Shown here piece by piece: positions 1-64,000 of a DNA stretch of 64,000 nucleotides. Below the pieces are notes generated by a model that saw nothing but the letters and a program-made list of their open reading frames with translations, had not been told where the DNA came from and did no database searches. The position numbers and the translations under genes are program-made. How positions within the stretch are numbered: the stretch's first letter is position 1; every line of letters begins with the position of its first letter. Source of the stretch: Sipunculus nudus (Eukaryota; Annelida; Sipuncula; Golfingiida; Sipunculidae); assembly GCA_026874595.1 (NCBI GenBank), contig CM049306.1:62874019-62938018 (forward strand), written 5' to 3'.

Positions 1-682
1 CTTATAGATAAAAAGAAAATCGAAATTGGAAATCTGGAAATCGCTCTTTTTTACCTCTGGGACCTTGAACAATGGGGCCAAAGTCACTGAAACTGGCGCA
101 TAGAAAAGTAAATCTAGGGTAAGAATCAATGAACTCGTAGAAAAAAGTTGCAGAATAATACAAATAATAACGGGAAATGGAAATATCTCCACCTATGGAT
201 AGAAGGAAATAGATGGATAAGCTTTTCAAGAAAAGTACATGTCATGCCAGTGTAACAAATAATGCCAGTTACATTACTCGGCCAGCAGGCAGCTGTCCCG
301 TTTAAACAGAGTTGACAGTAGCCGCTTGCAGGTCAGCTGAGGAAGCACTCGTTCCTACCGTCCACCTCTAAACTAATTCAACTTGGGCTTTTAGCCGGAA
401 CGTATCACTTTACCCAGTGATTAAACGCCGTGGAGCGAAGTTAACTGACCCCTCTAGGGCTTCAGGATGGGCATTTAATTTGGAAACCCACAGTTGCGCA
501 CTCATCAGGCCCGTCCTCGATGTCTGGCAGCTGGTCTCCCAAGTCATGGTGGAACAAATACACTGATCAGCTTGTCCACTGTGAGGGGCCGACTGCACAG
601 TGATATGTCTGTGTTATCTCTCATTACAAGCACCGAGCAGAATTTCTGTCTGGTATAAATCCGTGAAACTATCAGTCTGTGG

Positions 683-696
683 CCAGCAGAGGGCAC
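683..696 (+). promoter_or_regulatory. CTCF-like binding motif
   Basis: CCAGCAGAGGGCAC is a near-ideal match to the core of the animal CTCF motif. CTCF is an insulator and loop-anchor zinc-finger protein conserved across Bilateria. Only the motif is seen; occupancy is inference, and a 14-bp match can occur by chance. Confidence 0.4.
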
Positions 697-1730
697 CTCA
701 CAGAGGGCAGATAGCATTCCAGCAGTAAGAATATGTAGATTCCGTTTGTTCCTTTTTTTCACCCATCCTGCGAGTGTGTCTGACATTATCAGGCACACAT
801 AGAGCCTACACCCACTTTTACCACTCCTACACAGTCACACCTCTCTTATTTTCTATATTTTGTTCTATCCTTTACTTAAAACTCTCGTAACCCGAGCAGA
901 CCATAGAGTCCAGCATACCTCCAGCAGTCCTCGACTGTCTGGGAAGCTGTTTTGCAAGAACTTCCAAGACAATGATCTGAAGGAACGGCTTACTGCTGCC
1001 ATTACATACATGGCATTTAATCATCATGAAAAATTAATATTAAAAAAAGGCAATTTTTATGAACTATGTTTATTATATATATAACAAAGATAACAATTTA
1101 AAGGTCTTCTAAAAGAAAATTTCTAGAAGTCACAGTAAAAAAAATAAATTTATTATCTATTTTTAATACTTTTGCAGATATTCCAGTATTTTTGTTTCAC
1201 CTTTAGAATTACCCCTACTTCAAATACTTTCTGTCAAATTAGAGTGATGACAATGCCAGGAAATTTCTTCCTTACCATCAACAGAAATTAACACCACGTC
1301 TGTGAGAATAAGGATAGGGTCTGATGTTACGACGACGTTATGTTTTAACATCCTTGGATGCTGATTATGTTTGCCTGTGTAGGGCACATGTAAACGTCTT
1401 AGCAATCTTGAACCATTGACCGAATATCAAATGTTTAGTTTTATTATCACTTTCCACAAATGTATTTCCTCATTCATATCAACCTTACTTGTTTGACATT
1501 TATCGAACAATACGTTGTTGTTTGTGATGTTTTTATTTCTATACATGCATGTACATCACGTGTATTAAGAAACCTGCGAGTGATTGTGATACCTCACAAC
1601 AGGCCAAGGGATGTTATGCTACATTGGATCAAGAAGTATTGGTCAGGTTGGATTCATGTGCCATGTGCACATTGTAGAGGCAACATGGATCAATTTAATT
1701 TACATGGTAATGCATGTTTATGTAGTGTTG

Positions 1731-1965
1731 GATGATAACATTATCACTGACCAAGTTTTCAAGGTACACATACCGGTGTATGAATTTCTTGCCACGAACA
1801 CTGTGCCACAAAATAACTGTAAAATATTTGTACATGTCTTATTGAGACAGTATCCCACTGAAAATATATATATTTTCATCAACTTAAAAAAAAATCGCAA
1901 CATTCCTCATCTCATAATAAATATTCCCCTAGTCCTGATGAATATCCCGGTTACCGGGTTTATCA
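1731..1965 (-). repeat. dispersed repeat, copy 1 (partner at 48440-48690)
   Basis: The reverse complement of this segment aligns with 48440-48690. Both share 'atactgtctcaataag', 'tgtacaaatatt', 'ggcaagaaattcatac' and a terminal CCGGTA..CCGGG palindrome. The match runs about 235-250 bp and stops sharply on both sides, as expected for an interspersed element. No family was recognised. Confidence 0.65.
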
Positions 1966-2099
1966 GTTAGTATGTAAAGTGTAATAGCAGACTTTTTTCC
2001 AGTATTCTTGTCTTTTTGGTCAGGTGTTTCGATGAGTGACGTTATTCTTTATAGCTGAAGTCAGGAGGCTGCTTACTTATTGAATTCTAGGTATTCTTA

Positions 2100-3440
2100 T
2101 AGTTTTAGGCAGGTGGCTAGCGCCTGACGATATTGTGAAAGTTATAGGTTAGTTGGTTATCATCTGACGGTTAGAGGTGCGGACAGCATCACCCCCTGGT
2201 TGGGACCGGTCTAGTCAAAGGATGAGCGGTACGGTATTTTGTGTTAGCTGTCCTGTCCAGCCCAGACTAAAACTTTGGACCGGACTGGTCCATGCGGTCC
2301 GGTCCGCACATCTAATGCTGGTAGTTAAGGCAGGTGGCTAGCGTCTGACGTTATTCAGGAGGTTTTAGGCAGGTGGCTAGCGTATGCCGGTATTCAGGTA
2401 GATTTCTATGAAGTGGCCCGCGTATGACGGTAATCAGGAAGGTTTAGGCATGTGGTAAGGGTCTAATGACATTTAAGTAGTTTTAGGCAGGTGGCTAGCA
2501 TCTTGCGCGGTATACAGGTTGTTTTGGGCAGGTGGCTGGCATGTGAAGGTATTCAGATTGTTTTAGGCAAGTGACTAGCGTCTGACGGTATCCAGGTAGT
2601 TTAGGCAAGCGACTAGGATCTTATGGTATTCAGGTAGTTTTAGGCAGGTGGCTAGCGTGACCGTCTGACGGCATTCAGGTTGATTTATGCAGGTGGCTAG
2701 CGTCTGACGATATTCAGGTAGTTTTAGGTCGGTGGCTAGCGTCTGGCGGTATTCAGGATGTTTTGGGCAGGTTGTTAGCGTGTATGGGTATCCAGGTTGT
2801 TTTAGGCAGGTGGCTAGCATCTGACGGTATTCAGCTTGTTTCAGGCAGGTGGGTAGCGTATGACGGTATTCAGGTGGTTTTAGTCATCAGTCTAGCATCG
2901 GATGGTATTCAGGATGTGTTAGGCAAGTGGCAAGCGTATGGCGAGTTTTAGGTTGTTTTAATGCATGTGGCTAGCGTCTGACGGTTTTTTTTCAGGTTGT
3001 TTTAGGCATGTGGTTAGTTTCGGACGTTATATTAGTTGTTTTAGGCAGGTGGCTAGGGTAAGACGGTATTAAGTTTGATTCAGGCAGTCGGCTAGCGTAT
3101 GATGGTTTTCAGGTTGTTTTAGGCAGGTGGCTAGCGTATGACGGTATTCAGGCTGTTTTAGGCAGGCGGCTAGTTTCTGAAGGTATTCAGGTTGTTTCAG
3201 GCAGGTCGCTTGGGTGTGACGGTATTCTGGTTGTCTTGGACAGGTTGCTAGCGTATGACGGTGTTCAGGTTGTGTTAGGCAGGTGGCTATGGTCTGACAA
3301 TATTCAGGTAGTTTTAGGCAGATGGCTAGGATCTGACGGTATTAAGGTTGTCTTAGGCAGGTTGCTAGGGCTGACAGTATTCAGGTTGTCTTAGGCGGGT
3401 TGCTAGGGTCTGACGGTATTCAGGTAGTTTTAGGTAGGGA
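2100..3440. repeat. 39-bp minisatellite
   Basis: About 30 diverged direct copies of a 39-bp unit containing 'aggcaggtggctagcg' and 'tctgacggtattcagg' are visible. The array is interrupted at 2171-2315 by an unrelated foldback element. Short open frames within it are products of the repeat and not genes. A second degenerate repeat of about 50 bp ('attcttgcagtttcagtc', 'cttggcgactg') follows at 3470-3640. Confidence 0.9.
2171..2315. mobile_element. 145-bp MITE-like foldback element inside the minisatellite
   Basis: The ends TTAGAGGTGCGGAC and GTCCGCACATCTAA are inverted repeats with one mismatch in 14. The 39-bp unit is split at 'ctgacggt' and resumes with 'atgctggtagtt', which corresponds to 'attcaggtagtt', so the insertion falls cleanly inside one unit. 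The GAGGTGCG-type end resembles hAT MITEs, but an 8-bp target duplication is not clear. Confidence 0.6.
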
Positions 3441-4454
3441 CGTTTTTGTTGAAGTACATGTATTTGTCACCTGGCTCCGCGACTGTAGTTATTCTTGCAG
3501 TTTCAAATCGCTTGGCGATTGATATCATAGGAAGATATTCTTGCAGTTTCAGTCAAGTTCTTGGCGACTGTATTTATTCTTATAGTTTCAGTCGGGTGTC
3601 TCGGCCAGTGACATTATTATTGAACTATTAGTCAGGCGAAAGACATTATTCTTCTTGGAGCCCGCGATAATGAAGTGGACGGCAACAACCATCAGTGTAT
3701 ACTGGAAGGATATTTCAACGGAAGGGTATTTGGCAGTTTGGGTAACCACGTTCACGTTTAGACTGTATATGTACACTCTTGTCCAGTCCACCTAATCATA
3801 CTTTAAAAGCAGCCTGTGCTTTTCTGATACACGTACCATATTCCTCCATGGACCCGACATCCACAGACAATTTAGATAAAACCTGGTGGTAACGTGGGAT
3901 GAGGGGCTCACTCATAACAGCAAACCGTTAATGCTAAGACGTAACTGGTATACTGAAAACCTACTATAATCCTAAACGTTGCAGTTTGCTTGGCCCTATA
4001 GGAAAATGGTCAGTCGTTCCGTTTCCGCCAAATGTGCCAGTACAAATGGTTACATGACAATAAAAGCTTATAGGCTATCTCACATTTCTCCTGCAACAGA
4101 TCAAATGTCTCCAGAAAATGTATACGATAATTTGATTAATAAGCTCAGCAATGTGTTTTGTTAACGATGTCTGGAATATAAAAAAGGTTTTTCATTGGCA
4201 AATTAATACAAATGAAGATGATTAATCTAAAAATTCAAATGACTGACTTCCATCAATAACTGTCAACAAATTTCGTATTTTTACTTAAATAATGTGGATT
4301 GTAACAGGTATATATATGGACTACTAATTTAAAATATTAGGTATTATCTTTTATCATAAACAAGCGTAAAATGACTGAAGAAAACTTAAGACCTAAACTT
4401 GATGTAAATAAGATCACTCTTGATAAAAAAATTAGGTTACTTAAGATTTCAGTA
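3441..4454. other. noncoding
   Basis: After the degenerate repeat at 3470-3640 this is unique AT-rich sequence. No gene, RNA or recognisable signal was seen. Confidence 0.5.
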
Positions 4455-4456
4455 TA

Positions 4457-5380
4457 CAGTCGAACCTCTATAATGTGGGCACCCTTGAGACTTGGCCAAG
4501 CTGCCACGTTTATAGTAGTGCCCACTGTATGGAGGTAGTAGCTGCCACATTGAGTGCTGCCTCCTACTGTAATATTACTAGAGCTTACATATATATGTGT
4601 GTGTGTGTATTATAACATTTATTGATGTACATAACCTAAAAGCACTGATCCTGTTTGTTTAATCTTTCTAATATTTTGATAAGTTTACCAACGTTTCTTA
4701 AGATATACCATATAAGATATATTGTTCTTCAAACTTTTGCTTGAGACAAGCCACTCTCAGAATCTTTCAATAGGTACACTTCTGGGGCTATGCAAAACCT
4801 TTATGTTTCAGTTTAGGGTTAACATTTTATAAGTGGAAAGTACAGTGGATATGCAGAGAAAGCCTGCGAATGACCAGTGTTTGTTGTTGATCATTAAGTG
4901 CAACTGCTAAGTAAACATTGCACTAGGCCACGGGGACCTAACCCTATTACCTTATGTCAGAGTACAAAGTAATTGGATGTATAAGCAGGGCTTCCACTCA
5001 TGGTATAACTATAGCAGTATCTTTGCTTAACTGACATAAGAAAGTCTAGTGGCTGTCAGATCAGAAGTATGCTTATCAGTACAAAATAAATGGCTACTGA
5101 GTGGTACATTTACTACCGGCCATAAACCATCAGAGGAATAGCCACTTACGGCTGAGGTCTGACTGGAGGAATATGTAGGCACATTCAAGTAGTCTAATTA
5201 ATACACCCACCTCTGACTTTGTTCATCTGTTTAACAATTAATAGCTGATATATAAATATTTAATAATTAATGGTCATTCTGATTTGCTAATTTTTAAAAA
5301 TACACAATGAATGAAGCTCTAAAAGTTAAATCAATGAAGTGCCCACATTATGGAGGTGCCCACTAAGAGAGGTTCGACTG
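4457..5380. mobile_element. pogo/Tigger-like non-autonomous DNA transposon (924 bp)
   Basis: The left end begins CAGTCGAACCTCTATAATG and the right end finishes GAGAGGTTCGACTG. Both are flanked by TA (4455-4456, 5381-5382), the target duplication of Tc1/mariner/pogo elements. CAGTCGAACC is a common pogo/Tigger terminus. The phrase 'gtgcccac..atggaggt' recurs inside both ends as a subterminal repeat. No transposase frame is present, so it would have been moved in trans. Confidence 0.75.
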
Positions 5381-5984
5381 TATTCCACCGTCCTATCATA
5401 TAGTTCTTAACCGGAATGAAATTCTGAAGATGTAACAACTTGGTTGACCAAGCATGAAAAAAAATGGAGACAGTTACCTCTTCGTCAGCCCCAAAAATGT
5501 TTAAAGAAAATATATGATCTGACATCCATGCATTTAATCGAATAAACTCCTCGCTGAGGTAAAATGACTGAGATAAAAATGGCATATGCAGAAAATGGCT
5601 ATGATAAAAACTCTTGAAGTAGAAATGGCTAAATAGAAAAATAATTGTTTATAGTATTGTATTTTGAATTTGATTCACCATCACACTGCAAGTAATAAAT
5701 GTGTTTTCATGCTCATGTTATAGACTGTGTGCACTCTTATTTTTTTTATATATTGGGACACATACCATCAGACTGTTTAGTAAACAGGAATGTGTATTTT
5801 ATATATTTGGCACAGATGAATGCACCCGGACTGTGTTCACATTGGTATATAAATTTGCATTACATGTAGTGATTACAGTTATGTCTAAATTTGGCTTCTG
5901 TCGAATTTTCATATAGTTTTTTGCAAACATTTTTCATAACGTTGGATCATAATGTATATAAAAATCGATGTATGATTTTATCTT

Positions 5985-6285
5985 CCGCCATTTTGAATAT
6001 ATGGCGGCCATATTAAATCCAGGGTTATCTATACCTGAGAAACCGTCATTATAGACAAGGGTAAGGCAAGAACAATTTTATAATCTTTAATAGAAAACTG
6101 TTTATCGTTGATTCAAGGGAAATTTTCCTGTAAAATCACTTTCTGCTATAAAAATATTTTACTGTAAATATTTTTTATATAATTTGCATAAATTTGCATA
6201 TTTAAATGATTTTGTGGTATAAATTATAAAAAAAATAAATCTATTAATTAATTAGGATTTTATAGAGAGCAAAGAATTTTGAAAA
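5985..6285 (+). repeat. dispersed repeat family, copy 1
   Basis: It starts with 'gccattttgaatatatggcggccatatt' (split here as gccattttgaat and ggcggccatatt). It continues through 'aatagaaaactgttt' and 'ggaaattttcctgtaaaat' to an AT-rich tail. It is homologous to the reverse strand of about 11560-11795 and to 54985-55110. The family is not recognised. Confidence 0.6.
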
Positions 6286-7924
6286 CAAAATTTACATTTT
6301 AGTTATTTTTTTTCCTACCCTGACTTTTTTTTACTCTTTTCAAATCCTTATCATAATGCCTGATATTAAATTTGCTACAGAGTAGGAATTTTGTACATAC
6401 TTAGTTTATCTTTTAAAACTTAACTGTTCTGGATAAATGGTCAAGTACATGTCACTTCTGTCTAAGTTTTCAGCGTCCATCATGAAGTATACTTCTCTAT
6501 CCATAAGTGATATTTACGCAATAAGCTTCATCATATGAATATTTTATTTGAAACAGACTGATAAATGATGTGATCACATTTTTAATCTCTTATACATTAC
6601 AAGTATAAAAATGTACGTTAAATCTCATTATAATAAATTTGTTATTATATTGATCAGATTAAATGATATGTAATGTATTATTTCAACGCAAGGGGCTAGA
6701 CACATAATATTGAACTCTGCAAAATTGATGGACAGTGAACAGTAAATGCAAGCGGCCTTGGGTTATAGAGCGTTAGAGGGCAATTATATAACTGCCTCTT
6801 TTAGACTTTATCATGTTCTGATATACATGTAACGATAGACTTTTATATGACGAAACATATTCACTCGCGTATACAGTATGTTGAAATCCAAGTAGGGTAT
6901 ACATTAAATGCATTTGTTACAATGTGTACAGCAAACTGTAAACTGAATGTGTACAGCAAATTGTTAACTGTAACATGTGACGTCATAATATGTTTAATTT
7001 CAGGCCATATCTTCTGGCCTGTCAAAATTAACAGACTCTTATAGAAGCATTTATTAGTCTTTTATCCCAAAACATTGGCACCCTTATATTTCTATATATC
7101 TTCAAGTGATGGTAATTTATAAAACGTCAGTTTCATGAACCACTTATAACCCTTGTCAATGACGTTTACTCAAACACTGTTCATTTCTTTTTTTTAATTT
7201 GTACGCTAAAAGAGTGACCCATATCCAGCACCCTTTACTGCATGGAGTCCTATTACTGTTCTTGCTCAGGTGGTTTCATTCTTTGACCACAGTGGCTGAT
7301 TACCTGGATACGGAACAAGCATTTTCGTTTAATTTGCTTATTTGATTGCAAATTGAGCCCTGTAAATAAGCCTATTGGCAATCATGCAAACTTCAATACA
7401 ACTGGAAAGAATATCATATTCATTCACTTTCATCCAAACATCACACGAACATGAGTTGGCATTCTCTGTTCCTTGTTTATATTAATTAATACTGTTCTGC
7501 ATGAATTAAAATATTCCCTTAAAAGGTGGATCAAGTTTATTTATTAAGTACATGTAAAATCTTGGCCTCTAACACCTGTAATCAATAACGAACAGATGTC
7601 ATATTTTGCACCAAACACCTCACAACTGATCTTGATTCGACCAGCTGCTCATCGCGTGTGCAAATTAGTAAATTATTTATTAACTAGAAAACTAAATTGG
7701 AAGAAGAGAAACCATTTAATCATAATGAATATATAAATCACGTATTTTCTTTTTAATTTTCAGTCAGTATCGCTTTTCAATTTTTTAAATATATATATAT
7801 ATATAATACAAATTAGTTAATAAATAATGGAAATGTGTAAATGTGTAAATTAGCTATAAAAAGGAGAAACAATACATATTACGGGAAATAAGTAAATTAA
7901 TAAGCAACTACTGAAATATCCGTA

Positions 7925-8012
7925 AAGCAGCTGTTTAAGTTATTATGTTCTATGAAAAGACCACTACTTTTAATCTCATTTGCTAATTACATATGCAAAT
8001 TATCTAATTGTT
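7925..8012 (+). repeat. short dispersed repeat (partner 11418-11515)
   Basis: The two segments share 'ttattatgttct', 'aaaagaccactacttttaat' and a following 'tgcaaattatcta'-type tail in the same orientation. They are interspersed repeat fragments of unknown class. Confidence 0.55.
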
Positions 8013-8840
8013 TTTCACTGGACAACTAGAGGGAAAGACCAGTTACCTAAGTAAGCAGATATTTAATCCATTTAATTAATATAAGTATCTAACTTACATT
8101 CAATTAAAAAATCCACTCAGTAACGCTTCAGTGTTCACATAAAGAGTAAATGTGTAGCTTTATTGTATCGTTATCCACCCCGGCTTCCTCTCTGGCCAGT
8201 AGTTTACGACTCCAAGGTTAGGTTCACGGCTACCCTCATGACGATTATATAGCTCTTTCTTCATTTACTGCTTCTGTACTTGAACAATAGACTTGCCCTC
8301 GTCCCTTCTTCTACTCAAGGTTACAAATTTGTTACGAAGATGTTTTCTCTAGAGCGTCTGAAAATACAAAATAAAATGTAAATTTCATGAAAAGCACATT
8401 TTATATGACAGAGTTGTTTGCAGGATTTGTGTATATTGAATCACAGCATATATGGCTGAACAGGTCATCCTGATAATTTTTATTTTAGATGCTACATTGA
8501 TTATATACTTTATTACTTTTTATAATATTCATAATGGAGAGTTAGTTCCTGAGATTAAGGAGTCCTCCTCCCATTCATCTCGGAAAATGTGTGCCTTCAA
8601 TATGTCAAAATTAAATCTTGAGCAAGAAACAGTGCCGTGCGAAACTTTATCAGAAAACATTCATTATACATGTATTTATAAATGGGATTCATAGTAACAG
8701 AGTCACTTAAAATATGTTCATTTGCAACTAATCCATCCACATGGCTCAACTGGGGTTGAGGTACATCTGTGAACTATTTGTCAGATGTAGAGAAGCTGCA
8801 GGAGAAAAATGATGTATTGACAACTTGTATAATCATGTTC

Positions 8841-8842
8841 AT

Positions 8843-8930
<88 letters not shown>
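8841..8930. repeat. (CA)n/(TA)n microsatellite
   Basis: A compound simple repeat: about 36 bp of CA with one interruption, then about 52 bp of TA. Confidence 0.95.
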
Positions 8931-8937
<7 letters not shown>

Positions 8938-9121
8938 CAAACTGGTTATACTGTTTAGGTCTAGTAGAAAACCAAAGTAATTTATCAATCAGTGGCTTGA
9001 AGTAAATCCATGTGTTGGGCACAAAATTGCAATTTTCTTTTTTTTTTGTAGGACTCCTGGCAACTTAAAGTAATAAGCCAGGGTGACAATAATATTAGTA
9101 ATATACCAAACATTTACAACA

Positions 9122-10667
9122 TCTATATATTAATAGCGTAAGGAGATTTTTGTAATTTTCCGTATCTCCTCTTATACCACCGTACGGATTGCCGTGATTT
9201 TCGACATACATATGCTCCGGGTTTGTCCGAAGAGATTTCACCCACTTTTATCTGCAATATTTGCGTTTTACGTGCATAATTAATAATTTTAATATTTGCT
9301 CCCCCGCGGGCGCCTCTTTTCTTTGTGTCTTTGGGCCCGGTAACACAATGGCCATAGAGTGTGTGATGGCGGGACAGAGTTTTACTCCGGGGGCCCTATC
9401 TGGGGTTTTCTTACATTTCACAGTGACCGGCCCGAAATAATCCCCATCGGCCATCCCTTCTCAAAAGGGGGATCTTTGTTAGAATTGTTTTGCAGGACCC
9501 CTCTTCGTGGCCTGATATGCTTGAGTGCACATCTACCGGGTCGCAGGAAATCGTAATGAATAGTTCGAAAAAAGGTATGGTTCTCAGACACTTTATATCA
9601 GAGACCTGTGAGGCCGGGCGATATTTTACCTTTATTTTGTTCATTTCGATAAAAATTTCAATTGATCAGGCAAAGCATGAAAATAACAGAATTGTTTTGT
9701 TATACACGCAAAAGCACATAACAAAGGAAATCTGATCAAAATTGTTTCATTTTATCTTCTTGAAAGATGAAAATCATAATGAATTTTTTATGCGGGAGGG
9801 GGAGTACAATTGACGCGGGCGGTGCCTGAGAACCATACCTTTTATTCTTTTTTTTTGTCATATACAGTCGCACTTGGTCGCACGAAGTCCAGGTGCCTTG
9901 CATGTGATTTATGTCCTTGACAAATATTCACCAACACATGCAGGCCTAATATGTAACAGATGTAAAATAAATGTTAACCAAATTCACATCGTGGTTGGTA
10001 CAGTGTGACGTGTACACGATGGAGTGGCACCAACAAAGTTGTAAACACATAATACAGACTTTAAATGTTTTGCAAATCGAGATTTTTTTCTCATCACTGC
10101 AGTTACAAATATGTAACTCCTGTAAAAATGTATAGTTAATACGTTTGTACTGGTATTTGTTTCTTTAACATGCATGTGCCATCTTATTTTCAATCATATT
10201 TTTTGTTTCATTTTTGGTTTTTAAAGACTTTTAATTCTTTAATTCAGTATGTATGCTTATTGCGTATAAGTCATGGCCATCATTGTTACTATTTTCACAA
10301 CTAAAACTGGTATTTTTGCATTTTTCCTCTTAGGTCTATTCCGTGAACGGTTTCTTTCGTATTTATATGTAATCCTGTTGATCAGTTTCTCATGTCACAG
10401 GGTACATGTGTAGGTGACTATTTGTCAAAGACCCCGAACACATGTTAAGCACTGGGTTCGGGGGACCGTACGCTGTTCCGAAACATGTTCCCAACGCTGT
10501 TCTGAAAGATATTTATCCACAACACAATACTTATAATGGATCTATATATTAATATCGTAACGCGATTTTTGTGATTTTCCGTATATCCAAATTTTCTGTG
10601 GATTTCCGATACCACCGTACATCGTGTCGTGTCGTCCCAAACCGTGCGTAGCACGTGTATTTGCTAG
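9122..10667 (+). mobile_element. Helitron-like non-autonomous element, copy A
   Basis: It begins TCTATATATTAATAG and ends ...TTGCTAG. It is flanked by A on the left and T on the right, as expected for Helitrons, which insert between A and T without target duplication. A perfect hairpin (CGTGC-gta-GCACG, 10643-10655) sits 8 bp upstream of the terminal CTAG (10664-10667), as in Helitron 3' ends. It is colinear with copy B (36388-38124): both carry 'actccgggggccctatctgg', 'ggcccgaaataatccccatc' and 'cttctcaaaagggggatctt'. No Rep/helicase is encoded. A 274-bp MITE is nested at 9570-9843. Confidence 0.75.
9570..9843. mobile_element. MITE nested in Helitron copy A
   Basis: The 22-bp ends are inverted repeats with 21 of 22 matching; they begin AAAAGGTATGGTTCTCAG and finish CTGAGAACCATACCTTTT. 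The interior is partly self-complementary. Copy B lacks the segment and runs almost directly from 'gtcgcaggaatccgtgatgg' to 'ctatacagtcgcac', giving an approximate empty site. The superfamily is undetermined because no clear target duplication was found. Confidence 0.65.
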
Positions 10668-11417
10668 TATAAAATATTAGGTTAATTTACATTAAGTTGA
10701 TTTGTTTATATACTTGTCATATCCTTAAATGTTCTATATACTTTGACTTCTCTCTATATATACATATATATAGGTCATATTTATTTATATGTTTATATAT
10801 ATATATATATATATATATAAATTTATCACACAACATGTTTAGCTAAATTAATTAATAGTTACCTGGCAGTTGGGGCGAATCCCCAATGTCAGCTGTATTT
10901 TCCTTCTCAAGGCTCATTGGTCCAGGAATAGACTCTACAAAATATTTGAAAAATATATTTACAAAACAGATGGCCATGACCATTGGGTATGTAAATATTA
11001 TATATAAAAATTAAACCTTGCACATGATATATATAAATATATATATATATAAATATATATGTGTGTGTGCACTGAACCAGCTGTATCATGTTACAATCAC
11101 ACTGTCAAAAATCAGGAGGACACATTACACAAAGTTTTTTTTAGTTTTCGATGTACATATATTTAGCTTAACTAATAGGAGTATTTTGGGGTACTTGGTT
11201 ACATTATTAGAAGTTAATAATATCTGTTGTAGCCACTTTCAAAATTAGTCATCTGTAGTTAATATACAGTCTTACAGATATATATCAAAATACATAGGCC
11301 CCCGTATTGTAAAATTAGTTAATAAATGACACAAATATGTGAAAAAGCTTTAAAATTAAAACAATTATTATATTATTACAATTAATATGTGGACATATTA
11401 CTGCTAAGAAGTGATTT

Positions 11418-11515
11418 CTTAAGCAACTATTTACGTTATTATGTTCTTATAAAAAGACCACTACTTTTAATTTCAATAATTTTTCTAATTTGCATAATTT
11501 ATCTGCATTTTATTA
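11418..11515 (+). repeat. short dispersed repeat (partner 7925-8012)
   Basis: It is the second copy of the 'aagaccactacttttaat' repeat, in the same orientation as the first and more diverged toward its end. Confidence 0.5.
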
Positions 11516-11559
11516 TTTGAAAAATATAAGATTTTAAAGACATTTACGTCACATCTTAT

Positions 11560-11795
11560 CAAATTTGAATATTTTGTAACCGAAATATTTTATTCGTTCT
11601 ATAAAACGCCAATTAATTAATTGATTTATTGATTATATAATTAATTCCACTAATTCATTCAAATTTGCAAATTATCTAATTAAATATGTACAGTACAACA
11701 TTTTTAGAAATTAATTCTACAGGAAAAATTACCTTAAAATTAACCAAGAAAAGTTTTCTATTAAGGATTATCGAATTGCTTGCATTAACTCTCTC
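11560..11795 (-). repeat. dispersed repeat family, copy 2 (reverse)
   Basis: The reverse complement matches 5985-6285 ('aatccttaatagaaaact', 'tttttcctgtagaatt', then 'caaatttgaatg'-like AT-rich sequence). It lacks the 'ggcggccatatt' head, so it is truncated or diverged. Confidence 0.55.
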
Positions 11796-11996
11796 AAACT
11801 GATCAAACTTTGGTGAAACAAATATATTAACAGGTCAGGTTATGTTAAATGAGAACCTCATAGGAAAATAATAAATAGTCAGGGAAACGTAGTTAATAAA
11901 ACTAATAATGCTGTGTTTTAGTTTTGTCATTAGTTGTGCTGATCAGTAGTTCGTTTCGTGTATTAATACAGTTTTTGAACTAACAAGGCTACGGTT

Positions 11997-12510
11997 TGTT
12001 ATGATTAGGTGACAGAAGATTCTGGAAGTCTGGATGCTTCTTGGAGGCTAAGCTGGTCATTTCCATGTAGATAGCTCCAGAACACACGTTGCTAGAATCT
12101 TCGTTGTTGTGCCGATATATAAGTAGGGGCACCGCCGCCTGAGAGGATTTAGTCAGAGTAGAATCGTTCTTCGGCGGACGTGTCGTGAGACATAAATTTG
12201 TGCTGGGCGTATTGTTGGTCGAGTTCTGCGTTATACGTTTTTTGGTCCTGTAGATAGTGTTTATTAGCCGAGGAGGGCGTTAGAATTTTGAGGACTTTGT
12301 GTTTGTGAAGTCGAGCCATTCAGCGAAAGCAAAAGAACTGTTGAAGAACTGTATTGTGAGACTGGAGCCAGTCTACGCCGGTGACGGCCGATTCTGGGAC
12401 GTGATAAGAATAAACCTCTTTTGTTATACCCCAGACGTCGAGTGACCTTTTTATTGACTTTTGCGTAAAAGTTCCCGGAAATATATATTCGCTTCGTGTG
12501 TGGTGTGACA
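11997..12510 (+). mobile_element. candidate solo LTR, unrelated to the 19.4-kb element
   Basis: The order of signals suits an LTR: a possible TGTTATG start, a TATA box (TATATAAG near 12115) followed by GC-rich 'ggggcaccgccgcctgagagg', an AATAAA near 12409, and a possible TGTGACA end at 12510. No target duplication was found at these bounds and there is no second copy here, so the borders are provisional. It could instead be a short transcribed gene or another promoter. Confidence 0.35.
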
Positions 12511-13948
12511 TTTTGTGTGATTTTGTTTTCACTGAATTGCTACTTAGGCATGCCCGGGCATGCAAGTTAATTGTTCTTAAATATTAGTATTGTTATAAAG
12601 CTAATACCACCGTTTTCTGAAATAAGGTCACTGTGACCCAATTTCGTCATAAAAATTAGGTAAAAAAGCATAGGTTTAGCAGTGTGATATTGCTTCCCTA
12701 TAACAACCAGAATCCATTGAACTGCCTAGTCCTTACCAATGTGTAAAACGTTTTCCTTTTTTGTCATGACCTTGAACTTAGCTCTCAAGGTTAAGTCCAA
12801 TGTCCTTTTTTTTGTCATCATTTGCTTAATAGTAAACAGATATTTAATTGGATTTAATCCGACGGAAAGCTTCGATGCATGCGTCTCTCGAACTGATTAA
12901 GTTGTGGGTGACCTGGACCTTAATTTGCGGAACTTATTGTTTACATCGTTGGGCACGTGTGTTCACTTCTCATGTTCAGCTCTATATGATACCTTAAAAA
13001 GGGATTATTAGTATACCCAAGTCTTATTTTAATTTATAAGCTGGTTGATAGAAAAATAATGTCCAAATTGTTTATTATTTTGCTATGAATTCCCCATTCT
13101 TACTGCTTCCTCCAGAGAATTCTTAATTTGCTGAGTTAATTTTACCTCTATCAAGCAAGGTTTATCATGTAATTATAGACGTTGGTTGATTTGTCTGTTA
13201 GCATCTGTATTCAAAAGTTATAGACTAATTTATGAGTATAGAGCCAGAAAAAACAATCCAAACCAATTTAGGGTTTACCTTGAAAACAAGACCAGTTTTA
13301 CTTAAAAGATGCTTTACTGTTGTGAAAAAAAAGGCGAAAAAGACCGTCTTTTTTTGTCTTTGGTTTTAGGGGAGCCTTAAATTGAATGTCAATTTCCGAA
13401 AAGGGCGAGTAGACCGGCTATGCAAAATCGAGTTGGTGAACTTGTCACACATTCCTCATGAATAAATATAATCATCGTGCTACAAACTGTAAATTAAAAA
13501 AATAAACATAATATGAATTTTCTGACTTCAAAGTCTGCATTTACGTTTTGTCTCAACTATGTCTCGGTAAAATATTATAAGTTGCACAGTCTTACCAATT
13601 TACAACTATTTCACAGTTTACAAAAATATCAGATCGTATATAAAGTGGAGAATAAATAAGATATATTTTGATTTCTAGCCGTCGAGTCATGTTTTGTTAG
13701 TTTTCCATGTCTGCAAATTATTGAATTTTAGATTGAAACTACGATTACATGTTTAAATGAGATGAAATGTGATACTGGCCATATCTAATACCTCTTTCTC
13801 TCATCCATCAATTACTGTTGATTTTTTTAAAATCATTATTCTGAAGTTTAAGATTAGAAGTAGGGCAGTTTTTCGTTTAAAACTCGGCAATTTTTTATAG
13901 GAATACAGTGACTTAAATCCAGGTAACGTATCAGAATATATACACTAC

Positions 13949-13950
<2 letters not shown>

Positions 13951-13993
<43 letters not shown>

Positions 13994-14026
13994 TATATGA
14001 GAAATGCCTATGGCAAGTACCTGCAC

Positions 14027-14086
<60 letters not shown>
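13951..14086. repeat. (TA)n microsatellites
   Basis: Two long TA runs (13951-13998 and 14029-14086) are separated by a short unique spacer. Confidence 0.95.
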
Positions 14087-14090
<4 letters not shown>

Positions 14091-15239
14091 CATTATGCAA
14101 AGTATCCATAAACAAGCCCACCCCCACATGCAAAATCCTGGATCCGCCCCTGGTCTAGTGTACCTTTCCAATTGATCTTATTTATATTGAACAGAATTAT
14201 ACAAAAACATGCTGTTGCGTATAACTGTTACTTTTAATGTTACTTTCGCCTTTGGGTTTAATGTCATGTTAGCTGTTGCTTCCTATTAATTGCAATAACA
14301 TTTGCAGAATCTTTAGATTTGCTTATATATTCATGTAGTCATGTCTACTTTTCATTACTAGTTGGACTATTCTTCTCAACACTAGACATTATTTCAACTA
14401 ACAAATTTTTATGTTATCAAAATTTGCGCTGAAGTAGTAGCCGAACTATTATATAAATAGCGTGCCATTTCTACTGTTAAACTTGAATAATACAGCTGAG
14501 CGGTTTTGTGATAAGACCGGTATTATTTTGACATTGTTGTCAGCGTTTACGTAATTAGGGCTATTACCTGCCGCTTAGTGAAGGAAGTTGAACACGAGCC
14601 CATAGATGAAGTGCTGTTGCTTATTGGCCTGTTTGTGTTTTTAGGGCTTGATATGGTGGACGAAAAGGTCAGTAGACGCCGTGACGTAGAAATTATGGGT
14701 TATACCCGCCAGTTTATGGAACAGCCCTGCCCACGGGGCGCCCGTTGCCCTATAGTTTCCCCTCTGCTTATCACTTATCGGCACATTATGTGTCTGCAAG
14801 ACGAGCTTTGGGCTGGAAGAGCGTGATACTTTAATGGACACCTCTTGCTGTACATTGATCATGATTTGGTTTCCTTGTCCGTCTACGATATCACAGACCT
14901 GTACACCCGCCGTCTCCCAAATTAAACCCCTTTCTTGTGTCATAAATCGTTTGGTTTGTCAAATCTTTACATTTTTTGTCAGGTACGACTCCTTATATAG
15001 ACTGACAATGTAGGTTTATTTTTTAAAACCTCAGTTAGGTTTGTATCAAATGAAATCCATAATCCAGTTACTCTTCTGAAACAACATAGGCCATCCTTAT
15101 CAATACAATTTAGCTGTAAATACATACTAACAAATGAACCTAAATGGTACCAAAACAACTGCATTTTGACCGCAATATCACTTACGTGAATTGAAAATAT
15201 TGCCATCTCGCGGTTATAAGTCGCAATATATTGGACTAA

Positions 15240-16040
15240 GTGGCAAATAATTTACAGTTAGGAAATTAAAATGAGGACTCGCTAAATTGATTGAAAACAC
15301 GGCAGTCTGCATTGTATGACGGGCCTAGGGCGTGCTATCGGAAATCGAGCCGCTATTTGAAGTCATAGGTCCTATTGCTTTCACTTGATTAAGTGGAATA
15401 AAATTCAGCATTTATGGAGCAATTTCGTAAATTAACAAGATTTAATGACACTTTCTGGCGTGGTTACGATGGACGGTCTCATTCCGCGGTTAGTAACAAT
15501 TAATTATGATCACATCCTGGAGTAATTACTGGTTGATTTAGCGAGAGACACTGATAATGAATCTAACAGATAATAGTTTTACTTCCAGGAAGCGAGAATA
15601 TGAATTCTAATTAAGACAATTTAAGAAAGACAATTACGTTTATTAAGTATAGAGCAGCAACGGCAGCTATGGATGTTGTCGAAGCGCTAATTGAAGTAAA
15701 AGTAACATTTCTACGTCATGTGGGTTAAAACAGGTGTAGCCCAACGGCAAAATTAAGCTGTTGTTCCAAAATAATATGTTCTAAATGGACCCGGCTAATA
15801 ATTTAAAAGGTTTAGTTGTGACAGAGAAAATTTAATATACTGCCAGTTACTAATGGTGTTTTTAAGGAAAGGTTCTACATGAACACATCGTAAATACAAT
15901 TGAGCAGCTCGATAAGGCTATTTCAAAATGTACAGGCACCCAGAGTAGTAGATTAGGAACCCGGGGGCCTGTGTAATTTATATTACTCTCATATATTCCG
16001 TTAACAATTAAAATACTCACGGGAAAAGGAACTCGCTAAT
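15240..16040. promoter_or_regulatory. candidate cis-regulatory block
   Basis: It is high-complexity, repeat-free sequence with many homeodomain-type cores (ctaaattga, caattaattatg, gtaattac, ctaattaag, gctaattga) and no coding potential. This is the texture of developmental enhancers, but function is inference only. Confidence 0.25.
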
Positions 16041-17599
16041 TAAGCTCTGTATATTATCACAAGACCATGGTCCAAACTATTGACATGCGTGTTTACATTT
16101 TTATAGTTAAGTACATGTTTAAGGAATCCTTGTCATATTCTTCTTTCAGTTGTAAATATTTCTGGTATTTTTTCCAGATTGTCTCTAATACTCTTTAAAG
16201 CTCTGCACAAATGTATTTAACAATCTGCAGAGAGGTGTGGTTTGTCACTTTAAACATATGTACTTTCTTTTGTTGTTGGCTGTGTAGTGCCTGTTGGTAC
16301 ATCATTTGAGTCTAATTAAGTGTTGTTTTTAATAAATTTGCCGTTAACGCTATAGAGACACGAATTTGCCAGTACACATCTGGGATTCCTGGACATCGTG
16401 CAGGGAGTTGCGTGAGCACTACTTATTTTAGTAATAATGCTTAATTGCCTTCTTTGCCCCGCTGACAAAATGTAACTTATCGACCTGACGGAGTAGTATG
16501 AATTTTTAGTATCTAAAGCACTGTACATCTTGATAAAGATGCATATATATGTCATCTTTTGACAAAGCTTCATGGCCTACATGTATTCGTTATCAATAAA
16601 AATAAACCAAACCGATCATTAGATTTGTTTGTTTACTTTCTAACAACGCCTTTACCGTGTGATACGCCACTGCATGTTTGTTGGAATTCTGGTCGTATAC
16701 AAACATGAATTGAGCGGGTTGGTGGACGGTACCCAACTTGTAAGTGACACAGGAAATATACAAGATACTTTAGAGATGTGACTAACACATTTGTACGTTC
16801 TTGTTCTTTTGTGTTATTTTATCTGATGTTAAGATTACCGGCTATTTGCCACGATAACCGATGCAGTATGGAAGGTGGTGCAGTTAACTGTACGACTTTT
16901 GTTTCGACTCCCGTAAATCTTAACTTCCAGTGTAAATGCCTACTGCGTCATTTCATAAAAAATAAATTTTGGGACATCCGCAAAGCAAAGCACTGTAACA
17001 TTTAGTATTATTTTCCGTAATATTTTGGTATACAAACTATCCATTTAAAGACCCGGAGCGAGTCTTGTGGCAAGCGGCACCGTAAAGCTTTTGCATTAGA
17101 TCTTCATCAATCACAACAGTCTGCAATATCTGCCACCCGGATATGATGATAACCATGCGAAAACTGGGCGTAAGTTGTCTAAGAAGTAGAGCAGTACCAA
17201 ACAGTCATTTCTGTCCATCGTAGCAAAACGATCAGAGCAACTGTAATATTAAACCCACTTGCAGTTTTCATTCACAAGTTCACAGATTCAATTTGTGTGG
17301 ATGTATATAATTGGTTGTTGCGTTTGATTTTTGTTCCCTCTTAATCACAAAAGTGTTGTTCGTAGTATTTATGTGGGTCTTGCACATCTGAAAGCCTACA
17401 ACAGCATACATTCATTAAAGGAATCTAATTAAAAGTCTCCTTGCTTCTGATCAAATTGAAATTAAATAAATGCTGGGTACAGATATCCACAGGTGTGTTA
17501 TTTTCCATGGAGTATCTAAAACAAACAAGAATTGAAATAACATTGGAAACATTGAAATTCTATAATGTAACATCTATATAATTAATACGGAGTTGGGTT

Positions 17600-19265
17600 T
17601 TTTTCTAGACCACGGTTTCTTCTACGTCTGTGACGCTTTTTCAGGAGGCGCCTCGGGGATTTTCACTGGCCTGTTAAGACCGTGACCAGAGCGCATGTCC
17701 TGCACAAAAGGCATTTCTGTGCAATACGCGGTCAGTCGGGTCCACTATAATCCCTATTGACCCCTCATATCCTGTGTTACGCCTGTAAAGGAATTTTCTC
17801 TCTCAAAAGGAAGTAAAGGTTTTTAATCCAAAGTCCACATGACTCCGCCTTCAATGCGAGGGCTTTTCAGTTTGGTCAGCACTTTGCATTGAGTCCAGTG
17901 ATGTGACCATTGTTTGACAAATTTTTTTAGGGGTTACAGGTATGTAGATTTTTATACATTCAAAGATATCTTTCCATGATAGGCATGATTTCAAAATTTT
18001 CAAAAGTTCGGCCAAGTCATGTGTTTTATAATTTTTTTTTAAAAGAAGCCCGAAAACTTAATTAACATTCGGGTGGGTGGGGGTTAGACAGAGTGTCCGT
18101 CTCTATAATACACTGGGAGGCTTACTATGTAGGCTAGGTGGGGGTAGGGTCTGGGAAGGGGGGGGGGGGGGTCACATATTTTTTTAAGATCCGTTGTCTG
18201 TAGGGACGGTGAAACATGAGAAAATATCACCAGTACATCTTTAAATTGTCAACAAACTAGAATCTGTAGTCAGGGCGTACAGACCTCCATCAGAATTTTC
18301 TTTAATATCAGTCATGTGTTCACGTGTATGCGTTTCATGTGTTAAAACTGTCATGCTTCAGTAACACGAGTTCACCTTGCGAGTGGCAGAACAAATAAAT
18401 ACGAATGAGTGGCTTCCACACGGGGACAACGGAATGGTCCTTTGTCATAATGGTTTAAAAGAAAATATATATTGTTGTGATTCTTATTACTCCAAAATGA
18501 AATTGACGATTGATATGTCTTAACCTTAACCCTCTACAAATGTTCAGCAAAACATTTTTCGCCTGTCACGCTTTTTTCAGGAGGCGACCTGTTATCCCAA
18601 CTGAACCCCATTTCCATGATATCGCCTGTTAAGGAATTTTACTCGGTCAAAAGGAAATAAAGATTTAAAATTCAAGGGCGGAACGCATGTCCGCATTAAT
18701 CTTTTAATAGGGAGCATTTTTCCGTTGAGTGGACACAAAGAGCTGAGACCCTTTACACGATCACCGTTTTATAGGTTTACAGGCATGTTGATTTTTATAC
18801 ATTCAGAAGTATCTTTCCATGAAAACCATAGTTTTAATAGTTCGGCCGATTTATGGGTTGTTTGTAAAAGTTTTTTTTCAAAAGGAAGCCCGGGGGGGGG
18901 GGGGCATTGCACACACTTCTAAGAGTCCTCAATCTTTTTGGGACTTTGAATCCCCTGCCAGAATATACTAACCATTCGTTCGTTCATACGTGCATGTTTC
19001 ATGTAAAACATTGTCATGGTTCAGAAACACGGGCTCACAAAGCGAGTGGCAGAACAACTGCATACGAATAGGCAGCTTTTACTCAGGGACAAAGGAATAG
19101 CCATTTATATTTATTCCTATGAGGAATTGTGATTATAAGCACTTAAGAAAAAATATATATTATGGTGATTCCGATTACCTCCAAAAAATGTAATGGATTA
19201 CGGATGCAGTTTTACTCTACCCCTCTACAAATTTTCAGCAAAATCTTTATATTTCCTTCTGCGTT
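17600..19265 (+). repeat. diverged direct tandem duplication (~0.8-0.9 kb units)
   Basis: Unit 1 (about 17625-18550) and unit 2 (about 18560-19260) share, in order: 'acgctttttcaggaggcg'; 'gcctgt.aaggaattttct'; 'gatttttatacattca.a'; 'tatctttccatga'; 'agttcggcc'; 'gcgagtggcagaacaa'; 'ctctacaaat.ttcagcaaaa'. Each contains a G-run at the equivalent place. The many indels suggest an old event. No protein or element family was recognised. Confidence 0.7.
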
Positions 19266-19430
19266 AAGTTGATGAAAGACAATGCAACGAACCAAGGCTG
19301 AAGTGGTTTCTTTGCTAAATGCTTTCATCGAAATATACCTGCTTTCTTTTTATCTGGGAGAGTTGTCAATTTTGCATCAGACCTGCTTATTCCATGAAAA
19401 TTTACAGTACTTAAATAAAAAATTTAATAC

Positions 19431-20728
19431 TGTTACAGGTGCCTTTTTCTTGTGTGACACGGGCGTAACTCGTGTTTTGGCGCCCGTGTCTGTCCACGTA
19501 TTGCATTCTCTGTTTAATCCGTACTAGTTGAACTCTCGTTGTCATGCTGGGTTGGGGCTTTCTCGCCTGGTCGGGCCGGGACGAGGTCACCAGTGGACCC
19601 TGGTATGTAGAGGCACAGCGATGTTCTTCTAGATGATTCCTGTAACGTGTGTTTACTGTGTATTATGTTAGATCCTTTAGACTGTTCGAGAAGTGACAAA
19701 TTCTCGGGTTGGGGCAAGAAGTTATAAATAGGGGGGCTGTGTTTTAGAGCCGAGACAGAGGAGAGAATATTCCAGCGGACACAGACGTGTTTATTTCAGT
19801 TTGTGGGACCTGTCTGATTATCCAGTAATTTCAGGGATTCTTCTATTACTAACTCTACCCAATTTAATGCTGCCTGCCTCAAGTTTACTTTTTGGATTCT
19901 TACAAGAGCTTTAAATTGGGCTGTTATTCTCCGAGAGTATACATTTAAAGAACTTGTCGCTGTGGCGGTGATGTTATCCAGGTACTATGCACTTTGTTTA
20001 TTAGGCTGTGTGATTATATTGATTTGATGTTATACTGTTATTGTACTGTGTAATTATATTGATTTAGGGTACTGTAATGTTAGGGTTGTTTTAAGAATAA
20101 ATTATAGTTATTTGTTAACATTAATTCCTGAAATGCGTGTTTACTGTTGAGTAGGGTCCTTATAGACTGTTCGAGAAGTGGTAAATTCCCTGCTTTGGGT
20201 GTGAAGGTATATAAAGGGGCTGTTTTTTAGAACCAGAGGGCAGAGAGCAGAGAGCAGAGCAGATACCAGCGGACGTCAGAAGGGTGTGTCAGGACCTTAT
20301 CCGACGAATGCGGCAATTACAGAGTTTCAAGAACTTTTTCCTGGATTTTATACATTTGGACTTCAGTTTACTTTCTGTGTTGTTGCAAGAACTTTCTACT
20401 GGACTGTCATTCTCCGAGAGTTAACATTATCAAGGACTATCGTTGTGATGGTGTTGGTATCAAGGTACTGTACCATTATCTTTATGTGTGATTATATTGA
20501 CTTGTTACTATAACGCTGTTTTACTGTATAATTGTATTGATTTAGTGTATTGTATTGTTAGGGTTGTTTTAGGAATAAATTATAGTTAGTTGTCTACAAA
20601 AAACCACTGACTTCTTTATTCATTTCCCTAGACATTTTGCGCTGCCTACAGAATCTGTTTTTTTTATCTCCATCACAAAATTTGTGTTCATCACGCATAC
20701 GTGATCTGTTTATATTAGGTTCCGTAAC
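19431..20728 (+). repeat. 5' LTR with internal partial duplication
   Basis: It starts TGTTACAGG and ends CCGTAAC. TATAAATA at 19723-19730 and AATAAA at 20096-20101 fit promoter and poly(A) signals. From about 20121 the sequence re-enters the LTR near the point equivalent to 19634 ('attcctg.aa.g.gtgtttactgt'). It gives a second TATA (20208-20216) and a second AATAAA (20574-20579). The LTR is therefore 1298 bp against 758 bp for the 3' LTR, which also lacks about 73 bp present here. The second portion is clearly diverged from the first, suggesting recombination between sub-variants. Confidence 0.8.
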
Positions 20729-20735
20729 TTAAAAT

Positions 20736-20753
20736 TGTGGGCTCGTCTAGGAG
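20736..20753 (+). promoter_or_regulatory. primer-binding site, tRNA-Pro-like
   Basis: TGTGGGCTCGTCTAGGAG, 7 bp after the LTR, matches the well-known tRNA-Pro PBS (core GGGCTCGTC) at about 14 of 18 positions. It would prime minus-strand DNA synthesis. Confidence 0.6.
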
Positions 20754-21107
20754 GCGTAATAGTTTTGAAAATTTATTAGGCCTTGACCTGGACACGTTTT
20801 ATCATACATTGTTTACAAGATTACATACTGTTTACAAGTGCCGTCTAAATCCATAGAAGAATCCGTAGCTTGCGGGGTAAAAACCTCAGTTGATTCCTGC
20901 GAGTAATAATAAGGCTAGATCCTTTCAAGACTCCTGCGAGGACTATCCTTTAAATAAGGCTAAGTCCTTTTATGACTCTTGTGAGTGTATTTCAAATGAG
21001 GCCAGGTCCTCTTATGACAAACAGAGGAAAATTCCTCTGTTGACTCACATGAGGAGTTTGATTGTAAAAAGTATGTAGATTCCTTTAACGACTCTGAAAA
21101 AGAGTTT
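20754..21107 (+). other. retrotransposon leader, no gag
   Basis: About 350 bp separate the PBS from the protease. It holds three loose repeats reading N-KA(R/K)S-(F/S)-(Q/Y)-D, with no capsid homology or zinc knuckle. Gag has been lost or is too degraded to recognise. Confidence 0.5.
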
Positions 21108-21566
21108 ATGACTGACACAGTCAATGTCAGTTCTTTGTTTGATGAAGCTGAGGTAGTAGATTACTCTCCTGACTCTGAAATGGAGTTATTTGAGCCATTC
21201 ATACATGATGGTTTTGTATCACTTTCAAGTGAATTTTCATATCCTACCCCTATTAGAATTTTGAGGGACACTGGTTCAGGCCAGACTCTCGTGTTAGCAA
21301 ACACTTTGCCATTTTCTGATAGGTCTTTTACTGGTTCACATGCACTTGTTAATGGTGTGTTTTCAGACAGGCACACTTCAGTTCCGGTTCACAGTATCCA
21401 TCTTAAGTCAGATTTGATTTCTGGGAATATTACTGTGGGCATAAGAACTACTTTACCCTTTAAGGGAGTTCAGTTGCTACTAGGCAATGATGTTGCAGGT
21501 GACAAAGTACAGCCTGTACCAATAGTGACAGAAAAGCCGTCACTTAATCAGGACACTGATCCGTAA
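21108..21566 (+). pseudogene. retrotransposon aspartic protease region (PR)
   Basis: A 152-residue frame holds the retropepsin active-site motif (D-T-G-S around residues 54-57, within ILRDTGSGQ) and, about 70 residues on, LLLGNDVAG, the gypsy version of the C-terminal hydrophobic-G-N/R-D motif. A retropepsin would act as a dimer to cut the polyprotein. The frame itself is open, but gag is absent upstream and integrase is broken downstream, so it is part of a dead element. It lies just before integrase with no RT between, which is central to the unusual domain order. Confidence 0.75.
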
Positions 21567-21597
21567 AGTCAGGAAATCCCTGGTCTGTATCCTTCAT

Positions 21598-22967
21598 GTG
21601 CTGTTTCTAGATCTATGGCCAAGAAAAACACACATGAGGATATTGGTCCAGGTTATAATACTCATAGCATTTTCAAGGACAGAACTTATCACGGAACAGC
21701 ATAAGGACCTTGATATTTCATGTTTGTTTCCCAGGCCATTTTCTAAAGATGAACTGTCACAGAACCCAGTTTGTTTCTATGTTAAAAATGGAGTGCTTAT
21801 GCGTAAATGGCGACCACCTGATGTATGCGCTGATGATGAGTGGGCCATCAAACATCAAATAGTAATGCCAAAAAGCTTTTCGCAATGAAACTCTTAGCAT
21901 GGCACATGAAGCTCCTTTTTCTGGCCATTCAGGTATAAACATGCGAGATGGTAGGCAAGCCCAATCAGAATCCTCCTAAGGCCCCACTTACGCCTATTCC
22001 TGCTTTCGAGGAACCATTCAGTAGGATTATTGTTGACTGTGTTGGACCACTGCCCAAAACAAAATCTGGACATGAATACTTGCTGACAATTGTTTGCGCA
22101 TCTACCAGGTTCTCTAAGGCAATACCTTTGCGCAAAATTATTGCCTAAAGTGTTGTCAACGCTCTGACTATGTTTTTTTACAACTTTTGGATTACCAAAA
22201 TCCGTCCAGTCTGACCAAGGGTCTAATTTTATGTCTGGATTATTCCAGCAAGTTATGCTTGAGCTAGGTATGAAACAGTACAGCTCTTCGCCATACCATC
22301 CTGAAAGTCAGGGCGCCCTCGAGCGTTTTCCCAAGACATTAAAAAACCCGATCAGGACCTATTGCTATGACCCTCAGAAAGACTGGGATGAAGGAATCCA
22401 CCTATTGCTGTTGTTGTCAGAGAATCCTTTCAAGAGTCCTTGGGTTTCAGTCCCTTTGACCTAGTTTTCTTACATGGACCGCGAACTGAACTTCCATTGA
22501 AACTGCTTAAAGAAAAAAGAAAAGATTTTCGCAATAAACTAAACAATGCTTGTGAGATTGCAAAATCAAATCCTAAATCTGCACAAAGTAAAATGAAAAC
22601 AAATTATGGCAGGCACAGTGTAAGTAGGACGTTTGAGCCTGGTGTAAAGGTCCTTGCCTTACTTCCAATCCCTAGCAGACCTCTGTAAGCTAGGTATTTT
22701 GATCCTTACATTGTTGACAAGAAAGTCAGTGATTTAAATTACACACTGTTGACACCAGATAGACGTAAGAAGAAACAGCTGTGCCATATTAACATGTTGA
22801 AACCATATTACGACAGAAATAGCACATCAGATGTTGTACATAATGTTACTGCTGTGAATTGTATAAACACTGACCCTGACCCAGTTAAAATAGATACTGA
22901 TTGTAAGTGTGATGTAGACATTGAGTGTGTTACAGTACCATTAAAACAAGTGAACCATGGGTCATGA
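21598..22967 (+). pseudogene. retrotransposon integrase (IN), broken
   Basis: The N-terminal part (21598-21888, ending near WRPPDVCADDEW..MPKSF) shifts frame into the two-histidine half of an HHCC finger (HEAPFSGHSGI, about 21904-21936). A deletion then removes the CxxC half, and sequence resumes at VGKPNQ (21950). The core follows: first catalytic D in IIVDCVGPLPKTKSG, a stop near 22148, then the second D in SDQGSNF and the E in YHPESQGALERF. The C-terminal part has ALLPIPSRPL and a closing HINMLKPYY, typical of gypsy integrases. At least four frame breaks are visible. Integrase would insert the cDNA; this copy cannot encode one protein. Confidence 0.8.
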
Positions 22968-23059
22968 CGCTCAGCTGACTGGGAAGAGATTCGTAAAAGG
23001 AAATTTTATCATCTGAATGGTAGTATATACCCGTTCAACTGAAGCATCAAACAGATTAA

Positions 23060-24835
23060 CCAACAGGCCAAGATTGTGTCTGTATTTATATATGTCAAAA
23101 ATATAGAAAAGATGCGTAAACTATAAAAAATTACAGGTGGCTCCACCAGTCTGCAGAAACTAATAAAAACACATGGCCAATATCCATGCAAAGAATCATG
23201 GTGATCTCTGCATAAGTTGTTTAGATACTTCAGCTTTTGTATCAATTTTCCATTATTCTGAGGGATACTTCTGAGTCCTATAGCTTGAAGGATATACGTA
23301 ACAGAGACCTAATTTCAGGTTTCCACAGACACTTTTCATGGGCCTCCTTGTATTACAAGAATGAAGAATCTAGGTCCAGTTGTTACGATTTGTACCCTGT
23401 TGACAGATATCAACATTTTTAAAGGTCTCAAAAAATAGAGAAAAAAATTCATAAAAATTTGAAAAAAATAGCGGTGGCACACCCAGTCTGCAGAAACTGA
23501 TGGAACACCTCGTGATCAATATGTATGCCAAAAATCATGAACATCAGTGTTGTAGTTATCGAGATACTGCAGTTTTTGTATCAAATTTTTCATTATTCTT
23601 GGGGGTATTTTGGAGCCATACAGCTTAAAGGATATGGGTAACAGAGACCTAATTTCAGGTTTCCATGGAGACTTTTCATGAGTCTCCCTGTGTGTCAAGA
23701 ATGAAGATTCTTGGTCCAGTTGTTATGATTTGTACCCTGATAACAGACTCATATCTTTAAAGGTCTCAAAAATAGAGACAAAACTTCGTAAAAACACCCG
23801 AACAAATACAGATGGTGCCACCAGTCTGCAGAAACTGATGAAACATTCAATGATCAATATCCATGCAAACAATTATGGTGATCTCTGGATTAGTTGTTCA
23901 GATACTTCAGCTTTTGTATCAAATTTTCCATTATTCTGAGCTGTACTTTGGAGTGCCATAGCTCAAAGGATATGGGTAACAGAAACCTAATTTCAGGTTT
24001 CCAAGGAGACTTTTCATGGCTCTCCCTGTGTGTCAAGAATGAAGATTCTAGGTCCAGTCGTTACGATTTGTACCCTGTTGACAGATAGCTACATCCTTAA
24101 AGGTCTCAAAAATAGACAACAAAAAATTGTAAAAATTTGAGAGAAAAAAACAGGTGGCGCCACCAGTCTGCAGGAACTGATGGAACACCTCTTGATCAAT
24201 ATGTATGCTAAAAATCATGACCATCAGTGTTGTAGTTATTGAGATGTTGCAGGTTTTTTTATCCAATTTTCCATTATTCTGGGGGGGGGGGGTAATTGGG
24301 AGCCCCACAGCTCAAAGGATATGGGTAACAGAGACCTTATTTCTGGTTTCCATGGAGACTTTTCATAGGTCTCTCACTGTGTCAAGAATGAAGATTCTCG
24401 GTCCAGTCTTTACGATTTGTGCCCTGTTAACAGATGTTCACATTTTTAAAGGTCTCAAAAATAGAGAAAAAAATCTAAACAAATCGAAAAATACAGGTGG
24501 CGCCACCAGTCTGCAGGAACTGATGGAACATCTCATGATCAATATGTATGCCAAAAATCATGACCATCAGTGGTGCAGTTAATGAGATATTGAAGTTTTT
24601 GTATGAAATATTTGACTATTCTGGGGGGTACTTTTGGGCCCCATAGCTCGAAGGATATGGGTAACAGAGACCTCATTTCTGGTTTCCAAGGAGTTTTTTT
24701 ATGGACCTCTCAGAATGTCAAGTTACAAGTTTCTAGGTCCAGCGGTTACGATTTGTGCCAGGTTAACGGACGGACGGACGACGGGCAAAGGGTGATCGCT
24801 ATAGCTCAGATGACTAAGTCAGCTGAGCTAAAAAC
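23060..24835 (+). repeat. ~340-bp tandem array between integrase and RT
   Basis: Five diverged units are marked by 'ccaccagtctgca' at about 23145, 23482, 23820, 24162 and 24505, a spacing of 337-343 bp. Each carries 'tcaatatgtatgc.aaaatcatg', 'ttattctggggggta', 'aaaggatatgggtaacagag' and 'taggtccagt.gttacgattt'. The last unit ends in GGACGGACGGACGA, CAAAGGGTGATCGCT (24786-24800) and TAGCTCAG...CTGAGCTA (24802-24830, an inverted repeat). The same terminus heads another array at 53987. Probably a nested repeat element rather than retrotransposon coding sequence. Confidence 0.85.
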
Positions 24836-24865
24836 TCAGACGTGCTTTAAAACCTGGATGACAAA

Positions 24866-26156
24866 CGGTCACACCTTACCGCACAACAACAACAGGACCT
24901 CAAGAACTTGCTGCGGAATTATGAGCATTTGTTTAGTGACATTCCAACTCGAACTAGCATGTTGTGCCATGACGTCGGTGTTGGCAGAGCAGGCGCGGTC
25001 GAGCAGCGTCCTTGTAGACTGAAAGGCCCAGAAAGGCAAAGGTATCTACAGGATGAGATTCGGTATTTTATTGAACCTAGTAACAGTAACTGGAGTTCAC
25101 CGTGTATTCTTGTGCCAAAACCTGATGGAAGTTACCGTATGTGCACCGATTCCGAGGATCGATGATTGTATTGATAGAGTCCGTATCTCCAGATATGTTT
25201 CCAAGTTTGACTTGCTAAAAGGATTCTGGCAGCTTCGAGCGAAAGAAGTGTCCGCAGTTGTGACGCCGGAAAGACTGTACCAGTATAAAGTTATGCCGTT
25301 TGGCATAAAGAAGTCGCCACTCACGGTCCAGCGCCTCATCCATATGGTTGTCAAGGACATTCAGGGCTGCGACGCATATATCGCATATATCTCATCGTGT
25401 ACAGCGACACCTCGGAGAAACATCTGCGGATTCTTCGCGACCTCTTCGAAAGACTCGGTGAAGCACGTCTGACCGTCAACTTGGTAAAATCTTGGTTTTG
25501 GCATGCACTAGTAACATTTTTGGGTCATATTGTGGGGCAGGGTCCGGTAAAACCGGTTGATGCTGAGATGGGTGCTATATCTGCATTTCCTGGACCAGAA
25601 ATCAAAAAGCGAATGATGCGTTTTCTTGGTATGGTTTGGTACGACAGGAAGTTTTGTCCAAGTGTTTCTGCTGTGGTTGAACCTTTGACCAATTTGTTAA
25701 ATAGGAAACAAAGGTTTGTATGGAATGTTCGGTGTGAAAATGCGTTTCAGAATTTGGGAGCAATTTTGCAAAGTTCACCAGTTTTAGCAGCTCCAGACTT
25801 GTCTGTACCTTTTAGGTTATATGTAGATGCTGGTGATACTGCTGCTGGTGCTGTGTCGTTGCAAGGGGGCAGTGATGGCATAGATCATCAAATATGTTAT
25901 ATCTCGAGAAAGTTTAATGCAAACCAGAAAAACTACTCACTATTGAAAAAGAATGTTTGGCTTTGATTTTGGCATTGCAACATTTTGAAGTTTATGTTAC
26001 TCCATCAATCAAGCCTATAATTTTTTTTCAATGAGCATAATCCCCTCACGTTCATGAACAAGCTGAAGTGCGTTCTTACATGATTACAACCGTGAAATCA
26101 AACACATTAAAGGGAAGGACAATGAACTTGCTGATTGCTTATCGAGATGTTTGTGA
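24866..26156 (+). pseudogene. retrotransposon reverse transcriptase and RNase H (RT-RH), broken
   Basis: The RT entry region reads [20 protein letters not shown].. then [26 protein letters not shown] and, after a frameshift near 25145, FDLLKGFWQL and YKVMPFGIKKSP, all typical of Ty3/gypsy RT. The YxDD box is not intact: the position reads AYIAYI and the frame shifts again before LIVYSDTSEKHL. The connection (FLGHIVGQG, FLGMVWYDRKF) leads to RNase H (YVDAGDTAAGAV; a further frameshift precedes EKECLALILALQHF). The reading ends DNELADCLSRCL and stop (26154-26156). No integrase follows; only a hairpin, PPT and LTR do. The copy is inactive. Confidence 0.85.
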
Positions 26157-26238
26157 AATGTTGTGGACAGGATGTTTATGTAATGTTGTAAATAAGATGA
26201 TTTTTGAGATGTTGTAAAAATTTAGTGATTGTGATCGC

Positions 26239-26271
26239 AAAAAGAAAGTTTTCCAAGAAAACTTTCTTTTT
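26239..26271 (+). other. perfect 15-bp hairpin before the 3' LTR
   Basis: AAAAAGAAAGTTTTC, loop CAA, then GAAAACTTTCTTTTT. It lies between the pol stop and the PPT. Its role is unknown. Confidence 0.8.
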
Positions 26272-26275
26272 TCTT

Positions 26276-26288
26276 GCAGGAGAGGGAG
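26276..26288 (+). promoter_or_regulatory. polypurine tract
   Basis: GCAGGAGAGGGAG abuts the TG of the 3' LTR. A purine run here primes plus-strand synthesis in LTR elements. Confidence 0.75.
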
Positions 26289-27046
26289 TGTTACAGGTGC
26301 CCTTTTTATTGTGTGATAAAGGCGTAACTCGTGTTGTGGCGCCCGTGTCTGGCCGCGTATTGCATTCTCTGTTTAATCCGTACTGGTTGAGCTCTCGTTG
26401 TCATGCTGGCTTGGGGCTTTCTCGCCTGGCCGTGTGTTTACTGTGTATTATGTTAGACCCTTTCGACTGTTCGAGAAGTGGAAAATTCTTAGCTTGGGGC
26501 AAGAAGTTATAAATAGGGGGCTGTGTTTTAGAGCCGAAAGAGAGAGGAAAGAATATTCCAGCGGACACACAAACGTGTTTATGTCAGTTTGTGGGACCTG
26601 CCTGATTATCCAGTAATTTCAGGGATTCTACTATTACTAACTCTACCCAATTTAATGCTGCCTGTCTCAAATTTACTTTCTGGATTGTTACAAGAGCTTT
26701 ACATTGGACTGTTATTCTCCGAGAGTATACATTTAAAGAACTTGTCGCTGAGGCGGTGATGGTATCCAGGTACTGTGCACTTTGTTTATTAGGCTGTGTG
26801 ATTATATTGATTTGATGTTATACTGTTATTGTATTGTGTAATTGTATTGATTTAGTGTACTGTAATGCAAGGGTTGTTTTTAGAATAAATTATAGTTATT
26901 TGTTAACAAAAAACCACTGACTTCTTTATTTATTCCCCTAGACATTTCACGCTGCCTAGTGTTACAGAATCTGATTTTTTTTATCTCCATTACAAAATTT
27001 GTGTTCATCACGCATATGTGATCTGTTTATATTAGGTTCCGTAACA
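26289..27046 (+). repeat. 3' LTR (758 bp)
   Basis: TGTTACAGGTGCC to TTCCGTAACA. TATAAATA lies at 26508-26515 and AATAAA at 26884-26889. It is colinear with the 5' LTR apart from a ~73-bp deletion near 26429 and the absence of the 5' LTR's partial duplication. Confidence 0.9.
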
Positions 27047-29652
27047 ATACTGTTGGAATATATTTTTCACATTGGCAGCTATACGTTTCGCGTACAAGAG
27101 ACTTCAACGACATATGCATGTGTATACAAATAACGCATGTGTCTGTTAACATGCTTAGACTATACCCTCAACTGACTACACTAAATAAACATCGTGTTTC
27201 ACGATGTCGCCTGAGCTTCAATTAAAACAAAGCATCCTTCATTTAATTTCACGGTAGAATGCTTCTTTATACAATCGTTATATCTACGTTATTTCCCAAG
27301 CAATCAAGCTGTCGGACCTATGTTGTTTATCGAAAAAAAAAACTTCTCACTAAAAAATTCGTACACCCTGTATATGCTTCACGTCTCTTTCCGAAACTTA
27401 ATTTTTGTGTGATTTATGGAATAGAATAATATTTCTTTTTATGTTGAAATTTTGGGGGTAGGTGTTCGAGCTGAAGTGAACTTTATATCATATAAGTGAA
27501 ACACATGACAAACGTTCCTGCAAAAACCTTAGTATTAAATATGCGTCGTTTTGTTTCTATCAGCTCCTCATAAAAATATGCATCAGATAGAGCCGTATAT
27601 TTTCCACGGGAGCAGCTAGTGTTTATTAATACCTTCATGTAGTTTATAGAAATGAACATCCGGTACCGCCTACGTCAAAGGAAATGTTTCTTTATTAATG
27701 TGGCAGTGTGAAACGGGATACACCTGAAAGGGTGCATCTGTTTGAAAAGTTTTTTTTTCATTGGTTTGATTAAACAACAAAATCCATTTCGTGACTCGTA
27801 CGAAAAGGTTGATTAGCCCGAGGACATTAACAGCGCCCTTGTTTGATTTGTATGACGAGGATAATATTATGATTTTATCAGCTAGCTTTAGCTGTTATAT
27901 GTAATATAGATGGCTTTCGTGTTTTTCGAATCATTTTGCACCTGATTCTTTTGATGACATCAGCCACTATATCAAAATTGACCAACTTATAAAGTATGTC
28001 TTCCAAGGGAAAATTTATATATTTTTTCTTTTCCTCATAGTATTTCTTTTCAGCTAATTGATTTCTCTGCAGCTGGTTGGTTATATTTTTCCTGCCTTAG
28101 AGAGAGGGCATTGTTTGTCTTTTCAACTATATATTTGTATTTATAATGTTCATCGTTTATTAAACAAGATTGTTACAGCATGGCAGTCAATTTATCCTGT
28201 AATTGCTCCAGCCCATTTAACTTGTTCGGCGAGCCTTTTCTAAACTTATGAAATGAAGTATAAATACTTTGCCAACATGCTTATTACATATATATATTTG
28301 TATTTATATATTTATCATTCTATATATATATATGTATATATATATATATAAAGTAATTGAAGTATAATGTCTGAAATATAAAAAATATAACATAGAAGAA
28401 GGGAAATCTTAATTGTTTAGAGATTTTACAACACAGTGGGAATTGATTTTCTTTGCAAGAATTGAGAACTACGATTTCCAGCCGGAAGTAGTAAATAAGG
28501 ATCAAACAAACAAAGGAGGAAGGACTGGGCGTGGGAGCCCGTCATCCTTGTTATCCGTTTCTCCTGTTTGCTTTGACTCTCCAGGCTTTCCCTAAAAGTG
28601 GCTTTGACACGGCGCTACCCGAGGCAGATTGGTAACGACGTCTCCTTCACAATAAGCCAAACAGCATGTAAAGACCACAAAACCAAATCTTCCGGGAAGG
28701 TATTTACTATGGTAGGCCGATGGTTATGGGGCTTCACTTTGATGGTAAATTTTCTTGCAATACAACAGGACTGTCCATTCAGGCTGTGCAGAAAAACAGC
28801 CGACTTTATTGTAATTGTATCTTCTAACAATCCTTCCTATTTATTACGTGGTGTAGTCGGTAGTACCAATCAAGCGGAGCAGTAAAATGATCTCTTTCTT
28901 ATCGCCACTGATATGATATTGCTATGTCGCCGTTCTCACAGACGGCTATCAATGTAACGAGTTTTAATCTTGTCCAGGTTCTACACGAAAACTTCCAAAC
29001 AAAGCAGGCCTGCCAAATCACTCTTTTTTTATTAAAAGGTCACTTTTTTCAGGATTTCCTGAAAATGACGCTTTTACTCTTTTTTCACTCTTTTTTTTCA
29101 GCAGTAATTTTTCCCCTCTTTTTTTCCATTGAAAGAATTCCTATATAAAATATTTCTCTCCTGCTTTTTCAGTGTAGTTAGAATGAACTAGATAAAATCT
29201 ATCCCCAGTACTTTAATAATCAGCAAAAACTTTACATCTACAATTATTATGAATTTCTCTTGTAGGTCTAACTTTAGTGGAACACTCTGCATGCAGCGAC
29301 ACGCTCTGAGCACCACTGTTTAACGAAACCATTTTACAGCCTTTTTATTTTGACAGATTAATTCTACCCTTTATGATTATGACTCCTCATGGCAAGATAG
29401 CCGAATAATCTTTTATGATATTGCTCGTCTTCTTTTTGAATATATAAGCATCGTATATGACATTTGCCAAGAATGTACTGTTCTTTACGTAAGGTTTTAT
29501 TAAGTACGGGGTATATTTATATCAATGTGTGTCATTGCATACATATAGGAACTATTGCTTTCATCGTGATTAAGAGATAATCATATTAATACCTATTTGT
29601 CCAAACCTAGGATGTAACATATCCTTCCTTACGAATGAGTCTGTTTTGTCAG

Positions 29653-29653
<1 letters not shown>

Positions 29654-29708
<55 letters not shown>
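29654..29708. repeat. (TA)n microsatellite
   Basis: An uninterrupted TA run of about 55 bp. Confidence 0.95.
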
Positions 29709-29710
<2 letters not shown>

Positions 29711-32700
29711 CAGATGTTTTGTATTTACACACCTGAAAAAGTATATCACATTCATGGACATCAAAAGGGGGCATGGCGTGTGCTCGTCAGCTCCGCGTAA
29801 CACGGCGGCACTCGGGGACAATGTCATTTTAAGATCGATTACATGGAAGTTCATTTCTCAGGAGTCTCCAAACAAGACTAACCAGTTAGCATTGGTGTTC
29901 TGATCGAAACCAATTCGGTTTCTTATCTCTTTATGAGCGCCTTGATGAGCAGTCAAGCGGGCAAACAGGAAAGTAGATAAAGGCGGGGAGCCATTAGTTT
30001 ATGTAATTCACTTCATACAGCAGCCAGTCCTCAGGGATGGAGATGTAGATTTTAAACAGATTCAATCGGCTCTTATTGAAAATCGAGCACTGTCTGAATA
30101 TTTCCCAGCGGACTGTAAGATTTTCTTCCTCTTTTCCTGCCCGCATTAGGTATAAAACCTCCGCGATCTATCCGCTAATGGCTTTCTTTATCATACGGTA
30201 CACCTGTAGCACAAAGTGGCTGACTTTTACAGCTCTTTTTATATTTTCTTTTGATATCCCAAGACACCTATTTTATTGAATACTTAAAGCTGTCTTAGGC
30301 TCTTCATTTATCTAATAAGCTGAAACATGTAAAAGTATGCTTCGTCTATTAGTACCCTGTTAATAGAACAGCATCAGTTAAAGTGGAGATGACACGCAAG
30401 CTTTCAAGTTTCTGCTTTGTTTTATATTTCATTCATCATCTTGTGACAACAGATGTATGCGATGGATGTTAGTTTGTGTATTCCGTGGAATTTCCATCCG
30501 TCTCACTCAGTAATATAAATTGAAACTTGGAGAATCACATTTCCTGCCCCTCCCCCGTGAGTAGTGAACAATCACAGGGTCATATCAGTGTTTGAGGTTG
30601 AAATGATAGAACGGACAAATATTCCTATGTGTTTTGATATGTGAAAATATTAAATGAAATATTTACGAATGACATTAATGTATCTCTGTCAATGACACAT
30701 CCGAACCCTGCGCATGTTTGGCGAAATATTGGAGCCTAAAATACGAATGTTGGACTTTTTTAGACATTCGTATGTGCCCCGTGAAAACCCCACTTAAGTA
30801 CCATGCATTGTGCCTTTCAAGCGCCGTTTTTGGAGCAATATTTCCGTTCACAAGGTTGGCAACTTGGCCAAAACCTTTCATCCGATAATGAGGGAAGTTA
30901 CGTTCTCGCCCCTTTAAACTCGCTTTATCTTCCTTTTATGCGTAATTTATATGATCGTTCAATACTACGGGAGTTACAGAATCAAATCAATCCAATTTCC
31001 ATTGTTTCAACCATCAATACAAGCTTCCTGGATAACCTTTTGTGGTAATGTCTGAACTTCGACGTCGTCCATTCTAAAGAGTGGCGAAAGCGGCCTTCAT
31101 TGACAATAAAGTGATGCGTAGTAACCTGACCGATCTGGAATGGCCGCTGTCGAAAGGTTTTGGCTGAGTTGCCTACCTTCTCATAGTACAAGTGATAACA
31201 CGGTATAACCTGTATATTATTGGGTCATTTGACCTGATTTCGTCGTAGTTTCTCTAAGAACATTGGAGATATGAAGAATTTATAACAAATAGGGATTCAA
31301 GGGCCTGTGTTCCATCTGAGAGGAATTTGTCAAAGGCTGAAGCGAGACGCTGAACATTAAATGGCCTGGAAAGGTGATTTTAGATCATAAGCGTGTTGAA
31401 TTTGTCGACTAAGCAGTTGTATCATATTGTCTCCTTGGATTTTGTTGCTAGTAATTCCAGAATACACGACGCTTTGTTTTATCATGCGCCATTGAACGCC
31501 CCCTCATACAGAATACTCCGTAAACATTTTTATGCAATATTCTTTATTCTTCTTGCCCTGTTTCAGGCGAAGTTAAAGTTTTTTTTTCTTGTGAAGTTGA
31601 CATATAAATCCTACATCAATATGCCTCTAAAGAAAGGACAATGTCGGTAAGAATGCACTACTGTAGAGTAAATTTCATCAGTTATTTTTTAGAATTTTCA
31701 ACATTCTTAAAACATGGATTACACCCTACAAACAGACCATGTGATGATCTGCTGGTGTAAGATAGTAGAGTCATTCATTTTATAATATCATTATCTTATT
31801 TTAAAAAACCTTGATTAAGCGAACCATACGGTGGCTGGTATTTTTTAATGAGATATAGTATCTCATGGGAACGAGATAATTATCCATTGAGACAGATACT
31901 GTCGCGTGGGAACGAGATAGGAATAAATTTCTGTGTGTCCTATAGGAGCTACCGTAGAACCACCTTAATCCATTTTCTGTTTTTTTTTTTATGGGAATCG
32001 TTTAAACCAGTAAATATGGGACAAAAAAAATTACAAATTCTCGATTGTTCAACGGCGTCACTCGAAAACCATCCATAACAAACTAACACGTGTGATGTAC
32101 GACCCCTTGCTACATAATGCCATGCAAATGAGGCAAGGAGAAAGACCCAGTGTTAGGATCAGTGTAGGCCAAAAACGTCTCAGGTGGCAGTTTTACAACC
32201 GCAGAGGATAAAAAGACCACATTCAGGGTTTCCGAGATACTAATGCAGCAATTTGGCCTGCTATTTATACCAACTGTAAATGTCACAGATATAACCGTAG
32301 GGAAACAGTTGGACTTTTTAATCTTTCACGGAAAACGCCAACTCGTTCTGTTTACTCAGTCACACGTTCAATGTGTAGACTGAGACGTTTCAATTATTCA
32401 CGGTGTATGCGTGCTTGATGTATATGAAAATCACCTGGATCTCCATATGAACTAACAGCTGTGAATGCTGGCATGGTAAAATCGACGTGTCTATAGTTTC
32501 GTGGAAGACCGGAGAAACGTGCAAATGTCACCAAATAAGTGGCGTCTGATTTTCCATTTATTCCTTCGTTGATCATTTATGCCTTCTTGGTTCCAGACTT
32601 TTAGGGATATTCAAAACGTGATCTTCGCCGTTACCGAATGTTCGTAAAATCAATGACATCCGTTAATGATTGTGTGCATTTAGTTATCTTAACCATAAGT

Positions 32701-34592
32701 ATTTTGTCCTTGGCTTAGAGGGGCATTATTAAATATTATATATTTAATTACGGATCAATAGATAATTCATAAAATCAAAGAGGTGGTACTATCACCCTCA
32801 TGTGTGTCTTCTCTCTCTTCTCTAGTTTACTGGTTATCTCAGTGCGACCACAGACAATGCACTTGAGGCCTATAATTACTGACAGAATTCTGTTTGTTGA
32901 GACAAGAAATTCCGGCTGCAGATCCCAGGTCATTTGTAGCGGTAGGCAGTTTTGCTATGATTACTGTAACTGTTGTGTTTAGATTTTGACAAACATGCCT
33001 ATACAATAGACCTGGACATAGACCAATAACTTTTTTTTTTTTTTGCAAGGGGACAGGTTAAACAGAGGATATGATGAATATTCTTTTTTTATTTTTATTT
33101 TTTTTCGTGATATTTAAAATGTCTCTATAGCAGGGTTGAACAAAATTTGATGATTGCAACTTTCAAAGTGGTGCCTAGATGAATTCGCCCTAAGTATATG
33201 TATATCCTGACCAGTTAACCAATGTTTACTAAAATAAATAATGTGGTAACAACTTTATAAAGATGGGGACTAAATTTGTGATGCAAAGTCAACAATATTT
33301 AAGCAGTTAGGATTTACGGATGAAATGGTGTGTCGCCCATTTATCCCGTTCCTTACCATCTTTAGAATGATGTAAAAAGGATAGTTGGACCATGAAACTT
33401 GCACATGTTCCACATCCATCTAGACCATAATTTTTATAGCCAGACAACTGACGGTTAGGTGAATATTGGACACTGACGCAGGAGTATATTGATAGAGTGT
33501 TTATTAGGGTTTATTGTGTCAATGACCGGTCTCTGTCAACGATACCTCGTAACCACCCATCATGTTTAAAATAAGAGTTCAGATATTCTTTCCAGCTATT
33601 CAAAGCATTAATCTATGATTTTGGGCCAAGAAATTATGTTTTGTATTTATTTTTGTCATTTTAACAGGAATGCATAATGGAATCTAGCTGACCTGAAACG
33701 GAGACTTGTTTTACAGGATTGACACATGGTTAGTTGGTGGAAGCTCTAATGATAAATATGAAGGTCATACCCCAAACGGCAAAAATAAATATCTTCTATG
33801 CCTTCTATCTCAGGTTTAGGGTTAAGGATATATTCAGAAGTCATTATCTATCGCTAAGACATTCTGCTGGTTACCTGTCGTTGATCGTCCCCCGGGCTAC
33901 GTCATGCCACGGTACTATAAACGTTTATCAGACTTTACTCCCGTTATTACGATGAGATGCTAATTATGTAAGAAGGTGGTCGGATTGACCTCAAATGCTC
34001 TCTGCATTAGAATTTTATGGACCTCAGAGTAACAGGCAACTATAGAGAACAAATCGTGTGTTTTTTATCTGAGAAAAACACCTTAGACTCAATAAGGTTT
34101 CAAATTTTACATTCAACCCGCAGTGTGGGGACGTGATGGCTTATTTGATAAATGAGAGGGCATGTTTGGTATCAGCAACCATTTCAGGCAAACCATCATC
34201 AAACTTGTGAGCATTTGGCCCAGACCCAGTGCGGCATCCGTAAGTAGCCGAAGTAATTAGCCGGCGTGACTACTCTGTTTCGTTGGCAGCCACCCCACCT
34301 GCCCAAAGCCATGTATAGCATGATAGTTCTGTCAAGAATAACGTCAACATCGAGAGGAATCTCCTAACTTATTCAATCTTTTTAAGCATTGCTGCTTCAT
34401 ATATTATCGTACCAAGGTCCAACCATTGTTAGTAAATTAACTTACTCTAAGAAGAGTTAACAGACATGACTAAGATTGATAATATCGACGGCAGATCATG
34501 AACATTCACAAAACTGCACCCTATGAGAGAATTCTAAACACAGTTAGGTTGGACAATTAAGCTTAAAACAAGATGAATTAACCAATACCTAT

Positions 34593-34596
<4 letters not shown>

Positions 34597-34649
<53 letters not shown>
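34597..34649. repeat. (TA)n microsatellite
   Basis: An uninterrupted TA run of about 53 bp. Confidence 0.95.
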
Positions 34650-34650
<1 letters not shown>

Positions 34651-36387
34651 CAACCGAATTAATGTAGGCAAAGCTCAGTCAGAAAATATGTCCAAAACCT
34701 AAATCTGTATGCCTTCAAATGCCTAAATCTTAAATTGCTCCTACACTCTTACATCTATCATTTACTCACTTTAGTAATTTTTTTATAAGATGTGATAAGG
34801 TTTCACATCATTTCTGTCAGTCTGCTCTCGCCACGTTAATAAAAACGGATTCTGTGATTCTAGGACATCGTGTTATATAATTTCTTTTCTTATTTCCTTC
34901 ATCATTGTTTTTTACTTCTCCAAGTAACCAAAATGTCAGTTTTGGTTTGGAGTATGGATGTTTTACTTATAACCATTGTTGTATTTTTCCTATAATAAGG
35001 ACTATATCTAAACCTTAAGTGAGGTCTTTGAACTGTATACAATCTGTCATTGGTGAAGATATTCAATCAAGGGCCTTACAGAAGTTACGTTCACTTTTTC
35101 TAGATAACTAATAAATTACATTCGGTCACGCAGTATCGATAATTTTTTGTGACAAGGTTATTTTTGGGCGTGATGTACAAAATAGAACTTACGAGCAATG
35201 GCTTAGCTAGAATGGAAAGAGGGATGTAATTGATTAATCATAATATGGGTTACGACTTTATTTGTTGCGGCCCGATTCTAGAGGAGTTAATCATGTAATT
35301 AATTTGAAATACTCGGAATGTAAATTTGCATATCCACTGTAAAAAACAAAAATAAAATGTGAAGGCATTGAATAAACTTATGCCGGTTAGGCCAGTAGAG
35401 ATAGTAAACCATAATGATTCAAAGAATCGGTTAATAAAATTATTTTTAAATTATACCTTTGATCCCACCTGTCCCTTTAAAAATAAAACAAGACACGGGC
35501 ACGGATGGTGATACAAAAAACTCTCGGATAATAATCACTTTTTAGTAACACACTAAAAAGCCACTTATAGACAAAATATAACAAAATGTCCGCTTTGTCT
35601 TCAGGGCCAATCAAAATCCCTAATTTTTCCCTGTTCTAGAAAAAGGAGAACTCATTTTCCAAGTTTTCCCTGGTAACTTTTAGGGTTGCTTGGAAACCAA
35701 CGCTAATTTCTTCGGGTCAACGCCTTAATCTCCTTCATTAAACTAATCCTTCTGTTTCCTAGAGTTAATCACATTAATACATGTCCCAAAGGACAAAAGT
35801 AAAAAAACAAAGACAATAACAAGTAACAGTAAAACATACTACATCAATATTTATGCTGGATAATTAATATGGTATTTGGAAAAAATAGAGTTTAATCAAA
35901 GACACATAACGGAAAGACTTATTTTTTAACCATTCTACTATATATGTGTTATTTGCTAAGAGAAAGAGGACGCTATACATGATTGTTTGCGTTCTAACTG
36001 CCAAATCGGAGATGTTCCAGCATGATACCTTATAGAATACAAAGTAAGGTTCCCTAAAGCATTTCATAAAATTTAAGAGTTCCTAATTTTGTTTCGATAA
36101 ATTTGATGCAACTCTGACCAGTTGCATGGATATACGACAATATTAACATTAAGACACCGTCACTTTTTTAATAATTGGGGGATATTCCACCTACATTAAC
36201 ACCACACAATTTAAGCTCGGATTACTACATTGTAGGTTTATTTATGATACACATTAATTAGTCAGCCAATGAAACTTTTACTTATCTTTAGCCCAGCTCA
36301 CGGGCTGTAATTAGACAGCTGTGCCTAAATACACGCCATGTATATAAACACGGCGGAATTTTATTTCGTGTCGGTTAATGAGGTCCA

Positions 36388-38124
36388 TCTATAAATCAAT
36401 AGCGTAAGGCGATTTTCGTAATTTTCCGTATCTCCTCTGATACCATCGTACGGATTACCGTGATTTTCCGTATCTCTTCTGATACCATCGTACGGCTTGC
36501 CGTAATTTTTTGTATCTCCTCTGATACCATCGTACGGATTGCCGTGATTTTCCGTATCTCCTCTGATACCATCGTACGGATTGCCGTGATTTTCCGTATC
36601 TCCTCTGATACCATCGGACGGATTGCCGTTATTTTCCATATCTCCTCTGATACCATCGTACGGATTGCCGTGATTTTCCGTATCTCCTCTGATACCATCG
36701 TACGGCTTGTCGTAATTTTCCGTATCTCCTCTGATACCATCGTACGGATTGCCGTGATTTTCCGTATCTCCTCTGATACCATCGGACGGATTGCCGTGAT
36801 TTTCGCTATACATATGCTCCTGGTTTGACCGAAGAGATTCCATACCATTTTTTTAACGGGGAAACAACACAGGGAGAACCGGGCGTGAAAATCAGACTGC
36901 AAAGGTCAAGAGTGTGTGACGACCAGTTTATTCATACAGTGGAGAAAAACTCTGTTGAAATACATGAAATGGGTTGTGTTAAGTTCACCGTTACTGTTCA
37001 ACAGACCGGTTCATTTACAGTGTTAAGCACCGTTATTGTTATTAATTTATTGTTCAACAGACCAGTTCATATTATAGTTTCTTAAAAAATTATATGAACA
37101 TTATATACCGTTGACATAAGAAATTCAACTGAGATTACATAGCGTGTGTGATGGCGGGGGTTTACTCCGGGGGCCCTATCTGGGTTTTGCGTACATTTCG
37201 CGGTCACCGGCCCGAAATAATCCCCATCAGCGATCCCTTCTCAAAAGGGGGATCTTTAAAAGAATGTATTTGCAGGCCCTTCCTGCGACCCCGCCCCCCC
37301 CCCCCCCCCCCCCCCCATCATATGACTTGATATGCTTGAGTGCACATCAACCGGGTCGCAGGAATCCGTGATGGCTATACAGTCGCACACGGTCTCACGA
37401 AGTCCAGGCCCTTCCATGGGCTGTAGGCCCACTAAGTAACAGATGTAAAGAAAATATTAACCAAATTCCCGTTGTGGTTCGTACGTACAGTGTGATGTGA
37501 ACACGTTTGCAGTGACACCACCAAAGTTGTAAACAACTTATACTGAATTTAAAAAAATGTTTTGAAAATCGAGATTTTTTCTCATTACTGCAGTTGCGAA
37601 TGAAAAATTACTGTAAAAATGTATATTTAATACGTTTATACTGGTATAAATTTGTTTCTTTTACATGCATGTGCCATCTTATTTTCAATCATGTTTATGT
37701 AATACTATTTTTAAAGACTTTTTATTTTTTAAGTCAGTATATATGCTTATAGGGTTTTAATCCATGCCATCATTGTTACTATTTTCACAAATAAAACTGA
37801 TATTTTGCATATTCTTCTAAGGTCTATTCCATGGACCGTTTATATTGTACGTATGTGGTACATGTGTAGGTGACTCTATGTTAAAGACCCCGACCACCTG
37901 TTAGCCACTGGTTTTTAAGGCGACGGTGTGCAACTGTACGCTGTTCTGAAACGTGTTCCGAAGGATTATTTTTCACAACAACATACATATAATGGATCTA
38001 TATATTAATAACGTAACGCGATTTGTGTGATTTTCCGTATCTCCGGATTTCGGGTTGATTTCTTATACCACCGTATGGATTGTAGTGTTCGCCCCTAATA
38101 GTGCATAGCACGGGTAATTGCTAG
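36388..38124 (+). mobile_element. Helitron-like non-autonomous element, copy B
   Basis: It begins TCTATAAATCAATAGCG after an A and ends TAATTGCTAG before a T. The hairpin GTGC-ata-GCAC (38101-38111) lies just upstream of CTAG (38121-38124). It is colinear with copy A over most of its length and carries the same second, internal TCTATATATTAATA terminus (37997; 10541 in copy A). Differences are the 42-bp array at 36400-36810, a different segment at 36840-37140, a C-run near 37290, and absence of copy A's nested MITE. No protein is encoded. Confidence 0.75.
36400..36810. repeat. 42-bp minisatellite inside Helitron copy B
   Basis: Nearly 10 copies of a 42-bp unit ('ttttccgtatctcctctgat', 'accatcgtacggattgccgt'), with 'gataccatcg' at 36439, 36481, 36523 and so on. 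Copy A has a single equivalent unit (9155-9220). Because 42 is a multiple of three, three frames stay open (reverse strand 36361-36843 and 36396-36902; forward 36460-36828). These are repeat artefacts. Confidence 0.95.
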
Positions 38125-39189
38125 TTCTGTCTGAATACTACGCTCCCGAGGCAGCGGAAATCTTGCGCTTCTAAGAAGCTGCTGATGTTCACGCTGCCTG
38201 ATTCGACCGTTTATGATGCACTTAAACATCAGGGGGTGCATATGGGCCTGTCTGCTTAAAAAAACTACTGATGTGACTATCAGCCAACCAAATGCAAGTC
38301 AACAAACACTCGACAGGAATTAGGCTCCGCCAAGAAACCACGTGTAGGACAGTTCTCTCTGAGCCAGTAGCCTGTTAAAACGGTCGCCGGAGCGATGAGC
38401 TGTTACTCAAAACGAAATGAACAACACTGGCCTCGTGTATTCCTCGCTTGGCTGGTAAACCGTTTTGCTTCCAGCACAGGGTCTCATCTGATTGGACCAA
38501 AATACAGTGCTCCCCTCTGGTGTAGAGATTCAGGATACAAGGTCATAACAAACAGCGCTTACGATAAAGGTAGTTGGCCTATGGGTAAGGCGCTGTGTAA
38601 AGAGCGTATCTAAATACAGGGACCGTGTCGCCGGCAGATCGTAAATTATTAGTACCCCACGGTAGGCGCTGCGGGCAGGGTGACCGGGCAACAAGGCCCA
38701 TTCTTAGTAACAATGTGGACCTAATATGGAGACTAGAGCAAAGACAAGATCGTATTAAATACTACGGGGAAATATTTCGCTGTGAAGAAAATGCCTCAAA
38801 CCTGAACGTGACTGACAGTGTACATTAAGATAGAAAAAAAAAAAAAAACTGTATCGGCGACAACGACGCAATATGAAATTATCCATTCTAAGTACACCGC
38901 CAAAAACAAACTTGTTTTGGAAACTTTGAGACAATCATAATTATAACATTTCTTCTGATCATGATAGAAGCTGAATGCTTTCTGGTCAGATATAGGAAGA
39001 CATCCCTGTAATTAAGTCCACAAAATAAAGGAACAGGAAACATGCATCATTTTGGTTTGATCCATGAAGCAACAAATTATGAGAATATGATTATAAAAAT
39101 ATGATTACAAAGAAATATAAATCTCACATTTAACTGAATCATATAAACTGTTGTTGTCAGTTGAATCACTGGGAGTCTCATGTAGTGTC
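38125..39189. other. noncoding
   Basis: Unique sequence with an A-run near 38835. Open frames at 38395-38613 and 38625-38828 have no recognisable motif. Confidence 0.5.
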
Positions 39190-39502
39190 GTGTGTTTGCA
39201 TTTTTAGCTTGCTGTCCTGTAGCGTCGTGGTTCAGCAGTTTAAGTTTGCTGTTCTGTAGCGCCGTGTTTTAGCAGTTTTAGCTTGCTGTCCTGTAGCGTC
39301 GTGTTTTAGCAGTTTTAGCTTGCTGTCCTGTAGCGTCGTGTTTTAGCAGTTTAAATTTGCTGTTCTGTAGCGCCGTGTTTTAGCAGTTTTAGCTTGCTGT
39401 CCTGTAGCGTCGTGTTTTAGCAGTTTAAGTTTGCTGTTCTGTAGCGCCGTGTTTTTGCAGTTTTAGCTTGCTGTCCTGTAGCGTCGTGTTTTAGCAGTTT
39501 AA
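39190..39502. repeat. 37-bp minisatellite with alternating variants
   Basis: Eight units spaced 37 bp ('ctgtagcg' at 39217, 39254, 39291, 39328, 39365, 39402, 39439, 39476). Type A reads 'agcttgctgtcctgtagcgtcg' and type B 'agtttgctgttctgtagcgccg' (both shown in part). Their order is A B A A B A B A, so there is a partial 74-bp higher-order repeat. Confidence 0.9.
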
Positions 39503-40319
39503 GCCTCCTGTCGTGACCCATTTAGAGGATGGAAAACCAGAATTTGAATATTAAGTCCTGTGAAATCACCGCTTACAATAATCTAATCAGTCACTTCTCA
39601 ATGTAAGACACATGCTATATTTGACATCAGCTGGGCATGTATGGCCTAAAAAAGCATTTCAGCCGAAGAAACCCGAACCGAGAACGAAACTGTCTCCTCG
39701 AAAAAGTCTTACTGGTGATAATTCGTTATCGACGGGAACTCACTGTTACAAATCATGTATGTCTTGTAGTTGATTGAAATGAAATCAAAGAAGCTGGCGG
39801 TTTTTCATCAATTTGTTCAACAACGTGCAATAGGTTTTCTTTTGATGCCTCGGAGGCATCTACCCTTCTTACATTAATCATTCTCTGCGTCACTAATATA
39901 CTTTACCTGAAACTGATCCACTGGATCTCAACATTCCAAAACTGTGTAAGCAATCTCGGCCTGCGAAGTTGGATGGCGCCGAAAACATTGTCTTGTTATA
40001 CATGTATACTGACAAAACGTATAACGAGTGAAAAAATTATGGGAATTTAAAAAAAAATTTAGAAAATAATCAGCAATCGTGAATAATCGCAGATAGTTAT
40101 AAAGTTGCATCGGTAACATATGTAAAAACGTGATTCTCTGGAAGGTTGCAGATACGTTGTGTTTTCAAGCAATTTTGTGTTTCTAGCATTATTCTTCAGT
40201 TCATAATTAAACGAATTGCGTCATTAAAAAGGAAAGATAGACTTTCATTTGTCCAGTGTGACGTCTATGATATTCTCATGGTGACTGAATCCATGAAATC
40301 CGAAGATAGGTGAAACATT
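39503..40319. other. noncoding
   Basis: Unique sequence; nothing recognisable on either strand. Confidence 0.5.
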
Positions 40320-40442
40320 TAGTTTCAAGATGCTTGAACGAACCCGAATACAAAACTGATCACGAATTAATTGCATTATTCATTAAGTGCGTGGGAGGTT
40401 CGGAAGAACTGCGATTCTGGCAGCTGAACTGTTTGTTATTAT
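40320..40442 (+). repeat. exon-like repeat, forward copy
   Basis: It matches the reverse complement of about 42240-42376 over about 120 bp. Both read open in the same frame: here as EPEYKTDHELIALFIKCV.. then GGSEELRFWQLNCLLL. Similarity begins near 'agtttcaagatgcttga' and stops abruptly after 'ttgttattat'. It may be a duplicated exon, a retrocopy fragment or part of an unrecognised element. No family was recognised. Confidence 0.55.
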
Positions 40443-41004
40443 GTTTCAAAATTTATGTGATTTAAATCAACGGAAAAGGATCTTGAAATATACAAAACAA
40501 GTTACACCTGCTGTTAAAAGAAAAAATAAAGGGTTAAAAAGAAACGTTACAGAACGCACGGAGTTGGTGTATTTTAACATAGCTGATGGCATTCTGTGAG
40601 CTATTTTCTACCAGAAACTGTACAGTTCAAATTAAAAAAAAACTCGAATCTCGTTGTCGAACCATTAACGAAATTCAACGTGACAAATGTCTACACACTT
40701 GACATGAAAATGAAACGCCCGAAACATACCTCCAGTGATATGTTTAGATGTTACTTTTAACAACAGAATTGCATCAATAAATTTAGCGTATCATAGAGTT
40801 TCTCAGTGGAACAAAGCCTGGTTTAGTGTTCCTTATTTGATACGATACGCCATGATACATTTTTTCTAACTTCTTATTTTTCAGCTTCTATTTGAATTTG
40901 TTTACAAAAATTGTAAAATATATTTCCCCTTGGATCATATGTCTCTTTACAAAATTTGAGCTAAATTGAAGGATCCAGATTTACTGAAACAGTGCAGAGG
41001 GATA

Positions 41005-41998
41005 TTGGGGAGGCGTTCGGTGCCTTTGACAGATGGAAATTTGGGAGGCGTTTGGTGCCTTTGTCGGATGGATATTGTTACGGAACCTAATATCAACAGA
41101 TCATGTAGTCGTGACGAGCACAAACCTTGTTACGGAGATAAAAAAATCAGATTCTGTAACACAAGGCAGTGTGAAATTTTTAGGGGACTGAATAAAGAGG
41201 TCAGTGTTTTTTGTTAACAAATAATTATAATTTATTCTTAAAACAAACCAAACATTACAAAACAATAAATCAATACAATTACATAGTATAACAACAGTAC
41301 AGCAGCAACTCAGTACAATTACACAGTATTAAATAAAGTATACAGCTAAATAATTAAGTCCTTTAAAGCATATAATCCAGATGAACAGTTCACATAAATC
41401 TTTTCAGAGAATAATAGTCCAATTCCATCACAAAATCAATTTGTTGTAATCCGAAAGTGAAGTTCTGGTAGTGATCCCAAAGGCAAACTGAAGTCTAAAA
41501 TTCGTTACAAATTTGAAGAAGATCTATAACTGCTGCAATTACGGGATAGGTCCACAAACTGACTCACACTCTTCCGTTTATTTCTCTCTCCTTTCTTTTT
41601 GGCTCTAAAACACAGCCCCCTATTTATAACTTTTCACCTCAAGCCGAGAACTTTCCATTTCACGAACAATCCAAAAGAACCCAACAATACATAATACACA
41701 CGCCCAAAGAACATACTAGAACAAAGATCGTGTTTCTACACGTCAGACCCAATACGTGTGCCGGTCCCAGCTCGCGCGTCTCCCATGGCAACGGACAATG
41801 CTAGCGCTTCACGGGCACATGTAAGACTGCTGCACACAATAAGAGAGATACCTGTAACAATATTGGGGAGGCGTTCGGTGCCTATGTCAGATGGATATTG
41901 GGGAGGCGTTTGGTGCCTTTGTCAGATGGATATTAGGAAGGCGTTTTGTGCCTTTGTCAGATAGACATTAGGAAAGTGTTTTGTGCCTTTGTCAATAG
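41005..41998. repeat. 35-bp minisatellite split by a solo LTR
   Basis: Units such as 'ggatattggggaggcgttcg' plus 'gtgcctttgtcagat' (35 bp) lie at about 41005-41075 and 41860-41998. The later units drift ('aggaaggcgttttgtgcc'). The solo LTR (41076-41859) sits inside the array. Confidence 0.85.
41076..41859 (-). mobile_element. solo LTR, same family as the 19.4-kb element (reverse)
   Basis: It reads TGTTACGGAACCTAATATC...ACCTGTAACA, the reverse complement of the LTR described at 26289-27046 at its ends. It is flanked by the 4-bp duplication ATAT (41072-41075, 41860-41863). Its TATA box is at 41621-41628 on the reverse strand. The central part is diverged from the full element's LTRs. It probably arose by LTR-LTR recombination. 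Confidence 0.9.
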
Positions 41999-41999
41999 G

Positions 42000-42110
42000 T
42001 CTGCGCGACATTATCGATATATCGGTTTATCGCGATATGGTTACTCGCATATTGCGTATCGCGATACAGTTTTGAAATGTCCATATTTTTCGATATTTTG
42101 TTAAACATGT
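42000..42110. repeat. TATCGCGATA-rich palindromic stretch
   Basis: Overlapping palindromes (ATCGATATATCGG, TATCGCGATA twice, TTTCGATATTTTG) occur within about 100 bp. They may be a transposon end or a decayed array; no partner end was found. Confidence 0.4.
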
Positions 42111-42178
42111 AAATTAATTATTTTAAAATGTAAAATTATATTTCTGTTTCATAGCATTACTTCCAAATGGCCTGTGAT

Positions 42179-42394
42179 TTATGACAGGCTTGAAGTAAAA
42201 GCCGCTGCCGTGTCTTTAGAAATATTCAAGTAAGCCTGGTCTATCTGGTATAATAACAAACAGTTCGGCTGCCAGAAGCGCAGTTCTTCCGAACCTCCCA
42301 CGCATTTAATGAACAATGCAGTTAATTGTTGATCAGTTTTGTATTCGGGTTCGATCAAGCATCTTGAAGCTATACACTTGTGTGCCACCGGCAT
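42179..42394 (-). pseudogene. exon-like repeat, reverse copy (unknown protein)
   Basis: The reverse strand reads 71 residues. The conserved core EPEYKTDQQLTALFIKCV and GGSEELRFWQPNCLLL continues as YQIDQAYLNISKD, then a stop. It pairs with 40320-40442, which diverges after CLLL. Keeping the same frame in two diverged copies suggests coding ancestry. I do not recognise the protein. It could be an exon of a duplicated gene or a piece of a transposon. Confidence 0.35.
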
Positions 42395-43119
42395 GGGTTA
42401 ATTCAAATCGACCCTACTCTAATTCACCCTAATATAAATAACCTTATATTTAAGGTGTGTCCACGAGACGCATCAATGGCATAGGTATTATTCATATTAG
42501 TACATAACAAATTAACATGACGTAACAGTAGAAAGCTAAAGAGAACATATGAGTATATATCAGCAGTATGAACACACCGACTTTACTGCAGTGGCAGACC
42601 AATCTCAACTGGTAATGATCGTTGAGAAATGATTGCTGAATTATGCAATCATTATAAATATTACTAGAAGAATAAATTACCTTTATTTAAAAGAAAGAAA
42701 AAATATACAGGTTCGTATATAGACATGCTCTAAGCCATGTTACAGCTAAAACATGAAAGTTTTCATGAGGAAACTCTCTCAGAACACACCACAGACACCT
42801 GTTTAAATTTTAATACTGCAGCCCGTCCAATATCATGTCTGACCTGGCGGGCTCATGGTTGTGAAATGAACCCACGGAAAATGGGTAAGTCGTTGAATCA
42901 AGATATGGATACACAGAATGATGCGGGTTTTAATTTAACTGACTTGATGTCGCTTCAGCATTAACCGCAAGAGTGCGCCGACTCCATTAGGTGCAAGTTT
43001 AAGTACATCCACTTCTCGAGGAAGCGTGCGCGGCCTACCAAGCATATACCAATCATCCACAGGTTAAAGAAGATATATAGGGATTTAAAGCTGTTATCCA
43101 CACTCATACTTACACACGT
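42395..43119. other. noncoding
   Basis: Unique sequence; a short open frame at 42737-42964 has no recognised motif. Confidence 0.45.
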
Positions 43120-43123
43120 GTAT

Positions 43124-43168
<45 letters not shown>
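43120..43168. repeat. (CT)n microsatellite
   Basis: About 49 bp of CT repeat. The following 100 bp are rich in 'gactcgg/actcgag' words that recur at 47275-47390 and 47705-47850. Confidence 0.95.
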
Positions 43169-43172
<4 letters not shown>

Positions 43173-43239
43173 CGGGTTCCAAATTACTCGGACTCGAAGT
43201 GGACTTGGACCTCAAGGACTCGAGTGGCCTGGACTAAGA

Positions 43240-44038
43240 CTTGCACTCGGACCCGGATGGTGTGGACCCGACTACATTACTGATGTGCATATCTTATATG
43301 AATTAATGTTAAACGCCTGTAATTTATCTGCAGCAGCCGCGAGTCAGCCCGGCCTGTGGGGAGGGGGGGGGGGGGGGCCTCGGATGGTGTGGACCCGACT
43401 ACATTACTGATGTGCATATCTTATATGAATTAATGCTAAACGCCTGTAATTTATCTGCAGCAGCCGCGAGTCAGCCCGGCCTGTGGGGCGGGGGGTTGGG
43501 GGGGGGGGGGGAGGGGACTCGGATGGTGTGGACCCGACTACATTACTGATGTGCATATCTTATATGAATTAATGCTAAACGCCTGTAATTTATCTGCAGC
43601 AGCCGCGAGTCAGCCCGGCCTGTGGGGGGGGGGGGGGGGGGGGGGGCCTCGGATGGTGTGGACCCGACTACATTACTGATGTGCATATCTTATATGAATT
43701 AATGCTAAACGCCTGTAATTTATCTGCAGCAGCCGCGAGTCAGCCCGGCCTGTGGGGCGGGGGGGGGGGGGGGGGGCCTCGGATGGTGTGGACCCGACTA
43801 CATTACTGATGTGCATATCTTATATGAATTAATGTTAAACGCCTGTAATTTATCTGCAGCAGCCGCGAGTCAGCCCGGCCTGTGGGGCGGGGGGTTGGGG
43901 GGGGGGGGGGGGGCTCGGATGGTGTGGACCCGACTACATTACTGATGTGCATATCTTATATGAATTAATGTTAAACGCCTGTAATTTACCTGCAGCAGCC
44001 GCGAGTCAGCCCGGCCTGTGGGGCGGGGGGGGGGGGGG
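43240..44038. repeat. ~128-142-bp tandem array with G-run spacers
   Basis: Six almost identical units begin 'cggatggtgtggacccgact', continue 'cattactgatgtgcatatct' and 'gcagcagccgcgagtcagcc', and end in 'cggcctgtggggcg' followed by a G-run of variable length (roughly 12-24 G, sometimes with TT). Unit starts are at about 43250, 43380, 43521, 43649, 43779 and 43917. The near-identity indicates recent amplification or homogenisation; the G-runs vary most. Confidence 0.95.
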
Positions 44039-45985
44039 ATTATAATCACCATTTTTAATGGTCTAGGTGGCAAATAAACGACAACCTAATAGGCCAAAAA
44101 ATCTAGAAATCAAGGGGATAACGACAGCTCGCTTTAATGCCCGATAACAGTAAAAGAAAAAACGTAACCTGAAGGAAGAATCAATTTAATCACAGCAAAC
44201 AATACGCCTCAAGCAACACGTTATAGCTACGCTGGCCAAACGCATTATGTTTTAACGTTTCCCTTTTTTTCACTACTTTTTACTGGATCTGCAGACTCAT
44301 GCCACAGGGAACTGAGTCCGGATAGGATGTACTGGATGGATCCACTATCGATCCTCAACCAGCGGTTGTGCCGGTGTAACATCTTGTCACGTACTAAGTC
44401 ACAAGCACAGGGCCGACCAATCGTTATTACGCATATACGAGCTCCGGCTGTTTATAACTCGCTATCTCGCCAGGACTGTTCCAGTTCCCATTACGAGCTT
44501 CAAGCAGGCTGCACTGCTGGCACTCTCTACCGGGCAAAGTTGGTGCTGGCATGCAATTTATCTCAAGTATTAGTTCTTTTGTTCCAGAAAGGTAAGTGAA
44601 GTAACCTACACACATTATCATTATCTGGCCATATTGAACTGACTGGAAACGGAACAAAAAGTTTTTCATTTTCAGGCGGTATCAGTTTGCTTTCACCCTA
44701 ACTCAGGAATAGGTAACTAAATGATACTAATTCACGGGTTAACTTTGTCTCTTGTATTTTAGGTGTCGTACAAATTACCAATGGAAATAAAACGGACGTC
44801 GTATATAACATTTTGTCCAGGCCCTGAGGGGAGTCTTAATAAATCTTTTAAAATTTCCTTCGATTGCTCTGGGATTTAATGAGAGTGGCATTTTTATTTT
44901 CTATTTGATGTTTATAAATTAATAAAATCTGCACCCTAATAGTTCTATATTAAATAAAAATACATGAGGAGCCGCATTTAAGAGTACAGAAATACCCAAA
45001 ATATAGGTCACTTACAAGTCGGGTGAAGGTAAATACAAATGTACCTTTCTTTTTATCTTCTTGTATCGTGTCTCAGGCACAGAAATAGAAACTATTGAAA
45101 GCTCTTGCAAACATATAATATAAACAATGTCTATACAGCACGGACAAATTCCGTGACCGTTCATTGGCAGCCAGTAATGCTTTCACGGGACAGGGTTGTA
45201 TTTACTGTTGATGAGTGACACTTATCTGGATGTCCGGGAACAAAGCATGCTAATCCATAGACAGTAAGTCGGAGTCTTGGTTCAATAAACATTGACAAGA
45301 GGTCAGCTTGCCTCGTCTACGATCAATTTGTCCGTACTTTATTTTGTAAAGCACACACTCGATCCGTTATGGAAAACCCTCGGTGGAAGACGAAGTCAAT
45401 AGAACAAGCTTTATTTTCTTACAGCCTTGGGTGCAAATTAAACGGATCGTATGATGATATCCATTGTAAACAATAAACTAGTCTAGAAACCTTAGGTACC
45501 CTTTAACGGGGCCTTTTGTGACACGCCACTGAGAGTCGTCCACTTAACAGGACATCCTTTTCTTGAAAGACCATTAATTAAATTACCATAACCGACAGAA
45601 TAGGTATATTAGACAGGATCACTCTTGTCGAATGCAGATGTATTGAACATGTCGAGTCATGTTTAAAAAAAAACGACTACTATGTGCATAGATATATTAC
45701 ATTAATTCTTAATTAACTGACTTTCACAAAAGCAGCCAACAAAATGGTGAAGCTTCGATCACCCCTAAGATCCCCCGTTTTTTGTTATTTTATGCGCATT
45801 CTGAATTTTCAAGCTCCGGTTATCTTATATGGAATAACGGAAGTTGGAAACGTTATCTGATAAAGTAAACATAATCACATCAGTGTTTATTCTGTATTCA
45901 GTGAATATACAGAATATGTTCCAATATACAGGATTCCATTTAAGTGCTTGTTGTTTTATGACTTTTATCCGGAACTTCACCCGCG
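44039..45985. other. noncoding with a possible 5' exon
   Basis: Unique sequence. The stretch 44327-44591 is open in one frame and ends at a strong splice donor (AAAG|GTAAGTG, donor GT at 44592). A TATA-like 'tttataac' lies near 44450. Nothing else was recognised. Confidence 0.4.
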
Positions 45986-47275
45986 TAAGGGATATAAGGG
46001 ACATATTTGACGGGGATACAAGGAACATATATGACGGGGATATAAGGAACATATATGACGGGGATATAAGGAACATATATGACGGGGATATAAGGAACAT
46101 ATATGACGGGGATATAAGTTACATATATGGCGGGGATACAAAGAACATATATGACGGGGATATAAGGTACATATATAACGGGGAAATAAGGTACATTTAT
46201 GGCGGGGATATAAGGTACATATATGAGGGGATATAAGGAACATATAAGACAGGGATATAAGGTACATATATGATGGGGATATAAGGAACATATAAGACAG
46301 GGATATAAGGTGCATATATGACGGGGATATAAGGTACATATATGACGGGGATATAAGGTACATATATGATGGGGATATAAGGAACATATAAGACAGGGAT
46401 ATAAGGTACATTATATGGCGGGGATTTAAGGTGTATATATGACGGAGATATAAGATACAAATATAACGGGGATATAAGGTGCATATATGACAGGGATATA
46501 AGGAACATATAAGACAGGGATATAAGGTGCATATATGACGGCGATATAAGGTACATATATGACGGGGATATAAGGTACATATATGACGGGGATATAAGGA
46601 ACATATAAGACAGGGATATAAGGTACATATATAACGGGGAAATAAGGTACATTTATGACAGGGATATAAGGTACATGTATGACGGGAATATAAGGTGCCT
46701 ATATGACGGCGATATAAGGTACAAATATGACGGGGATATAAGGAACATATAAGACAGGGATATAAGGTACATATATGACGGGGATATAAGGAACATATAA
46801 GACAGGGATATAAGGTGCATATATGACGGGGATATTAGGGTACATATATGACAGGGATATAAGGTACATATATGATGGGGATTTAAGGTGCATATATGAC
46901 GGAGATATAAGATACAAATATAACGGGGATATAAGGTGCATATATGACAGGGATATAAGGAACATATAAGACAGGGATATAAGGTGCATATATGACGGGG
47001 ATATAAGGTACATATATGACGGGGATATAAGGTACATATATGACGGGGATATAAGGAACATATAAGACAGGGATATAAGGTACATATATGACGGGGATTT
47101 AAGGTGTATATATGACGGGGATATAAGGGACATATAAGACGGAGATATAAGATACAAATATAACGGGGATATAAGGTGCATATATGACAGGGATATAAGG
47201 AACATATAAGACAGGGATATAAAGTGCATATATGACGGGGATATAAGGTACATATGTGACGGGGATATAAGGTGC
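45986..47275. repeat. 24-bp minisatellite (~53 copies)
   Basis: The unit resembles 'gacggggatataaggtacat' plus 'atat'. Variants (aacat/tacat/tgcat; gacagg/gacggg) form longer repeats: the marker 'gggatttaagg' recurs at 46421, 46878 and 47094, spaced 457 and 216 bp. As 24 is a multiple of three, long open frames of Y-M-(F/Y/H)-L-I-S-P-S type appear on the reverse strand; they are artefacts. Confidence 0.95.
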
Positions 47276-47470
47276 GACTCCAATCTAAGTCCGAATCCTT
47301 AAGGTTCAAGTCAAAGTTCACCTCCTTCGACTCCGAGTCATTTAGAACCCGAGTCCAGTTTAAATCTACTCAGTAAAAGACATTTAAAAGGAAATGAGAT
47401 TGTCATGTATATGTTTATGTTAGTTTACACAGGCTCTTTGATGGGTGATCATCTTTTAGTACTTGTATAC
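47276..47470. repeat. 'gactccgagtc' low-complexity block
   Basis: Words such as 'gactccgagtc', 'cccgagtcc' and 'aagtcaaagttc' are repeated here and again at 47705-47850. They resemble the block beside the (CT)n tract at 43175-43255. The arrays at 43.2-44.0 and 46-47.3 kb lie between such blocks. Confidence 0.5.
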
Positions 47471-47700
47471 AAGTCCTCATAGTATGTGACAAGTTTTCAA
47501 TGTATGTGACGAGTCCTCGTAGTGTGTGACAAGTTTTCAATGTATGTGACACTTCGTAGTTTGTGACAAGTTTTTAATGTATGTGACAAGTCTTAATAGT
47601 TTGTGACAAGTTTTCAATGTATGTGACACTTCGTAGTATGTGACAAGTTTTCATTGTTTGGACAAGTCTTCGTAGTATGTGACAAGTTTTCAATGTATGT
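47471..47700. repeat. ~39-bp minisatellite
   Basis: Diverged copies of 'gtatgtgacaagttttcaat' plus 'gtatgtgacaagtcctcgta' with deletions; about six units. Confidence 0.85.
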
Positions 47701-47850
47701 GTTTTTCTACTCGAGTTGAGATCGACTGGATCTGATGTCTCGAGTCCTTATCTCAAGAGTTCAAGTACAAGTCCTCTAAAGCTCAAGAACTCTCGAGTCA
47801 AAGTCAAAGTTCCAATAAGTTGGACTCGGGTCCTATATGACTCTTTAGGA

Positions 47851-50800
47851 CATTTTTAAATCTTTGTCAGAGAGACAGTATGACTGCGTTTTGAAGTTTG
47901 TGTTTCAGCGCCATCATTATAAGATTGGTTTTAAGTAGGCCAGAAAACGTCTTATGTTAGGAGAACAGATTATAGATCTATGTAGATAAGAGGACTGAAA
48001 CGGAGTAATAGATAACAACGCTTTGTAATATCGACCTTTATAATATCCCGCTCTCTCATGAATCTGGATCCCCCTCTGGATCCGCCTTTACGGAGTCTTG
48101 TAAACACGGAGTCATTATGTCACTCTACAGAACCTTAATTTTACAACTGATAACATACAAGGCAATATGATTCACAAACAGATAAATTATATGGCCTTTT
48201 TAAACCTCTAAAAATATTTGTCTGATCATGAGAAGTTTTACTTCTGGGTTCCGGTTTACCTGCAGACACTTGGATTAGACTTGATGATCTTTATTATTTT
48301 ACGGGTGTATGCAGACCCACCAGGTTGTAGTCATATTGGCGTACTTCAAACGGTCTGTTTGTAATACTGAACCCGACATGTCTCCTGGTTACAGACGAAG
48401 TACCATGGCCTCTAAAATCATGATTATTAATAAACAAGCTGATAAACTCGGTATACCGGGCTTTTTACCGGGGTTGGGGAGATAAATTAACTTAGTTATG
48501 GAAGTTGGCTCATTTTATTTTATTCTAAAAGTTAAAAGAAAATATAGGTTTTCAGTGAAATACTGTCTCAATAAGATATGTACAAATATTGTTTACATTT
48601 ATTTTGTGGCGCTGTGCTCGTGGCAAGAAATTCATACCCCGGTATGTTTACTTTGAAGACCTGGTCAGTGATGATGTTTACATTGCGAACAGGACCGAGA
48701 CGCGGGGGCATTCAGGATTTTGATGATATTTGACTGGTTTCTATCGGTGGACGTTTACAGAAAAGGTTGATGTGAGAAACAAATGAAAGATTAATTAAAT
48801 GTACGTTGCAAGTAAACTGTTCCTGAAGAAAGAAACAGATATATGGATACCTCTTAAGTAGCAGAAGCGGACCCAATAGGGCTCCATGCAGAGGGTCCGT
48901 ATCCCATTTTCAGCCGCCGCAACCTTTTGTTTTCATCGTATCAAACCAATTTTGAGGCCTGAAACCCTAGCCACCTGGGATAAACCCTCTATTTCATAAA
49001 GCGAGAAACGTGTTTTTCCTTTTAATGACCACGCACGTGTGTGAGAGCCTGGTAAAATGTAAGGCCAGACATGCTCACTGAAAGCAAGCGTTATTCATAT
49101 GAACAATAGTCCTTGATCGTGTGTTTGAGGCTGAGTTACCACGTTGCACGCATTCCGGTCTTTGCCGAAGGCAGTTCGGCTGTGCTCTGTCTAACCTCCG
49201 CGCAAGTCAGTAAAAACAGAAAAATCACTCAAAATTATATGTACATTATAAATCATTTATTCTCATATCGCCTATGTCACTGCGGGGACAATAACCCTTA
49301 AAATGAGGTGTGATACAGTGTCATACGGAATGCGGTTTCAGAGAACACTGAGGACAAAGGTGGAGCGAATACCTATTATAGGTATAAGATGTCACAGAAC
49401 GTGTTTTATCAAAGCTAGAAGGACTCCTGCACGGGAGTATGAATGAGGCGTCTTGTCTATGGCGTTAACGTAGTTACCTGGTCCATGCAGACCCATATCA
49501 AAGTTCAGGGTATGCTTCTTTTGGAGCCGCTGCTGTATTTCTACTGTGATTGTTCACATATTATGCTGACAACTGGAGCAGCAATCCAGCAGATGTTACT
49601 TTCTGCCTAGTCATTCTGCTCGATCTCTGCTGCGAGAATCAGCAGTTTTGCAGCACATGCTCTATTATACTACTATATCTTAATATATTTACAGCAGATT
49701 GACTGAAAATGTGCTGTCCTGAAGTAGCCGTCTTGGAAGATAAATCAACTCAAGCTGCCTCAAGATGTACCAATGTACATTTCAGAGAGAAGATTTTCAG
49801 CAGATGCTTACACACTGCTGCTTTAAGATAGTGCCCACAGCGATCAGTAATATTTCTTAATTTTTGATAGCGGATTGGGGGTGGGGGTGAGGGGTGAACA
49901 GAACATAGATTAATTCAGTAAGGGCCAAAGGCAATATAGTTCCAAACTTTATTCTACACCAAGGTCTTATTTAACAATGGAACAAAACTGTCTGATCTGA
50001 ATTAGGCCTAGACACACAGACAGTTAAATAACAAAGCCATCGTTCTATTTGCTGGGCTAAAAAACTGAAGGGGTAGAAATTATAAAAGTTGCATTCAGGT
50101 TTTTATGCTTTACCCCACAAGTTTAAGGGCATAAAGCTGTTTCGAGCAAAATGTATTTCTTGCTATAAAGATCATGTAATGTTTATGTTTTTCGTGATTT
50201 GTGTCCACCCTTCAATCCAGAGGGAAGATGTAATGCTTTTTGTGCAACACCAACCCCTTCCATTTTCAAATTTAGATCCTTATCAATTGTAATTTATTTA
50301 TACAGTGCTTATACCATAAAATATACATTCTACCAACATAATCAGTATTTACAATATACATTCTACCAACATAATCAGTATTTAAAGCATCTTTAAAACG
50401 TGTCCTTGGCATTTATCTATTCACTATCTCATCATAAATTTACATGGTCGCACACTAATACTAGTATATGTATATGGTCATTTGTTTTGAGAATGATGTA
50501 ACTGCTATTTGACTCATATTTGTTTTCTTTTCCAAAGTCTGCCTGCAGTTTAATCTCTGGGTGAGGGACAAATGCCATGATGTGTACCCTAATCTGCCCA
50601 GGGCCAAAGAAAAGAATAAACTTATCATAAATCATTAATAAAGATCTATTGTACACATTGAAAGGTATTTTTTGTCCATCCTACTGACATTGGAGTGAAA
50701 AAGAATGCTGATGCGTGGGTCCTTGTTAAGTCAGCTTGATCTGGCCTTGCACACTAACTTGCACTCAATACTCCTACCCAATGTCTACCCACACAAGGGT

Positions 50801-52319
50801 CATCATGACCTCATTTGCATAAATTACAGGCTTATATACAGAGTCCTCAGGACAACAGTGTCAACAACATAAATGCATGTAGTATCAAAGCCATAGTCGT
50901 CAACACGTCAATCAGCTGAACATTATGACCCATGAATCACATTTTTATAATTAAATTATTTTATCAACTTCAAATATATGTAAGAACACCGAAAATACGA
51001 GAAAATAGAAGGTTGATATCTGTGATGTTTTTGTAATGTTTTATTTTATGCCATTATACATGATATATTTTAATAATTACCTAAGTACTCTATGAAAGGC
51101 CTGTACCCGACTACCTCTCAAGTACCGGGCATCAACAATGGACACAGGCTAGTCGTCTGAAATGTGACGAAGGGTATACTTTTCTTTTAGTGCTTTCTCT
51201 TCCTTTACGGCGGCGCTCGGGTTACTACCGTTAAATCACTACAAGTGGTCGTTTATTCTAAAGAGGATTTCTTCATTCTTTTCCATATTCTGTCAAGTCA
51301 TAAGGATCTACCGTCGATAACTTTGTTATTGTTAAAGTAAAAAACTATTTAATTTTGGGAATCGTTATCTGGGAGTTAAATTATAAAAAAAATTATATTC
51401 AAGCACATAAAATAAATCTGTGTCAAGGCATTGGACGAAGAGCAGCTAACTTCTGAATCAAGCACAGAAAATATAAAGCAATTACACTTCCGAAATAAAT
51501 CATTTTTCCATTTAATCTGCACTGCAAAAATTGCAAACTTATTATTACGTATCGTGTATTAAAGCTGAATAAATATAACCCTTCTTTAACCTCATCTGAT
51601 TGCATTTCCCACAATATTATGATAAATAAATGTTAACTTGTGCCTGGATTTCAGGGATTGTTAGTTACGCCAGTCTCCCTTAATTTCACCCTATACATGT
51701 ATCATTCCATTGCATGAAAGTAACCATCCTCATGTATTCTTCAGGGGAAAGAGGTATTTTATACCATTCGATATATAACATTATATGGCTGTTGCCGTTC
51801 ATCGTAACATATATCATCAATGCCAAATCTCTGTTACATTAAACTGGTAAAAATGCAGGTTCGTAAAAGGTAAGCTCAGAATATCAGAAAAAGATTACAG
51901 CGGGTTTAATCCAGCATACACCTTTATCATGGCATGCCCTGTACTGAGGCCCCTCTTACGGCTGTATGGCCCGTTTGTGGCTTTCATGCAAGGTAATATT
52001 CTTGAAGTAACTGGATACCAATGCCACGTCTGCAATAAGTTTTGTTAATGGTATTTCAACAACGTCTTTGCGTCATAACATACAAATATTTCAACGTTCT
52101 TTAAACAATGATACCTATCTCCTTTACATAGCAAGATCTCTTCATACATATTCAGAGAATATTTTACATAATTAAAACAATTGAATATATTGATATAACC
52201 TCTCTGTTTCAACTTCCTCTAATCATTGCCCCCTGTTTGTACAGGAATAACGGTATTATTTTGACTTTTTACACTTCCTAATAGATTACATATAGTAAAA
52301 CAGGTTTACAATATACAAA
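47851..52319. other. noncoding region
   Basis: Mostly unique DNA, with a dispersed repeat at 48440-48690, a CAG/CTG-enriched stretch at about 49560-49820, and a small two-copy 30-bp repeat at 50318-50385 ('atacattctaccaacataat'). No gene is supported. Confidence 0.5.
48440..48690 (+). repeat. dispersed repeat, copy 2 (partner at 1731-1965)
   Basis: It matches the reverse complement of 1731-1965. It begins 'actcggtataccggg' and runs to 'ctggtcagtgatgatgtt'. Fragments of one reading frame (ARNSY.GM.TLKTWSV) are conserved between the copies, hinting at coding origin, but both copies are disrupted. Confidence 0.65.
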
Positions 52320-53380
52320 TTACCCGAATGTCGCATGCGAATACCGAATATCGAATGTCACGAATTTATGTGATTTTTGTGATATTCGCTGATGAAAATC
52401 GATTATCGCTGTTTCGTGTGATATTGGCGTTCAAAGGTCTAAGGTCATGGCGCATCATTGCCGTAATATGTATGAACTATGCCGCCGGGTTGATCAGGTT
52501 GTCAAACAATCCGTGCGCCGATAGTTTTCCCGAATTTTGCATATTTGTGTGATAATCGATATTCTCATGCGAATATCGAATGTATAGCTTATTAGTGTGG
52601 CATTGATATGCAAAATTAAAATGTCGCTTATAATTTTTGTTACCCGCATAGCAAATTATTGCTCTTAACAGAATTTGAATTTTCAAGAGAATATCAGAAA
52701 TGAGTCCCCGCTGTCCAGCCGATATATCTGCCGACCAGCTTAGTTGCAGGTCAATGCATAGGGTTAAATACAGGAACAAAAGCTGGTTTGCCGGGGTAAT
52801 GTTTGTGTTGTGCGAGGTGCCTGTAGAGGCCAGGCATGAGACAAGAGAAAATGTCCACAGTCAATGTGTGGCCCCCTTGTCAAAACGTTTCGAGTTTTGC
52901 GCCCGAATTGCGTGCGATTATCGAATATCGAATATTTGCACGCGAATATCGAATATTGAATTTCACTGATTGTAGTGTTATTCGCTTGATATGAGTGATA
53001 TTTAATTTCGCATGTGAATATCGAAAATCCCTGAAATAGAGTGATATTCAATATTCACATGCGAATATCGGAAATCTCTAATTTGAGTGATGTCCGATAA
53101 TTGCATGATATGATATCAGTGATATTTGATTTTGCATTCGAATATCGAATATCCCTGACTCGAGTGATGTTCGATATTAATATGCAAATATCGAATATCC
53201 CTAATTTGAGTGAAATTCGATATTCACATGCGAATATCAAATATTTAAAAAACCCTCATTCGAGTGATATTTAATATTTACATGCGAATATCGAATATCC
53301 CTGATTTGAGTGATATTTGATATTCACATGATATGAGTGATATTCGATTTTGCATTCGAATATCGAATATCGGTCCAACT
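52320..53380. repeat. 46-bp hairpin-forming minisatellite
   Basis: The clearest part is 52920-53375. Units contain 'gaatatcgaatatc', 'cctgatttgagt' and 'gatattcgatattc'; the first and third words are exact reverse complements, so each complete unit can fold into a 14-bp stem with a 12-nt loop. The flanks at 52330-52580 carry isolated copies. The segment 52585-52915 between them is unrelated, GC-richer unique sequence. Confidence 0.85.
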
Positions 53381-53653
53381 TCAGTCCCGTGGGGGGAGGG
53401 GTCGTAGGATGAAATTCATTCCCTACTTTGAAATATTCCTTTAATCGCACAGTCTATGACTTTAGACTGCGTCCAGAAAATTATCTTATATTAATGTTTA
53501 TATAAATTTTATGCATAATGTGCATTTTATGCATTATGTTTATTTATTTTATGCATAACTAAAATAAAACTGACCAATACAATGATAAACTGATAACAAA
53601 AGAATAGATAAATGATATTATAATTATTATAATTATTATTATAAGAAGTAGTA

Positions 53654-53703
53654 TTGTTACCAGAGGTAGAAGTAGTAGTAGTAGTAGTAGCAGTAGTAGT
53701 AGA
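53654..53703. repeat. (AGT)n microsatellite
   Basis: An imperfect trinucleotide repeat of about 50 bp. Confidence 0.85.
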
Positions 53704-53899
53704 AGTATAAAATATGCGCTTTGATTTAGATTATGGGGAGCATCACTGACCTTAACATGTTTTTTTTATTCAGCATTCTATGTTTCACGTATTTATTTCA
53801 ATAAAATCATCATCTGTCAATAGTGTATGCGGTTATGTCTAAATTCTTGATTCTGTCAAATTCAATTCTCAAATAGATTTTCCTAACATACTTTAGTCT

Positions 53900-53903
<4 letters not shown>

Positions 53904-53986
<83 letters not shown>
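53904..53986. repeat. (TA)n microsatellite
   Basis: A TA run of about 83 bp ending directly at the terminus of the next repeat element. Confidence 0.95.
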
Positions 53987-53987
<1 letters not shown>

Positions 53988-54830
53988 CGATCACCCTTTG
54001 TCCGTCCTAGATCCGTCCGGCTGTTAAATGGGAACAAACTGTTACCGTCAGACCTAGAAACTTTTATACCTGAGTATCCAAGGAGGTCATAGGCAATTCT
54101 CCATGGAAACCTAAAAATAGGTCATTGTGCTATATATTTTGCAGGCTTAGGGCCAAAAACATGATTTTGATCACCCAGACGGTTTGACGAGGCACAATAT
54201 TTTAACCATTAGGCCTAGAATCTTGGGAGGTCCTATATAAACCTGAAACTAGGCCTTGATGACCTGTATTCTGCGAGCTATTGTTGAGAACATCAATATG
54301 AGAACCGAGACAGTCAGAAAGGGCACAAAACTCACTGTTATACCTAGAACCTTTCTTATGTTACATCCTTGGAGGTCCTTTGCAAATCTCCATTGAATCA
54401 TGAAATTCGTTCACTGTGACCTATGAGCTGTAGGATAAAGTAGATTTTAGCACTGTGAAAGTCAGATGGAAAAAAAATCAAAATGGTTGGACCTAGAAGC
54501 TTCTTACTTAAAATTACAGAAGGTCCCTTGCATATCTCCTTCAGCTCTAGAAACGTCTTCCTTAATGTGAAGCGGGATCATTGTAATATCTCCTTGAACA
54601 TCTAAAATAAGGTCATTTTAACCTGTATCCTGAAGGATATCGTAAAAGAACATGGTTTGAGCACCCTATAAGTCAGATTTTTACATTTTGGCTTAATTGA
54701 ACCAAGAACTTCTAATTTGATTAAGATCCAGGGAGGTCCCTGTTAACATCACTTTGAAACCTGGAATGACGTCATAATGACTAAAATAACATGATTTTGA
54801 GCACCCTGAAAGGCATTCTACGCATGGTTC
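53986..54830 (-). repeat. ~150-bp tandem array sharing a terminus with the 23-kb array
   Basis: It begins AGCGATCACCCTTTG, the exact reverse complement of 24786-24800. Then come 'gtccgtcc' and a 'cagacctagaaacttt' tract matching the reverse complement of the 24.7-kb end. Diverged monomers follow, marked by 'ggaggtc' at about 54081, 54226, 54374, 54527 and 54733. Each has 'tctccatgg.aacct', 'aggtcattgtgacct' and 'ttgagcaccct' type words. This is a repeat element on the reverse strand whose internal units differ from those at 23 kb. Confidence 0.7.
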
Positions 54831-55609
54831 GAAGTTCCAAACCAAATATATTTTTCACCAGATCATGACATCAATAATTAATACTTGCATCGCCTATATG
54901 TCAAATTAAGCAGCGCGTCATGGCATATGTTCCGCTTGTTAAAGCTTTTGATCACAATGATACTAAAATCCAGGTCTGCATTTTTCTTTCCTCATCTTGA
55001 ATAGTTGGCGGCCATATTAAAATCTGCGATATATTTCACTCGAAAACAGCCATTATAGAAATTGGCTAACCTTATAACAATTTGATAATCCTCAATAGAA
55101 AAGGTATCTTCAAATCAGGTTGAGGCTACCCTGGGGATAATTTGAGATCGATTTAAGATTACCCGGGGAGACCTGAATCGGTCAGCTAGGTGTTTCCCTG
55201 TTGGTGTTCCGGTGGCAGTCAAGAAACATTATTATCAATGGAAGATCTTCTCAGACATTTATTGTACGTCTTCATTCCACAGCCAACTTGATTATACGTA
55301 ATACTTAACCAAAACGAATAGGCTGTATCCCTGTACAAATATGGTTTATGTACAGTGTTGTTTGAGTTTAGTTGTTTTGTGTATATACTACTTGACCCAA
55401 GAGGCGCGAGAATATATTTGAAGGGTTCAATGATGCCAGGAATACTCCTCCACTGTGAAATATAGAGCCAAATAACCTGTAAAGATATAACGTTTTAAAG
55501 TCGATGATTCGCTGTGCAAAGAGACCACTAAACCATTCAGATCACCCGATTCGATATTATGCATTCGGAGAGGTCGGTTGCATATATACTCTTATGTATT
55601 TAAAGGAAG

Positions 55610-55649
<40 letters not shown>

Positions 55650-56245
55650 ATATAATTATATTCTTTTCGAGCCATTTCCTACCGTTAGATTAGGATTTCT
55701 GATATTCAAGAAAATTGGGATCTCTTCTTGGCACTTGTTGGTAACAACATAATATTTTGGCTTTTTGAACAGGCCCTTTCATGAAGCCAGGAATAATCCA
55801 CACTTGTTAAATGTAGTTAGTACAACATGCAACCACTCTTCTGTATAAACTTACAGCATTCTTAAGAGGCTCCAGCTTGGAATTAACATGGGATCTTTAG
55901 TTCCAAAACCGTGTCCACATACACGTTTACACACATGCGCGTGTAGGTGCATGTGTGGATATTTAAGGGATGGATTGGATTTGAGGTTAATTATTATAGT
56001 AAACTGCTATATCCAAGTAATTCTATCCTGAGGCTGATTCGGCGTTCCCTGTTCATTGACATTATCCTTGTTTTTAATATAATATTTCGGATGAATTCAT
56101 ATGGGCTTTTAACAAGGCACGTAGATTTGTTTACAGACAACGCAATAAGCAAAACTGAAATGAGATGAGGATTGTGTTGAAGCTCAGTCGAATTTAATTT
56201 GTAAGTTAATCTTCGAACTTCATCGTCTAATTTTCCTGTCTTTTC
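54831..56245. other. noncoding, upstream of the GPCR
   Basis: It contains a repeat fragment (54985-55110), a short TA tract (55615-55650) and unique sequence; no exon was recognised. Confidence 0.5.
54985..55110 (+). repeat. dispersed repeat family, copy 3
   Basis: It shares 'ggcggccatatt', 'cattatagaa' and 'ataatcctcaatagaaaa' with 5985-6110. Confidence 0.55.
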
Positions 56246-56539
56246 AGATGTTGGAGTAATCGACCGACCGGACCAGCATCCATATCTAATTGTTCACCGT
56301 GGTAACATAATTCTTAAACAGCGCAGTTACAAAAGGACCTTGCAGAGAATTGGTGTCCCTTCTGACATTTATACCAATACCTCTTCTTTAACACATGTCG
56401 GGTTGATTTGCAAGTTACGGATTGCCTTATATTTTTTTACTTTTCGACCTCACGGACAACGTTAAGCATTCCAGTTTAGGTTAACTAACTGCAGATCTAT
56501 CCGTATGATTAGATTACATACATTAAAAGCCACACAACA
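56230..56539 (+). promoter_or_regulatory. probable 3' splice site and 5' UTR of the GPCR
   Basis: A pyrimidine tract ending TTTTCAG (AG at 56246-56247) is a strong acceptor, giving a likely 292-base untranslated exon part before the ATG. The first bases after it, ATG TTG GAG TAA, form a three-codon upstream ORF that could damp translation. Splicing is inferred. Confidence 0.45.
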
Positions 56540-57652
56540 ATGACACTAAATGTTACCTTAGATGAACTTGGAGGATATTTGCGGTTTTCCAGTCACTGGG
56601 ATTTGGTTCGAGCTGATACAGCACTTCAACCCCATGTGGAACAACTACTACTCAGGAACAAGACTCTAACACCCGAACTCCGCATACTCCGGGATGTCTC
56701 GTGGTGGCTCAACTCAGCGTGGACTCCGGTATTTGTTGGAATTGGCATTCTGGGAAATTTAGCTTGCCTTGTAGGCCTCGTGAGGTCTACTCTTCGGCAC
56801 GTGTCACCGGGGCACTACCTTGCAGCCCGCGCAGGCGCAGACAGCGCCTTCCTGTTAACCCTTCTCTTTGTATGGATAGCGGATTTTGAGATCGCACACA
56901 AACATTTTTACCTGACTGTTGGTTGGTGTCAGTTTGTTTCCTACGGGAGCCACCTTAGTACTTTTCTAGCAACCTGGGTGACGGTGGCTTTATTGATAGA
57001 TCGCGTGATATTCGTGCGTTATCCTGAAAAAAGAAAAGTAATGTGTACAGTTTTTCGATCCCGCGCGGTAATCGTTGGTCTACTAATCTTGGATATGGTG
57101 GTTTGTCTGAACATCAGCCTGACGGAGGGGGTGGTAGAGTACGACGATTGGTACATGTGTTCACCAATGCCAGAATTTATGAAGGTCATGAGAGTGTTAG
57201 AGAAGCTGGACACTATTGTCAATTTCATACTGCCCTACACTGCCGTACTTGTTATATGTATCTTACTTCGTAGCAACTTGTGCAGTGCTCAGTCACGTGG
57301 GGGCTCACGTGACGAGGACTGTCCAATCATCTTAGACATGGAAATGACGCGCACGTCCATTTTGGTAGGCATGTTTTATGTATTTTTCACTCTCCCGTCA
57401 TACGTACTTAAGCTCCATCACTTGGTGAGAGGAGCCACGGATGAAAACGAAATGGTACCGCCTTCTGTGCTGACTTTACAGCAGATCTTGAAGTTCCCTA
57501 TGTATTTAGGATACGCGTCCACCGGCATTCTTATTGTCCTCAGCAACAGCAAACTGCGTGGGACAATGTGTCACTTAATATGCTGTTGTTCTTTTCATGG
57601 AAAATCCATAGAAAACAGAGATTCGGAAGAAATACCAATGGCTACGACATAA
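56540..57652 (+). CDS. class A (rhodopsin-like) G protein-coupled receptor, probable peptide receptor
   Basis: An intact single-exon frame of 370 residues. The ATG has A at -3 and precedes an extracellular N-terminus with sequons N4 and N40. Seven membrane segments fall at about 62-82 (GILGNLACL), 93-114 (D101 = 2.50), 128-156, 175-193, 224-244 (P232 = 5.50), 272-294 (FFTLPSY, P286 = 6.50) and 314-335. C130 and C207 should form the TM3-ECL2 disulphide. Helix 3 ends D-R-V (154-156) in place of DRY. There is no NPxxY in helix 7 (it reads STGILIVLSN) and no tryptophan in helix 4. C344 and C348-350 are probable palmitoylation sites. It should sit in the plasma membrane and signal through heterotrimeric G proteins. 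The layout resembles the expanded, orphan FMRFamide/TRH-receptor-like groups of molluscs; the ligand cannot be told. Confidence 0.9.
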   Translation: MTLNVTLDELGGYLRFSSHWDLVRADTALQPHVEQLLLRNKTLTPELRILRDVSWWLNSAWTPVFVGIGILGNLACLVGLVRSTLRHVSPGHYLAARAGADSAFLLTLLFVWIADFEIAHKHFYLTVGWCQFVSYGSHLSTFLATWVTVALLIDRVIFVRYPEKRKVMCTVFRSRAVIVGLLILDMVVCLNISLTEGVVEYDDWYMCSPMPEFMKVMRVLEKLDTIVNFILPYTAVLVICILLRSNLCSAQSRGGSRDEDCPIILDMEMTRTSILVGMFYVFFTLPSYVLKLHHLVRGATDENEMVPPSVLTLQQILKFPMYLGYASTGILIVLSNSKLRGTMCHLICCCSFHGKSIENRDSEEIPMATT

Positions 57653-58320
57653 TGATCAAAACGACTCCCCTGACAGATATGTATATATAATACAGACTTA
57701 TTGCGCGAGAATCTAATGAAATGCAGTATATTAAGGAAAGCCTATAGCATTCTTTGCAACCTGTATATCATATAAATCATGATACAAAGAAGGGACAGGC
57801 TTACTCATACATATATAGTGCATGGCACAATCGCACATGTACAGATAATACGGTATTCCTGACAAACACGTAACCCATGGGCCATGACGGTCAGCTGAGT
57901 AGCATGACATCAAGGCCCAGCATTTACAACTGTCAGGACTTGAATTTTTAAATGAACTTTATGGCCATAACTTTGCATGACTTGAATACTTGTCTATTTT
58001 TATCTAAGGTAAAATATATGCCTGCTTAGACAATACTGTGACATGACTTTTATTTGTCATTTTGATGACACCGCTATAGTGCCATACAATAGATCCATCT
58101 AAGATCAATATACATAGCATTTTTCATGACAATCCATGCGAGAAATATAAGGAAAATTGTACTTTTATATGCATTTAACTCAAGGTAGACAAGGTGTAGT
58201 GAAATGTAACGAGTGTTGTCTTGATACGAAAAATCAGATTGAGTACATTGTTATAACTGGACTGCTCTGCTTATATTGTTGACATGACTAACGTTTGGCA
58301 GCCTCGAAGTAAATATTATT

Positions 58321-58321
<1 letters not shown>

Positions 58322-58360
<39 letters not shown>

Positions 58361-58688
58361 TATACATATATATATATATATTACTGAAAGGGTTTGGTTG
58401 CCATTCCAGGATCAAAGTGCTCGATACATAAAAGTAGAGCTGCAATAAGTTCATAAAATCATAAATTACAAAAGAATCATGACTTACAAAAGAACGCCAC
58501 TCCTTAATAAAGGAAGTGAATACCTTAACTCTTGCAGGCACCGTACAGTGAAAACCAGCCAACCGTAAATAATCTCACACACGCACCCAATTATGAGCAA
58601 ACCTAAAGGAACACAACTGATGAGTACCATGAAGTAAGCACGAAACCTGCGGGTAGTGACAGTCATGCATTGATGTATTTTATGTACT

Positions 58689-58736
<48 letters not shown>

Positions 58737-58739
58737 CAT

Positions 58740-58766
<27 letters not shown>
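58322..58766. repeat. (TA)n microsatellites
   Basis: TA runs at about 58322-58380 and 58691-58766, separated by about 300 bp of unique DNA. Confidence 0.9.
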
Positions 58767-58770
<4 letters not shown>

Positions 58771-59090
58771 ATATTTCAGGTCTCGCCATCATTATAATTA
58801 ATTCTCAAGAGACATCCTAAAGCAATGTGCATGTAGCATATTATATTTGTTATGCATTAATTATCTAGGAAGTGCGAGGCTTTAACTAAAAATGGACCAA
58901 TTATATTGAAATTTCATTTTGTTAGTCACATTAATATAAACTAGTTTCACTGACTACGTTTAAATTTTAAATTATTTTCATCGACATAGGTTTGACATTT
59001 AATTCAGAGTTATGATCCAAAGCCAAATATATATTATATGAGCTAAAAGTGTCACGTGACTCTCAGCTGTCCGTCTTAAAATCAGACCTG

Positions 59091-59348
59091 AACTAGCGTA
59101 AAATATGAAATAAAGTGGTGCCGCCACCGGTCTAACACAAAAGATAAAGATATACGTGCTGAATGAGCAAGGGAACGAACAAGATATCCCATATATTAGT
59201 GATTGAGATATCGGAGCGTACTGACAATGAACCGATTATAGTGATATTTCACACCTGTGAGACACACATTTCAGAACTGCTAGCCCGATCCTCGTAAAAA
59301 GTTTCATTGATGACCGAAAATGGGTCTTTTTCATATTTTACGCTAGTT
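59091..59348. mobile_element. 258-bp element with 20-bp perfect inverted ends
   Basis: AACTAGCGTAAAATATGAAA (59091-59110) and TTTCATATTTTACGCTAGTT (59329-59348) are exact inverted repeats. The interior starts 'gtggtgccgccaccggtct', reminiscent of 'ggtggcgccaccagtct' in the 23-kb array. No target duplication is obvious. It is probably a MITE or foldback unit. Confidence 0.6.
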
Positions 59349-60599
59349 ATAAGTTTAAAAATCTACTGATTATTATTCAGTGTAAAGTCAAACTTGTAAG
59401 TCTCATATCTGATGAACTGGTTAAGCCAATTTAATTTTGTTTTCCATTCTGATATATGTGTAAATATATAATACATATATGTAAATTAGGTTCATAAATT
59501 CAGTGTTGAGGTCCAAACAAAAAGCTTTTTTTTCAACAGCCTTGAACACACCTTGTCTGACTGTGTGTCTGTTTTAACTTTGACACAGTACCAGGTCTAC
59601 AGAAGACTTCACCAAGAGGTAAAACTCGGACGGAAAACGGGCAAACGCCAATCTTTATGGATTGGCAAGACTTTAAGTTGTAAATTTTTAATCGTTATAA
59701 ATGCTTTGATCGATTTACGATGTGCCCAGCCGCTACTTGTTTAACGAAAACATTGGAAGATAATAAATGTATCTTGTATCCGGCATGTTTGCTGGGATGT
59801 TTGTGGTCCATTTGCATGTGGCATGGTTATATAAGCCTGCCGGTGGATGGGTGTATATTATGTAAGTAATAAGCATGTAGTAGTAGAAGTCATTGGTTAA
59901 CATTTACCACTGCTTGAAACTTTCAAACTCGAATTAAGTTAAGGGAGCAACCAATGATTATGTATGAATGAGCTTAACGGAGCTACTCAAATGGTTGTGT
60001 ATACTCTAAGTGTTTAGTTCTTTAAAAATAAACAAAAAAGTGATGTATTGCATGGCATAGTACAACACGGTTTACGAAAAGGCTTTCAGCACATGTTTGT
60101 GACAACAGCTGTTCTTGAATGAACCAAGCTTGCAACGCAAAAGGTTAGAGATAACCGGATAATTCTTATCCCGTCATTAAAACATTGAGCCATATAATAA
60201 TGAACCAAAAAACAGATAAACATATACCAATTAAATCCTTATCATATTACAGTAGTTCCATGTGTATAAGTCGATCCGTCAGCAGATATTTAAGAAATCA
60301 GCAGCTATATTAATCAAGGACCGGAGACAAACTCAATATTAATTTACTTAAACTGTCAGGAAAGTGTGCAAAACATTTATTCGTTTAACCTCCTTAAAAG
60401 GCGGTGTTCAAATGAAGTATACAAAATGCTCTCTTTTCTTTTCATACTAATGACTGATTACAGATCTTAATAGATCTCAACTAGAAAGAATTATCTTCCT
60501 TTTATGTTTAATTAATCCAGCATTACGTTTCCTTGAATTCATTTGAAAGGAGCAATCAGATCACATTGACTTTTATGGACTTTTATTTTCAAATTTATA

Positions 60600-61020
60600 A
60601 AGAGATTTGAGTGATTAATTAGTTAAATTCGGCTTTAAGTAAAGACAGATTACAAAGACGAACCTCATTAATCAAACCTCCTCCAGGACGTTCATAATGC
60701 GGCGCAGTCACTCAACCTCTTATCAATGGTTAAACCCCTGCTTCTATTTTACGGTCTCTAAATCTTTGCCATAAATCACTTGTTAATTATTGATGTTAAT
60801 TAGGGCCAATTCTTATTATTTCATTTATCTCTGTCAATATCATGTTTTTAACAACTATAATTTGAAGAAACCATAATCCCCATAACGCTATCTATACCAG
60901 ACTTTAACCAGCTTAACGGACTGCGTTGTTAGATTTTAAACATTAAGCGATCCTTCCCGGGAGGTCCGGCTTAAATTGAGACAAATGGACAACCCCGGTT
61001 ATCCCTAGCGCAATCAATCT
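60600..61020. promoter_or_regulatory. candidate cis-regulatory block
   Basis: Repeat-free, high-complexity sequence with gattaattagtt, cattaatcaaa, gttaattattgatgttaatta and similar homeodomain-type words, and no coding potential. Function is inferred only. Confidence 0.25.
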
Positions 61021-61198
61021 GCTCTGAGGCACTTATAATATTAAAGAACATATGTTACAGATAACACCACCCTGATTGCTCCCTAGGGTAATACCGCCGG
61101 AGATGCTATTATTGACAAGATAAGCTACACTTTACATGACAAGCATACAACAGTAAAATAATATGTTAACCTCCGGGCAGTCGGATAGCTAACTCCGG

Positions 61199-61446
61199 CT
61201 ATAGATGGTGTTTTTGGTAGATGCTTGCTCTAATTAAAGAAATACTCTATTCAAAATAATAATTTAATTGTTTAATTTGAAAGGCTACAGATCGTGTTTT
61301 TGGTCAATGGCAGCTCTATAACAAGGAATATTCTATTCTAATTAATAAATTTAATTATTTCATTGGAAAGGTTACAGATCGTGTTTTGGTTACTGTTTGG
61401 TAACTGTCAAGAAAAAGGAATATTCTCTTCAAAATAATAAATTTAT
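61199..61446. repeat. three-copy ~85-bp tandem repeat
   Basis: Units start 'ctatagatggtgtttttggt' (61199), 'gctacagatcgtgtttttgg' (61284) and 'gttacagatcgtgttttggt' (61372). Each runs into 'ggaatattct(a/c)ttc' and an 'aataataaattta' tail. Confidence 0.75.
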
Positions 61447-62928
61447 CGTGTTACCTGATTTCTCTCCAAACACTTAAGGCCGCATGCTAGAACGCCCACA
61501 ATAGTGAGCCAGCCCATGGCCACTTTACGTGTAATCCGTATAGTTTGATATTGTGGTCAAAAGCCATTCAAGCGGGAGCGCATGTGTGGACCGTATGTAT
61601 CAACGGAATCGCGGTGCCATAAGGTTAATTAAGTAGTTTTCTTGGTGGAGACCATGGGTTGTTGTGGCTTTTGCTGTCAATTTATTGAGAATAAATAGGT
61701 GAGAATGTACTGACAGGTACCGGGCGATGATATGCATTATATTTCACTCAGAGAATGTATGTGTCTTTTATGTTTTGAAAAATTACTGATTTATTCTGTA
61801 TTTACACGCCATGTGCCTTAGAGACAGTCGCCCACTGGAAAATGATCCCGCACAGGTCAAACACACAGCGACTGCCGTAGTTGAATTAGAGTGCAGCCTC
61901 CTGGAAGACAGGGTGTGCAACGATGCACACTTCGCAAAAATAATAATGATTGTATGGACCCATGACACCTGCACTGCCACCCAAACTTTAAATGAATTGG
62001 TTGGAATATTCTACGAAATCTTGACCGCTTTAGGATGACTTCCCTTGCGTTTTGGGCGATCCCATTGATGACCCTAGACACATTAATATTAATAAACCAT
62101 AGCCCCCAGGATTTGACATGTTAAATTTAGGCAGAAATCAATTCATTTTTTTTTAAATAATCGAATCCATAAGTGAAACGAAAGGAAATAAACGTTAATC
62201 CAGTCTAAGACCACTGAGGACTATTATGCATCCAACATATCGGATAAATATATCGGATATGTTATAACAGTAATTTTTTTATATAATCTCAGCAAAGATG
62301 AGAAAATCAGGTATACGTCACAGCTACTTGCTTTTTTTTGGGGGGGGGGGGGGCGGTTTACTAAGGAGAATATGTCAGAGCTACATTATGTATTTTAAAA
62401 TCTAGGGAAATATGATGTATATTACAAAGTGGAATGGTTTATCTGGATATGATGTTACTCTTAGTAAAACTCGTATGTGATTGTATCAATAACAAAATGA
62501 CTCCGGTCTCTTTGTACATCTGGTTCTTGTATGTATTCAGCAAACACAACACTACCTGAATTTTAGCTTATAAGAATGGACTCCTCCATTGCTGGTTTTA
62601 TATATTTTCGCAACGTGGAGTCCACAGCGCTCATACGGAAGTTTTGTAGTCTTATAGAGAAAACAATAATAACCGGGCATAAACATTATTATTATTCATG
62701 GTCACCTTTTAAGAACATTACTATAGAAACTGCTGCACCTTTAGTCAACCGAATACATATGCTTTTCTTTTTACTAACCGGACTTTAAAAAAAAAGCCGA
62801 GCCATAGTTTAATGCAGCAGATAGGGAATGTTTGAGTGAATATTTGGGCTATACATGTGGAGGCTAGATATATTTGTGGTCGGATGTCCAGAAAAGTGCG
62901 CGTAAAAAACAATCAAACGGGCATCCAC

Positions 62929-62929
<1 letters not shown>

Positions 62930-63010
<81 letters not shown>
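62930..63010. repeat. (TA)n microsatellite
   Basis: A TA run of about 80 bp directly abutting the solo LTR, which appears to have inserted at its edge. Confidence 0.95.
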
Positions 63011-63014
<4 letters not shown>

Positions 63015-63906
63015 ACGGAACCTAATATCAACAGATCATGTTGTCATGACGAGCATAATTTTGTTATTGAGATAAAAAAAAAAACAGATTCTGTAACACT
63101 CGGCAGCGAGAAATGTCTAGGGGAATGAATAAAGAAGTCAGTGTTTTTTGTTAACAAATAATTATAATTTATTCTTAGAACAACCCTAACCCTAACAACC
63201 CTATAATACACTAAATCAATACAGTTATACAGTATAAAAACAGTACAACAGCAAATCAATACAATTTCACAGTATAATAAATAAAGTGTACAGTACCTAG
63301 ATACCACCACTGTCACAGCGACAACAATTCCTTTAAAGCATATAATCAAGATGAACAGTTCACAAAAATCTTCTCAGAGAATAACAGTCCAGTTCAATCA
63401 CAAAATCAATTTTTTGTAATCCAAAAGTGAAGCTCTGATAGTGATCCCAAAGGCAAAATGAAGACTGATTAAAATCCGTTACAAATTCGAAGAAGGTCTA
63501 AAACTGCCGCACTTATTTGAAAAGGTCCACAAACTGACTTACACTCTTCTGTGTCCGCTGGAATATATCTCTCCTCTCTCCTCCCTCTTTAAAACACAGC
63601 CCCTTATTTAAAACTTTTCACCTCAAGCCGAGAGCTTTCCAATTCCCGAACAATCCAAAGAACCCAACAATACACACGTTACAGGAAACACCTAGTACAA
63701 GGAACGCTGTGTTTTTTCATATCAGGGTTCCCACGTGGGCCGGCCCGGCTCGGCCAGGCGAGAAAGCCCCAGACTAGCATGACCGCTGTGTTTACACGTC
63801 AGACCCAACCCGTGTGCCGGGCTATGCCACCATAGCAACGGACAATGCTAGCGCTGCACATACACATGTAAGACTGCTGCATACAATAAAAGAGACATTT
63901 GTAACA
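63011..63906 (-). mobile_element. solo LTR, same family (reverse), 896 bp
   Basis: TGTTACGGAACCTAATATC...CATTTGTAACA, flanked by ATAT on both sides (63007-63010, 63907-63910; the left copy lies inside the TA run). It keeps the 'ccgggctc/cgaggcgagaaag'-type segment deleted from the 3' LTR at 26289. The central part differs from both LTRs of the full element, indicating a sub-variant. Confidence 0.9.
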
Positions 63907-63910
63907 ATAT

Positions 63911-64000
63911 GTGGTGTCATATATTGCTTTGTTATGCACTGTCAATCGTGTCTGAAAATTAGAACTCAGCTGTTACTTGTAGCGGGATGACATCTGGCGG
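63911..64000. other. window edge, noncoding
   Basis: Unique sequence, too short to interpret. Confidence 0.4.

Follow-up and report, generated by a model that had tools for sequence, protein, structure and literature searches.

A degenerate copy of an integrase-first, probably Gmr1-like Ty3/gypsy retrotransposon family

Integrase-first gypsy elements are a known exception to the pol order that separates gypsy from copia. A 64,000-nucleotide stretch of DNA (the window) appears to hold such an element, and this raises the question of whether its order is that of a family or of one decayed copy, and to which group of LTR retrotransposons the family belongs.

Architecture of the element in the window

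The observation of an integrase-first LTR retrotransposon in the window was confirmed. A sequence-only reading had bounded the element at 21108-26156; its limits are corrected here to 19431-27046. That reading had also described protease (PR), then integrase (IN), then reverse transcriptase (RT)-RNase H, with the stop codon, polypurine tract (PPT) and LTR after RNase H, and this is what was read on the plus strand. A single ATAC duplication encloses one element, as had been claimed, rather than two juxtaposed insertions. The features are as follows.

19427..19430, no strand: 5' target duplication ATAC
19431-27046, plus strand: whole element as bounded by ATAC; its parts in order are an LTR, a primer site, what is left of gag, PR, IN, RT, RNase H, stop, PPT and a second LTR
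19431..20729, plus strand: 5' LTR, about 1.3 kb, its end placed from the 3' LTR and further copies of the family
20736..20753, plus strand: primer binding site, 6 nt past the LTR end; the same stretch follows the 5' LTR in 8 of 9 copies printed
20754..21221, plus strand: gag remnant, with about 1.3 kb deleted between 20836 and 20874
21222..21566, plus strand: protease region, by motif only (D-T-G at 21267-21275, conserved in other copies)
21736..22946, plus strand: integrase in several broken frames (H2C2 half, rve core, p58_C C-terminal domain)
22947..24828, no strand: later insertion of another repetitive element, with 338-bp tandem units; empty site in 8 copies
24834..25720, plus strand: reverse transcriptase, broken frames
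25721..26156, plus strand: RNase H and pol stop (TGA, 26154-26156)
26276..26288, plus strand: polypurine tract, directly before the 3' LTR; a similar tract lies at the same place in other copies
26289..27046, plus strand: 3' LTR, 758 bp
27047..27050, no strand: 3' target duplication ATAC
41076..41859, minus strand: solo LTR of the same group, with a 4-bp ATAT duplication
63011..63906, minus strand: solo LTR of the same group, with a 4-bp ATAT duplication

Both LTRs of the element start with TGTTAC, and the 3' LTR closes with GTAACA. Across three collinear blocks, 703 of 748 aligned bases are identical between the two; the 5' LTR holds an internal, diverged tandem duplication (19646-20120 and 20137-20591). 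When pairs of 4-bp words are drawn at random from the window, they match in 0.55% of draws. The ATAT repeats at the solo LTRs are weaker evidence than ATAC, because both solo LTRs have AT-rich flanks. The primer binding site is presumably of the tRNA-Pro type; an Rfam scan and a tRNA scan of the window each returned 0 matches. With most of gag lost, IN and RT broken, and a repetitive element lying between them, the window copy is dead.

Pfam analysis of the window copy revealed RVT_1 (E 7.4e-9) in the RT and RT_RNaseH_2 (E 3.8e-18) in the RNase H. Within the integrase, Integrase_p58_C scored above its cut-off at 22689-22967 (E 4e-9), and this domain we take to be of the gypsy/retroviral type; the rve core at 22168-22464 (E 5.3e-6, 27.1 bits against a cut-off of 32.6) and the H2C2 half at 21866-21976 (E 0.025) fell under theirs. 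The protease had no Pfam match at E<=10 and was assigned by motif and position; a single-sequence fold of the region had a mean pLDDT of 39.8 and was left unused. Among 13 solved structures matching RT-RNase H, none bore a Ty1 or copia name. The second was named Ty3-G, and the first, named only reverse transcriptase/ribonuclease H, we assume to be Ty3 as well. One observation was counted against the reading favoured below: within the window, G+C is 0.476 in the N-terminal part of the RT, versus 0.405 in IN and 0.395 in RNase H.

A later insertion between integrase and reverse transcriptase

The 1.9 kb that separates IN from RT in the window copy (22947-24828) is absent from the eight copies compared and is flanked by a 5-bp duplication, TAAAA, at 22942-22946 and 24829-24833. 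The similarity of the window integrase to the family stops at or near 22946. The segment is a later, foreign insertion. A continuation of pol coding beyond 22965 towards the RT was considered and rejected, since the empty site assigns that stretch to the insertion.

Domain order in other copies of the genome

The sequence-only reading had proposed that relatives in the same genome be read for their domain order. We compared 29 other places in the same 1.43-Gb genome, picked by RT-RNase H alone. In 27 of them IN preceded RT and shared its strand, in none did it follow RT, and 2 had no IN in reach; the counts cover places of this family alone. Under a strict rule, 17 of the 20 longer stretches, taken around copies from that set, had IN upstream of RT (18 when L060 was read by hand) and 14 had PR upstream of IN. 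No IN was found in L040, L044, L065 or L067. L060 is a tandem array with shared LTRs that reads IN-RT-RH-LTR-gag-PR-IN-RT, and its seeming case of a downstream IN arises because it is such an array.

The spacing was also constant: in every one of the 15 further copies where IN and RT both gave long matches, the IN match ends 516 to 529 bp before the RT piece. Of the 29 places, 28 had the end of RT-RNase H and 25 matched the 3' LTR. Long LTR pairs (>580 bp) occurred in 10 of the 20 stretches, with identities of 91.0 to 96.8%; the LTRs of this family are near 770-800 bp, and LTR-to-LTR blocks measured 6.0-7.8 kb in nine copies. Ten copies were examined for target duplications, and 5 of the 6 with resolvable ends had exact 4-bp duplications; in the sixth, L058, 3 of 4 bases match. 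These data indicate that the PR-IN-RT-RNase H order is native to the family. They also bear out the description of gypsy-type motifs in a copia-type order, given the Pfam matches and the order in the window and in those 27 places.

Across 16 copies, distances in IN and RT were correlated at r 0.70 (Mantel test, 19 of 2000 permutations), a result driven by the window copy; when it was removed, r was 0.18 (459 of 2000 permutations). The Mantel result is silent on joint descent of IN and RT because the correlation depends on that one copy.

A SCAN-type capsid domain in Gag

Pfam SCAN (PF02023) was detected above its cut-off in the Gag of 8 of 9 other copies tested; the ninth, L061, scored 26.7 against 27 bits. 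The SCAN stretch was found in 16 of the 20 loci, and in one copy a single open frame runs across SCAN and PR. The likeness to the vertebrate SCAN domain covers about 75 residues, but in vertebrates SCAN is a domain of host zinc-finger genes, whereas here it is part of a retrotransposon Gag. In published reviews, SCAN is derived from Gmr1-like Gag (PMC4592553, PMC3424704).

Probable assignment to the Gmr1-like elements

The window element is best read as a degenerate copy of a high-copy Gmr1-like Ty3/gypsy family with the structure LTR-Gag(SCAN)-PR-IN-RT-RNase H-LTR (probability about 0.88). Membership, judged from domain order and capsid, is very likely. Like Gmr1-like elements, this family has IN before RT in pol, an RT-RNase H and IN of gypsy type, with Ty3 among the best solved relatives, and a SCAN-type Gag, a trait reported in print as shared by the group and outside the original definition. 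With Ty1/copia it shares the order PR-IN-RT-RH; it differs in its RT-RNase H, which resembles Ty3, and in its IN, which carries p58_C. Conventional Ty3/gypsy elements of the Mag, CsRN1 and Steamer type have IN after RNase H, an arrangement seen at none of the 29 places. The element is most probably one more member of the Gmr1-like group, which is unusual but already known, and not a new kind.

Gmr1 of Atlantic cod and its relatives were reportedly described by Butler et al. in 2001 and by Goodwin and Poulter in 2002. Pufferfish Gmr families have one joint Gag-Pol, a length of 6.1-6.5 kb and LTRs of 337-518 bp, shorter than those found here (PMC11117352). Gmr1-like elements are already known from protostomes: the crustacean GyRex4, GyRex5 and relatives were assigned to Gmr1 by their authors in 2013 (PMC3587641), and the annelid LGF3 in 2021 (PMC8220671). 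GyRex4 and GyRex5 are separate RT/RH and IN fragments, so that no order was read for them (PMC3587641), whereas here order and Gag were read in many copies. The sequence-only interpretation is thus partly supported: its Gmr1-like assignment gains from the order and the SCAN-type Gag, but the protostome occurrence that it offered as an extension was in print (PMC3587641, PMC8220671).

Three other explanations were weighed. That the same element sits in a deuterostome host, which would make the taxonomic point ordinary, is unlikely; general impressions from repeat style, genome size and the count of large contigs suggest a mollusc instead, and none of these is a test. Still less probable is that the family falls among the gypsy elements elsewhere than in the Gmr1 clade, for example in one of the MolGy clades, which were defined from RT/RNase H alone, and that its integrase moved forward independently. 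A mollusc survey placed 989 Gypsy sequences in 21 clades among which Gmr1 is not named (PMC6238403); an independent move of IN, however, would not bring with it the SCAN-type Gag that reviews tie to Gmr1-like elements. Finally, a conventional PR-RT-RH-IN element or tandem pair, with deletions producing the apparent order in the window copy alone, can be set aside: this copy is heavily deleted and a tandem array does occur in the genome, but the other places agree on IN first, the array itself reads so, and the IN-RT spacing does not vary.

Implications of a probable Gmr1-like family

The family is a common one among animal LTR retrotransposons, with integrase before RT and a SCAN-type capsid. 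If the host is a protostome, an order and capsid legible in many copies would help to date both the rearrangement and the SCAN-type capsid, the source of vertebrate transcription-factor domains. A tentative reading, put at slightly less than even odds, is that the host is a mollusc and this large, integrase-first, SCAN-bearing family the first Gmr1-like one recorded there, new within the literature searched. In that case the Gmr1-like elements shared by bilaterians would already have had a Gag with SCAN, and the family would serve as a protostome outgroup in tracing how the vertebrate SCAN genes arose.

The family presumably moves as other LTR retrotransposons do. Genomic RNA would be driven by the LTR, with reverse transcription primed by a host tRNA; the SCAN-type capsid domain may aid particle formation, and PR would cut the Gag-Pol chain. 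RT-RNase H would then make the DNA, which integrase, freed from the middle of Pol, is predicted to insert with a 4-bp stagger.

In genome contig and viral contig collections, the RT-RNase H query retrieved no relatives; the IN pattern had no matches in the viral contig collection. None of these searches, nor one with a degenerate RT pattern, gave a named animal retrotransposon; the RT pattern matched one viral contig, phage-like by its open reading frames, and 17 stretches in prokaryote-labelled records.

Structure of the window copy

The sequence-only reading had placed protease (PR), integrase (IN), reverse transcriptase (RT) and RNase H (RH) in that order, followed by the stop codon, polypurine tract and LTR, all within one pair of ATAC target duplications, and this arrangement was seen in the window copy, a degenerate Ty3/gypsy-type element. 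The window, at G000:C1:62874019-62938018, comes from a 1.4265-Gb assembly of 153 contigs and contains the following LTR features:

19431-27046 (+), LTR retrotransposon (the window copy), bracketed by ATAC target duplications
41076-41859, solo LTR of the same group, termini as in the window copy, ATAT on both sides
63011-63906, solo LTR of the same group, termini as in the window copy, ATAT on both sides

No second convincing match to the retrotransposon pieces was found within the 64-kb window.

Pfam analysis of the window copy revealed, in order, half of an Integrase_H2C2 domain (weak, E = 0.025, under the Pfam cutoff), rve (E = 5.3e-6, also under the cutoff), Integrase_p58_C (E = 4e-9), RVT_1 (E = 7.4e-9) and RT_RNaseH_2 (E = 3.8e-18). 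PR is putative, resting on a D-T-G motif and its position. Downstream of RNase H come a stop codon (26154-26156), a purine tract and the 3' LTR. A perfect to near-perfect inverted repeat (hairpin), detected as a minus-strand self-match, lies at 26239-26271, just 5' of the polypurine tract. The N-terminal RT segment (24833-25470) has a G+C content of 0.476 versus 0.395 to 0.405 in RNase H and IN.

The 3' LTR is 758 bp long and the 5' LTR about 1.3 kb, the latter being longer because it carries a diverged second copy of a 475-bp segment and a 72-bp stretch absent from the 3' LTR. The tandem segments of the 5' LTR (19646-20120 and 20137-20591) are 79% alike; the single segment of the 3' LTR is 94% like the first and 79% like the second, and the LTR tails are 95.5% alike. 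Identity over the collinear blocks is 94% (703/748 bases). The differing segment numbers reflect either a two-unit LTR with one unit lost at the 3' end or a recombinant 5' LTR. About 1.3 kb of gag has been lost, and the window copy is unable to move.

Domain order across the genome

The same genome was searched with the RT-RNase H piece (40 matches; best 40 of 1658 first-look candidates scored) and with an IN piece (42 matches; best 40 of 1677 scored); as only the best 40 candidates were scored per search, these counts are not copy numbers. Twenty-nine other places, picked by RT-RNase H alone, were examined with 1.5-kb flanks; independent places are slightly fewer, since L033 overlaps L034, and a single contig carries both L032 and L039 at a distance of 11.5 kb. 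In these relatives the IN-first order held: IN was upstream of RT on the same strand in 27/29, and downstream or on the opposite strand in none. No IN was within reach, in 1.5-kb flanks, at L040 and L044. An RNase H end followed RT in 28/29 places, and an LTR match followed RNase H in 25 (not in L023, L027, L033 or L034).

Twenty 9.2-kb stretches surround copies from this 29-place set and are thus not independent of it. IN was upstream in 17 under a strict rule, or 18 with L060 read by hand, and was absent from L065 and L067; PR was upstream of IN in 14/20 (strict rule). At L060 (G000:C15:45894300-45903500), elements that share LTRs are arrayed in tandem, laid out as RT-RH-LTR-gag-PR-IN, a rearranged stretch, then IN-RT-RH-LTR-gag.

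Of 10 copies examined, six had ends that could be resolved; five of these carry exact 4-bp duplications, and in the sixth, at L058, 3/4 bases match. An identical primer-site-like stretch, which we take to be of tRNA-Pro type, lies 3' of the 5' LTR in 8/9 copies compared.

Insertion between IN and RT

The IN-RT interval of the window copy spans 1.9 kb, most of it taken up by a 338-bp repeat present in 4.8 units. The insertion at 22947-24828, flanked by a TAAAA duplication and with a 12-bp terminal inverted repeat close to its ends, is another repetitive element, which contains tandem units of 338 bp; parts of this element recur in L022 and L023, two other loci with family copies. The site is uninterrupted in eight compared copies, and most other matches in the genome-wide IN search stop at query position 777-782, the insertion boundary; the IN-RT junction is therefore native and was split later. 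From the end of the IN match to the RT piece is 516 to 529 bp in all 15 of the other copies that match both pieces over long stretches, and 2325 bp in the window copy.

Gag and SCAN domain

The gag region of the copy at L068 matched the Pfam SCAN domain (PF02023; E = 1.6e-12, 47.5 bits, cutoff 27). Eight further copies, chosen for a stop-free matching stretch, scored 26.7 to 48.6 bits, L061 alone falling under the cutoff. The SCAN stretch was present in 16/20 loci and was not detected in L050, L057, L065, L067 or the window copy. Against solved structures, the top match of the SCAN piece was to ZNF24, a protein with a SCAN domain, and was not significant (E = 0.28). One copy has SCAN and PR within the same open frame, which agrees with pufferfish Gmr families, for which a joint Gag-Pol is tabulated (PMC11117352). 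According to reviews, the SCAN domain originated in the Gag of Gmr1-like gypsy elements (PMC4592553, PMC3424704, PMC7231272, PMC8143547).

Classification and proposed mechanism

Because domain order and capsid agree, the family was filed as Gmr1-like, an assignment that the sequences suggest with high confidence. The IN-first order of such elements is noted in the literature (PMC2774666), and they are recorded in frogs (PMC4131045). Their presence in protostomes is already in print, and so is not new in itself: there are four crustacean elements, termed the first in protostomes (PMC3587641), and LGF3 from an annelid (PMC8220671). An annelid survey recovered no Gmr1 clade from its own dataset (PMC8556966), and a mollusc survey with 21 Gypsy clades leaves Gmr1 unnamed in its table (PMC6238403). 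In titles, abstract openings and passages of the open-licence literature, we recognised no report of mollusc Gmr1-like elements.

Anatomy, order, LTR pairs, target duplications and dispersed copies are demonstrated for the family; from LTR-retrotransposon biology we infer that the LTR would drive transcription, a tRNA would prime synthesis, the SCAN-type capsid would form the particle, PR would perform cleavage, reverse transcription would follow, and the product would be integrated with a 4-bp stagger. With IN in mid-polyprotein, RNase H forms the polyprotein end.

Other features in the window

The window also contains a 379-codon open frame with a rhodopsin-family 7TM domain (PF00001, 4.8e-11) at 56513-57649 (+), and four long tandem-repeat arrays:

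2328-3438, unit 39 bp
36417-36804, unit 42 bp
43249-44038, unit about 130 bp
45989-47273, unit 24 bp
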